Assembly (NCBI RefSeq): GCF_008386465.1
Contig: NZ_VUOD01000002.1
Coordinates: forward strand, 310,001-374,000
Direction of reading: 5' to 3'
Length of the DNA: 64,000 bases
Source: Arenimonas fontis
GTDB lineage: Bacteria; Pseudomonadota; Gammaproteobacteria; Xanthomonadales; Xanthomonadaceae
This document shows, piece by piece, positions 1-64,000 of this stretch (positions within the stretch are counted from its first letter, which is position 1; the number at the start of each line of letters is the position of its first letter). Both the position numbers and the translations under genes were made by a program. The notes below the pieces were generated by a model. That model searched no databases. It was not told the DNA's origin and saw only the letters and a program-made list of their open reading frames with translations.

Positions 1-109
1 TTCAGCCGGCCGGCGGTGTCCACCTGCAGCTGTTCGGACTCGATCACGCAGGGGCCGGCAATCAGGAAGATGGGCCGGTCCAGGCCGACCTCGAAGCCGC
101 ACAGTTCCA

Positions 110-110
<1 letters not shown>
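1..110 (-). CDS. kdsA: 3-deoxy-8-phosphooctulonate synthase (KDO-8-P synthase), N-terminal fragment
   Basis: The reverse strand encodes the first 36 or so residues, beginning [20 protein letters not shown], with the family's conserved IAGPCVIES segment following. KdsA condenses phosphoenolpyruvate with arabinose-5-phosphate to make KDO-8-phosphate for the lipopolysaccharide inner core, in the cytoplasm. The gene runs off the left edge of the window. Its ATG shares one base with the pyrG stop codon (TGATG), so it is translationally coupled behind pyrG, an order familiar in gammaproteobacteria. Confidence 0.93.
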
Positions 111-1798
<1,688 letters not shown>

Positions 1799-1937
1799 CT
1801 ACCGGCTCCGCCGGTGATCGGCGAGTTCTTCCCGGGCATCAAGCACTTGCCTGCCGTTCAGGCCCGTCCCTGCTTGACCGCTCCGGCCCCGGCGCCCATC
1901 CTGCCTGCCCCGCGCGCCTCCCGAGCACGTCACACGC

Positions 1938-3827
1938 ATGAGCTCCCGCTACAACGCCGCCGACATCGAAGTCCTCTCCGGCCTGGATCCGGTCAAGCGC
2001 CGGCCCGGCATGTACACCGACACCAGCCGGCCCAACCATCTGGCCCAGGAGGTGATAGACAATGCGGTGGACGAGGCCCTGGCCGGCCATGCCAGCACGG
2101 TGGAGGTCACCCTGTACCCGGACGGCAGCTGCGAGGTGGCCGACGACGGCCGCGGCATGCCGGTGGACATCCATCCCGAGGAAGGCATTCCGGGCGTGGA
2201 GCTGATCCTGACCCGGCTGCATGCCGGCGGAAAGTTCAGCGGCAAGAACTACACCTTTTCCGGCGGCCTGCACGGCGTCGGCGTCAGCGTGGTCAACGCG
2301 CTGTCGAAGAAGGTCGAAGTCTTCATCAAGCGCGACGGCCAGGAACACCGCATGGAGTTCCGCGACGGCGACCGCGCCTCGGCCCTGGAAGTGGTGGGCG
2401 CCGTCGGCAAGCGCAACACCGGCACCCGCCTGCGCTTCTGGCCCGACCCGAAGTATTTCGACAGCCCGAAGTTCGCCCTGCGCGCACTGCGCCACCTGCT
2501 GCGGGCCAAGGCGGTGCTGTGTCCGGGCCTGACCGTGCGCCTGCACGATGTCGCCAGCGGCGAGCGCAACGAGTGGTGCTACGAGGACGGCCTGCGCGAC
2601 TACCTGGGCGGCGAGCTGCAGGGGCGCGAACTGCTGCCGGCCGGCCTGTTCACCGGCCACCTGGCCAAGGAAACCGAGGTGGCCGACTGGGCCGTAGCCT
2701 GGGTGCCGGAAGGCGATCTGGTGCAGGAAAGCTACGTCAACCTGATTCCGACCGCCCAGCACGGTACCCACGTCAACGGCCTGCGCAGCGGTTTCACCGA
2801 CGCCCTGCGCGAGTTCTGCGATTTCCGCAATCTGCTGCCGCGCGGCGTCAGGCTGGCGCCCGAGGACGTCTGGGACCGGATCAGCTTCGTGCTCAGCCTG
2901 AAAATGACCGACCCGCAGTTCAGCGGCCAGACCAAGGAACGGCTGAGCTCGCGCCAGGCCGCCGCTTTCGTCGAAGGCGCCGCCCACGACGCCTTCTCGC
3001 TGTGGCTCAACCAGCACGTCGAGGAAGGCACGCGCATCGCCCAGCTGGCGATCGAGCGCGCCACCGCCCGGCTGAAATCCGAAAAGCAGGTAGTGCGCAA
3101 GAAGGTGGTGCAGGGCCCGGCCCTGCCCGGCAAGCTGGCCGACTGCAGCAGCCAGGACCTGTCGCGCACCGAGCTGTTCCTGGTCGAGGGCGACTCCGCC
3201 GGCGGCAGCGCCAAGCAGGCCCGCGACAAGGATTTCCAGGCCATCCTGCCCCTGCGCGGCAAGATCCTGAACACCTGGGAAGTGGAATCCGGCGGCGTGC
3301 TGGCCTCGCAGGAAGTGCATGACCTGGCCGTGGCGATCGGCTGCGACCCGGGCACGGACGACATCGCCGGCCTGCGCTACGGCAAGATCATCATCCTGGC
3401 CGACGCCGACAGCGACGGCCTGCACATCGCCACCCTGCTCTCGGCCCTGTTCCTGCGCCACTTCCCCGCCCTGGTGAAGGCCGGGCACGTGTTCGTGGCC
3501 ATGCCGCCGCTGTTCCGCGTGGACGTCGGCAAGCAGGTGTTCTACGCCCTGGACGAGGAAGAGAAGCGGCTGCTGCTGGACCGGATCGAGCGGGAAAGGA
3601 TCCGCGGCCAGGTCAGCGTCACCCGCTTCAAGGGTCTGGGCGAGATGAACCCGGCCCAGTTGCGCGAGTCCACCATCCACCCCGACACCCGCCGGCTGGT
3701 GCAGCTGACCGTGGACGACGATGCCGAGACCCGGGCCCTGATGGACCTGCTGCTGGCCCGCAAGCGGGCCGCCGACCGCAAGGCCTGGCTGGAGGCCAAG
3801 GGCGATCTGGCCTCGCTGGAGGTCTGA
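1938..3827 (+). CDS. parE: DNA topoisomerase IV subunit B
   Basis: ATPase subunit of topoisomerase IV, which decatenates daughter chromosomes together with ParC (not in this window). At 629 residues it matches E. coli ParE (630) and not the longer GyrB. The GHKL ATPase domain carries Asn42 in IDNAVDEAL and the PGMYTDTSRPNHL segment typical of ParE. The TOPRIM domain has Glu417 in EGDSAGG and the metal-binding DAD at 489-491. The C-terminus has the KGLGEMNPAQL motif. Transcribed divergently from pyrG across a 169-bp gap. Confidence 0.97.
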   Translation: MSSRYNAADIEVLSGLDPVKRRPGMYTDTSRPNHLAQEVIDNAVDEALAGHASTVEVTLYPDGSCEVADDGRGMPVDIHPEEGIPGVELILTRLHAGGKFSGKNYTFSGGLHGVGVSVVNALSKKVEVFIKRDGQEHRMEFRDGDRASALEVVGAVGKRNTGTRLRFWPDPKYFDSPKFALRALRHLLRAKAVLCPGLTVRLHDVASGERNEWCYEDGLRDYLGGELQGRELLPAGLFTGHLAKETEVADWAVAWVPEGDLVQESYVNLIPTAQHGTHVNGLRSGFTDALREFCDFRNLLPRGVRLAPEDVWDRISFVLSLKMTDPQFSGQTKERLSSRQAAAFVEGAAHDAFSLWLNQHVEEGTRIAQLAIERATARLKSEKQVVRKKVVQGPALPGKLADCSSQDLSRTELFLVEGDSAGGSAKQARDKDFQAILPLRGKILNTWEVESGGVLASQEVHDLAVAIGCDPGTDDIAGLRYGKIIILADADSDGLHIATLLSALFLRHFPALVKAGHVFVAMPPLFRVDVGKQVFYALDEEEKRLLLDRIERERIRGQVSVTRFKGLGEMNPAQLRESTIHPDTRRLVQLTVDDDAETRALMDLLLARKRAADRKAWLEAKGDLASLEV

Positions 3828-3860
3828 ACCGGGGCCGGGATCCGTTTCGCACGCCGTCGG

Positions 3861-3903
3861 ACCTGACCTGACCTGACCTGACCTGACCTGACCTGACCTG
3901 ACC
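3861..3903. repeat. Pentanucleotide tandem repeat (ACCTG), about 8.6 copies
   Basis: Eight perfect ACCTG units plus ACC follow one another without a mismatch, 33 bp after the parE stop codon. It is a slippage-prone microsatellite in non-coding DNA. It lies far upstream of the sigma-54 promoter at 4128. Whether copy number varies between strains cannot be judged from one sequence. Confidence 0.95.
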
Positions 3904-3912
3904 GGGCCCGGG

Positions 3913-3945
3913 CCGCCAGCCGCCAGCCGCCAGCCGCCAGCCGCC
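3913..3945. repeat. Heptanucleotide tandem repeat (CCGCCAG), about 4.7 copies
   Basis: Four perfect CCGCCAG units followed by CCGCC lie ten bases after the pentanucleotide array. Two unrelated microsatellites side by side in one intergenic region are unusual for this otherwise compact chromosome. Confidence 0.92.
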
Positions 3946-3950
3946 CAAAG

Positions 3951-3992
3951 TGTGACCCCGGGCACGGAAATGTGACGTTCTGCGTCACATTT
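3951..3992. promoter_or_regulatory. TGTGAC-type repeats with perfect 10-bp inverted repeat, candidate upstream activator site
   Basis: TGTGAC occurs at 3951-3956 and again exactly 20 bp later at 3971-3976. The second copy is part of a perfect inverted repeat with arms AAATGTGACG (3968-3977) and CGTCACATTT (3983-3992) around a 5-bp spacer. The site is about 160-200 bp upstream of the predicted sigma-54 start point, a usual distance for an enhancer-binding protein. The half-site spacing (TGTGA-N9-TCACA) does not fit CRP, which needs N6. The identity of the binding protein is unknown. Confidence 0.5.
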
Positions 3993-4080
3993 CTGCCGCC
4001 GCCGGCTCCGGAAAACCGACCGCTCATCGGCCAGATGGCCGTTGCTGGCCTGCTAACGCGTGTCGGCCGCGCCTTGAACA

Positions 4081-4096
4081 TGTGATCTGGTTCACA
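4081..4096. promoter_or_regulatory. CRP/Clp-like binding site
   Basis: TGTGATCTGGTTCACA is an exact TGTGA-N6-TCACA match to the CRP consensus, which Xanthomonadales Clp also recognises. It is centred near position -65 relative to the start point predicted from the sigma-54 promoter downstream. That places it between the putative enhancer sites and the core promoter, where it could activate, bend DNA or compete with the activator. Direction of control is not known. Confidence 0.65.
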
Positions 4097-4127
4097 CTTC
4101 AAGCCTCCCGGACCGTCCCGGGCAGGC

Positions 4128-4143
4128 TGGCACGCTACTTGCT
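4128..4143 (+). promoter_or_regulatory. Sigma-54 (RpoN) -24/-12 promoter
   Basis: TGGCACG-CTAC-TTGCT matches the RpoN consensus TGGCACG-N4-TTGCW at every position, with GG at 4129-4130 and GC at 4141-4142. The predicted start point is near 4154, giving a leader of about 90 bases before the ATG at 4246. This promoter would drive the whole pilus-like operon and implies control by a sigma-54 activator. Confidence 0.85.
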
Positions 4144-4245
4144 TCGAATGGGCTGCCCGCTCCAAGCGGCCCCTGGTCACAGGAAATGGCCGGGGCAAGG
4201 CCAACCGGCTGTTTCCCCGCAACCCCCAATGAGGAATACATCTCC

Positions 4246-4818
4246 ATGAACACTGTCCGTAGCATCCGAGGCCTCGCCCTCATGGGCGTGGCGGCCCTCG
4301 GCCTGATCGCCATGACCCCGGCCTTCGCCGAATCCGATTTCCAGACCGGCAACGGCGCCTTCTCGGCCAACGCCGACCTGAACTTCCGCGTGGTGATCCC
4401 GCGCTTCATCAGCTTCCGGGTCGGCTCCACCGGCAGCACCGTGGATCTGGTGCAGTTCGACGTTCCGGCCGCCAATGTCGGCGACGGCAGCCCGATCAAC
4501 CGCAGCAATGCCGGCGGCGCGCCGATCCCGGTCAGCCTGCTGAGCAACGTTGGCAACGTGAACCTGTCGGCGACCGGCTCGGGCAGCGGCCTGACCGACG
4601 GCACCAACACCATCCCCTGGTCCGAGATCCTGGGCACCAGCTCCGACAACGCCAACTTCCCCGTGCCGGCCGTCGGCGCCGCCGCCACCACGCTGAACGC
4701 TCCGGCCTCCGGCGTGATCAACCGCACCGCCGACTGGACCTTCCAGTACGCCAACAACACCGTGGTCGGCGCCGGTCAGTACGACGGCACCGTGACCTAC
4801 ACCGCTGCCGCTCCGTAA
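4246..4818 (+). CDS. Exported pilin-like protein, probable major subunit
   Basis: A 190-residue protein with a clear signal peptide ending in TPAFA before ESDFQ. No cysteines are seen in the mature part, which is rich in Gly, Ala, Asn, Ser and Thr and predicted to be beta-rich. The C-terminal pattern FQYANN...GAGQYDGTVTYTA recalls fimbrial subunits of CS1- or spore-coat-U-like families. It shares the pattern TIPxSEI and the same C-terminal strand with the next gene, so the two are paralogues. I chose the ATG at 4246 because GAGGAA lies 9 bases upstream and the signal peptide then starts correctly. It is promoter-proximal, with a hairpin behind it, as expected of a major subunit. Exact family is not certain. 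Confidence 0.75.
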   Translation: MNTVRSIRGLALMGVAALGLIAMTPAFAESDFQTGNGAFSANADLNFRVVIPRFISFRVGSTGSTVDLVQFDVPAANVGDGSPINRSNAGGAPIPVSLLSNVGNVNLSATGSGSGLTDGTNTIPWSEILGTSSDNANFPVPAVGAAATTLNAPASGVINRTADWTFQYANNTVVGAGQYDGTVTYTAAAP

Positions 4819-4835
4819 GGGCGTTTCCGGCGAAT

Positions 4836-4866
4836 GGTGCGGCCATCCCGTGAGGATGGCCGCACC
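4836..4866 (+). promoter_or_regulatory. Intercistronic 13-bp perfect hairpin
   Basis: Arms GGTGCGGCCATCC (4836-4848) and GGATGGCCGCACC (4854-4866) pair perfectly around the loop CGTGA. There is no U-run, so it is not a simple terminator. It sits between the first subunit gene and the ribosome-binding site (AGAGGA, 4871-4876) of the second. Such hairpins in fimbrial operons stabilise the major-subunit mRNA or limit read-through, so that subunit is made in excess; that role is inferred here. Confidence 0.7.
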
Positions 4867-4878
4867 CCGGAGAGGATC

Positions 4879-5520
4879 ATGCGTACCGCGCTGCCCCGGT
4901 TGGTCATACTGGCCGGCGGGCTGGCCTTGTCCAGCTTGGCTTCCGCCTACACCGTGAACATCGCGCCGGCGAACCCGCGCGCTGTATACCTGCGCGTGGG
5001 CGATGGCCTGATGTCGGGCGGCAACTACAACGCCGGCGGCACGCCGGTGTCCGGCGGCGCCGTCAACCGCGTCCTGGTCACGGTCCCGGCCGGGTCCGTG
5101 GGCAACGGCGTCCCGATCGCCATGGGAACGGAAGGCTCGCCCCGCCTGACCAGCGACTACGACGGCTACCTCTTCTGCAACCCCGGGCAGATCTACATCG
5201 GCGGGTTCTACCGGACCACCTCGAACGGCGGCTGGCGCGCCCAGCCGGCCCGGTTGCTGATCACGGCACCGGCCAACCTGGTCAGCGCCGACGGCCACAC
5301 CATACCCATCTCGGAGATCAGCTGGACCACCAGCGGCAACGGAGACACGGGCCCGCAGCCGATCCCGGCAGGCACGCTCAGCGCCGGCCAGAACCAGTTG
5401 ACGACCTTTCCGCGCAACTCCTGGCGGGAAAGCTGCATGAGCTTTACCTACGCCAACCAGAATCTCGTCGCCGCCGGCACCTACGACGCCACGGTGACCT
5501 TCACGCTGGCGCAGCCATGA
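4879..5520 (+). CDS. Exported pilin-like protein, probable minor subunit
   Basis: A 213-residue protein with a signal peptide (MRTALPRLVILAGGLALSS, cleavage after SASA or nearby). The mature part is a paralogue of the preceding gene: both have TIPxSEI near the middle and end in FxYANxxxxxAGxYDxTVTxT. It differs by having two cysteines (in LFCNPG and ESCMSF) that could form a disulfide, and a longer central insertion. The start is set by AGAGGA just upstream; earlier in-frame starts would overlap the hairpin and spoil the signal peptide. It overlaps the next gene by four bases. Likely a minor or adaptor pilin. Confidence 0.7.
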   Translation: MRTALPRLVILAGGLALSSLASAYTVNIAPANPRAVYLRVGDGLMSGGNYNAGGTPVSGGAVNRVLVTVPAGSVGNGVPIAMGTEGSPRLTSDYDGYLFCNPGQIYIGGFYRTTSNGGWRAQPARLLITAPANLVSADGHTIPISEISWTTSGNGDTGPQPIPAGTLSAGQNQLTTFPRNSWRESCMSFTYANQNLVAAGTYDATVTFTLAQP

Positions 5521-5984
5521 GCAGGCTCGTCTTCCTGCTGCTGGGCCTGGGCCTGCTGCTGGCCTCGCCAGCGGCCCTGGGCCAGGCCATGCGCGTGGAC
5601 GACAGCGCCAGCCAGGTGCTGGGCAGCACGCTCAAGCTCGCCTGGGACGAGCCCATGCCCGGCCGCGGCGGCGTCCAGACCCTGTCCGGCACCATCACCG
5701 TCCAGGTGCGGTTGAACGTCCGCCCCTGGAAAGGCCAGCGGGCCCGCATCTACCAGGTGCTGCAAACGCCGGCCAGCACGCGCGTGCATGCCCGCTGGAG
5801 CAGCCAGGGCCGCCTGCTGCCCGGCCAGCTGCGCGGCGGCGAGCGTGCGCTCGTCTACGCCGGCCTGATCGACGCAGACGAGTTGCAGGACGTATTCCAG
5901 TTGACCATCGTCGCCGACGGAGACGGGCTGGAAGATCGCGAAACCCTGAACTTCGACTTCGAAATCGAACTGGAGAATCCCTGA
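5517..5984 (+). CDS. Small exported protein of the pilus-like operon
   Basis: A 155-residue protein with signal peptide MSRLVFLLLGLGLLLASPAA. The remainder is beta-rich and has no cysteines in the mature part. The segment MRVDDSASQVLGSTLKLAWDEP recurs in style with pilin N-termini, and a DGDGLEDRETLNFDFEIEL tail closes the protein. I do not recognise a named family. Its ATG overlaps the previous stop (ATGA) and the chaperone gene follows two bases after its own stop, so it is tightly coupled to assembly genes. It may be a third structural subunit or an assembly aid. Confidence 0.6.
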   Translation: MSRLVFLLLGLGLLLASPAALGQAMRVDDSASQVLGSTLKLAWDEPMPGRGGVQTLSGTITVQVRLNVRPWKGQRARIYQVLQTPASTRVHARWSSQGRLLPGQLRGGERALVYAGLIDADELQDVFQLTIVADGDGLEDRETLNFDFEIELENP

Positions 5985-5986
5985 TC

Positions 5987-6766
5987 ATGTTCCGCCAGGG
6001 GGCCCTGCTGCTGAGCCTGCTCCTGCCGGCACCGGTGCTGGCCCAGGGCTTTTCCGCCCAGGTGCTGCCGCCCCGGTTCGAGGATGCCGCCAAGCCCGGC
6101 AGCACCTACCGGAACGTCATCGAGATCCAGAACGCTTCGCCGGAGGCGGTCCGCTTCGGCGTGCGCACCGCCGACTGGGATCTGGACGACAAGGGCGGCG
6201 TGCATTTCGACTACGCGCTGGCACCCGACAGCTGCCGGCCCTGGGTCGGCCTCGAGGCGCGCGAGATCCGCCTGGATCCCAAAGGCCGCAAGCGCTTCCG
6301 CTTCGAAGTGGCCGTGCCGCCGGGCACGCCGGCCCGCCAGTGCCGCTTCGCCATCATGATCGAGGGCGAGCCGCAGAAGACCGGCGCCGGTGTGGCCGTG
6401 GCCGGGCGGATCGGCGTGATCGTCTACCTGGACATCGCCGGCGCCGCCGCCGCGCTTCGCATCGTCGGCCATGCCGTCGAAACCGTCGAGGGCCGCGACC
6501 TGCCCGTACTGCGGGTAAGCAACGACGGCATTGCCCACGGCAGGCTGCAGGGCCTGCTGGACGGCCGCGACGCCAACGGCCGTCGCTGGACCTTCGTCCC
6601 GGCCAACGACCCGATCCTGCCGGGCCGCCAGCGCGACATCGCCCTGTACCCGATGGGCGAGCCCGAAGGAGTCGCCGTTCCCCCGATCGCCTTCCCGCTG
6701 CGCCTGCAGGGTCGCCTGGACTGGCGGGGCCAGCGCCTGCCCGTGGACGCGACGGTCGCGCGATGA
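5987..6766 (+). CDS. PapD-like periplasmic pilus chaperone
   Basis: A 259-residue protein with signal peptide MFRQGALLLSLLLPAPVLAQ. The two-domain immunoglobulin-like layout of fimbrial chaperones is visible. Strand patterns of domain 1 include YRNVIEIQNASPEAVRFGVR and a KGRKRFRFEVAVPPG stretch resembling the G1-strand region. Domain 2 starts around IVGHAVETVEGRDLPVLRVSNDG. Such chaperones cap pilin subunits in the periplasm and deliver them to an outer-membrane usher. The gene overlaps the following barrel gene by ATGA, a normal chaperone-usher arrangement. It is divergent from the classical PapD/FimC branch. Confidence 0.75.
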   Translation: MFRQGALLLSLLLPAPVLAQGFSAQVLPPRFEDAAKPGSTYRNVIEIQNASPEAVRFGVRTADWDLDDKGGVHFDYALAPDSCRPWVGLEAREIRLDPKGRKRFRFEVAVPPGTPARQCRFAIMIEGEPQKTGAGVAVAGRIGVIVYLDIAGAAAALRIVGHAVETVEGRDLPVLRVSNDGIAHGRLQGLLDGRDANGRRWTFVPANDPILPGRQRDIALYPMGEPEGVAVPPIAFPLRLQGRLDWRGQRLPVDATVAR

Positions 6767-8742
6767 CCAGGACGCCCGCCCCGGCCCGCCTGGCCCTCGC
6801 CCTCCTGCTCGCCCTTCCCTACGTATTTCCGGTCGCCGCCCGCCAGGACGCCGGGGGCGGCGAAACCGGGGAATACCAGGACCGGGTGATCGCGCCCGAA
6901 GACCTGGCGCCGCTGCCCGAGGAAGAGGAGACGCAATTCGACGCCAGCGGCCTGCCGCGCAGCTGGCGCCTGGAGAACGTGCTCAGCCACGTCGAACGCG
7001 GCGACGAGGACTTCACCGAGTTCGGCCTGAACTTCGGCGGCCATCGCGAAACCGAGCGCTGGGGCAGCCTGTCCCTGAACGGCACGGTGTTCCGGCGCGA
7101 CGGCGTCCGCGGCGAGCCGGCCGAATGGATCGGTTCGGCCACCCTGTGGCAGCGCGGCCTGCGATTCGACGGCGGTTGGCGCGCCGACAACGGCCTGGGC
7201 GTGCTGAACACCCCGCTGGTGCCGCTGCAACGCGACCAGTACCGCTTCTTCCTGCCCTCGGTGCCCTTCCTGGGCGCCACCAGCCAGTGGCTGGACGAGG
7301 ACAGCGGCCTGCATCTGCAGGGCGCGCTGGGCCGGGCAGGCGTGTTCTCCGGTTCGCGCATCGTGGCCTTCGACCAGGCCGACGGCAACGTGGCGAGCGT
7401 CGGTGCGCAGTGGCGCTGGTCCGAAGGCTGGACCGGCGCGGCCACGGCTCTGGCGACCGACGGGCTCATCGTTCCGGACCCGATCACCGGCAGCCTGTTC
7501 CAGGACGGCCGCACCGAAGCCGTGCTGCTGAGCACGGGCTGGGAGGGCGGGAACCACCGCGCCCAGTTGCACCTGCATTCGAGTTCCGGCTACCTGGGCG
7601 ACGCCACCGGCCTCTGGGTCGACGCGCAGTCGCGTCGCGGTCGCCATACCTGGAACTACGGTCTCTTTCGCCTCGAGGAAGGCCTCGCCTGGGGCGCCTT
7701 GCCGATCAACAACGACGCCCAGGGCGGCTACGTCCGGCTGCGCCACGACGGCGCGCGCTGGACCTGGAGTGCCGGCCTGGACCGCATAGACTCGGTCAGC
7801 GGCAGCGGCTTCGAAGGCAGCTACGGCACCTTCTTCGCCCGTTACCAGCTTCGCCACAACGTCGGCGTCGGCGGCAACGTCAACATCCGCGACTCCGCCA
7901 CCGCCACCGACTACAGCACCCGCTGGTTCATTGATCGGCGCGGCCGCTGGGGCCTGACCCGGGTCCAGCTCGACCAGGCCCGCACCGGCGGCGGCGATCG
8001 CGAGGACTGGCTGCTCACGCTGGACCAGGACGTGCCGGTCCGCAGCGGCTCGCGCCTGTCGGTGTCGGCCAGCCTGGGCACGCAGGACACCGCGGACGTC
8101 GGCCGCACCGACACCTTCACCCTGTCCGCGCTCGGCGGCATCGAGCTGGGCGATCGCACCAGCCTGGACGGCAACGTCCGCTGGACCCGCGGCGACGGCC
8201 CCGAGGCCTTCCGCGGCGTGGACATGAACCTCAGCCTGAACTGGCGCATGGCCACGCACTGGTGGTTGCAGGCCAGCGTCTACCGCAGCACCGGCGAGCA
8301 GCGCTCGCCCTTCCTGATCGACCCGCTGGCGCCGCCGGACCAGTTCTTCCCCATTCCGCGCGAGCGCTCGCTGTTCCTGAGCATCCGCTACGAGCGCCAG
8401 GCCGGCAGCCAGGCCATGGTGCTGGGCGGCCCGCCCGGCAGCGCCACCGGCAGCATCCGCGGCAGCGTGTTCCTGGACGAGAACGGCGATGGCGTCCGTT
8501 CGGCCTCGGAGCTGCCGGCGGTGAACGTCACCGTGGTGCTGGACGGCCGTTACGTGGTGCGCACCGACAGCCAGGGCGGCTTCGAGTTCCCGCGGGTGGC
8601 GGTCGGCACGCACGAGCTGGTGGTGATTCCGGACAACCTGCCCCTGCCCTGGTTCCTGGACGGCGCCGACGAGCGTCGCGGCGTAGAGGTCAAGGTGCGC
8701 GAGGCCGCCGTGGTGGACATCGGCGCCAGGAGGGAGCGATGA
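6763..8742 (+). CDS. Outer-membrane beta-barrel in the usher position, with C-terminal SdrD_B-like domain
   Basis: A 659-residue protein with a signal peptide ending near VAARQ. After an acidic linker (residues ~25-60) comes a long run of alternating amphipathic strands with Trp/Tyr girdles typical of outer-membrane barrels. From about residue 570 a separate domain begins GSIRGSVFLDENGDGVRSAS and continues with a DSQGGFEFPRVAVG motif, matching SdrD_B/CNA-B-like beta-sandwiches with their calcium-binding-style DENGDG loop. It occupies the usher slot behind the chaperone but is shorter than classical FimD/PapC ushers (about 800-850) and I see no familiar usher N-terminal or plug motifs. It could be a minimal usher or a different secretion pore. 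Confidence 0.6.
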   Translation: MTRTPAPARLALALLLALPYVFPVAARQDAGGGETGEYQDRVIAPEDLAPLPEEEETQFDASGLPRSWRLENVLSHVERGDEDFTEFGLNFGGHRETERWGSLSLNGTVFRRDGVRGEPAEWIGSATLWQRGLRFDGGWRADNGLGVLNTPLVPLQRDQYRFFLPSVPFLGATSQWLDEDSGLHLQGALGRAGVFSGSRIVAFDQADGNVASVGAQWRWSEGWTGAATALATDGLIVPDPITGSLFQDGRTEAVLLSTGWEGGNHRAQLHLHSSSGYLGDATGLWVDAQSRRGRHTWNYGLFRLEEGLAWGALPINNDAQGGYVRLRHDGARWTWSAGLDRIDSVSGSGFEGSYGTFFARYQLRHNVGVGGNVNIRDSATATDYSTRWFIDRRGRWGLTRVQLDQARTGGGDREDWLLTLDQDVPVRSGSRLSVSASLGTQDTADVGRTDTFTLSALGGIELGDRTSLDGNVRWTRGDGPEAFRGVDMNLSLNWRMATHWWLQASVYRSTGEQRSPFLIDPLAPPDQFFPIPRERSLFLSIRYERQAGSQAMVLGGPPGSATGSIRGSVFLDENGDGVRSASELPAVNVTVVLDGRYVVRTDSQGGFEFPRVAVGTHELVVIPDNLPLPWFLDGADERRGVEVKVREAAVVDIGARRER

Positions 8743-9575
8743 ACGCCCCGCCGAACAGCGCCGGCAATGCCACCACCGGGCTGCTGCTGCGCCTGATTGG
8801 CCTGGTGTCGGCCGCCGTGCTGGCGGTCGGCCTGCAGGCCAGCGAGCTGGCCAAGGGCCTGCCCGGCGGCAACGGCTATCGGCTTGCCGACAACGACCGC
8901 TCTACACAGTGCGGCTTCGCCTGGCTGGACCTGGACCGCCAGGGCCATGAGCTCGAGCTGGTCGCCGGGCACCCGGGCGCGGCGGCCGACGACCGGGCGG
9001 CGATGCTGAGGCTGCGCCGGCCCTTCGAACTGTTCCAGACCCGCGTCGACCGGCTGGTGGTGTCGGGCAACGGCTATCTGGCCGCGGCCTCGGATTTCGC
9101 GCAGGACGACGGCAGCGACTACGGAAACCGCTGCGGCCTGCCGGCGCGCGCGGACAACGCCCGCTCCAGCCTCGACCGCATCTTCGTCTACCACGACGAC
9201 CTGCGGCCCCGGCCCGGGGCGCGGGTGCGACATGCCTTCTTCGAGGATTGTCCGCGCGCCGGCGTCGCAGGCAGCGAGGCCTGCACGGTGATCGAATGGG
9301 ATGGCTTCGAACGCAATGCCCCGCTGGCGAGCAGCCGGCCGCTGCGCATGCAGGCGGTGCTGTATCACCGCAGTCATGCCATCGTGATGCAATACGCCTC
9401 GGTGGACGACAGCGTCGGTGGCCAAGCCACGATCGGCCTGCAAGGCTTGGGCGGGCGCAGCGCCAACCGGGCCAGCTGCGATGTTCCGGGCCGGGTCGCG
9501 GACGGCCGCGCGCTTTGCTTCTTCGACCCCCGGTATCCGCCGGACGCCGCCCCGGAAACCGCAACCGCCCCCTGA
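8739..9575 (+). CDS. Exported protein closing the pilus-like operon, putative tip or adhesin
   Basis: A 278-residue protein with an N-terminal hydrophobic segment (LLLRLIGLVSAAVLAVGLQA) acting as signal peptide or anchor. Several cysteines are present (CGFAW, RCGLP, EDCPR, EACTV, ASCDV, LCFFD), suggesting disulfides in the periplasm. The part reading RMQAVLYHRSHAIVMQYASVDDS...ATIGLQG resembles nidogen-like or lectin-like beta-sheets seen in secreted adhesive proteins. It starts inside the barrel gene's stop (ATGA) and is the last gene of the rightward operon, the usual place for a tip adhesin. Function is inferred from position. Confidence 0.55.
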   Translation: MNAPPNSAGNATTGLLLRLIGLVSAAVLAVGLQASELAKGLPGGNGYRLADNDRSTQCGFAWLDLDRQGHELELVAGHPGAAADDRAAMLRLRRPFELFQTRVDRLVVSGNGYLAAASDFAQDDGSDYGNRCGLPARADNARSSLDRIFVYHDDLRPRPGARVRHAFFEDCPRAGVAGSEACTVIEWDGFERNAPLASSRPLRMQAVLYHRSHAIVMQYASVDDSVGGQATIGLQGLGGRSANRASCDVPGRVADGRALCFFDPRYPPDAAPETATAP

Positions 9576-9603
9576 AGCCCGCCGCTCCGGGGCGGCCGGC
9601 AGC

Positions 9604-10383
9604 TCAGCCCAGGGCCGCGCCGAGCAGACGCCGCAGCAAGGGCTGCAAGGCCGCCGCCCGCTGCGGCTGGTAGTCGCGCTGGGCGTCGTCCATGTAGGTG
9701 GTCTGGGCAAGCTCCAGCTGGATCGCTTCCACGCCGTCGGCCGGCTGGCCATAGTGCCGGGTGATGTAGCCGCCCTTGAAGCGGCCGTTGACGACGTGGC
9801 TGTAACGGTCCTGCCCTGCCAGCACCGCTTCCAGGCGGGCCTGGGTGGCGGCACCGCAACTGGCGCCCGCGGCCGTGCCGAGGTTCAGGTCGGGCAGCCG
9901 TCCCTCGAACAGGAAAGGCACTTCGGCCCGGATCGAATGGCCCTCCCACAGAACCACCCGGCCATGCGCCTGGCGCAGCCGCGCCAGTTCCGCCTGCAGG
10001 GCCTCGTGATAGGGCTGCCAATACGTCCGCACGCGCGCCGCGATCTCGTCGGCTGACGGCGCCTGGCCCGGCAGGTACACCGGTTCGCCGTCGAAGCGCA
10101 CGGCCGGACACAGGCCGGTGGTGTTCTGGCCGGGATACAGCGACGTGTCGTCGGGCGGGCGGTTCAGGTCCACCACGTAGCGGGAATACACCGGCACCAG
10201 CACCGAGGCGCCCATCTCCCGCGCGAAACCGTACAGGCGGCTGACGAACCAGTCGGTGTCGGGCGCGGACCGCGCCGCCGGCTGCATGCGCGCGGCGAGC
10301 TCCGGCGGGATCAGGCTGCCGTCGTGCGGCAGGCTCACCAACAGCGGCAGTTCGCCGCGGTGCAGGCTGAGGATCGTTTCCAT
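9604..10383 (-). CDS. hutG: N-formylglutamate deformylase
   Basis: Hydrolyses N-formyl-L-glutamate to glutamate and formate, the last step of the five-step histidine-degradation route. The 259-residue protein begins METILSLHRGELPLLVSLPH and has the family signatures PHDGSLIP, DLNRPP and LWEGHSIRAEVP, whose His and Asp/Glu residues bind the metal. hutF in this window supplies its substrate. It lies 10 bases downstream of the DadA-like gene and is probably cotranscribed with it, about 30 kb from the other hut genes here. Confidence 0.92.
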   Translation of the reverse strand: METILSLHRGELPLLVSLPHDGSLIPPELAARMQPAARSAPDTDWFVSRLYGFAREMGASVLVPVYSRYVVDLNRPPDDTSLYPGQNTTGLCPAVRFDGEPVYLPGQAPSADEIAARVRTYWQPYHEALQAELARLRQAHGRVVLWEGHSIRAEVPFLFEGRLPDLNLGTAAGASCGAATQARLEAVLAGQDRYSHVVNGRFKGGYITRHYGQPADGVEAIQLELAQTTYMDDAQRDYQPQRAAALQPLLRRLLGAALG

Positions 10384-10393
10384 GCCGGCGAGT

Positions 10394-11647
10394 CTAGCCG
10401 GCGAAACGCGCCGGCGAATAAGGCGCCGGATCCAGCGCCGGCGCCCGTCCGCTCATCAGGTCGGCCAGCAGGCGGCCGGTGCCCGCGCTCATGCCCATGC
10501 CCATCATGCCGTGGCCGGTGGCCAGCCACAGGTTGGTGTGGCCGGGCGCGCGGCCGATCAGCGGCAGGTCGTCCCAGGTCATCGGCCGCCAACCGCACCA
10601 TTCCTGGCGCTTGACCGGCCCGACCGGCTCGCGCAGGTAATCGCGGGCGCCACGCTCCAGGGCGTCCAGGCGGACCCGGTTGAGCCGCTGGTCGTAGCCG
10701 CTGAACTCCATGGTGCTGCCCAAGCGGTAGCCATCGGCCCAGGTGGTGACGCAGACACTGCGTTCCTTCAGCACCAGGGCGCGGCGCGGCACGATGGCCG
10801 GGCGCTCGTAGGTGATCGAATAGCCCTTGCCGGGCTGGATCGGGATGGGCAGGGCGATCATGGTGGCGAACAGGGGCGACCAGGCGCCCAAGGCCAGCAC
10901 CACCTGCGAGGCGCGGCGTTCGCCCTCGCTGGTCTGCACCGATTCGATGCCGTGCCGGCCACGCACGATGCCGGTGACGCACACGCCTTCCTCGATCGCG
11001 CCGCCGTCCTCGCGGATGATCCGGGCCAGTTCGGCGGTGTAACGATCCGGCCGCAGCTGCGCGTCGCCGGGAAAAAAGATGGAACCGGCCAGGCCTTCCT
11101 TCAGGGCCGGTTCGTCGGCAGCCAGCGCGGCGGGATCCATGAGCCTGGCCTCGATGCCCAGCTCGGCCAGCAGGCCGAGCTCGCGGGAGTGGCGGTCGAG
11201 CGCCCGGGCCTTGCGGAATACGTAATGCAGGCCGCCGGCCTCGAAACCGCAGTCCAGGCCCTGGCCGTAGACCAGGTCTTCGACGAGGGCGCGGGAGTAC
11301 TTGAGCAAGGCGCCCTTGGCCAGGCCGGCGATCCGCCAGTCGCGGGCATTGCAGCGCCCCGCCACCCGCGCCAGCCAACGCCAGAGCCCGGGATCCCAGC
11401 GCGGCCGGATATAGAGCGGCGCCGACGGGCTGAGCATCCAGCGCAATGCCTGCCCGACCAGGCCGGGGGCCGTCAGCGGCGCGGCATGACTGGGCGTCAG
11501 CGTGCCGCAATTGCCGTGCGAGGCGGCACCACCGACGCGGCCCTGCTCGATCACCCGGACGCTGCGACCTTCGGCCTGCAGGTAATGGGCGCAGGCCAGG
11601 CCGATCACCCCGCCGCCCAGGATCAGAACGTCCGCGTCCTTGTGCAT
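10394..11647 (-). CDS. FAD-dependent D-amino-acid dehydrogenase (DadA-like)
   Basis: A 417-residue DAO-family flavoprotein with an N-terminal dinucleotide-binding motif in VLILGGGVIGLACAHYL and a C-terminal GHGMMGMGMSAGTG segment that closes around the FAD. Members oxidise D-amino acids or D-hydroxyproline to keto or imino acids, feeding electrons to the membrane chain. The RPMTWDDLPLIGRAP segment is typical of DadA and its relatives. Substrate cannot be read from sequence. It precedes hutG by 10 bases, suggesting a small amino-acid catabolic unit. Confidence 0.85.
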   Translation of the reverse strand: MHKDADVLILGGGVIGLACAHYLQAEGRSVRVIEQGRVGGAASHGNCGTLTPSHAAPLTAPGLVGQALRWMLSPSAPLYIRPRWDPGLWRWLARVAGRCNARDWRIAGLAKGALLKYSRALVEDLVYGQGLDCGFEAGGLHYVFRKARALDRHSRELGLLAELGIEARLMDPAALAADEPALKEGLAGSIFFPGDAQLRPDRYTAELARIIREDGGAIEEGVCVTGIVRGRHGIESVQTSEGERRASQVVLALGAWSPLFATMIALPIPIQPGKGYSITYERPAIVPRRALVLKERSVCVTTWADGYRLGSTMEFSGYDQRLNRVRLDALERGARDYLREPVGPVKRQEWCGWRPMTWDDLPLIGRAPGHTNLWLATGHGMMGMGMSAGTGRLLADLMSGRAPALDPAPYSPARFAG

Positions 11648-11676
11648 GCGCGGATTCTACGCCGGGCGCCTTCGGC

Positions 11677-12924
11677 TCAGCGCCGCATGGGCGGCAGGCT
11701 GCCGTAGGTGGCGGCGCGCCACAGCCATTCCACCGGGCCCATGCGGAACCGGTCCAGCCACCAGCGGCTCAGGCCCAGCTGCAACAGGAAGAAGCCGGTC
11801 GCCAGCGGCAGCTGCCAGGCGCGCGGCACCTGTTCGAACAGGCCCAGGCCGTAGTGGTAGAACAGCAGGGTCATGGCCAGCGACTGCAACAGGTAATTGC
11901 TCAGCGCCATGCGGCCGGCGGGTGCCAGCCAGGATGGCCAGCCGGCCGGATTCGCCGCCTGCACGGCCCGCACGATCCAGGCCAGGTAGGCCAGGGCCAT
12001 CAACACACCGCCCAGCATCTGCAGCACCTGGGCGAAGCTGGCGGTCAGATCGAGGCGGGCGAAATCCATGGTCGGCACCAGCCACCAGGACCACAGGGTC
12101 ATGGCCAGACCCGCCGGCAGCGCCAGCCGGCGCAGTGCCGCGTAGAGGCGCGGCCATTCGCCAGGCCGGGCGATGGCGCCGCTGCGCACGAACCAGGCGC
12201 CGAGCAGGAACAGGCCGAGGATGAACCAGCCGTAGATGAGGATGAAGGCGAGCATGCTGCCGACGTCGGCCACACGCTGGGCCGTGGCTTCGGCGAAGCT
12301 GCCGCTGCCGTAAGCCAGGCGCTGGGCTTCGATCTGGGCGGCGAAGGTGGCGGCCTGCTCCTGCATCTGCCGCTGGAACTCCGCCGCCTGCTCCGGAGGC
12401 GCCAGCTGGACCAGACTGCCCAGGCCGCCCAGCAACAGGTTCAGCACGCAGGGCACCAGCATCCAGAAAACGCCCCATCCGATCAGCCTGGACGCCGGCG
12501 TGCGCCGGAAGAACAACAGCAGCACGAAGCCGGCAAGCGCGTAGGTGACCAGGATGTCGCCCGCCCAGATCAGCAGGGCGTGCACCAGGCCGATGGCCAG
12601 CAGCGCCAGGATCCGGCGCAGGTAGATGGCGAAGAAGGGCTGCTCGCGCGCCTGTGCCCTGGCCAGCATCACCGCGAAGCCCATGCCGAACAGCAGGGAG
12701 AACAGCGGGTAGAACTTGCCCTGTACCAGCAGGTAGACCAGCGTGTCGGCAACCCGGTCGGCACCGGAAAGCGAAGGGTCCACTCCGGTCATGGAGGCGG
12801 TCAGGGGGCCGGCCATGCCTTCGATGTTCATCAGCAGGATGCCGAGCAGGGCGAACCCGCGCAGCACGTCCATGACGGTGATCCGCTCGGCCGCCGCCAC
12901 CGGCCCCATTGCCTCTCCAGCCAC
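11677..12924 (-). CDS. DUF418 family (YeiB-like) membrane protein
   Basis: A 415-residue polytopic membrane protein. The N-terminus RITVMDVLRGFALLGILLMN is the signature of YeiB/DUF418 proteins, and the C-terminal half carries the DUF418 block NYLLQSLAMTLLFYHYGLG. About ten membrane segments are visible. A GTG start at 12924 has GGAGGAGG just upstream; an ATG at 12909 with GGAGAGG is an alternative. The role of the family is poorly known. It is 29 bases upstream of the DadA-like gene on the same strand. Confidence 0.88.
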   Translation of the reverse strand: MAGEAMGPVAAAERITVMDVLRGFALLGILLMNIEGMAGPLTASMTGVDPSLSGADRVADTLVYLLVQGKFYPLFSLLFGMGFAVMLARAQAREQPFFAIYLRRILALLAIGLVHALLIWAGDILVTYALAGFVLLLFFRRTPASRLIGWGVFWMLVPCVLNLLLGGLGSLVQLAPPEQAAEFQRQMQEQAATFAAQIEAQRLAYGSGSFAEATAQRVADVGSMLAFILIYGWFILGLFLLGAWFVRSGAIARPGEWPRLYAALRRLALPAGLAMTLWSWWLVPTMDFARLDLTASFAQVLQMLGGVLMALAYLAWIVRAVQAANPAGWPSWLAPAGRMALSNYLLQSLAMTLLFYHYGLGLFEQVPRAWQLPLATGFFLLQLGLSRWWLDRFRMGPVEWLWRAATYGSLPPMRR

Positions 12925-13028
12925 CCTGCCTCCTCCCCCGATCGGGGTTCGATTCCTCAGTTCCGACGCCAGGATCGGACTCCCGGCCCCGGGCCTTGAG
13001 TCAGCCCCTTGCGCCGATTCCCGTCCTA

Positions 13029-13508
13029 TCAGTGCTGGTGGCCGCCGGCGCCATGAACGTGACCGTGTTCGATTTCCGCCTGCTCGGCCTCGCGCACGTC
13101 CACGATCTCGATGTCGAACCGCAGGGTCTTGCCGGCCATCGGATGGTTCAGGTCCACGTCCACCACCGTCGCACCGACCTTGACGACGGTGACGGCGCGG
13201 GGACCGTTCGACGTATCCAGCACCACCTGCTGGCCCGGCAGCAGCCTGGCCTGGCGAAAATGCTTCTTGGGCAGCCGCTGCACCAGGCCCTCGCGACGCT
13301 CGCCGTAAGCCTGGTCCGGCGCAACCGTCACCTCGAAACGGTCACCGGCCACGTGCTCCATCATCGCCGCTTCCAGGCCGGGGATGATATTGCCGTGGCC
13401 GATCAGCACGGCCAGGGGCTCGCGTTCGCGCGAGCTCTCCAGGGCCTCCCGGCCCGGCTCCGACACGGTGTAGTGGAAACGGACGACGCGGTTGTTCTCG
13501 ATCTTCAT
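13029..13508 (-). CDS. slyD: FKBP-type peptidyl-prolyl isomerase SlyD
   Basis: A 159-residue protein with the SlyD layout: split FKBP domain (MKIENNRVVRFHYTVSEP, then IGHGNIIPGLEAAMM), an inserted-flap chaperone domain around residues 70-125 (DQAYGERRE through DLNHPMAGKTL), and a histidine-rich tail (EHGHVHGAGGHQH) shorter than in E. coli. SlyD isomerises prolyl bonds, holds unfolded chains and delivers nickel. The ATG at 13508 was chosen because it gives the family N-terminus. Confidence 0.95.
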   Translation of the reverse strand: MKIENNRVVRFHYTVSEPGREALESSREREPLAVLIGHGNIIPGLEAAMMEHVAGDRFEVTVAPDQAYGERREGLVQRLPKKHFRQARLLPGQQVVLDTSNGPRAVTVVKVGATVVDVDLNHPMAGKTLRFDIEIVDVREAEQAEIEHGHVHGAGGHQH

Positions 13509-13568
13509 GGGCTTTCCGGGCAGGGGCCGGTGACGCGGCCGGCGGGATGGGGCAGACTCCGCCACGTG

Positions 13569-14147
13569 ATGGCGAGCGCGCATTATCCCGGCCGCTTCGG
13601 GCCGGCGCCAGTTCGGGGCCGGCCGGCCCTGTCCTTTCCGTTCGCAAACCTGCTGCTGGCGGGCTTGCTGCTCGCGGGCTGCGCGGGCGCGCCCGAGCGC
13701 CGGGCCGGCGCACCCGCGCGCGGCATCGGCGAGGGGATCCGCATCACCGACGTCAGCCCGGACGACCCGGCCCGGGCCAACGATGTCCTGATGCGGGCCC
13801 TGGGCCTGGTCGGCACCCCTTACCGCTGGGGCGGCAACACCCCCGAAGGCGGCTTCGACTGCAGCGGTCTGGTCGGCTTCGTTTTCCTGGACGCGGCGAA
13901 CGTCTACTTGCCGCGCACCACGCGCGAGATCGCCCGGCACCGGGCCAAGTCGCCGCCTCCCGACCGCCTGGCGCCCGGTGACCTGGTGCTGTTCGCCAAC
14001 CGCGGCCAGGTCTTCCATATCGGCATCTATGTCGGCGAGGGTCGCTTCGTGCACGCGCCCAGCACCGGCGGCACGGTGCGCCTGGACCGGCTCGACAACC
14101 CCTACTGGAGCCGGCACTACGCCGGCGCACGCCGCCTGCTGGACTGA
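13569..14147 (+). CDS. NlpC/P60 family lipoprotein endopeptidase
   Basis: A 192-residue protein with a lipobox (LLLAGC, Cys38) and a C-terminal NlpC/P60 domain. The catalytic triad is visible: Cys98 in FDCSG, His150 in FHIGIYVG and His162 in FVHAPS. TPYRWGGNTPEGGFDCSGLV is the family signature. Such enzymes (Spr/MepS-like) cut peptide cross-links in peptidoglycan from the outer membrane. It diverges from slyD, with the start codon about 60 bp from the slyD start. Confidence 0.92.
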   Translation: MASAHYPGRFGPAPVRGRPALSFPFANLLLAGLLLAGCAGAPERRAGAPARGIGEGIRITDVSPDDPARANDVLMRALGLVGTPYRWGGNTPEGGFDCSGLVGFVFLDAANVYLPRTTREIARHRAKSPPPDRLAPGDLVLFANRGQVFHIGIYVGEGRFVHAPSTGGTVRLDRLDNPYWSRHYAGARRLLD

Positions 14148-14196
14148 CGGACCGTATCCTCCGGGCAGGCAGCCGGGCGGCCGGCGCGCTGTCGGA

Positions 14197-14580
14197 CTAG
14201 CGACGCGCCGGTTCCGGCCGCAGCCACAGCCAGGTGCCTGTCACCGCCATGATCGCGGTGCCGATCGCCGCCATCCACCACTTCGGCGCGGTCAGGAAGA
14301 AGATCACCGCGCATGCCGCCATCGTGCCCACCGCCCACCACTTGGCCCGGCGGCTGACCGAACCGGTTTCCCGCCAATCGCGGATCATCGGCCCGAAAAC
14401 GCGATGCGCCAGCAACCGGTCGTGCAGGCGTTTCGAGCCCCTGGCCGCCGCGTAGGCCGACAGCAACACGAACGGCGTGGTCGGCAGCCCCGGCAGGAAG
14501 ATACCGACGATGCCCAGGCCCAGGGTCACGTAGGCCAACAGCAACCAGAACCAGCGTCGGACCCGCGCAGTCGGGCTCAT
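14197..14580 (-). CDS. DUF454 family (YbaN-like) inner-membrane protein
   Basis: A 127-residue protein with an N-terminal pair of hydrophobic segments carrying the DUF454 signature LGIVGIFLPGLPTTPFVLLS. A cytoplasmic middle (HDRLLAHRVFGPMIRDWRE) is followed by one or two more membrane segments. Function of the family is not established. Its ATG overlaps the stop codon of the YkvA-like gene upstream by four bases (ATGA), so the two are cotranscribed. Confidence 0.9.
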   Translation of the reverse strand: MSPTARVRRWFWLLLAYVTLGLGIVGIFLPGLPTTPFVLLSAYAAARGSKRLHDRLLAHRVFGPMIRDWRETGSVSRRAKWWAVGTMAACAVIFFLTAPKWWMAAIGTAIMAVTGTWLWLRPEPARR

Positions 14581-15149
14581 TCCGGCGCGATGCCGTCCGA
14601 GGCGGCGCCCGCCGTGGCCGCCGCCAGCGCCATGGCCTCACGCAGGGTGCGCCTGCGCATGCGCGCGTGCAGGCGGTCGCGCAGCCGCGCCATCTCCCGG
14701 GCCTGGACAATGCGGTCGTCCGGTCCCGCCGCCACCGGCAAGGCTTCACGGGCGAAGCGGAACTCGTCCCAGGCCTGCACCACGTGGCGGATCCGTCGCA
14801 GCAACAGCTCCAGCATGATCGCGTCGTCGAGCAGGCCGATCACCGCCACCTCGTCCGGAATCAGATCCTCCGGATCGCTGAAATAGGCGAGCAGCCGAAG
14901 CACTTCCGCGCGCTCCACCTGCGGCAGGGCCCAGCCATCGTCCTCCAGCATGTCTACCAGCCCCTGCACCTCGCGCAGGCGACGGCGGACGTAACCGGGC
15001 GCACGGGCGATCGGCAGCGTGTCCAGGGCATGCCTGGCCGCCGCGACGATGTCGCATTCCTCGGCGCAGGCGACCCGCGCCTCGGCCCGGGCCAAGGCCT
15101 CATGGAAACGCTCGATGTCGGCCGGTTCCAGCTCGAACGTGATGCGCAT
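14577..15149 (-). CDS. YkvA/DUF1232-like protein
   Basis: A 190-residue soluble protein. The central block LLAYFSDPEDLIPDEVAVIGLLDDAIMLEL matches the DUF1232/YkvA core, in which an aspartate-proline-aspartate helix pair is followed by a conserved DDA. The N-terminal 60 residues and the Arg-rich C-terminal helix (RLRDRLHARMRRRTLREAM) are extensions. The ATG at 15149 is preferred; another in-frame ATG lies three codons upstream at 15158. Coupled to the DUF454 gene by overlap. Function unknown. Confidence 0.8.
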   Translation of the reverse strand: MRITFELEPADIERFHEALARAEARVACAEECDIVAAARHALDTLPIARAPGYVRRRLREVQGLVDMLEDDGWALPQVERAEVLRLLAYFSDPEDLIPDEVAVIGLLDDAIMLELLLRRIRHVVQAWDEFRFAREALPVAAGPDDRIVQAREMARLRDRLHARMRRRTLREAMALAAATAGAASDGIAPE

Positions 15150-15420
15150 GGCCGCCATCCTACGCCAGCTGAACACGCCGTTCACACGCGCTGGCGGCGG
15201 TCGGGCCTTTCGCGTAGCATCCCGCCCCGTTTGCTGCATCGGCTGACCGTTTTCCCACGGCAGGCCCGCCCTCCGCCGGAGCCCCGCTCCGCCGGTCCCG
15301 GCCCCACCCGCACGAGCTTCGCTGCACAGACACGCCCGGCCACCGGCCCGGCGCACAAACCCGAAACATCACTCGCAGCGCGGTTCCAGGGAACGCTCCG
15401 GGTCCACACGGAGCCAATCC

Positions 15421-16734
<1,314 letters not shown>

Positions 16735-16800
16735 GGGCCCGGTCCGTTCCGCAAGAAAAGGTGTGAGCGGACTCCGGGGAGGGACCGCCATCGAGCCGCC

Positions 16801-16836
16801 GCCCCGGCCGCCGGGCGCTGGACGGGGCTTGTTTTT
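16801..16836 (+). terminator. Probable intrinsic terminator after rhlE
   Basis: GCCCCG (16801-16806) pairs with CGGGGC (16823-16828), the loop can fold further, and TTGTTTTT follows at once. It lies about 65 bases after the rhlE stop codon and before the next rightward gene. Confidence 0.5.
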
Positions 16837-16887
16837 CCCGGGAGGCGGGCGGATGCTCGCGGCACGCTTCCGGGGAGGAATGCCGAC

Positions 16888-17280
16888 ATGTTCAGGACCC
16901 TGCTGGCCGTCGTGCTGGGCACCCTGGCCGCCGGGCTGGCGGTCGCCGGCGTACAGGCCCTTGGCCACTGGCTGTATCCGCCGCCGGTCGAGGTGGATTG
17001 GCGGGACCGGGCAGCGGTGACGGCGCTGATCGACTCCCTGCCGGTCGCCCAACTGGCGTTCGTGCCGGCGGCCTATGCCGTCGGCAGTTTCGTCGGCGGT
17101 TTCGTCGGCGGCACGGTCAGCGCCCTGCACAAGCGCGGCGCCGCCCTTGCCGTGGGCCTCGTGATGCTGGCCCTGGTCGTGGTCAATTTCGCGATGATTC
17201 CGCACCCGATGTGGATGGTGGCGGCCGGAGTCCTGGTGCCGCTGCCATTGGCCTGGCTGGGAGGCCGCTTCGCGCTCTGA
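16888..17280 (+). CDS. Small hypothetical membrane protein
   Basis: A 130-residue protein with four predicted membrane segments: residues ~3-28, ~52-78 (PAAYAVGSFVGGFVGGTVSA, glycine-zipper-like), ~84-102 and ~107-126. Between the first two is a short loop PPPVEVDWRDRAAVTALIDSL. GGGGAGGAATGCCGAC before the ATG gives a good ribosome-binding site. I do not recognise a family with a known function. It ends five bases before the convergent EamA transporter gene. Confidence 0.8.
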   Translation: MFRTLLAVVLGTLAAGLAVAGVQALGHWLYPPPVEVDWRDRAAVTALIDSLPVAQLAFVPAAYAVGSFVGGFVGGTVSALHKRGAALAVGLVMLALVVVNFAMIPHPMWMVAAGVLVPLPLAWLGGRFAL

Positions 17281-17285
17281 ACCGC

Positions 17286-18146
17286 TCAGGCGGGACGGCG
17301 GCGCAGGCTGAGCCAGGCGCCGGACAGCAGCAGAAGCATGGCCACGGTCTGGCTCCAGTGCGGCTGCGCCCGGCCGAAGACCAGCAGGAACCCCGTGGAC
17401 AACAATGGCGCCGCATAGGACAGGGTGCCCAGCAAGGCGATGTGGCCGCGTTTGGTGCCGATGTCCCAGAGCCAGAAGGCCAGTCCGGTGGGGCCCAGGC
17501 CCAGCACCGCGATGGCCAGCCACTGCGCCGGCGCCGGCGCCATCGTGCGTTCGAAGGCCAGATGCGCGCCGGCCCCCAGCAGGGCCACGAGCAGGCAGGC
17601 TCCGGCCATGGCCGTGGAAGGCACGTCGCCGAAACGTCGGTTGAGCACCGAGTACAGCGACCAGGTCAGGGCCGCCCCCAGGGCCGCCAGGTAGCCGGGC
17701 AGGTGTTCGGCCCTGAAGCCGCCGCCGCCGCGGCCGACCAGCAATACCGCCGCCGCCAGCCCCAACAGCGTGCCCAGCCATTGCGCCGGGCGCACCTGCG
17801 CGCCGGCAAGCGGCCCGGCGAAGACCACGATCAACAGCGGCCACAGGTAGTTGACCAGGTTGGCTTCCACCACCGGCGCCCGTTTCAGCGCGATGAAGTA
17901 CAGCGCGTGATAGCCGAACAACGCCGCCACGCCCAGCACCGCCGCCGGCAGCGGCTGGCGCAGCGCCGACAGCCCCGGTCCGCCGGGCCGGACCAGCGCC
18001 AGCAGGCCGGCCAGCCCGGCGATGCCGAAGCCCGAGGCCAGCAGCTGGAAGGGCGGGATCCCCGCAGTCGCGGCGGTCAGCACCGCCAGTGAAGACCAGA
18101 GCAGGATGGCGGCGAATCCGGCGGCGGTGGCTTGGTTGGGGGTCAT
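17286..18146 (-). CDS. EamA/DMT family exporter, YddG-like
   Basis: A 286-residue protein with ten predicted membrane helices and two EamA repeats. The N-terminus MTPNQATAAGFAAILLWSSL resembles YddG-type aromatic amino-acid and drug exporters. SLYSVLNRRFGDVPSTAM lies near the repeat junction, and AFWLWDIGTKRGHIALLGTLSY near the second-repeat core fits the same subgroup. The ATG at 18146 is preferred over one at 18191 because it gives the family N-terminus. Substrate not determinable. Confidence 0.87.
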   Translation of the reverse strand: MTPNQATAAGFAAILLWSSLAVLTAATAGIPPFQLLASGFGIAGLAGLLALVRPGGPGLSALRQPLPAAVLGVAALFGYHALYFIALKRAPVVEANLVNYLWPLLIVVFAGPLAGAQVRPAQWLGTLLGLAAAVLLVGRGGGGFRAEHLPGYLAALGAALTWSLYSVLNRRFGDVPSTAMAGACLLVALLGAGAHLAFERTMAPAPAQWLAIAVLGLGPTGLAFWLWDIGTKRGHIALLGTLSYAAPLLSTGFLLVFGRAQPHWSQTVAMLLLLSGAWLSLRRRPA

Positions 18147-18252
18147 GCGGGCGGCCTTGGCGAGCGCGCACGATACCGGCGTCCGCAGCAAGGGTCACCT
18201 TGGCGTGGCAACCACCAGGGCCGTGGATAATGATCGGCAGAACGGAGCCCCC

Positions 18253-19320
18253 ATGACCCTGATCCAGTTCCTTGCCGGCCTGGCCGTGCTGATCCTCGGC
18301 GCCGAAGTCCTGGTGCGCGGCGCCTCCCGCCTTTCACTGAGCCTGGGCGTGCCGCCGCTGGTGGTCGGCCTCACCGTGGTCGCCTTCGGCACCAGCGCGC
18401 CCGAACTGGCCGTCACCCTGGGCGGCGTGGTCACCGGCAAGACCGACCTGGCCATGGGCAACGTGGTCGGCAGCAACATCTTCAACGTGCTGTTCATCCT
18501 GGGCCTGTCGGCCCTGATCGCGCCGCTGGTGGTGGACCGGCAACTGGTGCGGCAGGAAGTGCCGATCGTGATCGCCCTGTCCGCCCTGACCATGGTGCTG
18601 GCCCTGGACACCCGCCTGTCCATGCCCGATGGCGCGGTACTGGTGGCCAGCCTGGCGGCCTACTCCCTGCTGCTGTACCGCCAGGGAAAACGCGCGCCCG
18701 CCGTGGAGATGGCCGACCCGCTGCTGCCCGTGCCGCGGCGCGGGCCGATATGGGATCTCGCCGCGATCATCGCCGGCCTGGCCCTGCTGGTGCTCGGCTC
18801 GCGCTGGCTGGTGGCGGCTGCCACCGACATCGCGCTCGGCCTGGGCATCAGCGAGACGGTGGTGGGACTGACCATCGTCGCCGCAGGCACGTCCCTGCCG
18901 GAGGTGGCCACCTCGGTGGTGGCGGCCGCGCGTGGCGAGCGCGAGATCGCAGTCGGCAACGTACTGGGCAGCAGCATCTTCAACCTGGGCGCGGTGCTCG
19001 GCTTCGGCGCGCTGTTCGCCGGCGGGAACGGCTTGCCGGTGGCCCCGTCGCTGCTGGCCTTCGACCTGCCGGTGATGGTGGCGGTGGCGGTGGCCTGCCT
19101 GCCAGTGCTTTTCACCGGCCACCTGATCGCACGCTGGGAAGGCGCACTGTTCTTCGGCTACTACCTCGCCTACACCGCCTGGCTGGTGCTGTACTCCCAG
19201 CACCACGATGCGCTCGACGAATACGGCCTGGTGATGCGCATGGTGGTGATTCCGCTGACGGTGGCGACGCTGGCGGCGGTGGCCTGGCGCGAATGGCGGG
19301 CGCGCCGCCGCGCCGGGTAA
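18253..19320 (+). CDS. Calcium/sodium antiporter (YrbG/CaCA family)
   Basis: A 355-residue inner-membrane exchanger. The two inverted alpha-repeats are clear: VAFGTSAPELAVTLGG with GNVVGSNIFNVLFILGLSAL in the first half, and VAAGTSLPEVATSVVAA with GNVLGSSIFNLGAVLGFGAL in the second. The Glu of each GTSxPE and the Asn/Ser residues bind the cations. YrbG-like proteins exchange Ca2+ or Na+ with H+ or Na+ across the inner membrane. The ATG at 18253 was chosen since the first repeat begins shortly after it. It diverges from the EamA gene. Confidence 0.93.
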   Translation: MTLIQFLAGLAVLILGAEVLVRGASRLSLSLGVPPLVVGLTVVAFGTSAPELAVTLGGVVTGKTDLAMGNVVGSNIFNVLFILGLSALIAPLVVDRQLVRQEVPIVIALSALTMVLALDTRLSMPDGAVLVASLAAYSLLLYRQGKRAPAVEMADPLLPVPRRGPIWDLAAIIAGLALLVLGSRWLVAAATDIALGLGISETVVGLTIVAAGTSLPEVATSVVAAARGEREIAVGNVLGSSIFNLGAVLGFGALFAGGNGLPVAPSLLAFDLPVMVAVAVACLPVLFTGHLIARWEGALFFGYYLAYTAWLVLYSQHHDALDEYGLVMRMVVIPLTVATLAAVAWREWRARRRAG

Positions 19321-19333
19321 GCCGGTACCGCAC

Positions 19334-19753
19334 TCAGAAGGGTTTCAGGTACACCAGCACCAGTACGCCGATCAACAGCAGCAGCGGGATCTCGTTGAAC
19401 CAGCGCAGGGCGGTGGCGCCCGGCAGCGTCCCGCCCGTCCCCGCCCGCTTCAGCCATCGGCCGGCGATGACGAAGTGCGCCAGCAGCGCCGCCACCAGGG
19501 CCAGCTTGGCGTGCAGCCAGCCGCCGGACATGCCGAAGTGCAACCACAGCGTCAGGCCCAGCAGGAAGGCGAAACCGAACATGGTGTGGCCGAAGCGATA
19601 GAGGCGCCGCCCCATCAGCGCCAGCCGGTCGCACACGGCCGTCTCGCCGGCGCATTCGGCCAGGTTGACCAGGATCCGCGGCAGGTAGAACACCGTGGCC
19701 ATCCAGGCGATCACGAACAGGACGTGGGCGGCTTTGGTCAACAGGTAGGCCAT
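19334..19753 (-). CDS. CopD/HemJ-like membrane protein
   Basis: A 139-residue protein with four membrane helices. The first reads MAYLLTKAAHVLFVIAWMAT with YLPRILVN after it, as in HemJ/UPF0093 proteins. HemJ oxidises protoporphyrinogen IX in haem synthesis using bound haem. Conserved histidines are visible at position 10, in LYRFGHTMFGF, and in WLHAKL. Many such proteins are called CopD family; HemJ is the closer match in length and opening motif, but the distinction needs a profile search. It converges on the antiporter gene. Confidence 0.75.
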   Translation of the reverse strand: MAYLLTKAAHVLFVIAWMATVFYLPRILVNLAECAGETAVCDRLALMGRRLYRFGHTMFGFAFLLGLTLWLHFGMSGGWLHAKLALVAALLAHFVIAGRWLKRAGTGGTLPGATALRWFNEIPLLLLIGVLVLVYLKPF

Positions 19754-19778
19754 GGCGGACGTTTCCTTGCCGGAGAGA

Positions 19779-20573
19779 TCACTCGCAATCCGGACGGCGA
19801 CCGGCGGCCCGGGCCTGCTGGTAGACCGGCCGCAGCGAAGGCGCCGCCGCCTCGAGTTCGCGGATGCGCTGCTGCGGATCCGGGTGGGTGGACAGCCAGG
19901 CAGGCGCGCGCTGACCGCCGGAATGCGCGACCATGTTGCGCCACAAGGCTGCAGCGGCATCCGGATCGAAGCCGGCGGCGGCCATGTAGCGCTGGCCCAG
20001 GATGTCGGCCTCGCTTTCGTGCTTGCGCGAAAACGGCAGCAACACGCCGGCCTGGGCGCCGACGCCAAGCAAACCCAGCAAGGCGCGCTGCTCGCCGCCG
20101 GTGCCCGCATCCAGCACTTTCAGGGCGGCGTCGGCGGCGAACTGTTGCGACACCCGCTCGGCGGCATGGCGCGAAACGACGTGACCGAGCTCGTGGCCGA
20201 TCACCGAGGCCAACTGGTCCTGGTTGGCCGCCACCTTCAGCAAGCCGGTGTGCACGCCGACCTTGCCGCCAGGCAAGGCGAAGGCGTTGGCGCTGTCGTC
20301 GGCAATCAGCACCACTTCCCATGGCTGCTGCCGCCATTGCGCCGGCAGCTGGGCGATCAGGGCATCGGCGACGCAGCGCACATACCGCTGCCGGCCGGGG
20401 TCTTTCGCCACCTTGCCCTGGGATTTGATCCGGTCGAAGGTGGTGACGCCCATGCGGTTCATGTCGGCATCGCTGACCAGGATCAACTGACTGCGGCCGG
20501 TCGGCGCGGTGGCGCAACCGGCCAGCAGGATGGCCGTGGCCAGCCAGGCGGGAATCCAGGGGAGCTTGCGCAT
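19779..20573 (-). CDS. M48 family lipoprotein metalloprotease (LoiP/YggG-like)
   Basis: A 264-residue periplasmic peptidase attached by a lipid. The signal peptide ends at a lipobox (ILLAGC, Cys20). The catalytic zinc motif HELGH is at residues 127-131 (IGHELGHVVSRH), and HESEADILG supplies the third zinc ligand. STHPDPQQRI near the C-terminus is the usual M48B substrate-site block. M48 lipoproteins of this type degrade misfolded outer-membrane or periplasmic proteins. AAAGGAGGAC lies just before the ATG, a strong ribosome-binding site that settles this start. Confidence 0.93.
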   Translation of the reverse strand: MRKLPWIPAWLATAILLAGCATAPTGRSQLILVSDADMNRMGVTTFDRIKSQGKVAKDPGRQRYVRCVADALIAQLPAQWRQQPWEVVLIADDSANAFALPGGKVGVHTGLLKVAANQDQLASVIGHELGHVVSRHAAERVSQQFAADAALKVLDAGTGGEQRALLGLLGVGAQAGVLLPFSRKHESEADILGQRYMAAAGFDPDAAAALWRNMVAHSGGQRAPAWLSTHPDPQQRIRELEAAAPSLRPVYQQARAAGRRPDCE

Positions 20574-20591
20574 GCTCGTCCTCCTTTGCGT

Positions 20592-20637
20592 GGACCGGAG
20601 TCGGGCCTGGCGGCGCCGTACGGACCGGAGCCGGGCC
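20592..20637. repeat. Imperfect 16-bp direct repeat upstream of the M48 gene
   Basis: GGACCGGAGTCGGGCC (20592-20607) and GGACCGGAGCCGGGCC (20622-20637) differ at one base and start 30 bp apart, between the divergent M48 and deaD genes. It may be an operator pair or only G+C-rich sequence drift. Confidence 0.45.
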
Positions 20638-20815
20638 GATCGGAATCCGGCGGACCGTGCGGGGCCGACCGGCACGCCCATGATTCCGGCCTTGCCTTCC
20701 CGCCGCAAGCCAGGGCAGCGGTTCAGGCGCAACGGCCATTGCGGGGGTACAATCCGCGTCCTTCGTGTCCGTGGAGTGGCGGCATGCGAAGCCCTGCGAA
20801 TCCCACGGAATCCCC

Positions 20816-22681
20816 ATGAACACCATCCCCGCCGAAGCGCCCGGCGCGCCCACCTCTTTCCGCGACCTGGGTCTGGCCGAGCCCCTGCTGCAGGCCCTGG
20901 CCGAGGTCGGTTACGAGACCCCGTCGCCGATCCAGGCCGCAACCATCCCGCTGCTGCTGGCCGGGCGGGACGTGCTGGGCCTGGCCCAGACCGGCACCGG
21001 CAAGACCGCCGCCTTCGCCCTGCCCCTGCTGTCGCGCCTGGACCCGGACCGGCGGGCACCGCAGGTGCTGGTACTGTGCCCGACCCGCGAACTGGGCATC
21101 CAGGTCGCCGAAGCCTTCCAGAAATACGCCGCCCGCCTGCCCGGCTTCCGGGTGCTGCCGATCTATGGCGGCCAGGCCTACGGCCCGCAGCTGGCGGCCC
21201 TGCGCCGCGGCGTGCACGTGGTGGTGGGCACGCCGGGCCGGGTGATCGACCATCTCGAACGCGGCTCGCTCGACCTGACCGGGCTTTCCTGCCTGGTGCT
21301 GGACGAGGCCGACGAGATGCTGCGCATGGGCTTCATCGACGATGTCGAACGGATCCTGCGTGAGATGCCCGAGCAGCGGCAGACCGCCCTGTTTTCGGCG
21401 ACGATGCCGCCGCCGGTACGACGCATCGCCCAGACCTACCTGCGCGAACCGGCCGAAGTAACCATTGCGTCCAGGACCCGCACCGCCGAAAACATCCGCC
21501 AGCGCTACTGGCAGGTCAGCGGCCTGCACAAGCTGGACGCGCTGACCCGCATCCTCGAGGCCGAACCCTTCGACGCGATGATCGTCTTCACGCGCACCAA
21601 ACAGGCCACCGAGGAACTGGCGGAGAAACTGCAGGCGCGCGGTTTCGCCGCCGCCGCCATCAACGGCGACGTGGCCCAGGCCCAGCGCGAACGCACCATC
21701 GCCCAGCTCAAGGATGGCAAGGTGGACATCCTGGTGGCCACCGACGTGGCTGCCCGCGGCCTGGACGTGGACCGCATCAGCCACGTGCTGAACTACGACG
21801 TGCCCTACGACACCGAGAGCTACGTGCACCGGATCGGCCGTACCGGCCGGGCCGGACGCAGCGGCGAGGCCATCCTGTTCATCGCCCCGCGCGAACGCGG
21901 GCTGCTGCGGGCGATCGAACGCGCCACCCGACAGCCGATCGAGCCGATGGACCTGCCCAGCGTCGAGGCGATCAACGACGTTCGCATCGGCAGGTTCAAG
22001 CAGCGCATCAGTGACACCCTGGCGAGCGGCGGTCTGGGCATGTTCCAGGCCCTGGTCGAGGAGTACGAGCGCGAGCACAACGTGCCCGCCCTCGAGATCG
22101 CCGCGGCGCTGGCCAAGATGGTCCATGGCGAGACGCCGCTGCTTCTGGAGCCGGCCCGGCCGGCACCGGCGCCGTTGCGGGAATCCGCGCGCGAGCACGG
22201 CAGCATGCGAAACCGCGGCGAACGCGGATTCGGCGACCATGACCGCGGGCCGGCGCGACCCATGCCGCGCAAGCAGCGGCTGCCGCACACGCCCGACCCC
22301 GGCATGGCCACCTTCCGCATCGAGGTCGGCTACGAGGACGGCGTGAAGCCGGGCAACATCGTCGGCGCGATCGCCAACGAGGCCGGGCTGGAGGCGCGCC
22401 AGATCGGCCGCATCGAGATCTATTCCGACCACAGCCTGCTGGACCTGCCCGCGGACCTGCCCGCGCCGGTGCTCGCGCACCTGAAAGGCACCTGGTGCGC
22501 CGGCAGGCAACTGCGCATCACCCGCGACGGCGAGCCGCCGGATGTCGCCCCCAGGACGCCCGGACGCAAGCCCGGCGGACCGCGCCGCGATGCCGGCGAC
22601 CGCAGGCCCTTCGTCCCGAAGAAGAACTTCGGCCCGAAGAAACCGCACCGCAAGGGCACGCGCCCCGACCGATCACCCTGA
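20816..22681 (+). CDS. deaD: DEAD-box RNA helicase DeaD/CsdA
   Basis: A 621-residue cold-shock-type helicase that unwinds structured mRNA and helps large-subunit ribosome assembly. Motifs: TSFRDLGLAEPLLQALAEVG with the Q motif, AQTGTGKTA, PTREL, LVLDEADEMLRMGF, SAT in ALFSATMPP, ATDVAARGLD, HRIGRTGRAG. The C-terminal RNA-binding domain typical of the DbpA/DeaD branch covers about residues 500-575 (FRIEVGYEDGVKPGNIVGAI and following), then a basic tail. The ATG at 20816 was chosen because the helicase core follows at once; upstream, TACAAT at 20748-20753 could be a -10 element. Its end overlaps the convergent DUF1415 gene by 9 bases. Confidence 0.94.
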   Translation: MNTIPAEAPGAPTSFRDLGLAEPLLQALAEVGYETPSPIQAATIPLLLAGRDVLGLAQTGTGKTAAFALPLLSRLDPDRRAPQVLVLCPTRELGIQVAEAFQKYAARLPGFRVLPIYGGQAYGPQLAALRRGVHVVVGTPGRVIDHLERGSLDLTGLSCLVLDEADEMLRMGFIDDVERILREMPEQRQTALFSATMPPPVRRIAQTYLREPAEVTIASRTRTAENIRQRYWQVSGLHKLDALTRILEAEPFDAMIVFTRTKQATEELAEKLQARGFAAAAINGDVAQAQRERTIAQLKDGKVDILVATDVAARGLDVDRISHVLNYDVPYDTESYVHRIGRTGRAGRSGEAILFIAPRERGLLRAIERATRQPIEPMDLPSVEAINDVRIGRFKQRISDTLASGGLGMFQALVEEYEREHNVPALEIAAALAKMVHGETPLLLEPARPAPAPLRESAREHGSMRNRGERGFGDHDRGPARPMPRKQRLPHTPDPGMATFRIEVGYEDGVKPGNIVGAIANEAGLEARQIGRIEIYSDHSLLDLPADLPAPVLAHLKGTWCAGRQLRITRDGEPPDVAPRTPGRKPGGPRRDAGDRRPFVPKKNFGPKKPHRKGTRPDRSP

Positions 22682-23272
22682 GCTGCGGCCGAAACCGAGC
22701 CGGCGCCAGCCTTCGGGGCCGAGCCGGCGCAGGGTCTCGATATTGGCCTCCCAGATCCGCTCGGCCTCCGGAAAGGCGGCCACCGCCCTGTCCACGCTGT
22801 CCTCGCGCAGCAGGTGCAGGGTCGGGAAGGGCGAACGATTGGAGTAGTTGCCCATGTCGTCCGGAGCGCTGCCGGCGAAGCGGTAGTCGGGATGGAAACT
22901 GGCGACCTGCAACACGCCTTCCAGGTCCAGCTCGGCGACGGCGGCGTCGGCCAGGTCCAGGAAATCGTTGTAATCCAGGAAGTCGTTCAGCACCCAGGGA
23001 TGCACCAGCAGGGTGGTGTCCACGTCGCCCGGGTCGGCGGCGGCCAGCAGTTGCAGCTCGTGCAGCAGGTTCTCCAGCAGGGCTTCCACCGTGCGGGCGT
23101 GGCTGACGACGTAGCGGATCTGGCGCTTGGCGTGCACCGCCTTGGCGAAGGGACAGAGGTTCAGTCCGATCACCGCCTTGACCACCCAGTCGCGGGTGGC
23201 GGCCACCACGGCCTCGTCGGACAGCGGTTCGACGCCGTGCAGCGGGTCGGGCGGGCTGCTGGGCTGGCTCAT
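22673..23272 (-). CDS. DUF1415 domain protein
   Basis: A 199-residue soluble protein matching DUF1415. The signature VVKAVIGLNLCPFAKAVHAK includes the conserved CPFA cysteine. Other family blocks are LLVHPWVLNDFLDYNDFLD and VASFHPDYRFAGSAPDDMGN with NRSPFPTLHLLRE. The conserved Cys, His and Asp residues suggest an enzyme, but none has been assigned to my knowledge. The ATG at 23272 avoids an unnatural extension. The gene overlaps deaD tail to tail by nine bases. Confidence 0.9.
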   Translation of the reverse strand: MSQPSSPPDPLHGVEPLSDEAVVAATRDWVVKAVIGLNLCPFAKAVHAKRQIRYVVSHARTVEALLENLLHELQLLAAADPGDVDTTLLVHPWVLNDFLDYNDFLDLADAAVAELDLEGVLQVASFHPDYRFAGSAPDDMGNYSNRSPFPTLHLLREDSVDRAVAAFPEAERIWEANIETLRRLGPEGWRRLGFGRSSG

Positions 23273-23353
23273 GGGCGCCTCCTGGCCGGGGCCTGCCGGC
23301 GCGCCCACCTTACCGCAAGCCGGCGCGGACGGCGCCGGCCTGCGGCCGCCCGC

Positions 23354-24262
23354 TCAGTACTGGGCGGTCTTCACCAGCAGGTGCTTGGCCAGGGCGCCGT
23401 GCACCCGGGCCACGCCACGGGCGATGTGCAGGGTCAGAAAGAAGCCCAGCACGCCCAGCAGGAAACACAGCGGCACCCCGAGCCAGGCAGGCAGCAGCAC
23501 GTCCAGGTCGGTGCGAAGCCCGCCCAGGTCCAGGCCCAGGCCCTGCAGCGCGGCCAGCACGGCGCCCAGCACCAGGCCGAGCGACGTGCTCATGCCGGTC
23601 ACGGCGACGGTGAAATAGGCGACGCCAAGCGGCAGCATCAGCAGCATGTACAGCATGGTGGACCAGGTGCGCGGATCGGTGAACATGGCGCCGATGCGCT
23701 GCAGCCAGGGCTGGCCGCGGCCCTGGTACAGGGGCCGGCGCGGCATGCGCTCGCCCAGCATCACCTCGACGATACGACCCTCGACCAGGGAGAGGATGCG
23801 GACGATGCCGACGAACAGCACCACCACCGGAATGCCGATGATCAGCACGATCATGCCCGCGGACAGGCTGAAGCCGGTGACCACGGTCGTGAAGTAGACG
23901 ATGCCGGTGGCCAGCGACAGCAGCATGTAGAACAGGCCGGCCCAGGCCCGTGGATCGGCGGCGACACCGAAGAAGGCCGCCATCGCACCCTGCCGCGGCG
24001 GCGCCGGCGGCGTGCGCAGGGCCTGGCTCACCTGCACTTCGGTGTCGCGGTAGATCTCGGCCACCTCCTCAGGCGCGCCGTAGCTGGTGGCGATGCCAGC
24101 CAGCAGGCTCGCTTCGTCGGTGCCGGGGTTGGCGGCGAGTTCGGATCGCAGGTATTCCTCGGCGTCGTAGAGCGCATCCTGGACCAGGGCCGGATCGGCG
24201 CCGCGCAAGGCGGCCCGCAACTGCGCGAGGTATTCGGGAATGGTTGTCGGGGTCGGGGTCAT
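23354..24262 (-). CDS. Membrane sensor-domain protein, DUF1700-like, partner of a PadR regulator
   Basis: A 302-residue protein. Residues 1-80 form a soluble helical DUF1700-like part (TIPEYLAQLRAALRG...YDAEEYLRSELA...GAPEEVAEIY). The rest is a duplicated membrane module: each half starts with DPRAWAGLFYMLLSL or DPRTWSTMLYMLLML and has two or three helices followed by an amphipathic stretch. The duplication is visible by eye. Such proteins are typically encoded after a PadR regulator, as here (ATGA overlap). Role: probably envelope stress or antimicrobial sensing, by inference from the family. Confidence 0.82.
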   Translation of the reverse strand: MTPTPTTIPEYLAQLRAALRGADPALVQDALYDAEEYLRSELAANPGTDEASLLAGIATSYGAPEEVAEIYRDTEVQVSQALRTPPAPPRQGAMAAFFGVAADPRAWAGLFYMLLSLATGIVYFTTVVTGFSLSAGMIVLIIGIPVVVLFVGIVRILSLVEGRIVEVMLGERMPRRPLYQGRGQPWLQRIGAMFTDPRTWSTMLYMLLMLPLGVAYFTVAVTGMSTSLGLVLGAVLAALQGLGLDLGGLRTDLDVLLPAWLGVPLCFLLGVLGFFLTLHIARGVARVHGALAKHLLVKTAQY

Positions 24263-24624
24263 GGCAGTTGTCCTTCCAGCACGGAATCGACGGACCGGCG
24301 GGTCGTGCGCCAGCTTTGGGTCCACTCGGCCAGCACCTGGCGGCCGAGCGGCGTGATGCGGTAGTACCGGCGCGGCGGGCCGCTGACCGAGGGTTCGACA
24401 TGGCTCTCGGCCAGGCCGGCGGCGCTGAGGTTGCGCAGCACCGGGTACAGCGCGCTTTGTTTGCCGACCAGCAGCGGGTCTCCGGTCTGCTCCAGGCGCT
24501 TGGCGATCTGATAGCCGTAGAGCGGCTCACCGGACCGTTCCAGCACCGCCAGCAGCACCAGCGATACCGTTCCGGCGCTGAGCTCCTTCTGGAACTTCTT
24601 CAGATGTGACTCGATCCCGGTCAT
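24259..24624 (-). CDS. PadR family transcriptional regulator
   Basis: A 121-residue winged-helix repressor. The block GTVSLVLLAVLERSGEPLYGYQIAKRLEQ is the PadR helix-turn-helix, and KQSALYPVLRNLSAAGLAES with PPRRYYRITPLGRQVLAEW forms the wing and dimer helix. It controls the cotranscribed membrane protein, as in known PadR/DUF1700 pairs. Start codon is uncertain: ATG at 24624 gives the usual length, while ATGs at 24657 and 24663 would add 11 or 13 residues but sit inside a likely promoter. Confidence 0.85.
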   Translation of the reverse strand: MTGIESHLKKFQKELSAGTVSLVLLAVLERSGEPLYGYQIAKRLEQTGDPLLVGKQSALYPVLRNLSAAGLAESHVEPSVSGPPRRYYRITPLGRQVLAEWTQSWRTTRRSVDSVLEGQLP

Positions 24625-24662
24625 GGACTGGTCTTGCGGGCTTCGTATCCCGTTCATGCTCA

Positions 24663-24681
24663 TATTATTGAGTTGATGATA
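24663..24681. promoter_or_regulatory. A+T-rich imperfect palindrome, candidate PadR operator
   Basis: TATTAT (24663-24668) and ATGATA (24676-24681) form an imperfect dyad across 7 bases in an unusually A+T-rich patch just upstream of padR. Autoregulation is typical of PadR repressors. On the padR strand a TTCACT / TATGAG pair with 16-bp spacing could be its promoter. Confidence 0.35.
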
Positions 24682-24805
24682 GTGAACGCCTGGACTCGCC
24701 CCAGTGCCGCAAGTCATGGGCCGGCAAGGATTTGCGGGCGCGCCCGGCTTGCATCCGGCCCCGCCTTCGGTAACTTGGAGCCCCAGCCACTCCGGGAGAC
24801 CCTCG

Positions 24806-25597
24806 ATGAGTTCCGCGTCCAGCTCCGGTCCGATGCCCGTCCTGTTCGTCGGGCACGGTTCGCCGATGAACGCGATCGAGGACAATCCCTGGCGACGCGG
24901 CTGGCAGGCCGTGGGCCGGCGCCTGCCCCGCCCCAAGGCCATCCTGTGCGTCTCCGCCCACTGGGAAACGGAGGGCGTGTACGTCGGCTCCGGCGCCCAG
25001 CCCGACACCCTGCATGACTTCCGCGGCTTCCCCCGTGCCCTGTTCCAGGTGAAGTACCCGGCCCCGGGCAGCCCCGAACTGGCGCACCGGGTAGCCGAGC
25101 TGCTCGAGGGCACGCGGGTGCACCTGGACCCGCAGCGCGGCCTGGACCACGGCGCCTGGAGCGTGCTCAGCGCGATGTACCCGGACGCCGACGTGCCGGT
25201 ACTGCAGCTCAGCCTGCACAGCCTGCAGCCGGGCGCCTGGCACTACGACCTGGCCCGTCAGCTGCAACCCTTGCGCGACGAGGGCGTACTGGTGATGGGC
25301 AGCGGCAACATCGTGCACAACCTGCGCTACTGGCGGCCGGACATGGCCGAGCCCTACGACTGGGCAGCCCGCTTCGACGAGGACATCGCCGAGCGCATCG
25401 CCGAGGGCCACCATGAGGGCATGCTCGGCTACGAAACCCTGGGTCCGGATGCGCTGCTGGCCATCCCGACGCCCGAGCACTACCTGCCCCTGGTCTACGT
25501 GCTGGCCCTGCAGCGCGAGGGCGAGCCGGTGGAGTTCTTCAACGACCAGGTCTCGAGTTCGATCTCGATGCGCTCGGTCCTGATCGGCAATGTCTGA
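24806..25597 (+). CDS. ygiD: 4,5-DOPA-extradiol-dioxygenase-like protein (YgiD family)
   Basis: A 263-residue LigB-fold protein. The zinc or iron ligands are visible as His17 (LFVGHGSPMNAI), His52 (VSAHWET), and a histidine in MGSGNIVHNLRYW; IPTPEHYLPLVYVL supplies another conserved histidine near the active site. YgiD opens DOPA by extradiol cleavage in vitro; its in vivo substrate is unclear. The ATG at 24806 has GGGAG upstream and gives the family N-terminus. It overlaps the following methyltransferase gene by 8 bases. Confidence 0.92.
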   Translation: MSSASSSGPMPVLFVGHGSPMNAIEDNPWRRGWQAVGRRLPRPKAILCVSAHWETEGVYVGSGAQPDTLHDFRGFPRALFQVKYPAPGSPELAHRVAELLEGTRVHLDPQRGLDHGAWSVLSAMYPDADVPVLQLSLHSLQPGAWHYDLARQLQPLRDEGVLVMGSGNIVHNLRYWRPDMAEPYDWAARFDEDIAERIAEGHHEGMLGYETLGPDALLAIPTPEHYLPLVYVLALQREGEPVEFFNDQVSSSISMRSVLIGNV

Positions 25598-26231
25598 GCC
25601 GGCCATGGCCGGAACGCCGGGGAAACCCGCCGGCGCCCGTCGGCGGAAGGTCTACGACCAGGCCTATTTCGACACCTGGTACCGACAGCGCGGCATGGGC
25701 GGCGGCGCGGCCCTGTCGCGCAAGGTGGGCTTGGCCGTGGCGATGGCCGAATACCACCTCGGCCGGCCGCTGCAGTCGGTACTGGACGTGGGCTGCGGCG
25801 AAGGCGCCTGGCTGGCGCCGCTGCGCCGGCTTCGACCCGGAGTCCGCTATCTGGGCGTGGACGCCAGCGAGTACGCGATCGCACGGCACGGTGCCCGCCG
25901 CAACCTTCACTGGCTGCCCTTCGGCGACCTCGCCTCGCTGACTCTGCCCGAGCCGGTGGACCTGCTGGTCTGCGCGGACGTGATGCACTACCTGGAGGAC
26001 GCGGAGCTCAAGCGCGGCCTGCGCGAATTCCCCCGCCTCTGCGACGGCGTCGCCTTCCTGGAACTGTTCGCCGAAGGCGACGACATCGTAGGCGACACCG
26101 AGGAGCTGCACTGGCGGCCGGCGTCCTGGTACCGCTCGCTGTTCGCCCGGCACGGTTTCCGCTGGGCTGGGCCGCACTGCTATCTCTCGGCCGGCCTGGC
26201 GGCCCGGGCCACGGCGATGGAGCTGCCGTGA
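25590..26231 (+). CDS. Class I SAM-dependent methyltransferase
   Basis: A 213-residue protein. The SAM-binding motif I is VLDVGCGEGAWLAPL, motif II GVDASEYAI, and LLVCADVMHYL is the acidic post-strand motif. The opening block KVYDQAYFDTWYRQRGMGGG resembles small methyltransferases of unknown substrate found in Xanthomonadales. It lies in a three-gene overlapping run between ygiD and srkA. The acceptor is not known. Confidence 0.85.
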   Translation: MSEPAMAGTPGKPAGARRRKVYDQAYFDTWYRQRGMGGGAALSRKVGLAVAMAEYHLGRPLQSVLDVGCGEGAWLAPLRRLRPGVRYLGVDASEYAIARHGARRNLHWLPFGDLASLTLPEPVDLLVCADVMHYLEDAELKRGLREFPRLCDGVAFLELFAEGDDIVGDTEELHWRPASWYRSLFARHGFRWAGPHCYLSAGLAARATAMELP

Positions 26232-27235
26232 GCGGGCCGCGCGGGAAACGGCCGGCCACGGAGGAACTGCCCTTTGCCGACCTAGAGCCCGCGTTCATCC
26301 TCGATGCGGTCGAGTCGCTCGGCCTGCGCTGCGACGGCCGCGTGCTGGCCCTGAACAGTTACGAGAACCGGGTCTACCGCCTGGGCATGGAAGACGGGCC
26401 GCCGCTGGTCGCCAAGTTCTACCGGCCCGGCCGCTGGCACGACGAGGCCATCGCCGAGGAACATGCCTTCGCCCTGGAGCTGGCGGCGGCGGAACTGCCG
26501 TCGGTGGCGCCGCTGGCCTTCGCCGGCAGCACCCTGCACCACCGCGACGGCCACCGCTTTGCCCTGTTCCCGCTGCATGGCGGCCGTGCGCCCGAGGTCG
26601 GCGATCGCGACACCCTGCGCCAGCTCGGTCGCCTGCTGGCGCGGCTGCACAACGTTGGCGAACGGGCGGCATTCCGGCACCGCGGCAGCATCGGCCCGGA
26701 AAGCCACGGCGAACGGCCGGTGGCCTGGCTGCTCGAACACGGCTGGCTGCCGCCGGAACTGGAGGACAACTTCGCCGCCCTCGCCGACACCCTGCTAGAC
26801 GCCATTGCCGCCTGCATCGAGCGCGCCGGCGCGGTGCGGACGCTGCGCCTGCATGGCGACTGCCACCTCGGCAACATCCTCTGGCGGGGGGAACAGGCCC
26901 ACTTCGTCGACCTGGACGACTGCCTGACGGGCCCGGCAGTGCAGGACTTGTGGATGCTGGCCGGCCAGGGCGAGGGCGCCCGCCGTGCCTGGGCCTGGCT
27001 GCTGGAAGGCTACGGCGAGTTCCGCGAGTTCAACCTGGCCGAGCTGCACCTGGTGGAGCCGCTGCGCAGCCTGCGCCTGCTGCACCACAACGCCTGGATC
27101 GCCCGCCGCTGGCAGGATCCGGCCTTCCCCGCCGCCTTTCCATGGTTCGCCGGGCCGCGGCACTGGGAGGAGGTGCTGGCACGCATGCAGGAGCAACTCG
27201 CGGCCCTGCGGGAGCCGCCACCTGTGCCGGCCTGA
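26228..27235 (+). CDS. srkA: Stress response kinase A (SrkA/YihE)
   Basis: A 335-residue protein Ser/Thr kinase with an aminoglycoside-phosphotransferase-like fold. Family blocks: LNSYENRVYRLG, a catalytic-loop motif LHGDCHLGNILW and metal motif HFVDLDDCLTGPAVQDLWML. SrkA counters death under envelope or oxidative stress. Translation starts at GTG 26228, overlapping the previous stop (GTGA). The residue set for catalysis is complete by eye. Confidence 0.93.
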   Translation: MSGPRGKRPATEELPFADLEPAFILDAVESLGLRCDGRVLALNSYENRVYRLGMEDGPPLVAKFYRPGRWHDEAIAEEHAFALELAAAELPSVAPLAFAGSTLHHRDGHRFALFPLHGGRAPEVGDRDTLRQLGRLLARLHNVGERAAFRHRGSIGPESHGERPVAWLLEHGWLPPELEDNFAALADTLLDAIAACIERAGAVRTLRLHGDCHLGNILWRGEQAHFVDLDDCLTGPAVQDLWMLAGQGEGARRAWAWLLEGYGEFREFNLAELHLVEPLRSLRLLHHNAWIARRWQDPAFPAAFPWFAGPRHWEEVLARMQEQLAALREPPPVPA

Positions 27236-27281
27236 TCGCTCGGGTTAGGCTTGCCACCCCGCCGCCACGGAACAAGCCGCC

Positions 27282-28205
27282 ATGTCCGCCCCGCGCCGCA
27301 CCCTCCCCGCGCTGCTCGCCTTCGCGCTGGCCATGACCTGCACCGCCGCCGAGCCGGCGAAGCGACCGCAGACCATGCAGGAGATCCTCGACGCCTCGAC
27401 GCCTTCCGACTGGCGCGAGCCGGATCCGGAGAACATCCTTTATCTGGAACTGGACAGCGGCCGGGTGGTGATCGAGCTGGCGCCGATGTTCGCACCGCGC
27501 CACGTCGCCAACGTCCGCGCCCTGGCCCGGGCCGGCTGGTACGACGGCCTGAGCATCAATCGCTCGCACGACAACTTCGTCGTGCAGTGGGGCGATGCCG
27601 ACGGCGGCGACCCGGACAAGGCCAGGCCACTGCCCGACACCGTCGAGGACCGGCTGCCGGCCGAGTTCGCCCGCCCGGCCGACGGCCTGGCCTTCACCTT
27701 GCTCCCCGACCACGACGGTTGGGCGCCGCAGGCCGGTTTCGTCGCCGGCTTCCCGGCGGCGCGCGACCCGCGGGCCAAGCTGGCCTGGCTCACGCATTGC
27801 TACGGCACCGTCGGCGCAGGCCGCGGCATGGAGCCCGATTCCAGCCTGGGAAACGAACTCTATGTGGTGATCGGCCACGCGCCGCGCCAGCTCGACCGCA
27901 ACATCACCACCGTCGGCCGGGTGATCAAGGGCATGGAGAAGCTGAGCGTGTTGCCGCGCGGCACCGGCCTGCTGGGCTTCTACGAGCGGCGCGAGCAGAC
28001 GGTGCCGATCCGCGCCGTCCGCCTGGCCAGCGAGGTGCCGGCCGGCGAACGCGAGCGCCTGCAAGTGCTGCGCACCGACACCGCCACCTTCGAAGCCCTG
28101 GTGGAGGCGCGCCGCAACCGGCGCGATGACTGGTACCTGCGGCCGGCCGGCCACATCGACGTGTGCAGCGTGCCCATCCCGGTGCGGGAGGCGCCCACGG
28201 AATGA
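27282..28205 (+). CDS. Periplasmic cyclophilin-type peptidyl-prolyl isomerase
   Basis: A 307-residue protein with a signal peptide ([15 protein letters not shown]). The cyclophilin domain begins [27 protein letters not shown]; it has NFVVQWGD where classical cyclophilins have VIQGGD, and an extended insertion before [33 protein letters not shown]. About 70 extra residues at the C-terminus follow. The altered core may lower classical activity. It overlaps the next gene (ATGA). Confidence 0.88.
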
Positions 28206-29128
28206 ACCCGGCCACGAAGGCTCAGTGGCAGATCCATGTCTGCGTCCTGCTCTGGGGTTTCACTGCCATCCTGGGCAAGGCCATCAGCCTGGGGGCGATG
28301 GCCCTGGTCGTGTGGCGCATGATGCTGGTCGCGGCGGCCCTGCTGCTGATCCCCCGGGTCTGGCGCGGACTGCGCGCCCTGCCCGGCAGGCAGCTGGCGA
28401 TCTACGTCGGCATCGGCGTGCTGGTGGCCCTGCACTGGCTGACCTTCTACGGCGCCATCAAGCTGGCCAACGCCTCGGTGGCGGTGACCTGCATCGCCCT
28501 GGCGACCGTGTTCGTGCCGGTGATCGAACCCTGGATCACCGGCCGGCCGTTCGCGGCGCGCGAGCTGCTGATCGGCGTGGCGGTGGTGCCCGGGGTCGCC
28601 CTGGTGGTCGGCGGCGTGCCGCTGGAGATGCGCGCCGGCATCGTGGTCGGCACGCTCTCGGCCCTGCTCGTGGCCATCTTCGGCGCATTGAACAAGCGGC
28701 ATGTCGAGCGCGGCGACGCGCTCACCGTCACCTTCGTCGAGCTCGGCGCCGGCGGCCTGGCGCTGGCGGCGCTGGCACCGCTGCTCCCCTGGTTCGGTCC
28801 CGCTTTCGTACTGCCCGGCGCGCGTGACGCCGGCCTGCTGCTGGTGCTGGCGATGGCCTGCACCCTGCTGCCCTTCGCCCTGTCCCTGGTGGCGCTGCGC
28901 CAGCTCAGCGCTTTCTCGGCCCAGCTGGCGGTGAACCTGGAGCCTGTCTACGCCATCGTGCTGGCGGTGCTGCTGCTGGGCGAACAGCGCGAACTCGGCC
29001 TGCTGTTCTACCTGGGCGTGGCGGTCATCCTGGGCGGCGTGTTCGCCCACCCGCTGCTGTCGCGGCAACCGGCGCACAAGCCGGAGCCGGCCACCCTGGG
29101 CACGGCCGAGACCAAGGTGCTGGACTGA
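28202..29128 (+). CDS. EamA/DMT family transporter
   Basis: A 308-residue protein with ten predicted membrane helices forming two EamA repeats ([20 protein letters not shown], then [13 protein letters not shown] at the repeat junction). The motif [22 protein letters not shown] closes the second repeat as in most family members. The export substrate cannot be deduced. The ATG at 28202 overlaps the stop codon of the cyclophilin gene. Confidence 0.9.
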
Positions 29129-29196
29129 GCCGGGCATTGCCGCGGACACCCCGGCCGGGGGACACTGGCCCCAGCGACTGCGTGGGGGAGCACGCC

Positions 29197-29787
29197 TTGG
29201 ACATCTACGAGAAGATCAAGCGCCTGTTCGGCTGGGGCGGCGGCCGCCCCGATCCCGCCTTGGCCGCCGCGCCGGATGAGCCCGGCCCCGGTCCGGAAGG
29301 GGGCCCCGATCGGCGCCTGAAACCGCGGGTCAACGCCCGCCCGGGCACCCGCATGCTGGTGGTGGACGATTCGCCGACCATCGTCACCCTGCTGGCGCGG
29401 ATGCTGCGGCAGAACGGCTACCACGTGCTGGAGGCCGGCAGCGCCGAGGAGGCCCTGGAAATCGCCCGGGTCGAGACGCCGGAACTGATCTTCCTGGACA
29501 TCGTGCTGCCGGGCATGGACGGCTTCGCCTGCCTGCGCCAGTTGCGCCGCGATCCCTACACCCGCGACATCCCGGTGATCATGATCAGCGGCAACGAACA
29601 GGCCACCGAGCAGTTCTATGTGCAGCGCATCGGCGCCGACGATTTCATGAAGAAGCCGTTCTCGCGCGCCGAAGTGTTCGCCCGGATCGAGCGCCTGCTC
29701 GACGCCAACCAGGTGCCCAAGCGGCTGCCGTCATCGCCGCCCCGAACCGCCGGGAACCTGCCCGGGGAAGCCGCCGCCGAGGCCTGA
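29197..29787 (+). CDS. Stand-alone response regulator, PilH-like receiver
   Basis: A 196-residue single-domain response regulator. Residues ~52-172 form the receiver: acidic pair in LVVDDSPT, phosphoacceptor Asp101 in [13 protein letters not shown], Thr/Ser in MISGN, Lys in FMKKPF. The first 50 residues are an amphipathic start ([16 protein letters not shown]) plus a Pro/Gly linker. The receiver resembles PilH-type twitching-motility regulators. I chose the TTG at 29197 because GGGGGAG lies six bases upstream. It faces the EAL gene tail to tail; a link to c-di-GMP or pilus control is inferred from position. Confidence 0.82.
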
Positions 29788-29804
29788 TCCGTACTGCGGC
29801 CCGT

Positions 29805-31049
29805 TCAGACTGCCGCCAGCGATTCCAGCAGGGCCTCCACCGGCGCCGGCCGGCCGATGACGAAGCCCTGGGCAAAATCGCAGTCCATGGCCGCCAGCGC
29901 GCCCAGGGTGGCCCGGTCTTCCACGCACTCGGCCACCACCTGCATGCCCAGGTGGTGCGAGAACTCAACCATCGCCCGTACCAATTGCTGGCCGCGCATG
30001 TCGCCGAGCATCCCGGTGATGAAACTGCCGTCCATCTTCAACTCGCCGGCCGGAAACTGGCGCAGGTAGGCGAAGGACGCATTGCCGACGCCGAAGTCGT
30101 CGATCGCGACCCGCACGCCGGCCTCGCCCAGACGGCGCAGCAGGCCCGCGCCGCCGTCCGGGTCGGCGATGATCGCGGTTTCGGTGACTTCCACCACCAG
30201 CATCGGCGGCGGCACGTTCCACAGGGCCATCGCCGCCAGGACCTGTTCGACGATGCCGCGCTCGGCCAGGGCAGCGGCCGACAGGTTGACCGATACCGGC
30301 AGGACCAGTCCTTCCCGGGCCAGGCGGGCGGCATGCTGCATGGCGGCATTGAGGCTCCAGCGGGTGAACTCGCTGACCAGGCCCGATGCCTCGGCGATGG
30401 GCACGAACACCTTGGGACTGACCTGCCCGAGCCGCGGATGCATCCAGCGCGCCAGCGCCTCCGCGCCGCAGATCCGCTCCGCACGCAGATCCCAGATCGG
30501 TTGCAGGTGCATCTGCAGGTGGCCCTCGGCAAGGGCCAGGCGCAGGTCGGCGGCGGTGACCTCGAGACCGGGCGCGCGTTCCGGCGCGACCGCCATGCGG
30601 TCGGCCAGCTCCTGGGCCGACACCAGGGCCGCCTCGGCCAGGCGGCACAGGGTTTCCGCATCGCGCCCTTGCTCGGGAAAGGCGGCGATGCCGACCGCCA
30701 GGTCCACCAGGACCGGCTGCTCCATCACTTCCACCGGCTGTTCGAACTGGCGCAGCAGGCGCGCCGCCGCCAGCTGGGCATGCGGGGTGTCGCGCAAGCC
30801 GGGCAGCAGCACCAGCCACTCGCCGGGCGCCCGCGCCAGGACCTGGTCGCCCGGGCGCAAGGCCGCCCGCAGCTGCCGCTCGACCTCGGCCAGCAGGCGT
30901 TCCCCGCGCTCGTAGCCGTGCTGGATGTTGAACTGACGCAGGCCGGCCATGCCCACCATGAGCAGTCCCAGGGCGGTGCCCGACTGCCCGGCCTCGGCCA
31001 GCAGCCGCTCCACGCGCGTGTGTCGCTCGGCCCGGCTCGGCAGGCTCAT
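29805..31049 (-). CDS. EAL-domain c-di-GMP phosphodiesterase with degenerate GGDEF domain
   Basis: A 414-residue cytoplasmic protein. Residues 1-150 keep the GGDEF fold, but the active-site loop reads APGEW at 74-78, so diguanylate cyclase activity is not expected. The EAL domain (from ~165) is intact: EAL at 197-199, the conserved Asn in NLSAAAL, Glu in EVTET, DDFG, Lys in KMDGSF and Gln in FAQGF. It should hydrolyse c-di-GMP to pGpG. It starts five bases after the HD-GYP stop and is cotranscribed with it. Confidence 0.92.
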   Translation of the reverse strand: MSLPSRAERHTRVERLLAEAGQSGTALGLLMVGMAGLRQFNIQHGYERGERLLAEVERQLRAALRPGDQVLARAPGEWLVLLPGLRDTPHAQLAAARLLRQFEQPVEVMEQPVLVDLAVGIAAFPEQGRDAETLCRLAEAALVSAQELADRMAVAPERAPGLEVTAADLRLALAEGHLQMHLQPIWDLRAERICGAEALARWMHPRLGQVSPKVFVPIAEASGLVSEFTRWSLNAAMQHAARLAREGLVLPVSVNLSAAALAERGIVEQVLAAMALWNVPPPMLVVEVTETAIIADPDGGAGLLRRLGEAGVRVAIDDFGVGNASFAYLRQFPAGELKMDGSFITGMLGDMRGQQLVRAMVEFSHHLGMQVVAECVEDRATLGALAAMDCDFAQGFVIGRPAPVEALLESLAAV

Positions 31050-31053
31050 CGCC

Positions 31054-32274
31054 TCACTCCAGGAACAGCTCGGCCGGATCCAGGCCGTAGGCGCCATTGT
31101 CGAGCGCGTTGACGATCTCCACGGCGGTTCCGTCGCCCCCTTCCGGCTGCGACATCAGGTCCACGTCGCGAAAGCGCGGATAGGGCCGCTTGTCCGGGTC
31201 CAGCAGCAGCATCACCCGCGGACGCAGCCGGCGCGCCCGGTTCTGGGCCATGACGATCGCGACCTCGCCAGTGTTCAGCTCGACCAGGGACCCGGTCGGA
31301 TACACGCCCATGCATTGCAGGAACTGTTCGACCACCTCCGCCTGGTAAAGGGTGCCGCTGCCCCGGTAGATCTGTTGCAGGGCGCCATGCCGCGCCAGCG
31401 CCCGGCGGTAGGGTCGGTCGCTGCTCATGGCGTCGAAACTGTCCACCACCGCCGCCATCCGGCCGCCCAGCGGAATCGCGTCACCGGAGAGGCCCTGCGG
31501 ATAGCCGCTGCCGTCGTGCCGCTCGTGATGGCTGCCGACCATGTCTTTCACCCAGCCGCCGCGGATGCCCGCCTCCTCGACCACGCGCATGCCTTCGGCG
31601 ACATGGCCGCGGATCCGCTCCATCGCGTCCGGCGGCAACTCGCCGGCTCCGGCCAGCAGCTCGTCCGGCAGGCTGGCCTTGCCCACGTCCAGCAGGAAGC
31701 CGCCGGTGGCCAGCTCCACCAGCGTCTCGCGCGGCAGGGCCAGGTGCCGGCCGAAGGCGGCGGCCAGCGCGCCGCAGTTGACGGCGTGGCCGTAGGCATA
31801 GTCGTCGCGGCGCAATCGGGCCAGCATCCAGAACAGCGCGTCGCCGTTGCGTACCAGGCTTTCGACCAGAGGCTCCATGGCCTCCTGCACGGCCGCCGCC
31901 GACAGGCGCCTGCCGCGACGGACGTCCTCGGCGATGCGCCTGGCCAGCGAGTGTGCCCGGGCATGGGCGTCGCGCGCCTGCGGCAGTTCCTGCTCGAGCG
32001 GCACCAGATCCCTGTATGCCGGGCCGCGCGGCGGAAACACCTGGGCGCGGCCCCGCCCCTTCACCGGCTGGTCGGCGGCGCCGGCGTCGCGCCCTTTCTC
32101 GACGTCGATGTACACCCAGGTGCAGTACTTCGACAGCAGTTCGATGTCGTCGTCGGAACGGACGTGGAAGCCCTGGAATGGAAACGGCGTGCCCAACCAG
32201 TCGCGATCGAGCCGGCTGACGTACATGCCGACCTCGAGCAGCCCGACCAGGATGCGCTTCTCTTCCAGTGCCAT
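31054..32274 (-). CDS. HD-GYP protein with N-terminal DUF3391, HD histidine replaced
   Basis: A 406-residue protein. Residues ~1-60 are a DUF3391 domain (GMYVSRLDRDWLGTPFPFQGF). The HD-GYP domain keeps HHERHDGSGYPQGL (GYP at 257-259) and DSFDAMSSDRPYR. Where active members read (L)LHDIGK, this protein reads FLLDVGK, so the HD metal-binding His is Leu195 while Asp196 remains. Loss of this ligand should weaken or abolish c-di-GMP hydrolysis, and the protein may act as a sensor or adaptor. It is the first gene of a leftward pair with the EAL gene. Confidence 0.9.
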   Translation of the reverse strand: MALEEKRILVGLLEVGMYVSRLDRDWLGTPFPFQGFHVRSDDDIELLSKYCTWVYIDVEKGRDAGAADQPVKGRGRAQVFPPRGPAYRDLVPLEQELPQARDAHARAHSLARRIAEDVRRGRRLSAAAVQEAMEPLVESLVRNGDALFWMLARLRRDDYAYGHAVNCGALAAAFGRHLALPRETLVELATGGFLLDVGKASLPDELLAGAGELPPDAMERIRGHVAEGMRVVEEAGIRGGWVKDMVGSHHERHDGSGYPQGLSGDAIPLGGRMAAVVDSFDAMSSDRPYRRALARHGALQQIYRGSGTLYQAEVVEQFLQCMGVYPTGSLVELNTGEVAIVMAQNRARRLRPRVMLLLDPDKRPYPRFRDVDLMSQPEGGDGTAVEIVNALDNGAYGLDPAELFLE

Positions 32275-32338
32275 TCGCCGCCGTCCCCCCGCGGTCCGGC
32301 GCTACGTTAGCATGGGTGCGCCCCCCGGAGTCCGCGAT

Positions 32339-33856
32339 ATGGCCAAGCCCCTGCTCGTGTTCGTCCATGGCTGGAGCGTCACCAGCACCGCAACCTACGG
32401 GGAGCTGCCGGCGCGCCTGAAATCCGAGGCCACGCGCGCCGGCGGGCCCGGCCTCGACGTCGCCCACGTGCACCTCGGCCAGTACGTCAGCTTCCGCGAC
32501 GAAGTGACGGTTCCCGACATCGCCCGCGCCTTCGACCATGCCATCGCCGAGGTACTGGCCGCTGTCGGCAAGGGCAGGCGCTTCGTCTGCATCACCCACA
32601 GCACCGGCGGGCCGGTGCTGCGCGAATGGCTGGACCGGCACGTGATCCGGGCCGGCAAGGCCGACGTCTGTCCGATGAGCCACCTGATCATGCTGGCGCC
32701 GGCCAACTTCGGCTCGGCGCTGGCGCAGCTGGGAAAGGGCCGGCTCGGCGCGATCAAGGCCTGGTTCGACGGTGTCGAGCCCGGTGTCGGCGTGCTCGAC
32801 TGGCTGGAACTGGCCAGTCCGGAATCGCTGGCGCTCAACCTGCGCTGGATCCACGATTACCCGAAGCTGAAGCTGAGCCGCGCCGGCCAGCCGGTGTTCC
32901 AGTTCGTGCTCTCGGGCGACGCCATCGACCGCAAGCTCTACGACCACGTCAACGCCTACACCGGCGAAACGGGCGGCGACGGCGTGGTGCGGCTGGCGGC
33001 GGCCAACCTCAATGCCCGGCACGTGGTACTGGAGCAGCCGGAACTGCGAGCCGGCGAAGCCCTGCCCTCGGCGCGCAAGCGCCTGCGCGAGCTGCGTCTG
33101 GCCGCCAACGACGCCGCCGAGACCACCGCCTTCCGCATCATTCCCGGCACCTCCCACAGCGGCACCGACATGGGCATCATGGCCGGCGTGCGCGACGACG
33201 GCCGGCCGCATCCGACCGTGGACGCCATCCTGCGTTGCCTGAAGGTGCGCAACCACGACGACTACGCCACCCTGTGCAAGCAGTTCGAGGCGGAGAATGC
33301 CCTGCACCAGGAGCCGCAGCGGCGGGTGGAGATCGAGCGCATCCCGGTGCTGCCCGACCGCGTCTACATCCACGACCCGCACGCCATGCTGATCGTCCGC
33401 CTGCTGGACGACAGCGGCGCGCGCCTGCCGGACCTCAACGTGCTGCTGACCGCCGGTCCGGCCGGCGATCCCAACCAGCTTCCGGCCGGCTTCCTCACCG
33501 ACCGCCAGGGCAACCGCCGGGCGGCCGGCCACCTGACCTTCTTCCTCAACCATGCCGCCCTGGCGGGCTGCCCGGAGATCCGCGACGACAAGGGCAAGGT
33601 GCTGCGCGGCGAACGCGTCCCGCGTCCGCCCTACGGCCTGCGCCTGCAGCCGCGCAGCGAGGACGGCTGGGTGGGACACTGGGCCGCCGAACTCGGCGCC
33701 GGGCTGGAAAGCCTGCTGGACGTGATCCGCCCCAACCAGACCACCATCGTCGACATCCGCATGCGCCGCATCGTCCGCGAGGGCGTGTTCCGCCTGACCC
33801 GCAGCCTGGCTGCCCGGGACTTCCGCAAGGACCTGCCCGGCGGCCCCGTTCCCTGA
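32339..33856 (+). CDS. Alpha/beta-hydrolase (lipase/esterase-like) with C-terminal extra domain
   Basis: A 505-residue protein without a signal peptide. The N-terminal half is an alpha/beta hydrolase: oxyanion-hole HGW at 10-12, nucleophile elbow HSTGG at 87-91 with Ser88, and SHSGTDMG near residue 278 as a probable catalytic His region. The elbow lacks the leading Gly of GxSxG. From about residue 330 a beta-rich domain of unknown type begins (IPVLPDRVYIHDPHAMLIVRL), ending in VDIRMRRIVREGVFRLTRSL. The ATG at 32339 has GGAG upstream; an ATG at 32312 is also in frame. Substrate unknown; phospholipid or acyl ester is a guess. Confidence 0.75.
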   Translation: MAKPLLVFVHGWSVTSTATYGELPARLKSEATRAGGPGLDVAHVHLGQYVSFRDEVTVPDIARAFDHAIAEVLAAVGKGRRFVCITHSTGGPVLREWLDRHVIRAGKADVCPMSHLIMLAPANFGSALAQLGKGRLGAIKAWFDGVEPGVGVLDWLELASPESLALNLRWIHDYPKLKLSRAGQPVFQFVLSGDAIDRKLYDHVNAYTGETGGDGVVRLAAANLNARHVVLEQPELRAGEALPSARKRLRELRLAANDAAETTAFRIIPGTSHSGTDMGIMAGVRDDGRPHPTVDAILRCLKVRNHDDYATLCKQFEAENALHQEPQRRVEIERIPVLPDRVYIHDPHAMLIVRLLDDSGARLPDLNVLLTAGPAGDPNQLPAGFLTDRQGNRRAAGHLTFFLNHAALAGCPEIRDDKGKVLRGERVPRPPYGLRLQPRSEDGWVGHWAAELGAGLESLLDVIRPNQTTIVDIRMRRIVREGVFRLTRSLAARDFRKDLPGGPVP

Positions 33857-33949
33857 GCGCCTGCCCCGTGCCCATGTGTGACCATCAAAGGAAATGTTCA
33901 CGTGGGCGACGTCAGCATCGTCCGAAGCCTGCTCGAGGAGGACACCGCA

Positions 33950-34861
33950 ATGACTGACCGTCGTGAATTCCTTGCCGCCGCGCTCGCCGTCGCCGGCGCC
34001 GCCGCCCTGCGACCCCTGCCCGCCCTGGCGGCGCCGGCCGCAGGCTCCATGCTCAAACGCGCCATTCCCTCCAGCGGCGAGCTGATCCCGGTGATCGGCG
34101 CCGGCACCTCCGGCAGCTTCGAGGTGGACATGGCCGGGCGCGAGCCGCTGCGGGAGGTGCTGCGCCGTTTCGTCGCAGGCGGCGCCAGCGTGATCGATAC
34201 CTCGCCCAACTATTCCAATGCCGAGGACGTGCTGGGCGACCTGCTGGCCGAGCTGGGCATCCGTGAGCGCATCTTCCTGGCCACCAAACTGGCTGCCGAG
34301 GGCCGTGCCGCCGGCCAAACGCAGTTCGCCGACTCGCTGCGCCGGCTGCGCACCGACAAGGTCGAGCTGCTGGCCGTGCACAACCTGCGCGATTGGCGCA
34401 CCCAGCTGGCCCTGGCCCGTGAGCTCAAGGCCGAGGGCAAGGTGAGGTACGTCGGCCTGACCCATTTCCGCGACGAGGCGCACGACCAGCTGGCCGACAT
34501 CATCGCCGCCGAGAAACCCGACTTCGTCCAGGTCAACTACTCGGTGATCGCCACCAATGCGGAGAAGCGCGTGCTGCCGGCCGCCGCCGACAACGGCGTG
34601 GCGGTGATGATCAACCGTGCCTTCGACGACGGCCGCCTGTTCGCCCGGGTCGCGGACCGGCCGTTGCCGGCCTGGGCGGACGAGGTGGCGGTGAGTTCCT
34701 GGGCGCAGATGTTCCTGAAGTTCGTCATCAGCCATCCCGCCGTGACCGTGGTGATCCCGGCCACCGGCAAACCGCATCGCCAGAGCGACAACCTGCTGGC
34801 CGGGCACGGGCCGCTGTTGAGCGAGGCTCAGCGTGCCGAACTCGTCGCCTCGTTCCGCTGA
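33950..34861 (+). CDS. Tat-exported aldo/keto reductase
   Basis: A 303-residue protein beginning MTDRREFLAAALAVAGAAAL, a twin-arginine signal (Arg4-Arg5). The aldo/keto reductase barrel follows, with its tetrad: Asp and Tyr in VIDTSPNYSNAEDVLG, Lys in FLATKLAAEG, His in LLAVHNLRDW. The NADPH-binding part near the C-terminus (VVIPATGKPHRQSDNL) is retained. Being exported already folded implies a bound cofactor. GAGGAG lies 9 bases before the ATG at 33950. It overlaps the downstream transporter gene by 29 bases. Confidence 0.9.
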   Translation: MTDRREFLAAALAVAGAAALRPLPALAAPAAGSMLKRAIPSSGELIPVIGAGTSGSFEVDMAGREPLREVLRRFVAGGASVIDTSPNYSNAEDVLGDLLAELGIRERIFLATKLAAEGRAAGQTQFADSLRRLRTDKVELLAVHNLRDWRTQLALARELKAEGKVRYVGLTHFRDEAHDQLADIIAAEKPDFVQVNYSVIATNAEKRVLPAAADNGVAVMINRAFDDGRLFARVADRPLPAWADEVAVSSWAQMFLKFVISHPAVTVVIPATGKPHRQSDNLLAGHGPLLSEAQRAELVASFR

Positions 34862-36161
34862 CACCAACGCAGCCGCGCCGGAGCCGGCGCGGCGCTTCCT
34901 CTCCGGCCTGCTGGGCGTCCAGAGCGCCGAGTTGCCGGCCGCCATCGGCGGCCTGGCGATGTTCTTCCTGCTGTTCACCGGCTATTTCCTGTTGCGGCCG
35001 GTGCGCGAGACCATGGGCATCGCCGGCGGGGTGGAGAACCTGCAATGGCTGTTCACCGGCACCTTCATCGCCACGCTGGCAGCGATCCCGCTGTTCGGCT
35101 GGGTCGCCTCGAAGGCATCGCGGCGGCGCATCCTGCCCTGGACCTACGGCTTCTTCGCCACCAACCTGCTGGCCTTCGCGGCGGCCATCACCGTCCAGCC
35201 GGACAATCCCTGGATCGCCCGCGCCTTCTACATCTGGCTGTCGGTGTTCAACCTGCTGACGATCTCGGTGGCCTGGAGCGTGCTGGCCGACCTGTTCGCC
35301 CTGTCCCAGGCCAAGCGCCTGTTCGCGCTGATGGCGGCCGGCGCCAGCGCCGGCGGTCTGACCGGCCCGATGCTGAGCGTGCTGCTGGTCGGGCCGCTGG
35401 GCATCGGCGGCCTGATGCTGCTGGGCACCGCCTTCCTGCTCGCCTCGGCCGGCGCGGCGCTATGGCTGCTGCGCTGGCGCGACCGGCATCCGCTCTCGCC
35501 GGAAGAGACCTCGCAGCGGCGGCTGCCGTTGGGCGGCAATCCCTTCGCCGGCTTCACCACCGTGCTGCGCTCGCGTTACCTGCTGGGCATCGCCGCCTTC
35601 GTGGTGCTGCTGGCCAGCGTCACCACCTTCCTCTACTTCGAACAGGCGCGCATGGTCGAGCTGTACTTCCCGGTGCGAGAGGACCAGACGCGGGTGTTCG
35701 GCCTGCTCGACAGCATCGTGCAGACGCTGGCCATCCTCACCCAGCTCTTCCTTACCGGCCGCATCGTCCGCCGTCTCGGCTTGGTGGTGCTGCTGACCCT
35801 GGTGCCGGTGGTGATGGTGTTCGGTTTCCTATGGCTGGCGTTGGCGCCGACCTTCGCCGTCTTCGCCATCGTCATGGTCACCCGCCGCGCCGGCGAATAC
35901 GCCCTGGCCAGGCCCGGTCGGGAAATGCTGTTCACCGTCGTGCCCGCCGACGCGAAGTACAAGGCCAAGAACGTCATAGACACGGCCGTCTACCGCGGCG
36001 CCGATGCGGTCAGCGCCTGGGTGCGCACCGGCGTGGACGCCTTGGCCGGCCATCCGGCGGTGGTGGCAGTGATGGGGGCCGCGCTGGCCCTGGCCTGGGC
36101 GGCCACCGGCGCGGCCCTCGCCCGGGCACAGCAGCGGATGGCACCCGATAGCGATACTTAG
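34833..36161 (+). CDS. MFS-type transporter, ATP/ADP-translocase-like
   Basis: A 442-residue protein with twelve predicted membrane helices, opening after a short Ala/Pro-rich tail with FLSGLLGVQSAELPAAIGGL. GYFLLRPVRETMGI and VVPADAKYKAKNVIDTAVYRGAD resemble the NTT/ADP-ATP carrier-like branch of the major facilitator group found in many free-living bacteria; transport of nucleotides has not been shown for these. Start is GTG at 34833, inside the aldo/keto reductase gene, so translation is coupled. Substrate unknown. Confidence 0.78.
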   Translation: MPNSSPRSADTNAAAPEPARRFLSGLLGVQSAELPAAIGGLAMFFLLFTGYFLLRPVRETMGIAGGVENLQWLFTGTFIATLAAIPLFGWVASKASRRRILPWTYGFFATNLLAFAAAITVQPDNPWIARAFYIWLSVFNLLTISVAWSVLADLFALSQAKRLFALMAAGASAGGLTGPMLSVLLVGPLGIGGLMLLGTAFLLASAGAALWLLRWRDRHPLSPEETSQRRLPLGGNPFAGFTTVLRSRYLLGIAAFVVLLASVTTFLYFEQARMVELYFPVREDQTRVFGLLDSIVQTLAILTQLFLTGRIVRRLGLVVLLTLVPVVMVFGFLWLALAPTFAVFAIVMVTRRAGEYALARPGREMLFTVVPADAKYKAKNVIDTAVYRGADAVSAWVRTGVDALAGHPAVVAVMGAALALAWAATGAALARAQQRMAPDSDT

Positions 36162-36397
36162 CTGGAAAGCGTTACTGAGCGAATTTCGTCCGGGATTGCT
36201 GAGCAGTGCTGTCGCAACCCTCATGTTCCGCCCGTGGTGTTAGCGATTCTCTACAGTGGCAGCGGCACTACAGACCGGTCGGCGCTTGCCAGCCACTGCG
36301 GCTGCGTGCTCCCCTGCGCGCACATCCGATGCCGCTCCTCGTCGCGGGTGTCGTGGTGACCATTCCGTTCAATCGCCCCCTGGCGTTGACGAGACTT

Positions 36398-36441
36398 GGG
36401 CAGGGCACGCCGTTTCGGGACGGCCCCCTGCCCTCTTTTTT
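36398..36441 (+). terminator. Strong intrinsic terminator
   Basis: GGGCAGGG (36398-36405) pairs with CCCTGCCC (36426-36433), an inner GCCGT/ACGGC stem closes over TTCGGG, and TCTTTTTT follows. It points rightward, 237 bases after the MFS transporter stop codon, so it ends that transcript or a small RNA of up to about 230 bases. Confidence 0.85.
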
Positions 36442-36531
36442 GACTGCGCTGCGGGCGAGATCCTCGGGGTCGGCGGAGTACCGGGCCCTCGGCCGCGGCG
36501 GGTTGCAGTCTCGGTGGAGGTGGTGTGTGGG

Positions 36532-36620
36532 GCCCTCGATGTCCAGCCGGAACGCCTGGCCCTGTAGCCCGCCCCCCCCTTGCTGAACTCGACCTCGAAA
36601 TCGAACACCACCGGCTTCTG
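36532..36620 (-). pseudogene. Frameshifted remnant of a small conserved protein gene
   Basis: Read leftward, one frame gives QKPVVFDFEVEFSKGG and, after a shift at the G8 run (C8 at 36572-36579 on the top strand), another gives GLQGQAFRLDIEG. Joined, these resemble a small conserved protein family with a FxVxFSNGGGLQGQxFRLDI core that I recall from proteobacteria and actinobacteria, but cannot check here. Beyond DIEG the likeness stops. Either a decayed gene or a sequencing error at the homopolymer. Confidence 0.4.
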
Positions 36621-36630
36621 CGCCGCGCCC

Positions 36631-37524
36631 TCACCCCTTCTTCTGGCTGAGCGCGACCGAACCCAGGATGAGCGCGCAGGCGATGCCCATGCGCCAGGTG
36701 ACCGGCTCGCCGAGCAGACTCCAGGCCCAGGCCACGCCCGCCACCGGCACCAGATAGGTGACCGTGACCGCACGCGCCGCACCGATCCGCTGGATCAGTC
36801 GGTAGTACATCGCGTAGGCCAGGCCGGTGCAGACCACGCCCAGCGCGATCGCCGAACCCCAGGACGCTGCCGACACCGAGGCTTCCGGCCAGCGCGCGAT
36901 GGCAAAAGGCAGGCTGAGCAGTGCCGCCGAGCCGAGCGTGGCGGCGGCCACTGCGGCCGTCGGCAAGCCGCCGAACAGACGCGGCACCAGATTGGCACCG
37001 ACCCCGTACAGGAGTGCCGCGAAGGCGCCGGCCGCTGCCGCCACGCCGACGTTCGGACCCAGGGCCTTGTCGCCCGCCAGCACCACCACGCCGGCGAAGC
37101 CGATCAGCAGGGCGGCCGACTTGCGCGGGCCGATCCGCTCGCGGAAGAACAGGAAGGCCACCAGCGCCGTGAACAGCACCGCCATGGCATTGGTGATGGC
37201 GCCGACGCCGGCCGGCGCGCGTTCGGCCGCCCAGGCGAACAGGGCGAACGGAATCGCCGAGTTGATCGCGCCCACCGCTGCCAGCCGTGGCCACAGCGCC
37301 AGCGGAAAGGCAGCCCAGGCCCGAACCAGAAAGGGCATCAGCACCAAGGCACCCAGGCCCAGCCGCAGCTCCACCAGCGCGGCCGGACCGAACTCCGGGG
37401 CGGCCACCCGCTGGAACATGAAGGAAACGCCCCAGATCGCCGCCAGCAGGCCCAGTTCGAGGGCGACGCGCCAGGCCGAAATGCCAGGGACGGTGGCGAC
37501 AGCGGCGACGGGCGGGTTTCTCAT
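36631..37524 (-). CDS. EamA/DMT family transporter
   Basis: A 297-residue protein with ten membrane helices and two EamA repeats (ALELGLLAAIWGVSFMFQRVA; LYGVGANLVPRLFGG at the repeat junction; TYLVPVAGVAWAWSLLGEPVTW). It is divergent from a LysR gene, which probably controls it, a frequent exporter/regulator arrangement. Start is uncertain: ATG at 37524 or ATG at 37563, neither with a strong ribosome-binding site. Confidence 0.88.
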   Translation of the reverse strand: MRNPPVAAVATVPGISAWRVALELGLLAAIWGVSFMFQRVAAPEFGPAALVELRLGLGALVLMPFLVRAWAAFPLALWPRLAAVGAINSAIPFALFAWAAERAPAGVGAITNAMAVLFTALVAFLFFRERIGPRKSAALLIGFAGVVVLAGDKALGPNVGVAAAAGAFAALLYGVGANLVPRLFGGLPTAAVAAATLGSAALLSLPFAIARWPEASVSAASWGSAIALGVVCTGLAYAMYYRLIQRIGAARAVTVTYLVPVAGVAWAWSLLGEPVTWRMGIACALILGSVALSQKKG

Positions 37525-37532
37525 TTCAGCAA

Positions 37533-37618
37533 ACCAGATTGGTGACGGGATGCCATTCTCCATGGCGCCTGTTCGCCCACAAGCGCATACTTTCGCCGCC
37601 AGCCGCAAACCATATTTG
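37533..37618. promoter_or_regulatory. Divergent EamA/lysR promoter region with two small dyads
   Basis: ACCA-GAT-TGGT (37533-37543) and CAAA-N5-TTTG (37606-37618) are short perfect dyads in the 103-bp divergent region. Either could be part of a LysR-type binding site; the second overlaps the immediate upstream region of lysR (ATG at 37628), which suits autorepression. Confidence 0.4.
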
Positions 37619-37627
37619 AGGCTCACC

Positions 37628-38521
37628 ATGGCGCTTCGTTCAGACTGGCTACCGACCCTGGCAGCCTTCGAATCGGCCGCCCGGCACCAGAACTTCGCCC
37701 ATGCCGCCGAGGAACTGCACCTGACCGCCAGCGCGGTCAGCCACCATGTACGCAAGCTGGAAGCGCGGCTGGGCGTGACCCTGTTCCAGCGCCATGCCCG
37801 CGGCGTCTCCCTGACCGCCGAGGGCCGGCAACTGGCCGATGCCGCCGGCAATGCCCTGGCCGACCTGGAAGGCACCTTGCGGCAGCTGCGCGCCGGCCGG
37901 CAACAGGCGGTACAACTGCGCATCACCACCCTGCACTCGCTCACCTACAGCTGGCTGTCGCCGCGGCTGCCGCGGTTCGCTGCCGCCCATCCGGAGGTCG
38001 GGCTGAGCTTCGAGACCGAGGCCGGCCTGGCCCGCTTCGACGATACCGGCCCCGACCTCGGCATTCGCCATGGCCCTGGCCACTGGCCGGGTCTGAGCGC
38101 ACATTTCCTGATGGACGAATGCCTGTTTCCGGTCGCCGCACCCAGCCTTCCGGGAGCGGACGACGTGCGCGCGCCGGCCGACATCGCCCCTCTGCCGCTG
38201 ATCGGCGACTTTGCCCGCCAGGGCTGGCCCGACTGGTTCCGCGCCGCCGGCCTGCACGGCCAGCTTCCGGACGAACGCTACCGTTTCACCGACAGCACCG
38301 GCGCCCTGCAGGCGGCCGCCCAGGGCCTGGGCGCGGTGCTGGCGCGTGAGCGCATCGTCACGCCCTTCCTGGCCGACGGCCGGCTGCGGCGGCTGCCCGG
38401 CCCGGCGCTGCCCGGCCGCTGGAGCTACCATGTGGTCTACCCGGCGCACCGGCGCCTGCGTCCGGCGGCCCAGGCCTTCGTGCGCTGGCTGCTGGGCGAC
38501 GTCGCCGAACACGGCCCCTGA
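37628..38521 (+). CDS. LysR family transcriptional regulator, GcvA-like
   Basis: A 297-residue regulator. Residues 1-65 form the winged helix-turn-helix (LPTLAAFESAARHQNFAHAA then LTASAVSHHVRKLEARLGVTLFQR), with AVSHHVRKLE in the recognition helix as in GcvA relatives. The effector domain starts near residue 95 and contains PDLGIRHGPGHWPGLSAHFLM, also GcvA-like. Likely activates or represses the divergent EamA exporter in response to its substrate. Confidence 0.92.
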   Translation: MALRSDWLPTLAAFESAARHQNFAHAAEELHLTASAVSHHVRKLEARLGVTLFQRHARGVSLTAEGRQLADAAGNALADLEGTLRQLRAGRQQAVQLRITTLHSLTYSWLSPRLPRFAAAHPEVGLSFETEAGLARFDDTGPDLGIRHGPGHWPGLSAHFLMDECLFPVAAPSLPGADDVRAPADIAPLPLIGDFARQGWPDWFRAAGLHGQLPDERYRFTDSTGALQAAAQGLGAVLARERIVTPFLADGRLRRLPGPALPGRWSYHVVYPAHRRLRPAAQAFVRWLLGDVAEHGP

Positions 38522-38530
38522 GCCCAGGCC

Positions 38531-38770
38531 ATGCCCATGTCCACGCCCGTCATCGAGTTCGAGCTCGAACCCGGCCGCGATTTCGTCGAACTGAACCAGT
38601 TGCTGAAGCTGGCCGGGCTGGCCGGCAGTGGCGGCCAGGGCAAGGCCCTGGTCGCCAGCGGCGCGGTCAGCGTGGACGGCGCAGTCGAGCTGCGCAAGAC
38701 CGCCAAGGTCCGGGCCGGCCAGGTGATCCGGCTGGGGGACGTGGAGGTCCGTGTCCGCGGACCGCGCTGA
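38531..38770 (+). CDS. S4-domain RNA-binding protein (YbcJ-like)
   Basis: A 79-residue protein consisting of one S4-type RNA-binding fold: FVELNQLLKLAGLAGSGGQG, ALVASGAVSVDGAVELRKT, then KVRAGQVIRLGDVEVRV. YbcJ-type proteins bind RNA, perhaps in ribosome assembly. An in-frame ATG two codons later (MSTPVIEF) is an alternative start. It begins 9 bases after the lysR stop and is probably read with it. Confidence 0.88.
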   Translation: MPMSTPVIEFELEPGRDFVELNQLLKLAGLAGSGGQGKALVASGAVSVDGAVELRKTAKVRAGQVIRLGDVEVRVRGPR

Positions 38771-38856
38771 GCGAGGTGGCGGCAGCGGCGGTCGCATCCG
38801 CCGGTGACCGAAGCCGGCAGCCGCGCCCCTGGACAGGCCCGTGCCGCCCTACGCGC

Positions 38857-39675
38857 TCATGCCCTCCGCTGCCGACCGGCGCCGACCATCCAGCGCAGCA
38901 GGAACAGCACCAGCATCACCGCCACGCTGCCGGCGCCCCACATCGCCACCTCGAAAGGCCAGAGGTTGTGCGAGGTCGGGTCGCGGATAACGTCCACGAC
39001 GATGTTCAGCATCACCAGCGACATCATCGCCGCCGGCGCGGCCGCCGCCAGCCGCCAGGGTCCGCGCCAGCGCCACAGGCCCCAGATCGGCAGCAGCACG
39101 CTGCCCACGCAGACCAGCAGGCCCAGCACAATGATGCCGATGGTCAGGCCGGTTTCCGTGGCGGACATCGGCCGCTGCGCCGCCTGGCGCCGGGCCTCCG
39201 CCGCCGCGGCCTCGGCCTCGGCCTTCAGGCGCGTCACCCATTCCGGCGGCGTCGCCTCCGCGGGCATGCTGCCGCCGGTCAGGTTCACCGGCAGACTGGC
39301 CGCCACGAAGTCGCCGCGTCCCAGGCCGCTGCCGTCACCGACGACCACGCGGATCTCGTCCACCTGGTCGCCCTGTTGCATCAGGAAGAACCAGCCCAGG
39401 GCCTCGCCCTCGCCGATGTAGCGGGCGGACGGATTGCTGCCGGCGCGGGCCGGCTGCCCCCGGTACATCGGTCGCAGCCAGATGCCCACCGGCGTGTCGC
39501 TGCGGTAGGACAGGCGCACGTAGAAGCTCTGGTTGCGCGGCAGGTCGCCGACGTCGGCCGCCGGCCAGGTGTCCACGATCCGCACCTCCGCGACCGCGGC
39601 CGGCGCGGCGGCTGGGAGCGTGGCCAGCACCGGCCAGGACGACAGGCTGAGCAGGAACAACAGGACGACGCGCAT
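38857..39675 (-). CDS. Hypothetical exported membrane protein
   Basis: A 272-residue protein. Signal peptide MRVVLLFLLSLSSWPVLA; then a soluble extracytoplasmic region (residues ~20-165) with VYVRL-type strands (FYVRLSYRSDTPVGIWLRP) and GEALGWFFLMQQGDQVDEIRVVVGDG; a charged Ala/Glu/Arg-rich helix (RLKAEAEAAAAEARRQAAQ), possibly coiled coil; then three membrane segments and a short basic end. I do not recognise a named family. The ATG at 39675 was chosen for its signal peptide; GGGGAGG lies 5 bases upstream. Confidence 0.75.
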   Translation of the reverse strand: MRVVLLFLLSLSSWPVLATLPAAAPAAVAEVRIVDTWPAADVGDLPRNQSFYVRLSYRSDTPVGIWLRPMYRGQPARAGSNPSARYIGEGEALGWFFLMQQGDQVDEIRVVVGDGSGLGRGDFVAASLPVNLTGGSMPAEATPPEWVTRLKAEAEAAAAEARRQAAQRPMSATETGLTIGIIVLGLLVCVGSVLLPIWGLWRWRGPWRLAAAAPAAMMSLVMLNIVVDVIRDPTSHNLWPFEVAMWGAGSVAVMLVLFLLRWMVGAGRQRRA

Positions 39676-39798
39676 GACGGCCTCCCCTTTCGGCCGGTGA
39701 CGATGCGCCGGAATATACCCGCGGCCCGGCCGGGGCGGCATGGCTCGCGCCGCACGCAGAAGGCGCATCGGGCCTGCCGCCGCCTGCTGCCGGAAGGA

Positions 39799-41469
39799 TC
39801 ACGGCATGGGCAGCTTCAGCCCCTGCTCCTTCGCGCAGGCCTTGGCGATCTCGTAGCCCGCGTCGGCATGGCGCATGACGCCGGTGCCCGGGTCGTTCCA
39901 GAGCACGCGGGCGAGGCGCCTGTCGGCGGCCTCGCTGCCATCGCAGACGATGACCACACCGGCATGCTGGCTGAAGCCCATGCCGACGCCACCGCCGTGG
40001 TGCAGGCTGACCCAGGTGGCGCCGCCGGCGACGTTGAGCATGGCGTTGAGCAGCGGCCAGTCGGACACGGCATCGCTGCCGTCGAGCATGGCCTCGGTCT
40101 CGCGGTTGGGGCTGGCCACCGAGCCGGAATCCAGGTGGTCGCGGCCGATCACCACCGGCGCCTTCAGCTCGCCCTTGCGCACCATCTCGTTGAAGGCCAG
40201 GCCGAGGCGGTGGCGGTCGCCCAAGCCGACCCAGCAGATGCGCGCCGGCAGACCCTGGAAGGAAATGCGCTGCGCCGCCATGTCCAGCCAGCGGTGCAGG
40301 TGCGGATCATTGGGGATCAGCTCCTTGACCTTGGCGTCGGTCTTCGCGATGTCCTCCGGGTCGCCGCTCAGGGCCACCCAGCGGAACGGGCCGATGCCTC
40401 GGCAGAACAAGGGCCGCACGTAGGCCGGGACGAAGCCGGGGAAGTCGAAGGCGTCCTTGCAGCCGGCGTCGTGGGCCATCTGCCGGATGTTGTTGCCGTA
40501 GTCGAAGGTGGGCACGCCCATGTCCTCGAAGTTCAGCATCGCCTCCACGTGCGTGCGCATCGAGTGCTTGGCGGCGTCTATCACCCGCTGCGGATCGTTC
40601 TTCTGCGCGCTCAGCCATTCCTCCACGGTCCAGCCGGCCGGCAGATAGCCGTGCAGCGGGTCGTGGGCGCTGGTCTGGTCGGTGACGGCGTCCGGGCGCA
40701 CGCCGCGGCGCACCAGCTCCGGCAGGATCTCGGCGGCGTTGCCCAGCAGGCCCACCGACACCGCCTTGCCCTCGGCGGTGTATTTCTCGATGCGCGCGAG
40801 AGCGTCGTCGAGGTCGCTGGCCTGCTCGTCCAGGTAGCGGGTGCGCAGGCGCATGTCAATGCGGCTCTGCTGGCACTCGATGGCCAACATGCAGGCGCCG
40901 GCCATGGTCGCCGCCAGGGGCTGGGCGCCGCCCATGCCACCGAGGCCGGCGGTGAGGATCCAGCGGCCGCCGAGGTCGCCGCCGTAGTGCTGGCGGCCCA
41001 TCTCGGCGAAGGTCTCGTAGGTGCCTTGGACGATGCCCTGCGAGCCGATGTAGATCCACGAGCCCGCCGTCATCTGCCCGTACATCATCAGGCCCTTGGC
41101 ATCGAGTTCGTTGAAGTGTTCCCAGGTGGCCCAATGCGGCACCAGGTTGGAATTTGCGATCAGCACCCGCGGTGCGTCGGGATGGGTAGGAAACACGCCG
41201 ACCGGCTTTCCGCTCTGCACCAGCAGGGTCTCGTCGTCGCCGAGCGTGCGCAGGGTTTCGAGAATGCGATCGAAACACTCCCAGTCGCGGGCGGCGCGGC
41301 CGATGCCGCCGTAGACCACCAGCTCGGCCGGGTTTTCGGCCACGTCCGGATCCAGGTTGTTCTGGATCATCCGGTAGGCCGCCTCGGTCAGCCATGAGCG
41401 GCAGCTGAGCGCGCTGCCGCGCGGGGCACGGATGAGGCGGGAGGGATCCTTGCGGGACGGGCGGGACAT
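39799..41469 (-). CDS. hutU: Urocanate hydratase
   Basis: Second enzyme of histidine degradation; converts urocanate to 4-imidazolone-5-propionate using tightly bound NAD as electrophile. The 556-residue length is typical. Recognisable blocks: [41 protein letters not shown] in the NAD-binding fold, [22 protein letters not shown] with the conserved active-site cysteine, and [19 protein letters not shown]. No hutH lies next to it here. No HutC-type operator was spotted upstream. Confidence 0.97.
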
Positions 41470-41766
41470 CGGCGGGTCGGCTCCGGGAAAACAGGCTCCG
41501 GATTATAGGCGCCCACCCCGCCCGCCGGCGCCTGCCTTTCATGTCCGAAAACGGCCAGTTCCCGCCGCTCCGGCGGTCCAGGATGCCGGCATGGACGTCG
41601 CCCGCCTGCGCCTGCGCGCCATCGCCGGCGTCGGGCGGGTCGGCAACGGCGTGTACGAACGCATTGCCGGCCGTCCCGACGCGCCGGTCTGGCTGCGAGC
41701 GAGCGCGTAAGCGGAGCGCCCGGAACTGCGCCTGGAGATCCGAGGCGGCGGCCCCGGGGCAGAGAT
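41470..41766. other. Intergenic region upstream of hutU
   Basis: This 297-bp stretch holds a weak dyad (AGGCGCC at 41507-41513, GGCGCCT at 41527-41533) 38 bases upstream of the hutU start, and no convincing gene. A 39-codon rightward reading frame at 41591-41710 has no recognisable product. Confidence 0.5.
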
Positions 41767-42123
41767 TCAGGGATTGCCGGCGGACGCGGCGCCGCGGCGC
41801 ACCGTTCCCCGCGTGGTGAGGCGACGAACGGCGTCGGCGGTGTCCACTGCGCCGCTGCGGTCGATGTCTTCGCGGGTGATCACCTGCCCGGGCGCGCTGA
41901 TGCAGCCGTCCCTGTCACGACGCTTGAGCCGCGAGCCGGTTTGGGTGAGGCAATCGTGCCGGTTCTCCCCGGCCTTGGCGGCGGCCTGGTCGGCCTGGCC
42001 GGCCTGGACCGGCACGGCCTCCTCGGCCTGGGCCTGGCTGGAGGCATCGGCGGGCATGGCGTCATCGGCGTGGACGGCAAAACCGGACGCGGCGAGCAAC
42101 AGGGCAAGCAGGGAGGTTCTCAT
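41767..42123 (-). CDS. Small exported protein resembling the N-terminus of a TonB-receptor plug
   Basis: A 118-residue protein with signal peptide MRTSLLALLLAASGFAVHAD and an Ala/Gln-rich spacer. The second half reads CLTQTGSRLKRRDRDGC then GQVITREDIDRSGAVDTADA, the same order of motifs as the TGSR and ITREDIDRSGA start of Xanthomonadales TonB-dependent receptor plugs, but the protein ends where a plug would continue. Two cysteines (CLTQ and DGC) may form a disulfide. GAGGAG is upstream of the ATG. I recall similar small proteins in this order, so it may be a real family and not a broken receptor. Function unknown. Confidence 0.65.
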   Translation of the reverse strand: MRTSLLALLLAASGFAVHADDAMPADASSQAQAEEAVPVQAGQADQAAAKAGENRHDCLTQTGSRLKRRDRDGCISAPGQVITREDIDRSGAVDTADAVRRLTTRGTVRRGAASAGNP

Positions 42124-42214
42124 CTCGGGCTCCTCGATGTCGGGGGAAGCGGACCGAGTATGCGCCCGGGGAGGCGGCCCCTGGCTTGACGGAAGCTGAG
42201 CGGCCGGGCGGCGT

Positions 42215-42976
42215 TCACATGCCGCGGAACCGGTGCAGGAAGGCCGCGCTGACCGGCAGACGCTCGCTCCGGCCACGCAGGCTGAGCCGGGTCTTGCCGA
42301 GCTCGTCCCGACGCACGCGGTCTATTGCCGATACCCGCACCACCACACCGCGGTGCACCTGCCAGAACTCCTCCGGATCCAGCCCGGCCAGCAAGTCCTT
42401 GAGCGGCGTGCGGATGATCGCCTCTTCCGCGGCGGTCACCACCTTCACGTACTTGTCCTGGGCCTGGAAATACAGCACCTCGTCCACGCCCAGCATACGC
42501 ACGGTGTCGCCCACGCTGGCGCTGATCCAGCGGATCCGCCGCTCGCCTTCCGGACGCAGGCGCTGCTCCAGGGCCTCGATACGCGCGGCAAGCCCGGTGT
42601 CGGCGCGATCGGCGAGCCGTTCGCGCAGCCGCCGCACCGCCGTCCCCAGCCGATCCGGCGTGACCGGCTTGAGCAGGTAGTCCACCGCCCCGGTCTCGAA
42701 GGCGCGGATGGCGTAGTCGTCGTAGGCGGTGGTGAACACCACCAGCCCACCCTGCCCGGCCACTGCCTTGGCCACGTCCAGGCCGCTGACCCCGGGCATG
42801 CGGATATCGAGGAAGGCCACCGCGGGCCGGTGCGCGTCCGCGGCCTCCAGCGCCGACGGGCCGTCTTCGCAGACCGCCACCAGTTCCAGCTCCGGCCAGG
42901 CCAGGGCCAGCATGGCGCGCAGCGCCTCGCGCTGCGGCGCCTCGTCCTCGGCCAGCATGGCGGTGACGCGTCTCAT
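42215..42976 (-). CDS. LytTR-family response regulator
   Basis: A 253-residue regulator. Receiver domain at 1-120: acidic AEDE at 9-12, phosphoacceptor Asp57 in AFLDIRMPGVSG, TTAYDDYAI and a Lys in YLLKPVTPDRL. A linker with a helical stretch (DTGLAARIEALEQRLRPEG) leads to the LytTR DNA-binding domain from about residue 145 (RIRWISASVGDTVRMLGVDEVLYFQAQDKY, HRGVVVRVSAIDRV). It overlaps the sensor kinase gene by four bases and would be its partner. Confidence 0.94.
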   Translation of the reverse strand: MRRVTAMLAEDEAPQREALRAMLALAWPELELVAVCEDGPSALEAADAHRPAVAFLDIRMPGVSGLDVAKAVAGQGGLVVFTTAYDDYAIRAFETGAVDYLLKPVTPDRLGTAVRRLRERLADRADTGLAARIEALEQRLRPEGERRIRWISASVGDTVRMLGVDEVLYFQAQDKYVKVVTAAEEAIIRTPLKDLLAGLDPEEFWQVHRGVVVRVSAIDRVRRDELGKTRLSLRGRSERLPVSAAFLHRFRGM

Positions 42977-44211
42977 GCCGCCGGCTCCTCGACCGGAACG
43001 GAGATCGTGGCCACGGCACCGCGGCCGCCGGCCAGGCCGCGCAGGCTGAAGGTGGCGGCGGCGCCGTAGCGGGCGGCCAGTTGCTCGCGGACGTTGACCA
43101 GACCGACACCGCTGCCCAGGCCTGGCTTAAGGCCGGCTCCGTCGTCCACCACGCTCACCACCAGGTGTTCGCCCCGCGCCGAGGCGCGCACCTCGATCCG
43201 GCCCGGCCCCGGTTGCGGCTCGATGCCATGTTTGATCGCGTTTTCCACCAGGGTCAGCAGCAGCAGCGGCGGAAACGGTTGTGCCCGCAGGACCGAATCG
43301 GCTTCGACGGCGAAACTCAGGCGTCCGCCCATGCGCAGTTTCATCAGCGCCAGGTAGCTGGCGCAGATGTCGAGTTGCTGGCCGAGGGTGGAATGCAGCA
43401 GGGATTCGCCATCGGCGCGCAGCTTCGGGATGGTGGCGCGCAGGTGGTCCACCAGGGCGTCCAGGGTGGCCTCGGCCTGGGCCGGATCCTGGCGCACCAG
43501 GGCGCGCACCGAGGCCAGCGTGTTGAACAGGAAATGCGGCTCCACCTGGGCCTGCAGCAGGCCCAGGCGCAGGTCGGACTGCTGCTTGGCGGCGCGCAGG
43601 TTCCGCAGCTCCTGGGCGCGCTGGTTGGCGGCCCAGCGCCGGCCTTCGCTGAAGTAGGCGCGCAAGGCCAGCCCGCCACCGAACAGGCCGTACACGACGA
43701 CCAGCACCAGGCCGTTGATCGCCATCAGCACCGGCTTTACCGCCGGCTCGAACTCCGGCTTCTTCTCGGTAGCCAGGCCCTGTTCGACCATGGCCGCGCG
43801 AACGCGGGTCTCGACGTAGCCGGAGGCCCAGCGGTCCACCAAGAAACTGCCGGCCATGCCCAGCAACACGGCCAGCACCAATCCCACCCGTTCCCGCCGC
43901 ACCGGCCAGCGCCGGTATCGCACCAGGGTGGCCAGGGCCGGACCGGCGGTGGCCATGAACAGGAAGGCCAGGAACATGTGCCCGCCGGCCAACACCGCCA
44001 GGCTCCAGTCGCGGGTGGCGGCCCCGGTGCCGAAGCCGGCCACCAGGGAGAACAGCGCGATGACGCTGCCGAATACCAGGCAGCGCCCACGCAGCCAGCG
44101 GGCGCTGAACACCGGGTAGCGGTGGTAACGGCTCCAGATCGCGTCGCCGCCCACCAGCACCTCGGCGGGCAGCGGCCGCGACAGCGGGTAATCGCGAACG
44201 GTCGTTTCCAT
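42973..44211 (-). CDS. LytS-type sensor histidine kinase
   Basis: A 412-residue membrane kinase of the His_kinase/LytS class. Five or so membrane helices occupy residues ~35-180, with a periplasmic stretch between. After a linker, the phosphoacceptor His226 sits in LLQAQVEPHFLFNTLASVRAL. The ATPase domain has LLLLTLVENAIKHGIEP (N box) and VVDDGAGLKPGLGSGVGLVNVREQL. Start at ATG 44211; an ATG five codons earlier (44226) is possible. The signal is unknown. It is coupled with the LytTR regulator. Confidence 0.93.
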   Translation of the reverse strand: METTVRDYPLSRPLPAEVLVGGDAIWSRYHRYPVFSARWLRGRCLVFGSVIALFSLVAGFGTGAATRDWSLAVLAGGHMFLAFLFMATAGPALATLVRYRRWPVRRERVGLVLAVLLGMAGSFLVDRWASGYVETRVRAAMVEQGLATEKKPEFEPAVKPVLMAINGLVLVVVYGLFGGGLALRAYFSEGRRWAANQRAQELRNLRAAKQQSDLRLGLLQAQVEPHFLFNTLASVRALVRQDPAQAEATLDALVDHLRATIPKLRADGESLLHSTLGQQLDICASYLALMKLRMGGRLSFAVEADSVLRAQPFPPLLLLTLVENAIKHGIEPQPGPGRIEVRASARGEHLVVSVVDDGAGLKPGLGSGVGLVNVREQLAARYGAAATFSLRGLAGGRGAVATISVPVEEPAA

Positions 44212-44323
44212 GGACGGCGCAAGCATAGCGGCGCGCCGCCAGGGCCGGGGCGACCTGCGACGAAGGCGCTAGGGGGCCGGATGAAGCCCCGTTGCCCGGC
44301 GTGAACCCTGAGGGCCGGCGGCC

Positions 44324-45601
44324 TCAGTCGGCCAGCAGCCGCCGCAGGGTGTCGGCGTAGCGGGCGGCGATGGCCTCGCCCTGCAGATGTCGGCCGCCGG
44401 CCACCCGGCGCCGGCCCGCCACCTCCACCTCGTCCACCAGCGAGCGGTTGCCGCAGAACAGGTAGCGATCGAGCAGGTCGTGGCGTCGTGCCCCGGCCAG
44501 CGCCGGCGCTTCGGCCAGCAGGGTGACCCGGTCGTCGCCGCCCCCCGGCTGGCCGCAGGCGCGCAGGCCACCGGCCAGGGCGCGGCCGTAGAGCAGCTCG
44601 CCGGTGCTGGGCTGTCCGGGCAGTGCGGCCACGTTGCGGCGCCGGCCGGCCAGGCGCTGGCCATACTCCAGCCAGCGCAGCTCCTCGACCACCGACACCG
44701 AAACGTGCGAATCCGAGCCGATGCCGAACCAGCCGTCGGCCTCGAGGAAGTCGCGCAGGGGAAACAGGCCGTCGCCGAGGTTGGCCTCGGTCGTCGGGCA
44801 GATCGCCACCGTGGCGCCGCTGGCGGCGATGCCGCGCACTTCGTCCCGGCTGAGGTGGGTGGCGTGCACCAGGGTCCAGCGCGCGTCCACCGGCGCATTG
44901 GCCAGCAACCATTCGACCGGACGGGCGCCGCGTACCGCCAGGCAGTCCTGCACCTCGCCGATCTGTTCGGCGACATGGATGTGGATGGGCAGATCCTCGC
45001 TGGCCAGCGCGGCCAGCAGTTCGCGCATCGGCGCCTCCGGGACTGCCCGCAGGCTGTGCAAGGCCACGCCGACTTTCAGGCGGTCATGTTCCAGCCGGCG
45101 CAGCGATTGCAGCAGGGCCAGATAGGCCTCGAGCGAATGGCCGAACCGGCGCTGCCGTTCGCTCAGCGGCCGGCCGTCGAAACCGCCGCTCATGTACAGC
45201 ACCGGCAACAAGGTCAGGCGGATGCCGGTGTCGTCGGCTGCCGCGATCAGGGCCCGTGACATCGCCGCCGGATCCTCGTAGGGCCGACCGTCGGGCGCGT
45301 GGTGCAGGTAGTGGAACTCGCAGACGGTGCCGTAGCCGGCTTCCAGCATCTCGGCGTAGAGCTGGCAGGCGATCGCGTACTGGCTGTCCGGATCGAGCCG
45401 GCCGGCAAAGCGGTACATCAGCTCGCGCCAGGTCCAGAAGCTGTCTTCCGGATTGGCCAGGCGCTCGGCCAGGCCGGCCATTGCCCGCTGGAACGCGTGC
45501 GAATGCAGGTTCGGCATGGCCGCCAGCTGCCAGCGTCCGGCGCGCCCCGAGGGCTGCCAGCCGGCGGGGCCGAACAGCGTGGTTTCTACGGCCTGCGACA
45601 T
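44324..45601 (-). CDS. hutF: N-formimino-L-glutamate deiminase
   Basis: A 425-residue amidohydrolase that converts N-formimino-L-glutamate to N-formyl-L-glutamate and ammonia, the step before HutG in the five-step histidine route. The first metal-binding histidines are in [15 protein letters not shown]; further ligands lie in [22 protein letters not shown] and [11 protein letters not shown]. Presence with hutG, without any FTCD or hutG-type formiminohydrolase seen here, points to the two-step deiminase/deformylase branch. It is divergent from the CoA-transferase gene across 48 bp. Confidence 0.95.
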
Positions 45602-45649
45602 GCCGGCAGTTTCGCACGGCGGCAACCTGGCCGCATACAATCCGCCGCC

Positions 45650-46810
45650 ATGGGCGCACTGTCGGGAATCGTGGTTCTGGAGCTGTCCCGGGTCCTGGCG
45701 GGCCCCTGGTGCGGCATGATGCTGGCCGACCTGGGCGCGGACGTGATCAAGCTCGAACCTTTCGAGGGCGACGACACCCGCGGCCTCGGCCCGCCCTTTT
45801 ACATGGGCATGTCGGCTTATTTCGCCTGTTGCAACCGCAACAAGCGCTCGCTGGCGATAGACCTGCGCGCGCCGGCGGCGAGGCCGCTGCTGGAAGCCCT
45901 GGTGCGCGAGGCCGACGTGCTGGTGGAGAACTACCGCACCGGCGGCGCCGAATCACTGGGGGTGGGCTGGGAGGACATGTCGAGGATCAATCCGCGCCTG
46001 GTCTACTGTTCGATCTCGGGCTACGGCCGGGAAGGTCCCGGCGCCAGCTTGCCCGGCTACGACTACGTGGTGCAGGCCGAAGCCGGGCTGATGTCCGTCA
46101 CCGGCCCGGCCGACGGCGAGCCCTGCAAGGTCGGCGTGGCGGTGGCCGACCTGGCCACCGGCCAGTACGCCGCCACCGCCGTGCTGGCGGCGCTGATCGA
46201 ACGCCAGCAGACCGGCAAGGGCCAGCGCATCGACGTCTCCCTGTTCGACAGCCAGCTGTCCATGCTGGCCAATGTCGCCGGCAACGTGCTGTTCACCGGC
46301 GCCGACGCAACACGCTTTGGCAATGCCCATCCCAGCATCGTGCCCTACCAGTCCTTCCAGGCCGCCGACCGGCCCTTCGTGCTGGCGGTGGCCAGCGAGA
46401 AACTCTGGGTGCAACTGTGCGAAGCCCTGGGCCGGGAAGACTGGCTGCGCGAGCCACGCTTCCGCAACAACGCCGCCCGGGTGGAGAACCGCGAGGCCTT
46501 GTGCGGCGAACTGGCGACGCTGTTCGCCACCGCGACGGCCGGGCACTGGCTGGAACTGTTCGCCAGGGCCGGCGTGCCGGCGGCGCCGATCAACACGGTG
46601 CGCCAGGCCCTGGACCACCCGGTGGCGCACGGCCGCGGCATGCGCGTGGAGATCGACGGCATTCCCATGGTCGGCAGTCCGATGAAGCTCTCGGGCTCGC
46701 CGCCGCGGCTGGAGCGGGCGCCGCCGCGCCTGGGCCAGCACAGCGACGAACTGGCCCTGGCCTACGGCTTCTCGCCGGAGGCCCTGCGGGCCGCGGGGGC
46801 GATCCGATGA
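45650..46810 (+). CDS. CaiB/BaiF (class III) CoA-transferase
   Basis: A 386-residue family III CoA-transferase. Opening [20 protein letters not shown], then [23 protein letters not shown] and [12 protein letters not shown] are signature blocks, and Asp138 in [19 protein letters not shown] is in the position of the catalytic aspartate. C-terminal [14 protein letters not shown] also fits. It moves CoA between carboxylic acids; substrates are unknown. It overlaps hutI by ATGA, so it is cotranscribed with a histidine-degradation gene. Confidence 0.92.
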
Positions 46811-48048
46811 TCGGCCGGCTGGCTCCGCCCTGGGACGGCCTGCTGCTGGACGCGCGCCTGGCCACCCTGCGCGACGACCTGGGCGCCTACGGCGCGATCG
46901 AGGACGGCGTGCTGGCCTGGAAAGAGGGGCTGATCGCCTGGGCCGGTCCGCGTGCCGAACTGCCCGGCGAACCGGAGGCCCTGGCCCGGCGGGTGGAGTC
47001 GGCGCAGCGGCGCTGGATCACGCCCGGTCTGGTGGATTGCCACACGCATCTGGTGTTCGCCGGCGACCGCGCGCTCGAATTCGAGCGCCGGCTGCAGGGT
47101 GCCAGTTACGAGCAGATCGCCCGTGAGGGCGGCGGCATCCTCTCCACCGTGCGCGCCACCCGCGCCGCCGACGAGGCCGGGCTGCTCTCCGCCTCGCTGG
47201 CGCGCGCCCGCGCCCTGCTGGCGGACGGCGTCACCACGGTGGAGATCAAGTCCGGCTACGGCCTGGACCTCGACAGCGAGCGGGCGATGCTGCGGGTGGC
47301 ACGACGCATCGGCGAGGAACTGGGCATCGGGGTGCGCGCCACCTGCCTGGCCGCGCACGCCCTGCCGCCGGAGTATGCCGGCCGTGCCGACGACTACATC
47401 GCCGCCGTCTGCGAATGGCTGCCGGAACTGCACGCGGAAGGCCTGGTGGACGCGGTGGACGCCTTCTGCGAGGGCATCGGCTTCTCGCCGGCCCAGGTAC
47501 GGCGGCTGTTCGAGGTGGCGCGCGGACTTGGCCTGCCGGTGAAGCTGCACGCCGACCAGCTCAGCGACCTCGGCGGCGCGGCCTTGGTGGCCGAATTCGG
47601 CGGCCTGTCGGCCGACCACATCGAATACGCCGACGAGCAGGCCGTGCGCGCCATGGCGGCAGCCGGCACCGTGGCAGTGCTGCTGCCCGGCGCCTTCCAC
47701 GTACTGCGGGAAACGCAACTGCCGCCGATCACCGCCCTGCGCGAACACGCCGTGCCGATGGCGGTCGCCAGCGACCTCAATCCCGGCACATCGCCCCTGC
47801 TGTCGCTGCGGCTGGCCATGTCCCTGGCCTGCACTCACTTCCGCCTCACCCCCGAAGAAGCCCTGCGCGGCGCCACCGTCAACGCCGCCCGCGCCCTGGG
47901 CCTGCATGACCGCGGCCGGCTGCTGCCCGGCCAGCGCGCCGACTTCGTGCAGTGGGACATCGCGCATCCGGCCGAGTTGGCCTACTGGCTGGGCGGTGGC
48001 CTGGCCCATGCCGTGCACGTCGCCGGCGTCGCCCACCACCACGGCTGA
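46807..48048 (+). CDS. hutI: Imidazolonepropionase
   Basis: Third enzyme of histidine degradation; hydrolyses imidazolone-5-propionate to N-formimino-L-glutamate, the substrate of HutF. The 413-residue amidohydrolase has metal ligands in [21 protein letters not shown], the KSGYGLD motif, [26 protein letters not shown] and the C-terminal [10 protein letters not shown]. It starts within the stop codon of the CoA-transferase gene. With hutU and hutF it completes the middle part of the pathway in this neighbourhood. Confidence 0.97.
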
Positions 48049-48076
48049 GCGCCGCGTTTCCCGCGCCATGAACACC

Positions 48077-48100
48077 GAAGCCCCGCCGGAGCGGGGCTTC
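48077..48100. terminator. Hairpin between convergent hutI and bTHX genes
   Basis: GAAGCCCCGC (48077-48086) and GCGGGGCTTC (48091-48100) form a perfect 10-bp stem with a CGGA loop. No U-run follows on either strand, but its place between two converging genes suggests a bidirectional transcription barrier. Confidence 0.6.
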
Positions 48101-48153
48101 GCGATCGCCTGGCCAGCGATGCCGCGCGGGCGGCAACGATGGCAGGACGCCGA

Positions 48154-48333
48154 TTACTTGGTCGCAGCCTTCCTGGCGGCGGTCTTGCGGGCCGGCGCCT
48201 TGGCCACCGGCGCCTTCACGGCCGCCGCAGTCTTGCCGCCGGTCGCCTTCTTCGCGGCGGCCTTCGGCCGGACATTGCCGTAGCTGCTGGCGTAACGCTT
48301 GCCCTTGGCGGTCTTCTTGTCGCCCCTGCCCAT
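48154..48333 (-). CDS. 30S ribosomal protein bTHX
   Basis: A 59-residue strongly basic protein. The N-terminal MGRGDKKTAKGKRYASSYGN is the bTHX signature (compare MGKGDKKT in family members), the small peptide that stabilises the 30S head. Here it carries an Ala/Lys-rich tail of about 35 residues (KAAAKKATGG and onwards), longer than in Thermus, as in other gammaproteobacteria. The ATG at 48333 was chosen for the signature start. It is easily missed in annotation. Confidence 0.88.
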   Translation of the reverse strand: MGRGDKKTAKGKRYASSYGNVRPKAAAKKATGGKTAAAVKAPVAKAPARKTAARKAATK

Positions 48334-48428
48334 GTCGGTTCCTTGCAAGTGGTGATTCGTGGGGCGCGTAGCCTATCACCGGGTCCTGTTGCGGCCAACG
48401 CCCGGCATGGGAATGACCCGGCACCCGC

Positions 48429-48839
48429 TCAATGGCTATGGCCCCAGGACAGGCGAAGGTTGACCAGGTGGGCCAGACCGATCAGCACGCCACCCACGGT
48501 CATCATCAGCGCGTGCGGCAACGGCGCGTCGTGCAGCGGCGGATACAGCGTGGCCAGCCAGACCAGGGCCAGACCGGGCGCCACCAGCAGCCAGGCATGA
48601 TAGGCGCGGTGACTGCGGTAACCCGCCCAGAGGCTGCCGACCGCCAGCACGGTGGCGAGGGCGCCGAAGCCGAGCTCGAAACCATGCCAGGCCAGCACGC
48701 CCAGCCCCATGGCCGGCAGCAAGGCCAGGGCCAGGGGGATGAGGGCGCAATGCGCCGCGCACAGGAAGGCGCCGAAGGCGCCGAGGCGGTCAGCCCAGGG
48801 CGGCAGGCGGAAACGGCGCGGCAGAAGCGGAGTGGACAT
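48429..48839 (-). CDS. MerC-domain membrane protein
   Basis: A 136-residue protein with four membrane helices. FGAFLCAAHCALIPLALALLP in the first helix has the paired cysteines of MerC, and a His-containing tail (SWGHSH) may bind metal. No merA, merR, merT or merP is nearby, so mercury resistance is not implied. It diverges from a ZnuD-like receptor across a Zur-box-like palindrome, which suggests an inner-membrane zinc role; that is inference. Confidence 0.82.
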   Translation of the reverse strand: MSTPLLPRRFRLPPWADRLGAFGAFLCAAHCALIPLALALLPAMGLGVLAWHGFELGFGALATVLAVGSLWAGYRSHRAYHAWLLVAPGLALVWLATLYPPLHDAPLPHALMMTVGGVLIGLAHLVNLRLSWGHSH

Positions 48840-48860
48840 GACGACCGGGGGATTGCGTCG

Positions 48861-48888
48861 GAAGTGAAACAATATAACATTCCACTTC
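48861..48888. promoter_or_regulatory. Zur-box-like palindrome between merC-like and znuD-like genes
   Basis: A 28-bp imperfect palindrome: outer arms GAAGTG and CACTTC are perfect and 10 of 14 positions pair overall. The right half reads TATAACATTCC, close to the TATAACATTTC half of the gammaproteobacterial Zur consensus. A TATAAC at 48873-48878 could be a -10 box, so binding would block transcription. It stands in an A+T-rich patch between the divergent starts. Confidence 0.65.
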
Positions 48889-48914
48889 CCCGAGCAATCC
48901 CGACGGAATCCGCC

Positions 48915-51005
48915 ATGCCCCAGCGTTTCCCCCGCCCCCGTCCCCTCGCGACCGCCCTGCTGCTGGCCCTGCCCGCCCTGGCCCTGGCCGACGAAACGAC
49001 GCAGGACCACGCACACGACGCCCCTCGCACCCTCGATGCGGTCCGGGTCACGGCCACGCCCCTGCGCCAGGGCGTGGAAGATCTGGCCCGGCCGGTCGAG
49101 GTGCTGGCCGGCGAGGATCTCGACGCCCGCAAGGCCGGCACCCTGGGCGAAACGCTGGAACGCCTGCCCGGCGTACAGTCCTCCAGTTTCGGTCCCGGTG
49201 TCGGCCGGCCGATCATCCGCGGCCAGGACGGCGCCCGTGTGCGGACCCTGGCCGGCGGCATCGGCTCCATGGACGTCTCCACCGTCAGCGTGGACCACGC
49301 CGTGGCGATCGAACCCTTCCTGGCCGACCAGATCGAAGTCCTCAAGGGTCCGGCCGCCCTGCTCTACGGCAGCGGTGCGATCGGCGGCGCCGTCAACGTG
49401 GTGGACGGCCGCGTGCCGACCGCGCAGGCCGGGCGCGCGACCTCGGGCCGGGCCGAGATCCGCCACGGCAGCGCCGCCGACGAATCGGTGGCCATGGCCC
49501 GCTTCGACGGCGATGCCGGCCCGCTGACCCTGCATTTCGACGGCTTCTACCGCGAAGCCGGCGACTACCGCATTCCCGGTTTCGCGCTGTCCGATCACCT
49601 GGTGGAGGAAGAACTGGAGGAAGGCGGCGACCTCGACGACCTGGCCTTCGGGCGCGTGCCCAACACCAGCCTGCGCACCCGCGGCGGCGCGGTCGGCGCC
49701 AGCTGGTTCGGTGAGCGGGCCTGGTTCGGTGCCGCCGCCAGCACCTATCGCAGCAACTACGGCATCCCGCCCGGCGCGCATGCACACCACGAGGAAGAAG
49801 AGGACGGACACGAGGACGATGAGCACGGCCACGAGGAGGCCGCCCAGGTGCGCATCGACCTGCGCCAGGACCGCTTCGACTTCCGCGGCGGCGTTACCGG
49901 CGTGGCCGGCCTGCGCGAGCTCAACTGGCGGCTGGTGCGCAGCCTCTACGAGCATGCCGAGATCGAGGAAGGCGAGATCGGCACGGTATTCGAGAACACC
50001 GGCACCGAAGCCCGACTGGAGCTGGTCCAGAACGAATGGGCCGGCTGGAACGGCGCCTTCGGCCTGCAGTACGGCCACCGCGATTTCTCTGCCGTAGGCG
50101 AGGAAGCCTTCGTGCCGCCCTCGGTCGGCCGCGATCTGGGCCTGTTCACCGTGCAGGAACGCCAGTTCGGCCGCTTCAAGCTCGAAACCGGCCTGCGCCA
50201 TGATCGCGTCCGCGTCAGTCCCGAGGGCGGCGCGAGCAAGCGGTTCTCCGCCACCAGCCTCGCCCTGGGCGGCCTGTGGCAGCTCAATGATGCGGTTCAC
50301 CTGAGCCTGAACCTGGACCGCGCCGAACGCGCGCCCACCGCCGAGGAACTGTTCTCGGACGGCCCGCACATCGCCACCGCCAGCTACGAGATCGGCGATG
50401 CCGGACTGGACACCGAGCGCGCCTTCAATGCCGAGCTCGGCCTGCATCTGCACCACGGCCGCTTCGAGGGCAAGCTGGCGGTGTTCCGCACCCGTTACGA
50501 CGGCTTCATCTACCTGGCCGACACCGGCCTGGAGGAGGACGAACTGCCGGTGCGGCAATGGACCCAGGCGGATGCCCGCTTCACCGGCTGGGAAGCCGAG
50601 GCGCGGATCGAGCTGCATGAGGGCGCCTCCGGCCTGTGGCAACTGCGCGCCTTTGCCGACGCCGTGGACGCCGAACTGGACGGCGGCGAGCGGCTGCCGC
50701 GCATCGCCCCTGCCCGCATCGGGCTGGATCTGGCGTGGAGCCTGGGCGGCTGGCGCGCGCGCCTGGGCGCGGTCCGGGTGGCCAAGCAGGACGAAGTGGC
50801 GCCGAACGAAGAGCCGACCGAGGGCCATACCCTGGTGGACGCCGGCCTGGCCTGGCACTGGGACACCGACGCGGCCGGCTGGGAGCTCTTCCTGGAAGGG
50901 CGCAACCTGACCGACCGGGAGGCGCGCTCGCACACCTCCTATCTGAAGGAGCTGGCACCGCTGCCGGGCCGCAACCTGATGGCCGGCCTGCGAGTGAGCT
51001 TCTGA
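48915..51005 (+). CDS. TonB-dependent receptor, ZnuD-like (zinc uptake)
   Basis: A 696-residue outer-membrane receptor. Signal peptide ends near ALALAD. The plug starts at DAVRVTATPLRQGVEDL and has GRPIIRGQDGARVRTLAGG and VEVLKGPAALLYGSGAIGGAVNV. The barrel has a His/Glu/Asp-rich extracellular loop around residues 288-310 (AHAHHEEEEDGHEDD and more), typical of the zinc receptor ZnuD. It ends in a Phe (LRVSF), the outer-membrane signature. The ATG at 48915 lies 27 bp after the Zur-box-like site. Zinc is the likely cargo. Confidence 0.9.
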   Translation: MPQRFPRPRPLATALLLALPALALADETTQDHAHDAPRTLDAVRVTATPLRQGVEDLARPVEVLAGEDLDARKAGTLGETLERLPGVQSSSFGPGVGRPIIRGQDGARVRTLAGGIGSMDVSTVSVDHAVAIEPFLADQIEVLKGPAALLYGSGAIGGAVNVVDGRVPTAQAGRATSGRAEIRHGSAADESVAMARFDGDAGPLTLHFDGFYREAGDYRIPGFALSDHLVEEELEEGGDLDDLAFGRVPNTSLRTRGGAVGASWFGERAWFGAAASTYRSNYGIPPGAHAHHEEEEDGHEDDEHGHEEAAQVRIDLRQDRFDFRGGVTGVAGLRELNWRLVRSLYEHAEIEEGEIGTVFENTGTEARLELVQNEWAGWNGAFGLQYGHRDFSAVGEEAFVPPSVGRDLGLFTVQERQFGRFKLETGLRHDRVRVSPEGGASKRFSATSLALGGLWQLNDAVHLSLNLDRAERAPTAEELFSDGPHIATASYEIGDAGLDTERAFNAELGLHLHHGRFEGKLAVFRTRYDGFIYLADTGLEEDELPVRQWTQADARFTGWEAEARIELHEGASGLWQLRAFADAVDAELDGGERLPRIAPARIGLDLAWSLGGWRARLGAVRVAKQDEVAPNEEPTEGHTLVDAGLAWHWDTDAAGWELFLEGRNLTDREARSHTSYLKELAPLPGRNLMAGLRVSF

Positions 51006-51027
51006 ACCGGGCGCCGCCCCGGACCGG

Positions 51028-51049
51028 AGGGCCCGCGCCGGCGGGCCCT
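51028..51049. terminator. Hairpin between convergent znuD-like and desuccinylase-like genes
   Basis: AGGGCCCGC (51028-51036) and GCGGGCCCT (51041-51049) form a perfect 9-bp stem with a GCCG loop, followed rightward by only TT-like bases. It touches the stop codon of the leftward gene. Probably a shared terminator. Confidence 0.5.
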
Positions 51050-52329
51050 TACTCGTAGTCCTCGCCGTCCTGGGGATCGGCCGGTTCCGGCCGGTCTTCC
51101 GGGTCTTCGCCGATAGGGTCGCCGTTGGAGGGCGTCACCGCCTCCTGCACTGCCTGCTGTTCGCTGGTCTCGGTACCGAGATGGAAGGCGGCGTAGCCGG
51201 GCAGCACCACCTGGTTCAGGGCCATGCCGATCACCCGGCCGGCGACCGGCGCCAGGAGGTAGCGCTCGGTGTTGGCGACCGGGTCGATCACCCTCCCCAG
51301 GCGCTGGCCGGCCAACACCCTCTGGCCCAGCGCGACCTCGCTGATCAGCATGCCCGCGGAGTTCACCCGCACCCAGCGGGAATCCAGGAAAATCGGCGCC
51401 GGTTCCGGCTCGTCGGCCAGCAGCGCGGGCTCCACCACGCCGACGCCCTCCGGCGCTTCCGGCGCCTCGACCATCCCCAGCTTGACCATCAGCCGCTCGA
51501 TCGCCGCCACCGACTCGGCGATCTCGGCCGGCTCCAGCCGCTGCGGCGCACCGGCCTCGAAGGTGACCGCCGGGATGCCGGCCGCGGTGGCGGCCACCCG
51601 CAACATGCCGCGGTTACCCGGGCTGTGCAGGACCACGGTGTCGCCGAAGCCGCGGCTGAACTCCAGCACCTCGGGGCGGGTCAGGTCCGCCCGCACCTGC
51701 GGCAGGTTGCTGCGCTCGAAACTGCCGGTGTGGAAGTCCACCAGCATGTCGCAGTGCCGGACGATGTCCTGGAAGAAGGACCAGGCGATGCGAGAGGCGA
51801 TCGAGCCGCGCGGGCTCCCCGGGAAATACCGGTTCAGGTCGCGCCGGTCCGGCAGGTAACGGCTGCCGCGCGAATAACCGAACACGTTGACGATGGGCAC
51901 GCCGATGACCGTACCCGACAGCCGGGTCGGATCCACCGAGTGCGCCAGCCGGCGCACCGTCTCCACGCCGTTGATCTCGTCGCCGTGCACGCCAGCGGTC
52001 AGGCACAGCACCGGTCCCGGCAGCGCGCCGCGGGCGACGATCACCGGGCTGGGAATCTCGGCGTTGCTGATGCCGCCGGCCGGGCGCCACTCCAGCTGCA
52101 TGCGCGTACCGGGCACCACCAGCCGATCCAGGATGGCCAGCGGCGTGACCAGGGGCGGCGCCTGCTCGGCCAGCAGGTCTGGGGCGACGATGCCGATCGG
52201 CGGAAGACGCCGTTCCGCCTCGCCGCCGCCGGGCGGATCGATCGGATAGTCCTGGGCGACGGCCGGCGCCTGCGGAGCCGCGCCGACGAGTGTGAAGGCC
52301 AGACTCAGGCCGCAGAACAGGTGGCGCAC
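51049..52329 (-). CDS. Exported succinylglutamate desuccinylase/aspartoacylase family protein
   Basis: A 426-residue zinc-carboxypeptidase-like protein with a signal peptide (MRHLFCGLSLAFTLVGAAPQ). Zinc ligands are visible in TAGVHGDEINGVETVRRL (HxxE) and DFHTG, and DLNRYFPG is the substrate-binding block. A C-terminal beta domain (from ~residue 300) and an acidic Glu/Asp/Pro-rich tail follow. Cytosolic relatives act on N-acylated amino acids; the periplasmic substrate here is unknown. Its start overlaps the end of zur by 25 bases, so the two are coupled. Confidence 0.85.
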   Translation of the reverse strand: MRHLFCGLSLAFTLVGAAPQAPAVAQDYPIDPPGGGEAERRLPPIGIVAPDLLAEQAPPLVTPLAILDRLVVPGTRMQLEWRPAGGISNAEIPSPVIVARGALPGPVLCLTAGVHGDEINGVETVRRLAHSVDPTRLSGTVIGVPIVNVFGYSRGSRYLPDRRDLNRYFPGSPRGSIASRIAWSFFQDIVRHCDMLVDFHTGSFERSNLPQVRADLTRPEVLEFSRGFGDTVVLHSPGNRGMLRVAATAAGIPAVTFEAGAPQRLEPAEIAESVAAIERLMVKLGMVEAPEAPEGVGVVEPALLADEPEPAPIFLDSRWVRVNSAGMLISEVALGQRVLAGQRLGRVIDPVANTERYLLAPVAGRVIGMALNQVVLPGYAAFHLGTETSEQQAVQEAVTPSNGDPIGEDPEDRPEPADPQDGEDYE

Positions 52330-52793
52330 AGGCCATGTACCTCGAGGGTCTGGGCCCGCGGACGGAAACCCAGGGCACGCGCCTGCTCGTCCAGCAAGGC
52401 GGTGACGCGGGCGTCCTCGAGCTCGGTCGCGGAATGGCAGCGGTCGCAGATCAGGAAGGGCACCGAGTGCCGTACCTGCGGATGATGGCAGCCGACGAAG
52501 GCGTTCACCGAGGCCAGGCGATGGATGAAACCCTGGTCGAGCAGGAAATCCAAGGCCCGATAAACGGTGGGCGGGGCGCTGCTGCCGTTTTCCTGCTTCA
52601 TCGCCTCCAGCAGCTCGTAGGCCTTCATCGGCCGGCCGGCCTCGGCTATCAGGCCCAGCACCTGGGCCCGCAGCGGGGTCAGGCGCAGGCCGCGTTCCTC
52701 GCAGGCGCGTTCGACCGCGCGCACATAGTCGTCCGCCCCGTGCACGTGGTGCGCGGGGTCGGTGCAGGGATGCAGCGTGCGCGGCCTGGGCAT
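52305..52793 (-). CDS. zur: Zinc uptake regulator (Fur family)
   Basis: A 162-residue Fur-family repressor. The winged-helix domain includes ACEERGLRLTPLRAQVLGLI and APPTVYRALDFLLDQGFIHR. Two CxxC sites of the structural zinc are visible: Cys116-Cys119 (ICDRCHS) and Cys156-Cys159 (HGLCATC). A CHHPQVRHS stretch at 102-110 fits Zur's sensing region rather than Fur's HHDH. It should repress zinc-uptake genes when zinc is sufficient; the palindrome at 48861 in the same neighbourhood is a likely target. Confidence 0.9.
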   Translation of the reverse strand: MPRPRTLHPCTDPAHHVHGADDYVRAVERACEERGLRLTPLRAQVLGLIAEAGRPMKAYELLEAMKQENGSSAPPTVYRALDFLLDQGFIHRLASVNAFVGCHHPQVRHSVPFLICDRCHSATELEDARVTALLDEQARALGFRPRAQTLEVHGLCATCSAA

Positions 52794-52820
52794 GGGTCTA
52801 GGGTGGGCCGGGTCCGGTCC

Positions 52821-52856
52821 GAAATCAAATGCGGCCAGGAAATCAAATGCGGCCAG
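52821..52856. repeat. Exact 18-bp tandem duplication
   Basis: GAAATCAAATGCGGCCAG occurs twice with no gap (52821-52838 and 52839-52856), just upstream of zur on its reverse strand and ending nine bases before the gltX stop codon. Recent local duplication. Confidence 0.93.
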
Positions 52857-52864
52857 CCATCGGT

Positions 52865-54265
52865 TCAGTCGGCGATGCGCGCCAGGGCGGCATCGATGCG
52901 GGCCAGGGCCTGGTCCCGCCCGGCCAGGTAGACGGTATGGTCGATGGAGGGGCTGACCTGGGTGCCGGTGATGGCCACGCGCAGGGGCTGTGCCACCTTG
53001 CCCATACCCAGGCCGAGCTCGGCAGCGGCGGCCTCGATCACCCCGTGCACGGCCTCCGGGCTCCACTCCTTCAGCGCGGCCAGGCCGCTGCGCACCGCCG
53101 ACAGCGGCGCCCGGGCGGCGGCGACCAGGTGCTTGGCCACGGCCTTCTCGTCGTATTCGCTCAGCGGCCGGTACCAGACGGCGGCGCGCTCGGCCATTTC
53201 CTTCAGCGTGTGCACGCGGTCGCGCAAGGCCACCACCACCTCGGCCGGCGCCGGACCGGAGGCCAGGTCGTAACCGGCGGCGAGCAGTTGCGGCTCCAGG
53301 TGCGCGGCCACCACGGCCGGATCGTCCGTCTTCATGTAGTGCTGGTTGAGCCAACCCAGCTTGACCGGATCCAGGCGCGAGGCCTTCTGGTTGACGTCCT
53401 CGATCCTGAACAGCGAGATCATCTCCCCGCGGCTGAAGATCTCCTGGTCGCCGTGCGACCAGCCCAGCCGCACCAGGTAGTTCACCAGCGCGTGCGGCAG
53501 GTAGCCTTCCTCGCGGTACTGCATGACGTTGGCGGCGCCGTGCCGCTTGCTCAGCTTGGCGCCCTCCGGGTCGAGGATCATCGGCATGTGGGCAAAATGC
53601 GGCACCGGCACGCCCAGGGCCTCGTAGATGTTGATCTGGCGCGGTGTGTTGTTGACGTGGTCGTCGCCGCGGATCACGTCGGTGATGCCCATGTCCATGT
53701 CGTCCACCACCACCGCGAAGTTGTAGGTGGGGTAGCCGTCGGAGCGGAAGATCACCAGGTCGTCCAGCTCCTCGTTGCTCCAGGCGATCCGGCCCTTGAT
53801 CTTGTCGTGGAAGACCACCTCGCCGTGCAGCGGGTTCTTGAAGCGGATCACCCGGTTCGGATCATCGCGATACGGCGCGCCGGCATCGCGGTAGGCGCCG
53901 TTGTAACGGGGCTTCAGGCCCCTGGCCATCGCCTCCTCGCGCATGGCCTCCAGCTCTTCCCTGGTCTCGTAGGCGTAATAGGCCTTGCCGGCATCCAGCA
54001 GCTGCTGCGCCACCTCGCGGTAACGTTGCAGCCGCTGCGTCTGGTAGAAGGGGCCCTCGTCGTAATCCAGGCCCAGCCAGTCCATGGCCTCGAGGATGGC
54101 GTCGATGGCCGCCTGGGTGCTGCGCTCGCGGTCGGTATCCTCGATGCGCAGGATGAACTTGCCGCCGCGCCGGCGCGCCTCCAGCCAGCAGTAAAGGGCC
54201 GTGCGGGCGCCGCCGATGTGCAGGAATCCGGTGGGGCTGGGAGCAAAGCGGGTACGGCAAGTCAT
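52865..54265 (-). CDS. gltX: Glutamyl-tRNA synthetase
   Basis: A 466-residue class I aminoacyl-tRNA synthetase that attaches glutamate to tRNA-Glu. The ATP-binding HIGG is at residues 16-19 ([16 protein letters not shown]) and the KMSKS-type loop reads KLSKR near residue 236 ([10 protein letters not shown]). EDTDRERST and [12 protein letters not shown] are further family blocks. The anticodon-binding helical domain follows from about residue 330. The ATG at 54265 gives the correct N-terminus. Confidence 0.97.
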
Positions 54266-54456
54266 CGGGCCGGGCTCTGAAGGTCGCAGGAAGCCCGGCA
54301 TTTTACGCCAACCCGGCCGGCCGCCCGGTGAGCAGGGGCCGACGGGACGCCCCCTCGCATCGCGGCGCCGCCACCCGCCAAGCCTCCAGCCCCCGGGGCC
54401 GACGGCATCCGCCAGCAGGTGTCCCGTCAACCCGCGGTCACGGGGCAGGCCGCGGG

Positions 54457-54885
54457 TTACTCCACGGTGATGGTGATGAGCTCCGACGCCACGACGGGGT
54501 CGTGCGGGATGTGCGCGTGGTCGCCCAGCAGCAACTGCAGCGTGTGCTTGCCCGGCGGCAGCTCCAGCGTGGTTTCGGTCTGGCCCTTGCCGAAGTGCAG
54601 GTGATGGGCATCGTTCGGGATCGGCAGCCCGGCCGGCGGCAACGGCGCGTTCACGATCAGGTGATGGTGGCCGGTGCCCTCGGCGATGATGCCGGCCGGC
54701 GCCACGCCCATGCCGCGCAGGCCGAAGCGCACGGTCACCGGCCCCTTCACCACCTCGCCGTCGCTCGGCGAGATGAAATAGAGTTCGGCGTCTTCCGGCG
54801 CCGGCGACCGCGGCAGCTCGGCAGCGGCCAGGGGAGCGGCCCACAGGGCGAGCACGAGGGTCAGGCAGGAAAGCGGCATGCGCAT
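54457..54885 (-). CDS. DUF4399 exported protein
   Basis: A 142-residue periplasmic protein with signal peptide [20 protein letters not shown]. The mature part contains the DUF4399 pattern: [71 protein letters not shown]. The many histidines suggest metal binding, but no function has been set for the family. GAGGAG lies before the ATG. Confidence 0.92.
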
Positions 54886-54978
54886 GGCGATCTCCTCGAT
54901 ACGGGAACGGTCAGCATAGCCGGGGCGGCGGCCCCGGCGCCTGCGCTACCATGAACGCACCCGAGACCGGAGCCGCGG

Positions 54979-55689
54979 ATGTTCCTCCGCTCCCTGCTGA
55001 CCCTGATGGCCTGGCTTGCCTTGGCCGGCACGCTGGCCGCCGCACCGGCGCCGCCGCCCGTGTCCGGCGCCGGGCCGTCCGCGCCGCCGGCAACCCTGCC
55101 CGACACCGAACCCGCCGCCGCGCCGCGCGTGCTGATGGTGACCTCGCTGGGTGAGCTGCTGCTGGAGCTCGACCCGGTCGCCGCGCCGCGCACCGTCGCC
55201 AATTTCCTGGCCTACGCGACCGAAGGCCACTACAACGGCACCGTCTTCCACCGCGTGGTACCCGGCCTGCTGGCGCAGGGCGGCGGCTTCACGCCCGACC
55301 TGCAGCAAAAGCCGGTGCGCGATCCGGTGCCGCACGAGGGCGGCAATGGCCTCCCGCACCGGCGCGGCAGTATCGCCGCCGCCCGCGACCGCGGCGTGCT
55401 GGATTCGGCGACCACACAGTTCTTCATCAACCTGGCCGACAACCCCCAGTTCGAGGGCCGGCCGGGCGGTGACCCCTACACGGCCGGCTACGCCGTCTTC
55501 GGCCGCGTGGTCCAGGGCATGGAGGTGCTGGACCGGATCGCCGCCGTGCCGACCGGCGCCCAGGGTCCGTTCCCGGCCTGGGTCCCGCAGACGCCGGTGG
55601 TGATCGAGCGCGTGCAGGTGATCGGGGCGGCGCCCGCCGCCAGCCCCGCCGCCGATGCGCAGGCCGGGGATGCGGGGCGGCGCCCGTGA
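54979..55689 (+). CDS. Exported cyclophilin-type peptidyl-prolyl isomerase
   Basis: A 236-residue protein with a signal peptide (LLTLMAWLALAGTLAAA). Cyclophilin core: LGELLLELDPVAAPRTVANF, NGTVFHRVVPGLLAQGGGF (FHR motif with the catalytic Arg), then SATTQFFINLADN and GYAVFGRVVQGMEVLDRI. Closer to canonical PpiA/PpiB than the gene at 27282. It overlaps lpxH by GTGA, as ppiB precedes lpxH in many gammaproteobacteria. Confidence 0.93.
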   Translation: MFLRSLLTLMAWLALAGTLAAAPAPPPVSGAGPSAPPATLPDTEPAAAPRVLMVTSLGELLLELDPVAAPRTVANFLAYATEGHYNGTVFHRVVPGLLAQGGGFTPDLQQKPVRDPVPHEGGNGLPHRRGSIAAARDRGVLDSATTQFFINLADNPQFEGRPGGDPYTAGYAVFGRVVQGMEVLDRIAAVPTGAQGPFPAWVPQTPVVIERVQVIGAAPAASPAADAQAGDAGRRP

Positions 55690-56402
55690 GCACGCTGTTC
55701 GTCTCCGACCTGCACCTGGACCCGGCCCGGCCCGAGGCCACCCTGGCCTTCCTCGGCCTGCTGGCCGGGGAGGCCCGGCGCGCCGAGGCCCTGTACATCC
55801 TCGGCGACCTGTTCGAGGCCTGGCTCGGCGACGACGATCCGGGCGAGCCGGGCGCCGGCGTCTGCGCGGCGCTGACCGCCCTGGCCGACAGCGGCGTGCC
55901 GGTGTTCCTGATGCGCGGCAATCGCGACTTCCTGTTCGGCCCGCGCATGGCCGAACGCTGCCACGCCACCCTGCTGCCCGATCCCTGCGTGCTTTCGCTG
56001 TACGGTCAGCCCACCCTGTTGATGCACGGCGACCAGCTGTGCACCGACGACACCGCCTACCAGGCCTTCCGCCGGCAGGTGCGCGATCCGGGCTGGCAGG
56101 AACGGTTCCTGGCGCAGCCGCTGGAAGCGCGCAAGGCCTTCGCCGCGCAGGCGCGCGCGGCCAGCCGGGCGCACCAGCAGGGTGTGTCGGAAAGCATCAC
56201 CGATGTCAGCCCGGCGACGGTCGAAGCGACCATGTGCCGCTATGGCGTACAACGCCTCATCCACGGCCACACCCACCGCCCGGCCATCCACCAGCTGCTG
56301 CTGGACGGCCGGCCCGCCACCCGCATCGTGCTCGGCGACTGGTACGAACAGGCCTCGGTGCTGCGCGTGGACACCGACGGTTTCGCCCTCGGCGGGCTTT
56401 AG
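55686..56402 (+). CDS. lpxH: UDP-2,3-diacylglucosamine diphosphatase
   Basis: A 238-residue metallophosphoesterase that removes UMP from UDP-2,3-diacylglucosamine to form lipid X in lipid A synthesis. Metal ligands are seen in SDLHLDPARP, LGDLFEAWLGDDD, RGNRDFLFG, LMHGDQLCTDD and HGHTHRPAIH. Start is GTG at 55686 inside the cyclophilin stop codon. It ends overlapping the convergent lipoprotein gene by four bases. Confidence 0.96.
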   Translation: MSTLFVSDLHLDPARPEATLAFLGLLAGEARRAEALYILGDLFEAWLGDDDPGEPGAGVCAALTALADSGVPVFLMRGNRDFLFGPRMAERCHATLLPDPCVLSLYGQPTLLMHGDQLCTDDTAYQAFRRQVRDPGWQERFLAQPLEARKAFAAQARAASRAHQQGVSESITDVSPATVEATMCRYGVQRLIHGHTHRPAIHQLLLDGRPATRIVLGDWYEQASVLRVDTDGFALGGL

Positions 56403-57115
56403 TCGGCCACCGCGCCGGCTTCGTGACGGGCGCGGTCGAAGCCGCCGACCTCGAAGGAAAAGCTGGGCCTCAGCGCGCCCGACTGCGGCAGCTGGATGTG
56501 CACCTCGGCGGCAGCGTCCAGGGCATCCAGGAAACGCTCGCGGTCCTCGATGAAGAGGGCCGGGCCGGTGCCGGTATCGGCCGGCTCGCCGGCGAAGCGC
56601 TGCGCTTCGCCCTCATCGAAGCGGACGGAGAGTTCGCAGGGCGGGCCGCAACGCAGTTCGCGCATCTGCAGCACCAGGTAGGCGCTGTCGCCCCACTGCG
56701 GATGCCGGCGCAGGATCAGGCGTGCGTCCGGACGCGGCGGCGGCAGGCCGCTGTCCTCGGACCAGGCCGGTACCCGGCTGTAAATGGCCGCCGTGTGCTG
56801 GGTGCCGCCGGGCACCGGCACCGACTGGTAGTCCCACAGGCCGGCCAGGCGGCGCTTCCCGCGCAGGGCCTCGGCCTGCCGGCGCACCTCCCCGATGCTC
56901 TCGCGCATCGTCGCGGCGGCGGCGGTCTTGCCGTGGCGGTCGTCGAGTTCGTTGCCCAGGCGTTCGGCCAGCTCGGGATTGCCGTCGGCACGGGCCTGCT
57001 CGTACCGGGCCAGCAGGGCGGCGCCGGCCTGTTCGTCCACGGCCGGATCCGGCGGCGCGGGCGCGGCGCAGGCCGTCAGGGCCAGGGCCAGCGAAAGGGC
57101 GAAGATCGAACGCAT
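56399..57115 (-). CDS. Hypothetical lipoprotein
   Basis: A 238-residue protein with lipobox signal MRSIFALSLALALTAC (Cys16). A charged helical stretch (residues ~30-85, YEQARADGNPELAERLGNEL) is followed by a beta-rich part with LAGLWDYQSVPVPGGTQHTAA, MRELRCGPPCELSVRFDEG (a CxxxC pair) and SFSFEVGGFDRARHEAG. I do not recognise a family with a known function. It begins two bases after the DUF455 stop codon and is cotranscribed with it. Confidence 0.8.
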   Translation of the reverse strand: MRSIFALSLALALTACAAPAPPDPAVDEQAGAALLARYEQARADGNPELAERLGNELDDRHGKTAAAATMRESIGEVRRQAEALRGKRRLAGLWDYQSVPVPGGTQHTAAIYSRVPAWSEDSGLPPPRPDARLILRRHPQWGDSAYLVLQMRELRCGPPCELSVRFDEGEAQRFAGEPADTGTGPALFIEDRERFLDALDAAAEVHIQLPQSGALRPSFSFEVGGFDRARHEAGAVAD

Positions 57116-57117
57116 GC

Positions 57118-57924
57118 TCAGTCCTCCAGGGCTTCCAGGGCAGCCAGCTCCGGCTCGGCGAAGCCGGCGGCCAGCCGGGCCGGCCGGTTGAACGGCCCGC
57201 GCACGCCGCCGCGCACGGCCTCGCGCACCAGCCGGATGAATTCGCGCATCGGCGCCAGGCCTTCGCGTTCGCAGTGCCAGCGGAACCAGCGGCTGCCGGC
57301 GGCCACATGCGCCACTTCCTCGCGCAGGATCAGCTCCAGGATGGCGGCCGAAGCCTCGTCGCCGTTGCCACGCAGGCGGACGATCATGCCGGGCGTGACG
57401 TCCAGTCCGCGCGCCTCCAGCACGCGCGGCACCAGGGCCATGCGGCGCAGGCCGCTGTCGGCGGTTTTCACCGCCATCTCCCACAGGCCGTTGTGGGCGT
57501 CGAAATCGCCGTAGGCATGCCCCAGTTCGCCCAGGCGGGCCTCGAGCAGGGCGAAATGCCGGGCTTCGTCCGCGGCCACGCCGACCCAGTCCGTGTAGTA
57601 CTCCTGCGGCAGGCCGCGGAACCGGTACACCGCGTCCCAGGCCAGGTTGATGGCGTTGAATTCGATATGGGCGATGGCGTGCAGAAACGCGGCGCGGCCC
57701 TCGACGCTGCCGAGGCCGCGCTGCGGCACCTCGCGCGGCAGCACCAGCCGCGGCCGCTCCGGCCGCCCCGGCACCCCGATCGGCGCCGGCGCCGGCGCCT
57801 CCTCCGGGATGACCAGCTCTCCGGCCCGGAACGCCGCCGCCACCTCATGCGTACGCCGCAGCTTCTCCGCCGGCTCCCGGATCGCCAGACACTCCTGGGC
57901 TGCGTCGAACAGCGAGGGCTTCAT
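57118..57924 (-). CDS. DUF455 ferritin-like protein
   Basis: A 268-residue helical protein of the DUF455 family. The di-metal ferritin-like ligands are suggested by AHIEFNAINLAWDAVYRF, ADEARHFALLEARLGELGHAYGDF and LREEVAHVAAGSRWFRWHCE, each offering Glu/His pairs. Activity is unknown; family members have been likened to iron-containing oxygenases of tRNA or small molecules. The ATG at 57924 was chosen as the conserved start. Confidence 0.9.
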   Translation of the reverse strand: MKPSLFDAAQECLAIREPAEKLRRTHEVAAAFRAGELVIPEEAPAPAPIGVPGRPERPRLVLPREVPQRGLGSVEGRAAFLHAIAHIEFNAINLAWDAVYRFRGLPQEYYTDWVGVAADEARHFALLEARLGELGHAYGDFDAHNGLWEMAVKTADSGLRRMALVPRVLEARGLDVTPGMIVRLRGNGDEASAAILELILREEVAHVAAGSRWFRWHCEREGLAPMREFIRLVREAVRGGVRGPFNRPARLAAGFAEPELAALEALED

Positions 57925-58010
57925 TCTTTTGCCACGGATGGACGCGGACAAGACGATGCTTCCTGCCCATTGCCCTGTCCGCATTCATCCACGCAAAGCC
58001 GCGTCAACGA

Positions 58011-59480
58011 TCACCCCACCCGCCGCTTGCGCTTGGCTTCGTCGGAACGGAGCTGGCGCAGGCGGTCGAAATAGCCGTCGGGGATGCCAGTGACGTATTC
58101 GCCGCTGAAACAGCTGCTGTCGAACTTGCGCCCCGGGAACTTCGGCCCGGCCACCGCCGCTTCCAGGTCGGCCAGATCCTGGTAGATCAGCCAGTCGCAG
58201 CCCAGCAGCTTCTCGATCTCGGCTTCGCTGCGGCCGTGCGCCACCAGTTCGTCGGCCGATGGCATGTCGATGCCGTAAACGTTCGGGTAGCGCACCGGCG
58301 GCGCCGCCGAGGCCAGGTACACCTTGCGGGCGCCGGCGTCGCGGGCCATCTGCACGATCTGCTGGCTGGTGGTGCCGCGCACGATCGAATCGTCCACCAG
58401 CAGCACCACCCGGTCCCTGAACTCCAGCGGGATCGGATTGAGCTTGCGCCGCACCGAGCGCACCCGCTCGCCCTGGCCGGGCATGATGAAGGTGCGGCCG
58501 ACGTAGCGGTTCTTGACGAAACCCTCGCGGTACTTCACCCCGAGCAGGTTGGCGATCTCCAGGGCGGCGTCGCGCGAGGTGTCCGGGATCGGGATCACGG
58601 TGTCTATGTCGTGCCCGGGCCGCAGGCGCAGGATCTTCTGGCCCAGGGTCACGCCCATGCGCATGCGCGCCTTGTGCACCGAGATGTTCTCGATCATCGA
58701 ATCGGGCCGGGCGAAGTACACGTACTCGAAAATGCAGGGGGTGTGCTCGGCCGGCCCGGCGCAGACTTCGGCGTGCAGGCGGCCGTCGGCGCCGGCCACC
58801 ACGCATTCGCCCGGCAGCAGGTCGCGCTCGCGCACGAAGCCGAGGATGTCCAGGGCCACGCTCTCGGAGGCGACGGCATATTCGACGCCCCTGGCGGTTT
58901 CGCGCCTGCCCAGCACCAGCGGCCGGATGCCATGCGGGTCGCGGAAGGCGACCAGGCCCAGGCCGATCACCATGCTGACCACGGCATAGCCACCGGTGCA
59001 GCGCCGGTGCACGCCGGCCACCGCACGCGCCGCCGCCCGCGGGCTCAGCTCGCCCTGGTTCTGCAGCTCGTGCGCGAACACGTTCAGCAGCACTTCGGAA
59101 TCGGATTCGGTGTTGACATTGCGACGGTCCTGTTCGAACACCATGCGGCGCAGTTCGTCGGTGTTGATCAGGTTGCCGTTGTGAGCCAGGGCGATGCCGT
59201 AGGGCGAGTTGACGTAGAAGGGCTGCGCCTCGTCGCTGCCCTCGGAACCGGCGGTCGGATAACGGCAATGACCGATGCCGACCCTGCCGGTCAGCCCGGC
59301 CATGGCGCGCTCGTCGAACACCTCCTTGACCATCCCGTTGCCCTTGTGCAGGCAGAGGCGGCGCCCGTCCAGGGTGGCGATGCCGGCGGCGTCCTGGCCG
59401 CGATGCTGAAGCACCGTCAGGCCGTCGTAGAGGGCCGCGGCGACGTCGCTGGCGCCGGCGATTCCGATGATGCCGCACAT
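58011..59480 (-). CDS. purF: Amidophosphoribosyltransferase
   Basis: First committed enzyme of purine synthesis: glutamine plus PRPP gives phosphoribosylamine. The 489-residue protein starts MCGIIGIAG, so Cys2 is exposed as the N-terminal glutamine-amidotransferase nucleophile. The phosphoribosyltransferase domain has the PRPP motif [44 protein letters not shown] is the flexible loop. Part of a folC-dedD-cvpA-purF run read leftward, 4 bases after cvpA, as in E. coli. Confidence 0.98.
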
Positions 59481-59483
59481 GGT

Positions 59484-60080
59484 TCAGTTCTCCGGTACGT
59501 CGGGAAGGCCGGGGGCGTCGGTCCCGGCGGAAGAAGAAGTCTCGGCCGCCGTCCCCGAGCCGCCGGTCTCGCCGGCGGCCCGGACGGCCTCGGGAAAGTT
59601 CAGCTCGGCGGCCGCCGCCGGCGGCAGGAAGCCGGCCATCCACTCGGCGCCGCGCTGGAAGCCCGGCAGCAGCCGCGACTGGCCCCACCAGGGATCGCCC
59701 GGCAGCGGCGTGAACCCCAGCAGCAACACACCGGCGCAGCCCAGCACCAGCCCGCGGGCCAGGCCGAAGCCCAGCCCCAGCACCCGGTCCGTGCCCGAGA
59801 GGCCGGTGCCGGCGATGAACCGGCCCAGCAGCCAGGTCAGCAGGCCGCCTGCCAGCAGCACCGCCAGGAATACGCTGGCATGGCCAAGGAACAAGCGCGC
59901 CGCCGCCTGCTCGACACCGGAGAACCAGGCCGCGACCTCGCCGCCGAAACCCACGGACAGCCAGAACGCCGCCACCCATACCGTCAGCGACAGCACTTCC
60001 ACCAGGAAGCCGCGCCACAGGCCCACGGCCATGGACACCAGCAGGACCACCAGCAGAACGTAGTCGGCGACGGTCAGCAT
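59484..60080 (-). CDS. cvpA: CvpA family membrane protein
   Basis: A 198-residue protein with four membrane helices in the first 145 residues (MLTVADYVLLVVLLVSMAVG through GLGFGLARGLVLGCAGVLLL) and a low-complexity Ala/Glu/Ser cytoplasmic tail. CvpA proteins are needed for colicin V export and for envelope stress tolerance; mechanism unknown. The ATG at 60080 matches the family start. Confidence 0.94.
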   Translation of the reverse strand: MLTVADYVLLVVLLVSMAVGLWRGFLVEVLSLTVWVAAFWLSVGFGGEVAAWFSGVEQAAARLFLGHASVFLAVLLAGGLLTWLLGRFIAGTGLSGTDRVLGLGFGLARGLVLGCAGVLLLGFTPLPGDPWWGQSRLLPGFQRGAEWMAGFLPPAAAAELNFPEAVRAAGETGGSGTAAETSSSAGTDAPGLPDVPEN

Positions 60081-60099
60081 CGCGGATCGCTTCGCCAGT

Positions 60100-61083
60100 T
60101 CACGGGTGCGGCACGACGATGGCCTCACGCAGGCCCAGTGTCTCGGCCACGCGTTCTTTCAGCCGCTCGGCGGCAGCGCGATCGGCCTCTGGCCCCACCC
60201 GCACCCGCCAGACCGGGCCGCGGTCGGTGTTCACCCGCTGGTGGAAGGCGACGAAACCGGCGGCGCGGGCGCGATCGCGCAGGGCGGTGGCGTCGGCCTC
60301 GTTGCTCAGCGCGCCCAGCTGCACGGCGAAGCCCACCCCCGGCGCCGCCCCGGCACGCCGCGGCGCCGGCGCAGGCCCGGCATCCAGGGCCACCACCACG
60401 GCCGGGCTGCCCGATACCGTCTGCACCCGCAGGCGCGCCGCCTCGGCCAGGGCGCGCTCGGCATAGGGCCCCACCCGCAGCCGCATCGCCGGCCGACCGT
60501 TGACGTCCACGGTCTCGCTGCTCACCTGCAAGCCCTGGGCGCGCAAACGCCCGGCCAGTGTCCGGGCATTGTCGAGATTGGAGAAGCTGCCGACGTTGAC
60601 GGCCCAGGCGCCGGCAGCGGCGGTCGGCGGCAGGGTGCTGTCGGCGTGCGGGGGGGGCGGAACGGGTTGCGGAACGGGGGCAGGGGCGCGGACCGATCCG
60701 GTCGGCGCGGCCACCGGTTCGCCGCTGGCGGCGTCCACGGCCAGGGCCGGAGTCTCGTCGCCGGGCCCGGACGCCGGCTCTTCCCGGCGCGGCGCCGGCG
60801 CGTCGGGCACGACGGTGGCCACGGCATCCGGGTCGTGGCGACCGCCATCCTCGCCAGGCTCCAGACCCAGCACGGCGCCGCCCTCGGCCGGCGGAACCGG
60901 CTGCAGCAGGGGCAGCTCGCGGGTCTCGAAGTCCCGCTCGGGCGCGGCCGGCATCTCCAGTGGCACCCGGGCGGCATCGTCCAGGGCCTGCTCGCGCTCC
61001 TGCAACAGCATCGGCAGGAAGATCATCGCCAGCGCGACCAGCACGGCGGCGCCGATCAGACGCTGTTTCAGGGCTTGATCCAT
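60100..61083 (-). CDS. DedD-like SPOR protein with two SPOR repeats
   Basis: A 327-residue bitopic protein. MDQALKQRLIGAAVLVALAM with FLPMLLQ is the DedD N-terminus and transmembrane helix. A long Pro/Ala/Glu-rich linker (residues ~40-155) leads to two SPOR-like peptidoglycan-binding repeats: WAVNVGSFSNLDNARTLAGRL (about 160-225) and FAVQLGALSNEADATALRDRA (about 250-320). E. coli DedD has one SPOR domain and joins the divisome by binding denuded glycan. It sits between folC and cvpA as expected. Confidence 0.9.
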   Translation of the reverse strand: MDQALKQRLIGAAVLVALAMIFLPMLLQEREQALDDAARVPLEMPAAPERDFETRELPLLQPVPPAEGGAVLGLEPGEDGGRHDPDAVATVVPDAPAPRREEPASGPGDETPALAVDAASGEPVAAPTGSVRAPAPVPQPVPPPPHADSTLPPTAAAGAWAVNVGSFSNLDNARTLAGRLRAQGLQVSSETVDVNGRPAMRLRVGPYAERALAEAARLRVQTVSGSPAVVVALDAGPAPAPRRAGAAPGVGFAVQLGALSNEADATALRDRARAAGFVAFHQRVNTDRGPVWRVRVGPEADRAAAERLKERVAETLGLREAIVVPHP

Positions 61084-61144
61084 CGGAACGGGTCCGGGCC
61101 GGAGAGACCGGCGAATTATAGCCGTCCTGCTCCCCTGCCCCCGG

Positions 61145-62395
61145 TCATGATTCCGCCAGGGCTTCAGCGACGGTGTGGAAAGAGCCGAACACCAGCACGC
61201 GTCCGTCGTTGCCGGCCTCGGTAGCGGCCGCGGCCAGGGCCTCGCGCAGGCTGCCGTGCAGGCGTAGGCGATCCGGGGCGAGCGCGCCGGCCAGGCCTTC
61301 GGCCAGCGCCGGGGCGTCCAGCCCGCGCGGCCCGGCATCGGTGATCGGCCCCAGATGCCAGGCGCGCACCTGCCCGGCGAGCGGCTCGACCATGCCGGCC
61401 AGGTCCTTGTCCGCCAGGGCCGAAAACACCGCCACCGTCGGCCGCGGATGCGCCTGCAGCCAGGCGGCGAGCTGGCGCGCGCCCTGGGGGTTGTGGGCGA
61501 CGTCGAGCACCCGTTCCGGCGGTCCGGGCAGGCGCTGCAACCGGCCCGGCACCCGGGCGGCGGCGACGCCGGCGACGATGGCGGCGTCCGGCAGCGGCAA
61601 GTCCAGGGCGCGCAGGGCGGCGATGGCGGCGGCGGCGTTCTCGCGCTGCACCGGCGCCTCCATCGCCGGTGGCGGCAGCTCGATCTCCCAGCCCGGCTCG
61701 CGCCAGCGCCAGCGGCCCTGCTCCAGTTCGTCGATCAGGTAGTCCGAATGACCGCGGATGGCAAAGGCTCCCAGCGCATAGGCCCGCCGCAGCACCGAGG
61801 AAGGTGGATCGCGCTCGGCCAGCACGCAGGGCTTGCCGGCGCGCAGGATGCCGGCCTTTTCGGCGCCGATGGCTTCGCGGTCGGGGCCGAGCCACTCCTG
61901 GTGGTCCAGATCCACCGTGGTGATCACCGCCACGTCCGGGTCCACGATGTTGGTGGCGTCCAGGCGACCGCCCAGGCCGACCTCGAGGATGGCCAGGTCC
62001 AGGTCCGCCGCTTCGAACAGCAGCAGCGCCGCCAGGGTACCGAACTCGAAATAGGTCAGCGGGATCTCGCCTCGCGCCGCCTCGATGCGCTCGAAGGCGG
62101 CCACCAGGACCTCGTCGCCGGCCTCGGCGCCGTCCATCCGCACGCGCTCGTTGTAGCGGAGCAGATGCGGCGAGGTGTAGGCGCCGACCCGCCAGCCGGC
62201 GGCACGGGCGATCGCCTCGATGAACGCCACCGTCGAGCCCTTGCCGTTGGTACCGCCGACGGTGACGACATGGCGTGCCGGCTTGCCGATGCCAAGCCGT
62301 CGCGCCACTTCTCCCACGCGCTGGAGGCCCAGCTCGATGGATTTGGGGTGGACCTGCTGCTGGTATTCCAGCCACTGGGCGAGGGTGCGTGCCAT
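61145..62395 (-). CDS. folC: Dihydrofolate synthase / folylpolyglutamate synthase
   Basis: A 416-residue Mur-ligase-like enzyme that adds glutamate to dihydropteroate and to folates. The P-loop is at residues 48-55 (GGTNGKGST). Family blocks: GAYTSPHLLRYNERVRMDG, EVGLGGRLDATNIVDPDVAVIT and DLDHQEWLG in the central domain, and LDVAHNPQGARQLAAWL at the start of the C-terminal domain. First gene of the folC-dedD-cvpA-purF run. Confidence 0.96.
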   Translation of the reverse strand: MARTLAQWLEYQQQVHPKSIELGLQRVGEVARRLGIGKPARHVVTVGGTNGKGSTVAFIEAIARAAGWRVGAYTSPHLLRYNERVRMDGAEAGDEVLVAAFERIEAARGEIPLTYFEFGTLAALLLFEAADLDLAILEVGLGGRLDATNIVDPDVAVITTVDLDHQEWLGPDREAIGAEKAGILRAGKPCVLAERDPPSSVLRRAYALGAFAIRGHSDYLIDELEQGRWRWREPGWEIELPPPAMEAPVQRENAAAAIAALRALDLPLPDAAIVAGVAAARVPGRLQRLPGPPERVLDVAHNPQGARQLAAWLQAHPRPTVAVFSALADKDLAGMVEPLAGQVRAWHLGPITDAGPRGLDAPALAEGLAGALAPDRLRLHGSLREALAAAATEAGNDGRVLVFGSFHTVAEALAES

Positions 62396-62471
62396 GGCGG
62401 CATTATCCGGACGGGCGGGCCGGGCGCGAAGCCGTGTCTGGATATGGCGCCGGTTCGCGTGTCAGGAAGAC

Positions 62472-62759
62472 ATGAGCCCACGCCCCTCGACCTGGATTCT
62501 CGCCCTGCTGCTGCCGGCCGCCCTGTTCGGCTTCGCCTTCGTGGCCGCACCTCACTCCTGCGAATGGGGTCTGAGCAGCTACGCCTGGCTGGGCATCACG
62601 ACCTTGGCGGTCGAGCTTGCCCTGCCCTTGGTCACCGAAGCCAACCGGCCGCTGTCCCGTCGCCTGTTGCTGTCGGCCGGCAGCGGCGGTCTCACCGCGG
62701 GGGCCTGGTTGGGCGGCCTGGTGGCCGCCGATTTCCAGCTGCTGTGCCGGCTGTTCTGA
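62472..62759 (+). CDS. Small hypothetical membrane protein
   Basis: A 95-residue protein with three predicted membrane helices (ILALLLPAALFGFAFV; YAWLGITTLAVELALPLV; LLLSAGSGGLTAGAWLGGLVA). AGGAAG lies 2-3 bases before the ATG. Two cysteines (HSCEW, LLCRLF) are noted. No known family. It is divergent from folC and converges with the histidine phosphatase gene. Confidence 0.72.
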   Translation: MSPRPSTWILALLLPAALFGFAFVAAPHSCEWGLSSYAWLGITTLAVELALPLVTEANRPLSRRLLLSAGSGGLTAGAWLGGLVAADFQLLCRLF

Positions 62760-62796
62760 GCGCGGACGGCGAAGGCCACCGGGCCTGGCTTCGTCG

Positions 62797-63441
62797 CTAC
62801 AACGCCCGATGCACCGCCTCGCCGAACAACGGCGTGTGGTGCTGGCAGTCGTTGAGCCGCACCACCTCCAGCGTGTCCACGGCCGGGCCTTCCAGCAGGT
62901 TCAGGGTTGTCGGCGCCTGTCGAAAGCTCCACAGCCGGCTCATCGGCAGGCCCAGCACGCGGCACAGGATCACCCGGTTGACCGCATCGTGAGCGACCGC
63001 CAGCAGCACGTCATGCTCGCCCAGGCCCTGGCAGGCACGGGCGAAGGCGGCCCAGGCGCGTTCTGCCACCTGCGGCAGTGATTCGCCGCCGGGCATCTGC
63101 ACGGCGTCGGGCCGCTCGCGCCACTGGCGCAGGCGCTCGGGATCGCGTTGGCGGATCTCCGAGGCCAGCAGGCCCTCCCACTGGCCGTGGTTGATCTCGG
63201 CCAGGTCCTGGTCGAGACGCAGCAGGTCGCGCCGGGCCTCGCCCAGGGCCAGCTCGGCGGTGCGGCGCGCGCGCGCCAGCGGCGAGGCGACCGCGCGGGC
63301 GATCTCCAGGCCGTCCAGGCGCCGGCCCAGCGCCAAGGCCTGGGCTTCTCCGATCGGCGAAAGCGCGATGTCACGCTGTCCCTGATAGCGGCCCTCGGCG
63401 TTCCAGGGCGTCTCTCCGTGCCTTGCCAGCAGGACGCGCAT
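62797..63441 (-). CDS. Histidine phosphatase family protein
   Basis: A 214-residue phosphoglycerate-mutase-like phosphatase. The catalytic His8 is in LLARHGETPWN, with the second conserved Arg in GRYQGQRD and the second His in LAVAHDAVNRVI; INHGQWEGL supplies the usual Glu. Its Met shares a base with the serA stop (TGATG), so it may act as a phosphoserine phosphatase in the serine route, as found for similar histidine phosphatases in some bacteria; this is inferred. Confidence 0.9.
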   Translation of the reverse strand: MRVLLARHGETPWNAEGRYQGQRDIALSPIGEAQALALGRRLDGLEIARAVASPLARARRTAELALGEARRDLLRLDQDLAEINHGQWEGLLASEIRQRDPERLRQWRERPDAVQMPGGESLPQVAERAWAAFARACQGLGEHDVLLAVAHDAVNRVILCRVLGLPMSRLWSFRQAPTTLNLLEGPAVDTLEVVRLNDCQHHTPLFGEAVHRAL

Positions 63442-64000
63442 CAGGGCTGCTCCATGGAAACGATGCCGGGGATGGCGCGCAGGGCCAGCAGCTGCTGCTC
63501 CGGCACCGGCCTGTCCACGGTGATGGCGGCGACTGCGCCGCCGTCGCCGGTGGCGCCCAGGGAAAAATTGACGATGTTGATGCCGGCCGCGCCCAGGTGC
63601 GAGCCGACCAGACCGATCACACCGGGGCGGTCCTCGTTGCGCATCAGCAGCAGGTGCGCCTGCGGATCGAAGTCCAGCTCGACGCCGTCCAGCCGCACCA
63701 CCCGCGGGCCGCGGTGCAGGGTGGCCTCGATCTCGCGCACCCGGCCGCCGCCTTCCACCCGCAGGCGCAACAGCCGATCGAAACCGTCGCCGTCGCCCCC
63801 CACGGTCTCGGCCACCTCCAGGCCACGGGCGGCGGCTTCCTGCAGGGCGTTCACCGGGGTTACCCGGCCCGAGGCCGAACCCAGCAGGGCCGCCACCAGC
63901 AGGCGGGTCAGCGGCCGCGTATCCAGGCCATCGGTACGGCCGGCGTAACTGAGGTGCAGCTTCACCGGTGCCGGGACCATGCGCGCGGCCAGCTTGCCCA
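63441..64000 (-). CDS. serA: D-3-phosphoglycerate dehydrogenase, C-terminal part
   Basis: About 186 codons of a gene that continues beyond the right edge. The visible part has an allosteric substrate-binding (ASB-like) domain (PAPVKLHLSYAGRTDGLDTRPL through ...VTPVNALQEAAARGLEV) followed by an ACT domain (HLLLMRNEDRPGVIGLVGSHLG...NIVNFSLGAT). That order is diagnostic of the long SerA type found in Bacillus and Mycobacterium; the E. coli enzyme lacks ASB. The catalytic domains lie outside the window. Serine feedback through ACT is expected. Confidence 0.85.
   Translation of the reverse strand, partial: GKLAARMVPAPVKLHLSYAGRTDGLDTRPLTRLLVAALLGSASGRVTPVNALQEAAARGLEVAETVGGDGDGFDRLLRLRVEGGGRVREIEATLHRGPRVVRLDGVELDFDPQAHLLLMRNEDRPGVIGLVGSHLGAAGINIVNFSLGATGDGGAVAAITVDRPVPEQQLLALRAIPGIVSMEQP

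Follow-up and report, generated by a model that had tools for sequence, protein, structure and literature searches.

Ushers are described as five-domain machines, built of an N-terminal domain (NTD), a pore, a plug and the C-terminal domains (CTDs), in which the periplasmic domains process the subunits and the plug blocks the resting pore (PMC3960871). Archaic and alternative chaperones are reported to share an invariant D1 proline and an Arg89-like arginine (PMC4654587), and in Synechocystis the CccS/CccP/UshA proteins are presented as a putative chaperone-usher system with cAMP-receptor-regulated genes (PMC6755745).

Here, we describe an operon recovered from Arenimonas fontis (within a 64,000-nucleotide stretch of DNA, hereafter called the window), for which the original prediction proposed a noncanonical pilus assembly system. 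We consider that it probably encodes a divergent chaperone-usher-type system assembling a surface fibre, and its novelty is best read as a variant of the chaperone-usher kind with a reduced candidate usher.

Operon organization and conservation

The six rightward genes (P1, P2, P3, P4, P5 and P6; positions 4246-9575) are arranged as tightly as anticipated, with ATGA overlaps at the P2/P3, P4/P5 and P5/P6 junctions and a P3-P4 spacing of 2 nt (Table 1). The order P1-P2-P3-P4-P5 was kept in 41 of the 44 distinct P5 types, and in the remaining three a contig end fell inside the operon; hence, the operon is real and its gene order goes beyond chance. We stress that L088 was counted as being in order (its P1-P3-P2 arrangement reflects the choice of start codon for P3, the stop of which lies after P2), and that a single P5 type is represented by L093 (truncated) and L103 (complete), of which the latter was counted (giving 41 rather than 40).

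The operon was recovered from hosts such as Arenimonas, Pseudoxanthomonas, Lysobacter, Vulcaniibacterium, Steroidobacteraceae MAGs and Variovorax, while the plasmid records searched with P5 returned no match. EAL-domain genes were found to overlap the end of P5 in two loci, a neighbourhood that might be expected of an adhesion system. A literature search, covering titles and abstract openings, retrieved no description of the operon. Besides it, a second group of Pfam-invisible ushers was found here (L126, L127, L129, L149-L152 and L218, together with the chaperone of Orenia L122).

Table 1. Features of the operon and of its upstream region (positions within the window; aa, amino acids).
Feature	Position	Strand	Description
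25-bp inverted repeat AAATGTGACGTTCTGCGTCACATTT	3968..3992	.	Candidate upstream activator (enhancer) site; putative function
CRP/Clp-like site TGTGATCTGGTTCACA	4081..4096	.	Weakly supported
Sigma-54 -24/-12 promoter-like site TGGCACGCTACTTGCT	4128..4143	+	Identified by conservation; putative function
P1	4246..4818	+	190 aa; pilin-like, signal-like N-terminus; probable major subunit
Hairpin in P1-P2 gap	4836..4866	+	Strong; candidate mRNA stabiliser/attenuator
P2	4879..5520	+	213 aa; the other pilin-like protein, with a single conserved Cys pair; candidate minor or tip subunit
P3	5517..5984	+	155 aa; small protein, present wherever the operon is complete
P4	5987..6766	+	259 aa; PapD-superfamily chaperone
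P5	6763..8742	+	659 aa; candidate reduced usher (domain limits by our reading)
P5 domains			Signal-like N-terminus; tail of ~40 residues with conserved motif; barrel-like ~66-550; SdrD_B-like ~560-659
P6	8739..9575	+	278 aa; optional Cys-containing protein

Pilin-like and accessory proteins

As predicted, the two pilin-like proteins are paralogues (P1 versus P2 in hhalign: 99.7%, E 3e-25), and from their sequences they look like a new pilin-like family. The Pfam scan of 11 P1 homologues (E up to 1) gave no match, and a profile search of solved structures returned apparent chance matches for P1 and none for P2. Their assignment to the SCPU pilins was rejected (0.4% for P1 and 2.2% for P2 against the SCPU profile). 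Both proteins have an invariant C-terminal proline (46/46 for P1, 41/41 for P2), which is compatible with donor-strand exchange of subunits, and P2 additionally preserves C100 and C186 (41/41). The gap between the two genes folds at -39.6 kcal/mol (z -5.0 versus mononucleotide shuffles), and in 10 of the 11 Arenimonas-type gaps z did not exceed -2.3.

P3 was present in 41 of the 44 distinct types, and the Pfam scan of 12 homologues produced chance-level matches only. Its candidacy as a chaperone or pilin found no support, as it matched none of the chaperone, pilin and usher profiles. P6 exceeded 250 aa in 7 of the 44 distinct loci (96-aa matches occurred in two more). The Cys-rich exported protein foreseen downstream of the barrel is substantiated with regard to its cysteines, six of which are kept in 6/6 aligned sequences, whereas its export (as that of the other operon proteins) is our reading of the N-termini.

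A PapD-superfamily chaperone in a separate branch

Profile comparisons show P4 to belong with the PapD-superfamily chaperones, as was predicted. It aligned with archaic chaperones over 186 columns (hhalign 96.9%; reversed control 0.7%) and reached 81.6% against alternative ones, while a PapD profile grown without P4 matched all 42 P4 proteins. When a profile made exclusively of archaic chaperones was run against 5,576 ORFs, each of its 40 matches was a P4-family frame (40/44). None of 16 P4 members matched the Pfam model PapD_N, and the profile search of solved structures gave apparent chance matches. By eye, the alignment places alanine (28) or arginine (12) at the position of the superfamily proline in the 42 P4 proteins, and R120 (40/42) two residues off the Arg89 place.

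In the trees (which included 14 and 12 of the 42 P4 proteins, and had weak deep forks), P4 branched with the chaperones of the second usher group and two orphans, apart from the classical, archaic and alternative chaperones. From the later tree, L177 and L183 (archaic rows that were odd or long) and the second-group row L152 were left out. Seven of the nine second-group chaperones in the P4 branch adjoin usher-like proteins. The suggestion that the gene set is a distinct clade is sustained.

The alignment of P4 with archaic chaperones, and the SCPU archaic gene present in some genomes of the family at a comparable chromosomal location beside rpsB, could indicate that the operon belongs to the archaic (sigma) class in a degenerate form. 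We judge this very unlikely, given that P4 fell outside the archaic chaperones in both trees (branch support 100/99 or 99/95) and that the P1/P2 pilins are not SCPU. Scarcely credible is the idea that no appendage is made at all, P4 being an Ig-fold periplasmic protein that acts alone and the operon serving another purpose, e.g. envelope maintenance. While it would accommodate the P4-like orphans (L214, L216), which have no usher-like neighbour among the frames listed, it is at odds with every complete locus, where P4 is accompanied by a barrel-like protein and by a pair of paralogous, subunit-like proteins whose C-termini are fixed.

P5 as a candidate usher

The original prediction held the barrel to be too short and divergent for a FimD/PapC-type usher and to carry an SdrD_B-like C-terminal domain, and both features were recovered. 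The profile check that it recommended was negative for the usher models (PF00577, PF13953 and PF13954 matched 0/20 P5 members) and positive for SdrD_B (20/20 relatives scanned; best 3e-10). PF00577 was likewise not found in the operon's own genome. The C-terminus of the window's P5 gave sub-threshold Pfam matches (CarboxypepD_reg, E 2e-4; SdrD_B, E 0.0017), and the search of solved structures retrieved SdrD/UafA domains for this region and apparent chance matches for the other parts. L014-L024 (genus and order level) were discarded as P5 paralogues, since among the matches listed they were phosphoesterase-like (by sequence reading) or long repeat proteins, the latter sharing only the SdrD_B-type domain with P5.

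The full P5 profile attained 93% against archaic ushers (E 3e-7; reversed 0.6%), compared with 72.7% for its C-terminal domain alone. When set against the ushers of the second group, the same domain scored 96.2%, slightly above the whole protein (95.0%). A generic SdrD_B profile yielded 10% and 91% against the archaic and second-group ushers, respectively. The barrel alone remained at 5-8% against archaic ushers (reversed 0.5-1.1%) and at 0.7-1.9% against the second group, its first half matched nothing in ushers, and in these comparisons the barrel's homology to ushers was undetectable. Removing the plug from the comparison usher profile improved the P5 alignment no more than removing other stretches did. 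Since ~40 residues precede the barrel-like region, P5 appears to lack a full NTD; the plug was unrecognisable and a single CTD-like domain was found. Alternation peaks numbered 24 in P5 66-550 versus 43-44 in full ushers, a crude and threshold-dependent count on which we do not rely. We regard P5 as a candidate usher on the grounds of gene context, its partly usher-like C-terminal domain and its length.

It is conceivable, albeit unlikely, that P4 is a PapD-like chaperone for P1 and P2 while P5 is a convergent outer-membrane secretion channel (i.e. not derived from ushers) with an added generic SdrD_B domain, and that P1 and P2 polymerise outside or form a coat. The undetectable barrel homology would fit such a channel, as would the C-terminal domain (nearest to generic SdrD_B, at 99.2%, rather than to ushers), the one member of 20 that matched the generic barrel model OMP_b-brl (E 6e-4) and the failure of the whole P5 to outscore its C-terminal domain against the second usher group. 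Nevertheless, the PapD chaperone with which P5 is invariably paired clusters with chaperones that partner ushers, the C-terminal domain of P5 resembles ushers more than the generic SdrD_B domain does, and against archaic ushers the full P5 does outscore its C-terminal domain.

Upstream region and regulation

Of the 28 nearer loci, 26 carry a core TGGCAY-N5-NTGC in the 180 nt preceding P1 (18 of the 28 in the strict form), against a background of 6 in 453,657 bases of the same loci; among the more distant loci, the site was found in 0/13. Upstream regions were countable for 41 of the 44 P5 types, and the division into nearer (P5 identity of at least 46%) and more distant loci (at most 38%) was drawn after a first look at the site counts and coincides with a gap in P5 identity. 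With rpoN present, the proposed sigma-54 control is tenable for the nearer relatives, in which the sigma-54-type site is conserved, and does not extend to the operon in general.

The suggested involvement of CRP/Clp fared less well: the site exists, but TGTGA-N6-TCACA occurred in only 3/28 nearer-locus upstream regions (the window, L025 and L026, at a similar distance), and CRP control of the operon is weakly supported. Of 11 Arenimonas-type upstream regions, eight carry the 25-bp palindrome in the form TGTGA-N9-TCACA, and its core (TGTGACG-N3..6-CGTCACA) was encountered at a single place in the whole own genome.

Proposed mechanism

We favour the divergent chaperone-usher reading because of the P1-P5 order, the PapD profile matches of P4 and its branch beside usher-partner chaperones, together with the P5 profile scores against ushers, the invariant C-terminal proline, the -24/-12 site and the EAL neighbours. 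Counted against it were the missing Pfam usher matches, the weak barrel scores, whole P5 falling below its C-terminal domain (second group), the 1-2% of P5 against classical or alternative ushers, the proximity of its C-terminal domain to generic SdrD_B, the lack of an SCPU match in P1/P2, and, in P4, the absent PapD_N matches and the superfamily proline that was not kept.

In Xanthomonadaceae-type genomes, transcription would start at the sigma-54 promoter, driven by an enhancer-binding protein. In the periplasm, P4 would bind P1 and P2, probably via donor-strand complementation, with the invariant subunit C-terminal proline held by the invariant P4 arginine. The complexes would be passed to P5, which would form an outer-membrane barrel and serve as a reduced usher that lacks the full N-terminal chaperone-docking domain; the N-terminal tail of P5 and its SdrD_B-like C-terminal domain may perform recruitment and handover. 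P1 would be the major subunit and P2 the minor or tip one, P3 an obligatory accessory, and P6 would be optional.

More tentatively, the operon might represent a fourth chaperone-usher class (possible rather than probable), having a separate pilin family and a minimal usher without N-terminal chaperone-docking domain or internal plug, and being sigma-54-controlled in Xanthomonadaceae. In such a minimal usher, recruitment and gating must fall to the short tail, the SdrD_B-like domain, or P3 in trans. If true, a natural usher lacking an NTD (and perhaps also a plug) would reveal what the usher cycle can do without. Standard profiles fail to detect the pilin family and the chaperone branch that this system contributes; operons of this kind in environmental Xanthomonadaceae and in Variovorax would therefore be missed by surveys based on PF00577.

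Comparison with known systems

The alternative (alpha) systems (ECP, CFA/I) share the chaperone and usher logic, and their chaperones are within reach of P4 (as above), whereas P5 scored 1.7% against alternative ushers (reversed 1.5%). CooC_C had no match in the own genome and none among 20 P5 members. The Synechocystis CccS/CccP/UshA system, likened here by its description alone, differs in that the CRP-like site of our operon is poorly conserved.

Like the archaic (sigma) systems (Csu, CupE), the operon combines genes for a PapD-superfamily chaperone, for small subunits and for an usher-like protein. It departs from them in having neither an SCPU pilin nor a PF00577 usher, in the separate branch of P4 and in size, as the archaic ushers compared measure 787-825 aa and P5 is ~130-165 aa shorter.

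The second usher group, whose profile (seven ushers) aligned with archaic ushers over most of its length (hhalign 99.6%, E 7e-25), differs from the operon in its pilin family and in its mostly larger ushers (836-1012 aa; L151, judging by its frame, 698 aa). Shared features are the SdrD_B/CarboxypepD domains at the C-terminal end of the four ushers scanned (L126, L127, L129, L122) and the single supported branch in which the chaperones of the group join P4.

Organization and distribution of the operon

The six rightward genes with tight overlaps of the original prediction are present (P1 to P6): ATGA overlaps mark the P2/P3, P4/P5 and P5/P6 junctions, P3 and P4 are 2 nt apart, and a 60-nt gap containing a strong hairpin separates P1 from P2. 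None of the six products matched Pfam or NCBIfam above cut-off. The upstream gene presumably encodes ParE, and perfect tandem repeats lie between it and the promoter region.

Features of the operon in the window and of related loci (L-numbers denote loci fetched from other genomes)
Feature	Sequence	Position	Strand	Remark
Tandem repeats	window	3860-3945		GACCT x 8.8, GCCGCCA x 4.9
Sigma-54-type site TGGCACGCTACTTGCT	window	4128-4143	+	core conserved upstream of P1
P1	window	4246-4818	+	pilin-like
P2	window	4879-5520	+	pilin-like
P3	window	5517-5984	+	
P4	window	5987-6766	+	chaperone
P5	window	6763-8742	+	659 aa, barrel-like
P6	window	8739-9575	+	optional
EAL-domain gene	L087	10866-11666		start inside P5 stop; c-di-GMP phosphodiesterase type
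EAL-domain gene	L102	10944-11747		start overlaps P5 end; c-di-GMP phosphodiesterase type

Of 61 genomes searched, 13 have full-length P5: the own genome, of 2.63 Mb, and 12 of 26 others of the genus. When the P5 alignment was run against a named genome collection, 48 loci were returned. Of these, 44 (L078-L121, L118 in part) encode P5, and in the other four the match lies in the C-terminal domain of P5 or close to it; the hosts include Arenimonas, Pseudoxanthomonas, Lysobacter, Vulcaniibacterium, Steroidobacteraceae MAGs and Variovorax, and the Ramlibacter and Rhizobium labels on two P5-bearing MAGs may be binning errors. Among 398 genomes drawn evenly from the phylum, three (own genome included) carry full P5, the match in the other 36 matching genomes being confined to in or near the C-terminal domain. 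The window and the fetched loci between them yield 44 different types of P5, with P1-P5 complete and in order in 41 and the contig ending inside the operon in the remaining three. Two P1 copies occur in six loci (five of Variovorax). The slot directly after P5 is taken in L025, L026, L027, L031 and L032 by short ORFs (96-101 aa) that resemble the P6 N-terminus (weak profile matches or by eye); P6 may have decayed or been replaced there.

In three Pseudoxanthomonas loci and one Vulcaniibacterium locus (L086, L088, L097, L104), rpsB-tsf follows directly downstream of the operon. Three further genomes from the family (L069, L070, L072) have an SCPU archaic pilin gene upstream of rpsB, so fibre operons may have a hotspot here.

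The chaperone

By its sequence, P4 is a PapD-superfamily chaperone, as predicted; profiles built without P4 and hhalign profile-profile comparisons agree. Weak matches of the P4 profile pointed to this identity: in 397 genomes of the order it gave 17 strong and 16 weak matches (E 9e-10 to 9e-4), and 11 of the latter adjoin an usher, usher-like gene or SCPU pilin (three were not seen to, two were not fetched). A PapD profile that was started from the L128 chaperone and at no stage contained P4 matched all 42 P4 proteins (window P4, E 1.7e-14). Another, of archaic chaperones only, gave 40 matches in 5,576 ORFs, and according to the P4 profile each of these belongs to the P4 family (a set of 44, counting the chaperone of Orenia locus L122). 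Pfam PapD_N was matched by 0 of 16 P4 proteins.

We also found a second group of chaperone-usher operons (L126, L127, L129, L149-L152, also L218), with which, from Orenia, only the chaperone groups in trees; the L126 chaperone exceeds the PapD_N cut-off. P4 scored 99.6% against second-group chaperones, 96.9% against archaic and 17% against classical ones (reversed-profile control <1%). Two trees were built, one with 14 and one with 12 of the 42 P4 proteins (three rows were dropped from the second). Each recovers P4 as a single clade (support 100/100 and 100/99) within a larger supported branch (100/99 and 99/95) that also contains the second group and two orphan proteins. Archaic and classical chaperones lie outside this branch, as do alternative ones in the second tree; deeper forks are weak and several end branches long. 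P4-related PapD-like proteins also occur in other Pseudomonadota (L214, L216), where no usher-like neighbour was seen.

P5 as a candidate usher

Pfam usher models matched 0 of 20 P5 members, whereas SdrD_B matched all 20 (best 3e-10) and OMP_b-brl one. As a whole, the P5 profile reached 93% (E 3e-7) against archaic ushers and 95% (E 3.5e-8) against second-group ushers (reversed <=0.6%), and classical and alternative ushers left it unmatched. Splitting the profile showed that most of this score is carried by the C-terminal domain (alone, 72.7% and 96.2%, respectively), which scored better still against generic SdrD_B (99.2%); generic SdrD_B itself reached only 10% against archaic ushers. The barrel region gave 5-8% against archaic (reversed 0.5-1.1%) and 0.7-1.9% against second-group ushers, its first half gave nothing against usher profiles, and removing the plug from the comparison profile helped no more than removing other stretches. 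Between the signal-like N-terminus and the barrel-like region there are about 40 residues, which include a conserved Y-x-D-R-x-I motif; the usual usher N-terminal domain (some 120 residues) therefore does not fit. The identification of P5 is thus less certain than that of P4: its position, its partner, its C-terminal domain and its probable barrel are usher-like, the barrel itself being only a candidate usher barrel. That P5 is a minimal usher is attractive, but unproven.

Putative subunits

P1 and P2 are, as proposed, paralogous (99.7%, E 3e-25). Profile comparison detected no kinship of either with SCPU pilins, and P1 matched second-group pilins at 39% in a 34-column stretch confined to the C-terminus. 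A C-terminal Pro is invariant (P1 46/46, P2 41/41), as are two Cys in P2 (41/41). According to a passage of PMC4654587, a conserved chaperone Arg in non-classical systems anchors the subunit's C-terminal carboxylate; the Arg residues invariant in P4 at 30, 84 and 141 (42/42) are candidates for this role. Compared with mononucleotide shuffles, the gap between P1 and P2 folds with a z of -2.3 or lower in 10 of 11 Arenimonas-type loci, and z is 0.0 to 1.5 in six of seven Variovorax loci; in the former, the hairpin suggests that P1 is produced in excess.

Regulation

Sigma-54 control, as originally predicted, is backed by a conserved predicted site in the nearer loci but not in distant ones. The window's site, which we take to agree with the sigma-54 consensus, has its core at most 180 nt from P1 in 26 of 28 loci with P5 at least 46% identical to that of the window (strict form, 18), compared with six occurrences among 453,657 bases elsewhere in these loci; it was found in 0 of 13 loci with P5 identity of at most 38%. 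The own genome has rpoN and encodes three proteins that match the sigma-54 activator domain strongly (four more match weakly). To judge by their sequences and gene neighbours, the three are an NtrC-like, a PilR-like and a further two-component regulator; none of their genes adjoins the operon. A 25-bp palindrome ends ~135 nt upstream of the site; its TGTGA-N9-TCACA form occurs in 8 of 11 Arenimonas-type loci, and its core at a single place in the own genome. As for possible CRP/Clp control, a CRP-like site is present in the window, but recurs in two other loci only.

A Pfam scan of downstream ORFs covered the EAL-domain genes of L087 and L102 (E 3e-45 and 1.5e-45), whose overlap with the P5 end hints at c-di-GMP-linked adhesion.

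Relation to known systems

A literature search (titles and abstract starts) found no paper describing this operon. The proposal of a distinct system or divergent clade is borne out in part: P1-P5 are best read as a divergent chaperone-usher-type system, but homology of the P5 barrel to ushers was not detected. Seven second-group ushers (L126, L127, L129, L149-L152), as a profile, scored 99.6% (E 7e-25) against archaic ushers, and the three of them that were scanned matched no Pfam usher model; the Orenia usher-like protein (1012 aa, with a weak copper-amine-oxidase-N-like domain) was unmatched by that profile (10.6%). The P4 system resembles the second group in that their chaperones share one supported branch; P5 and the second-group ushers, where scanned, lack a Pfam usher match.
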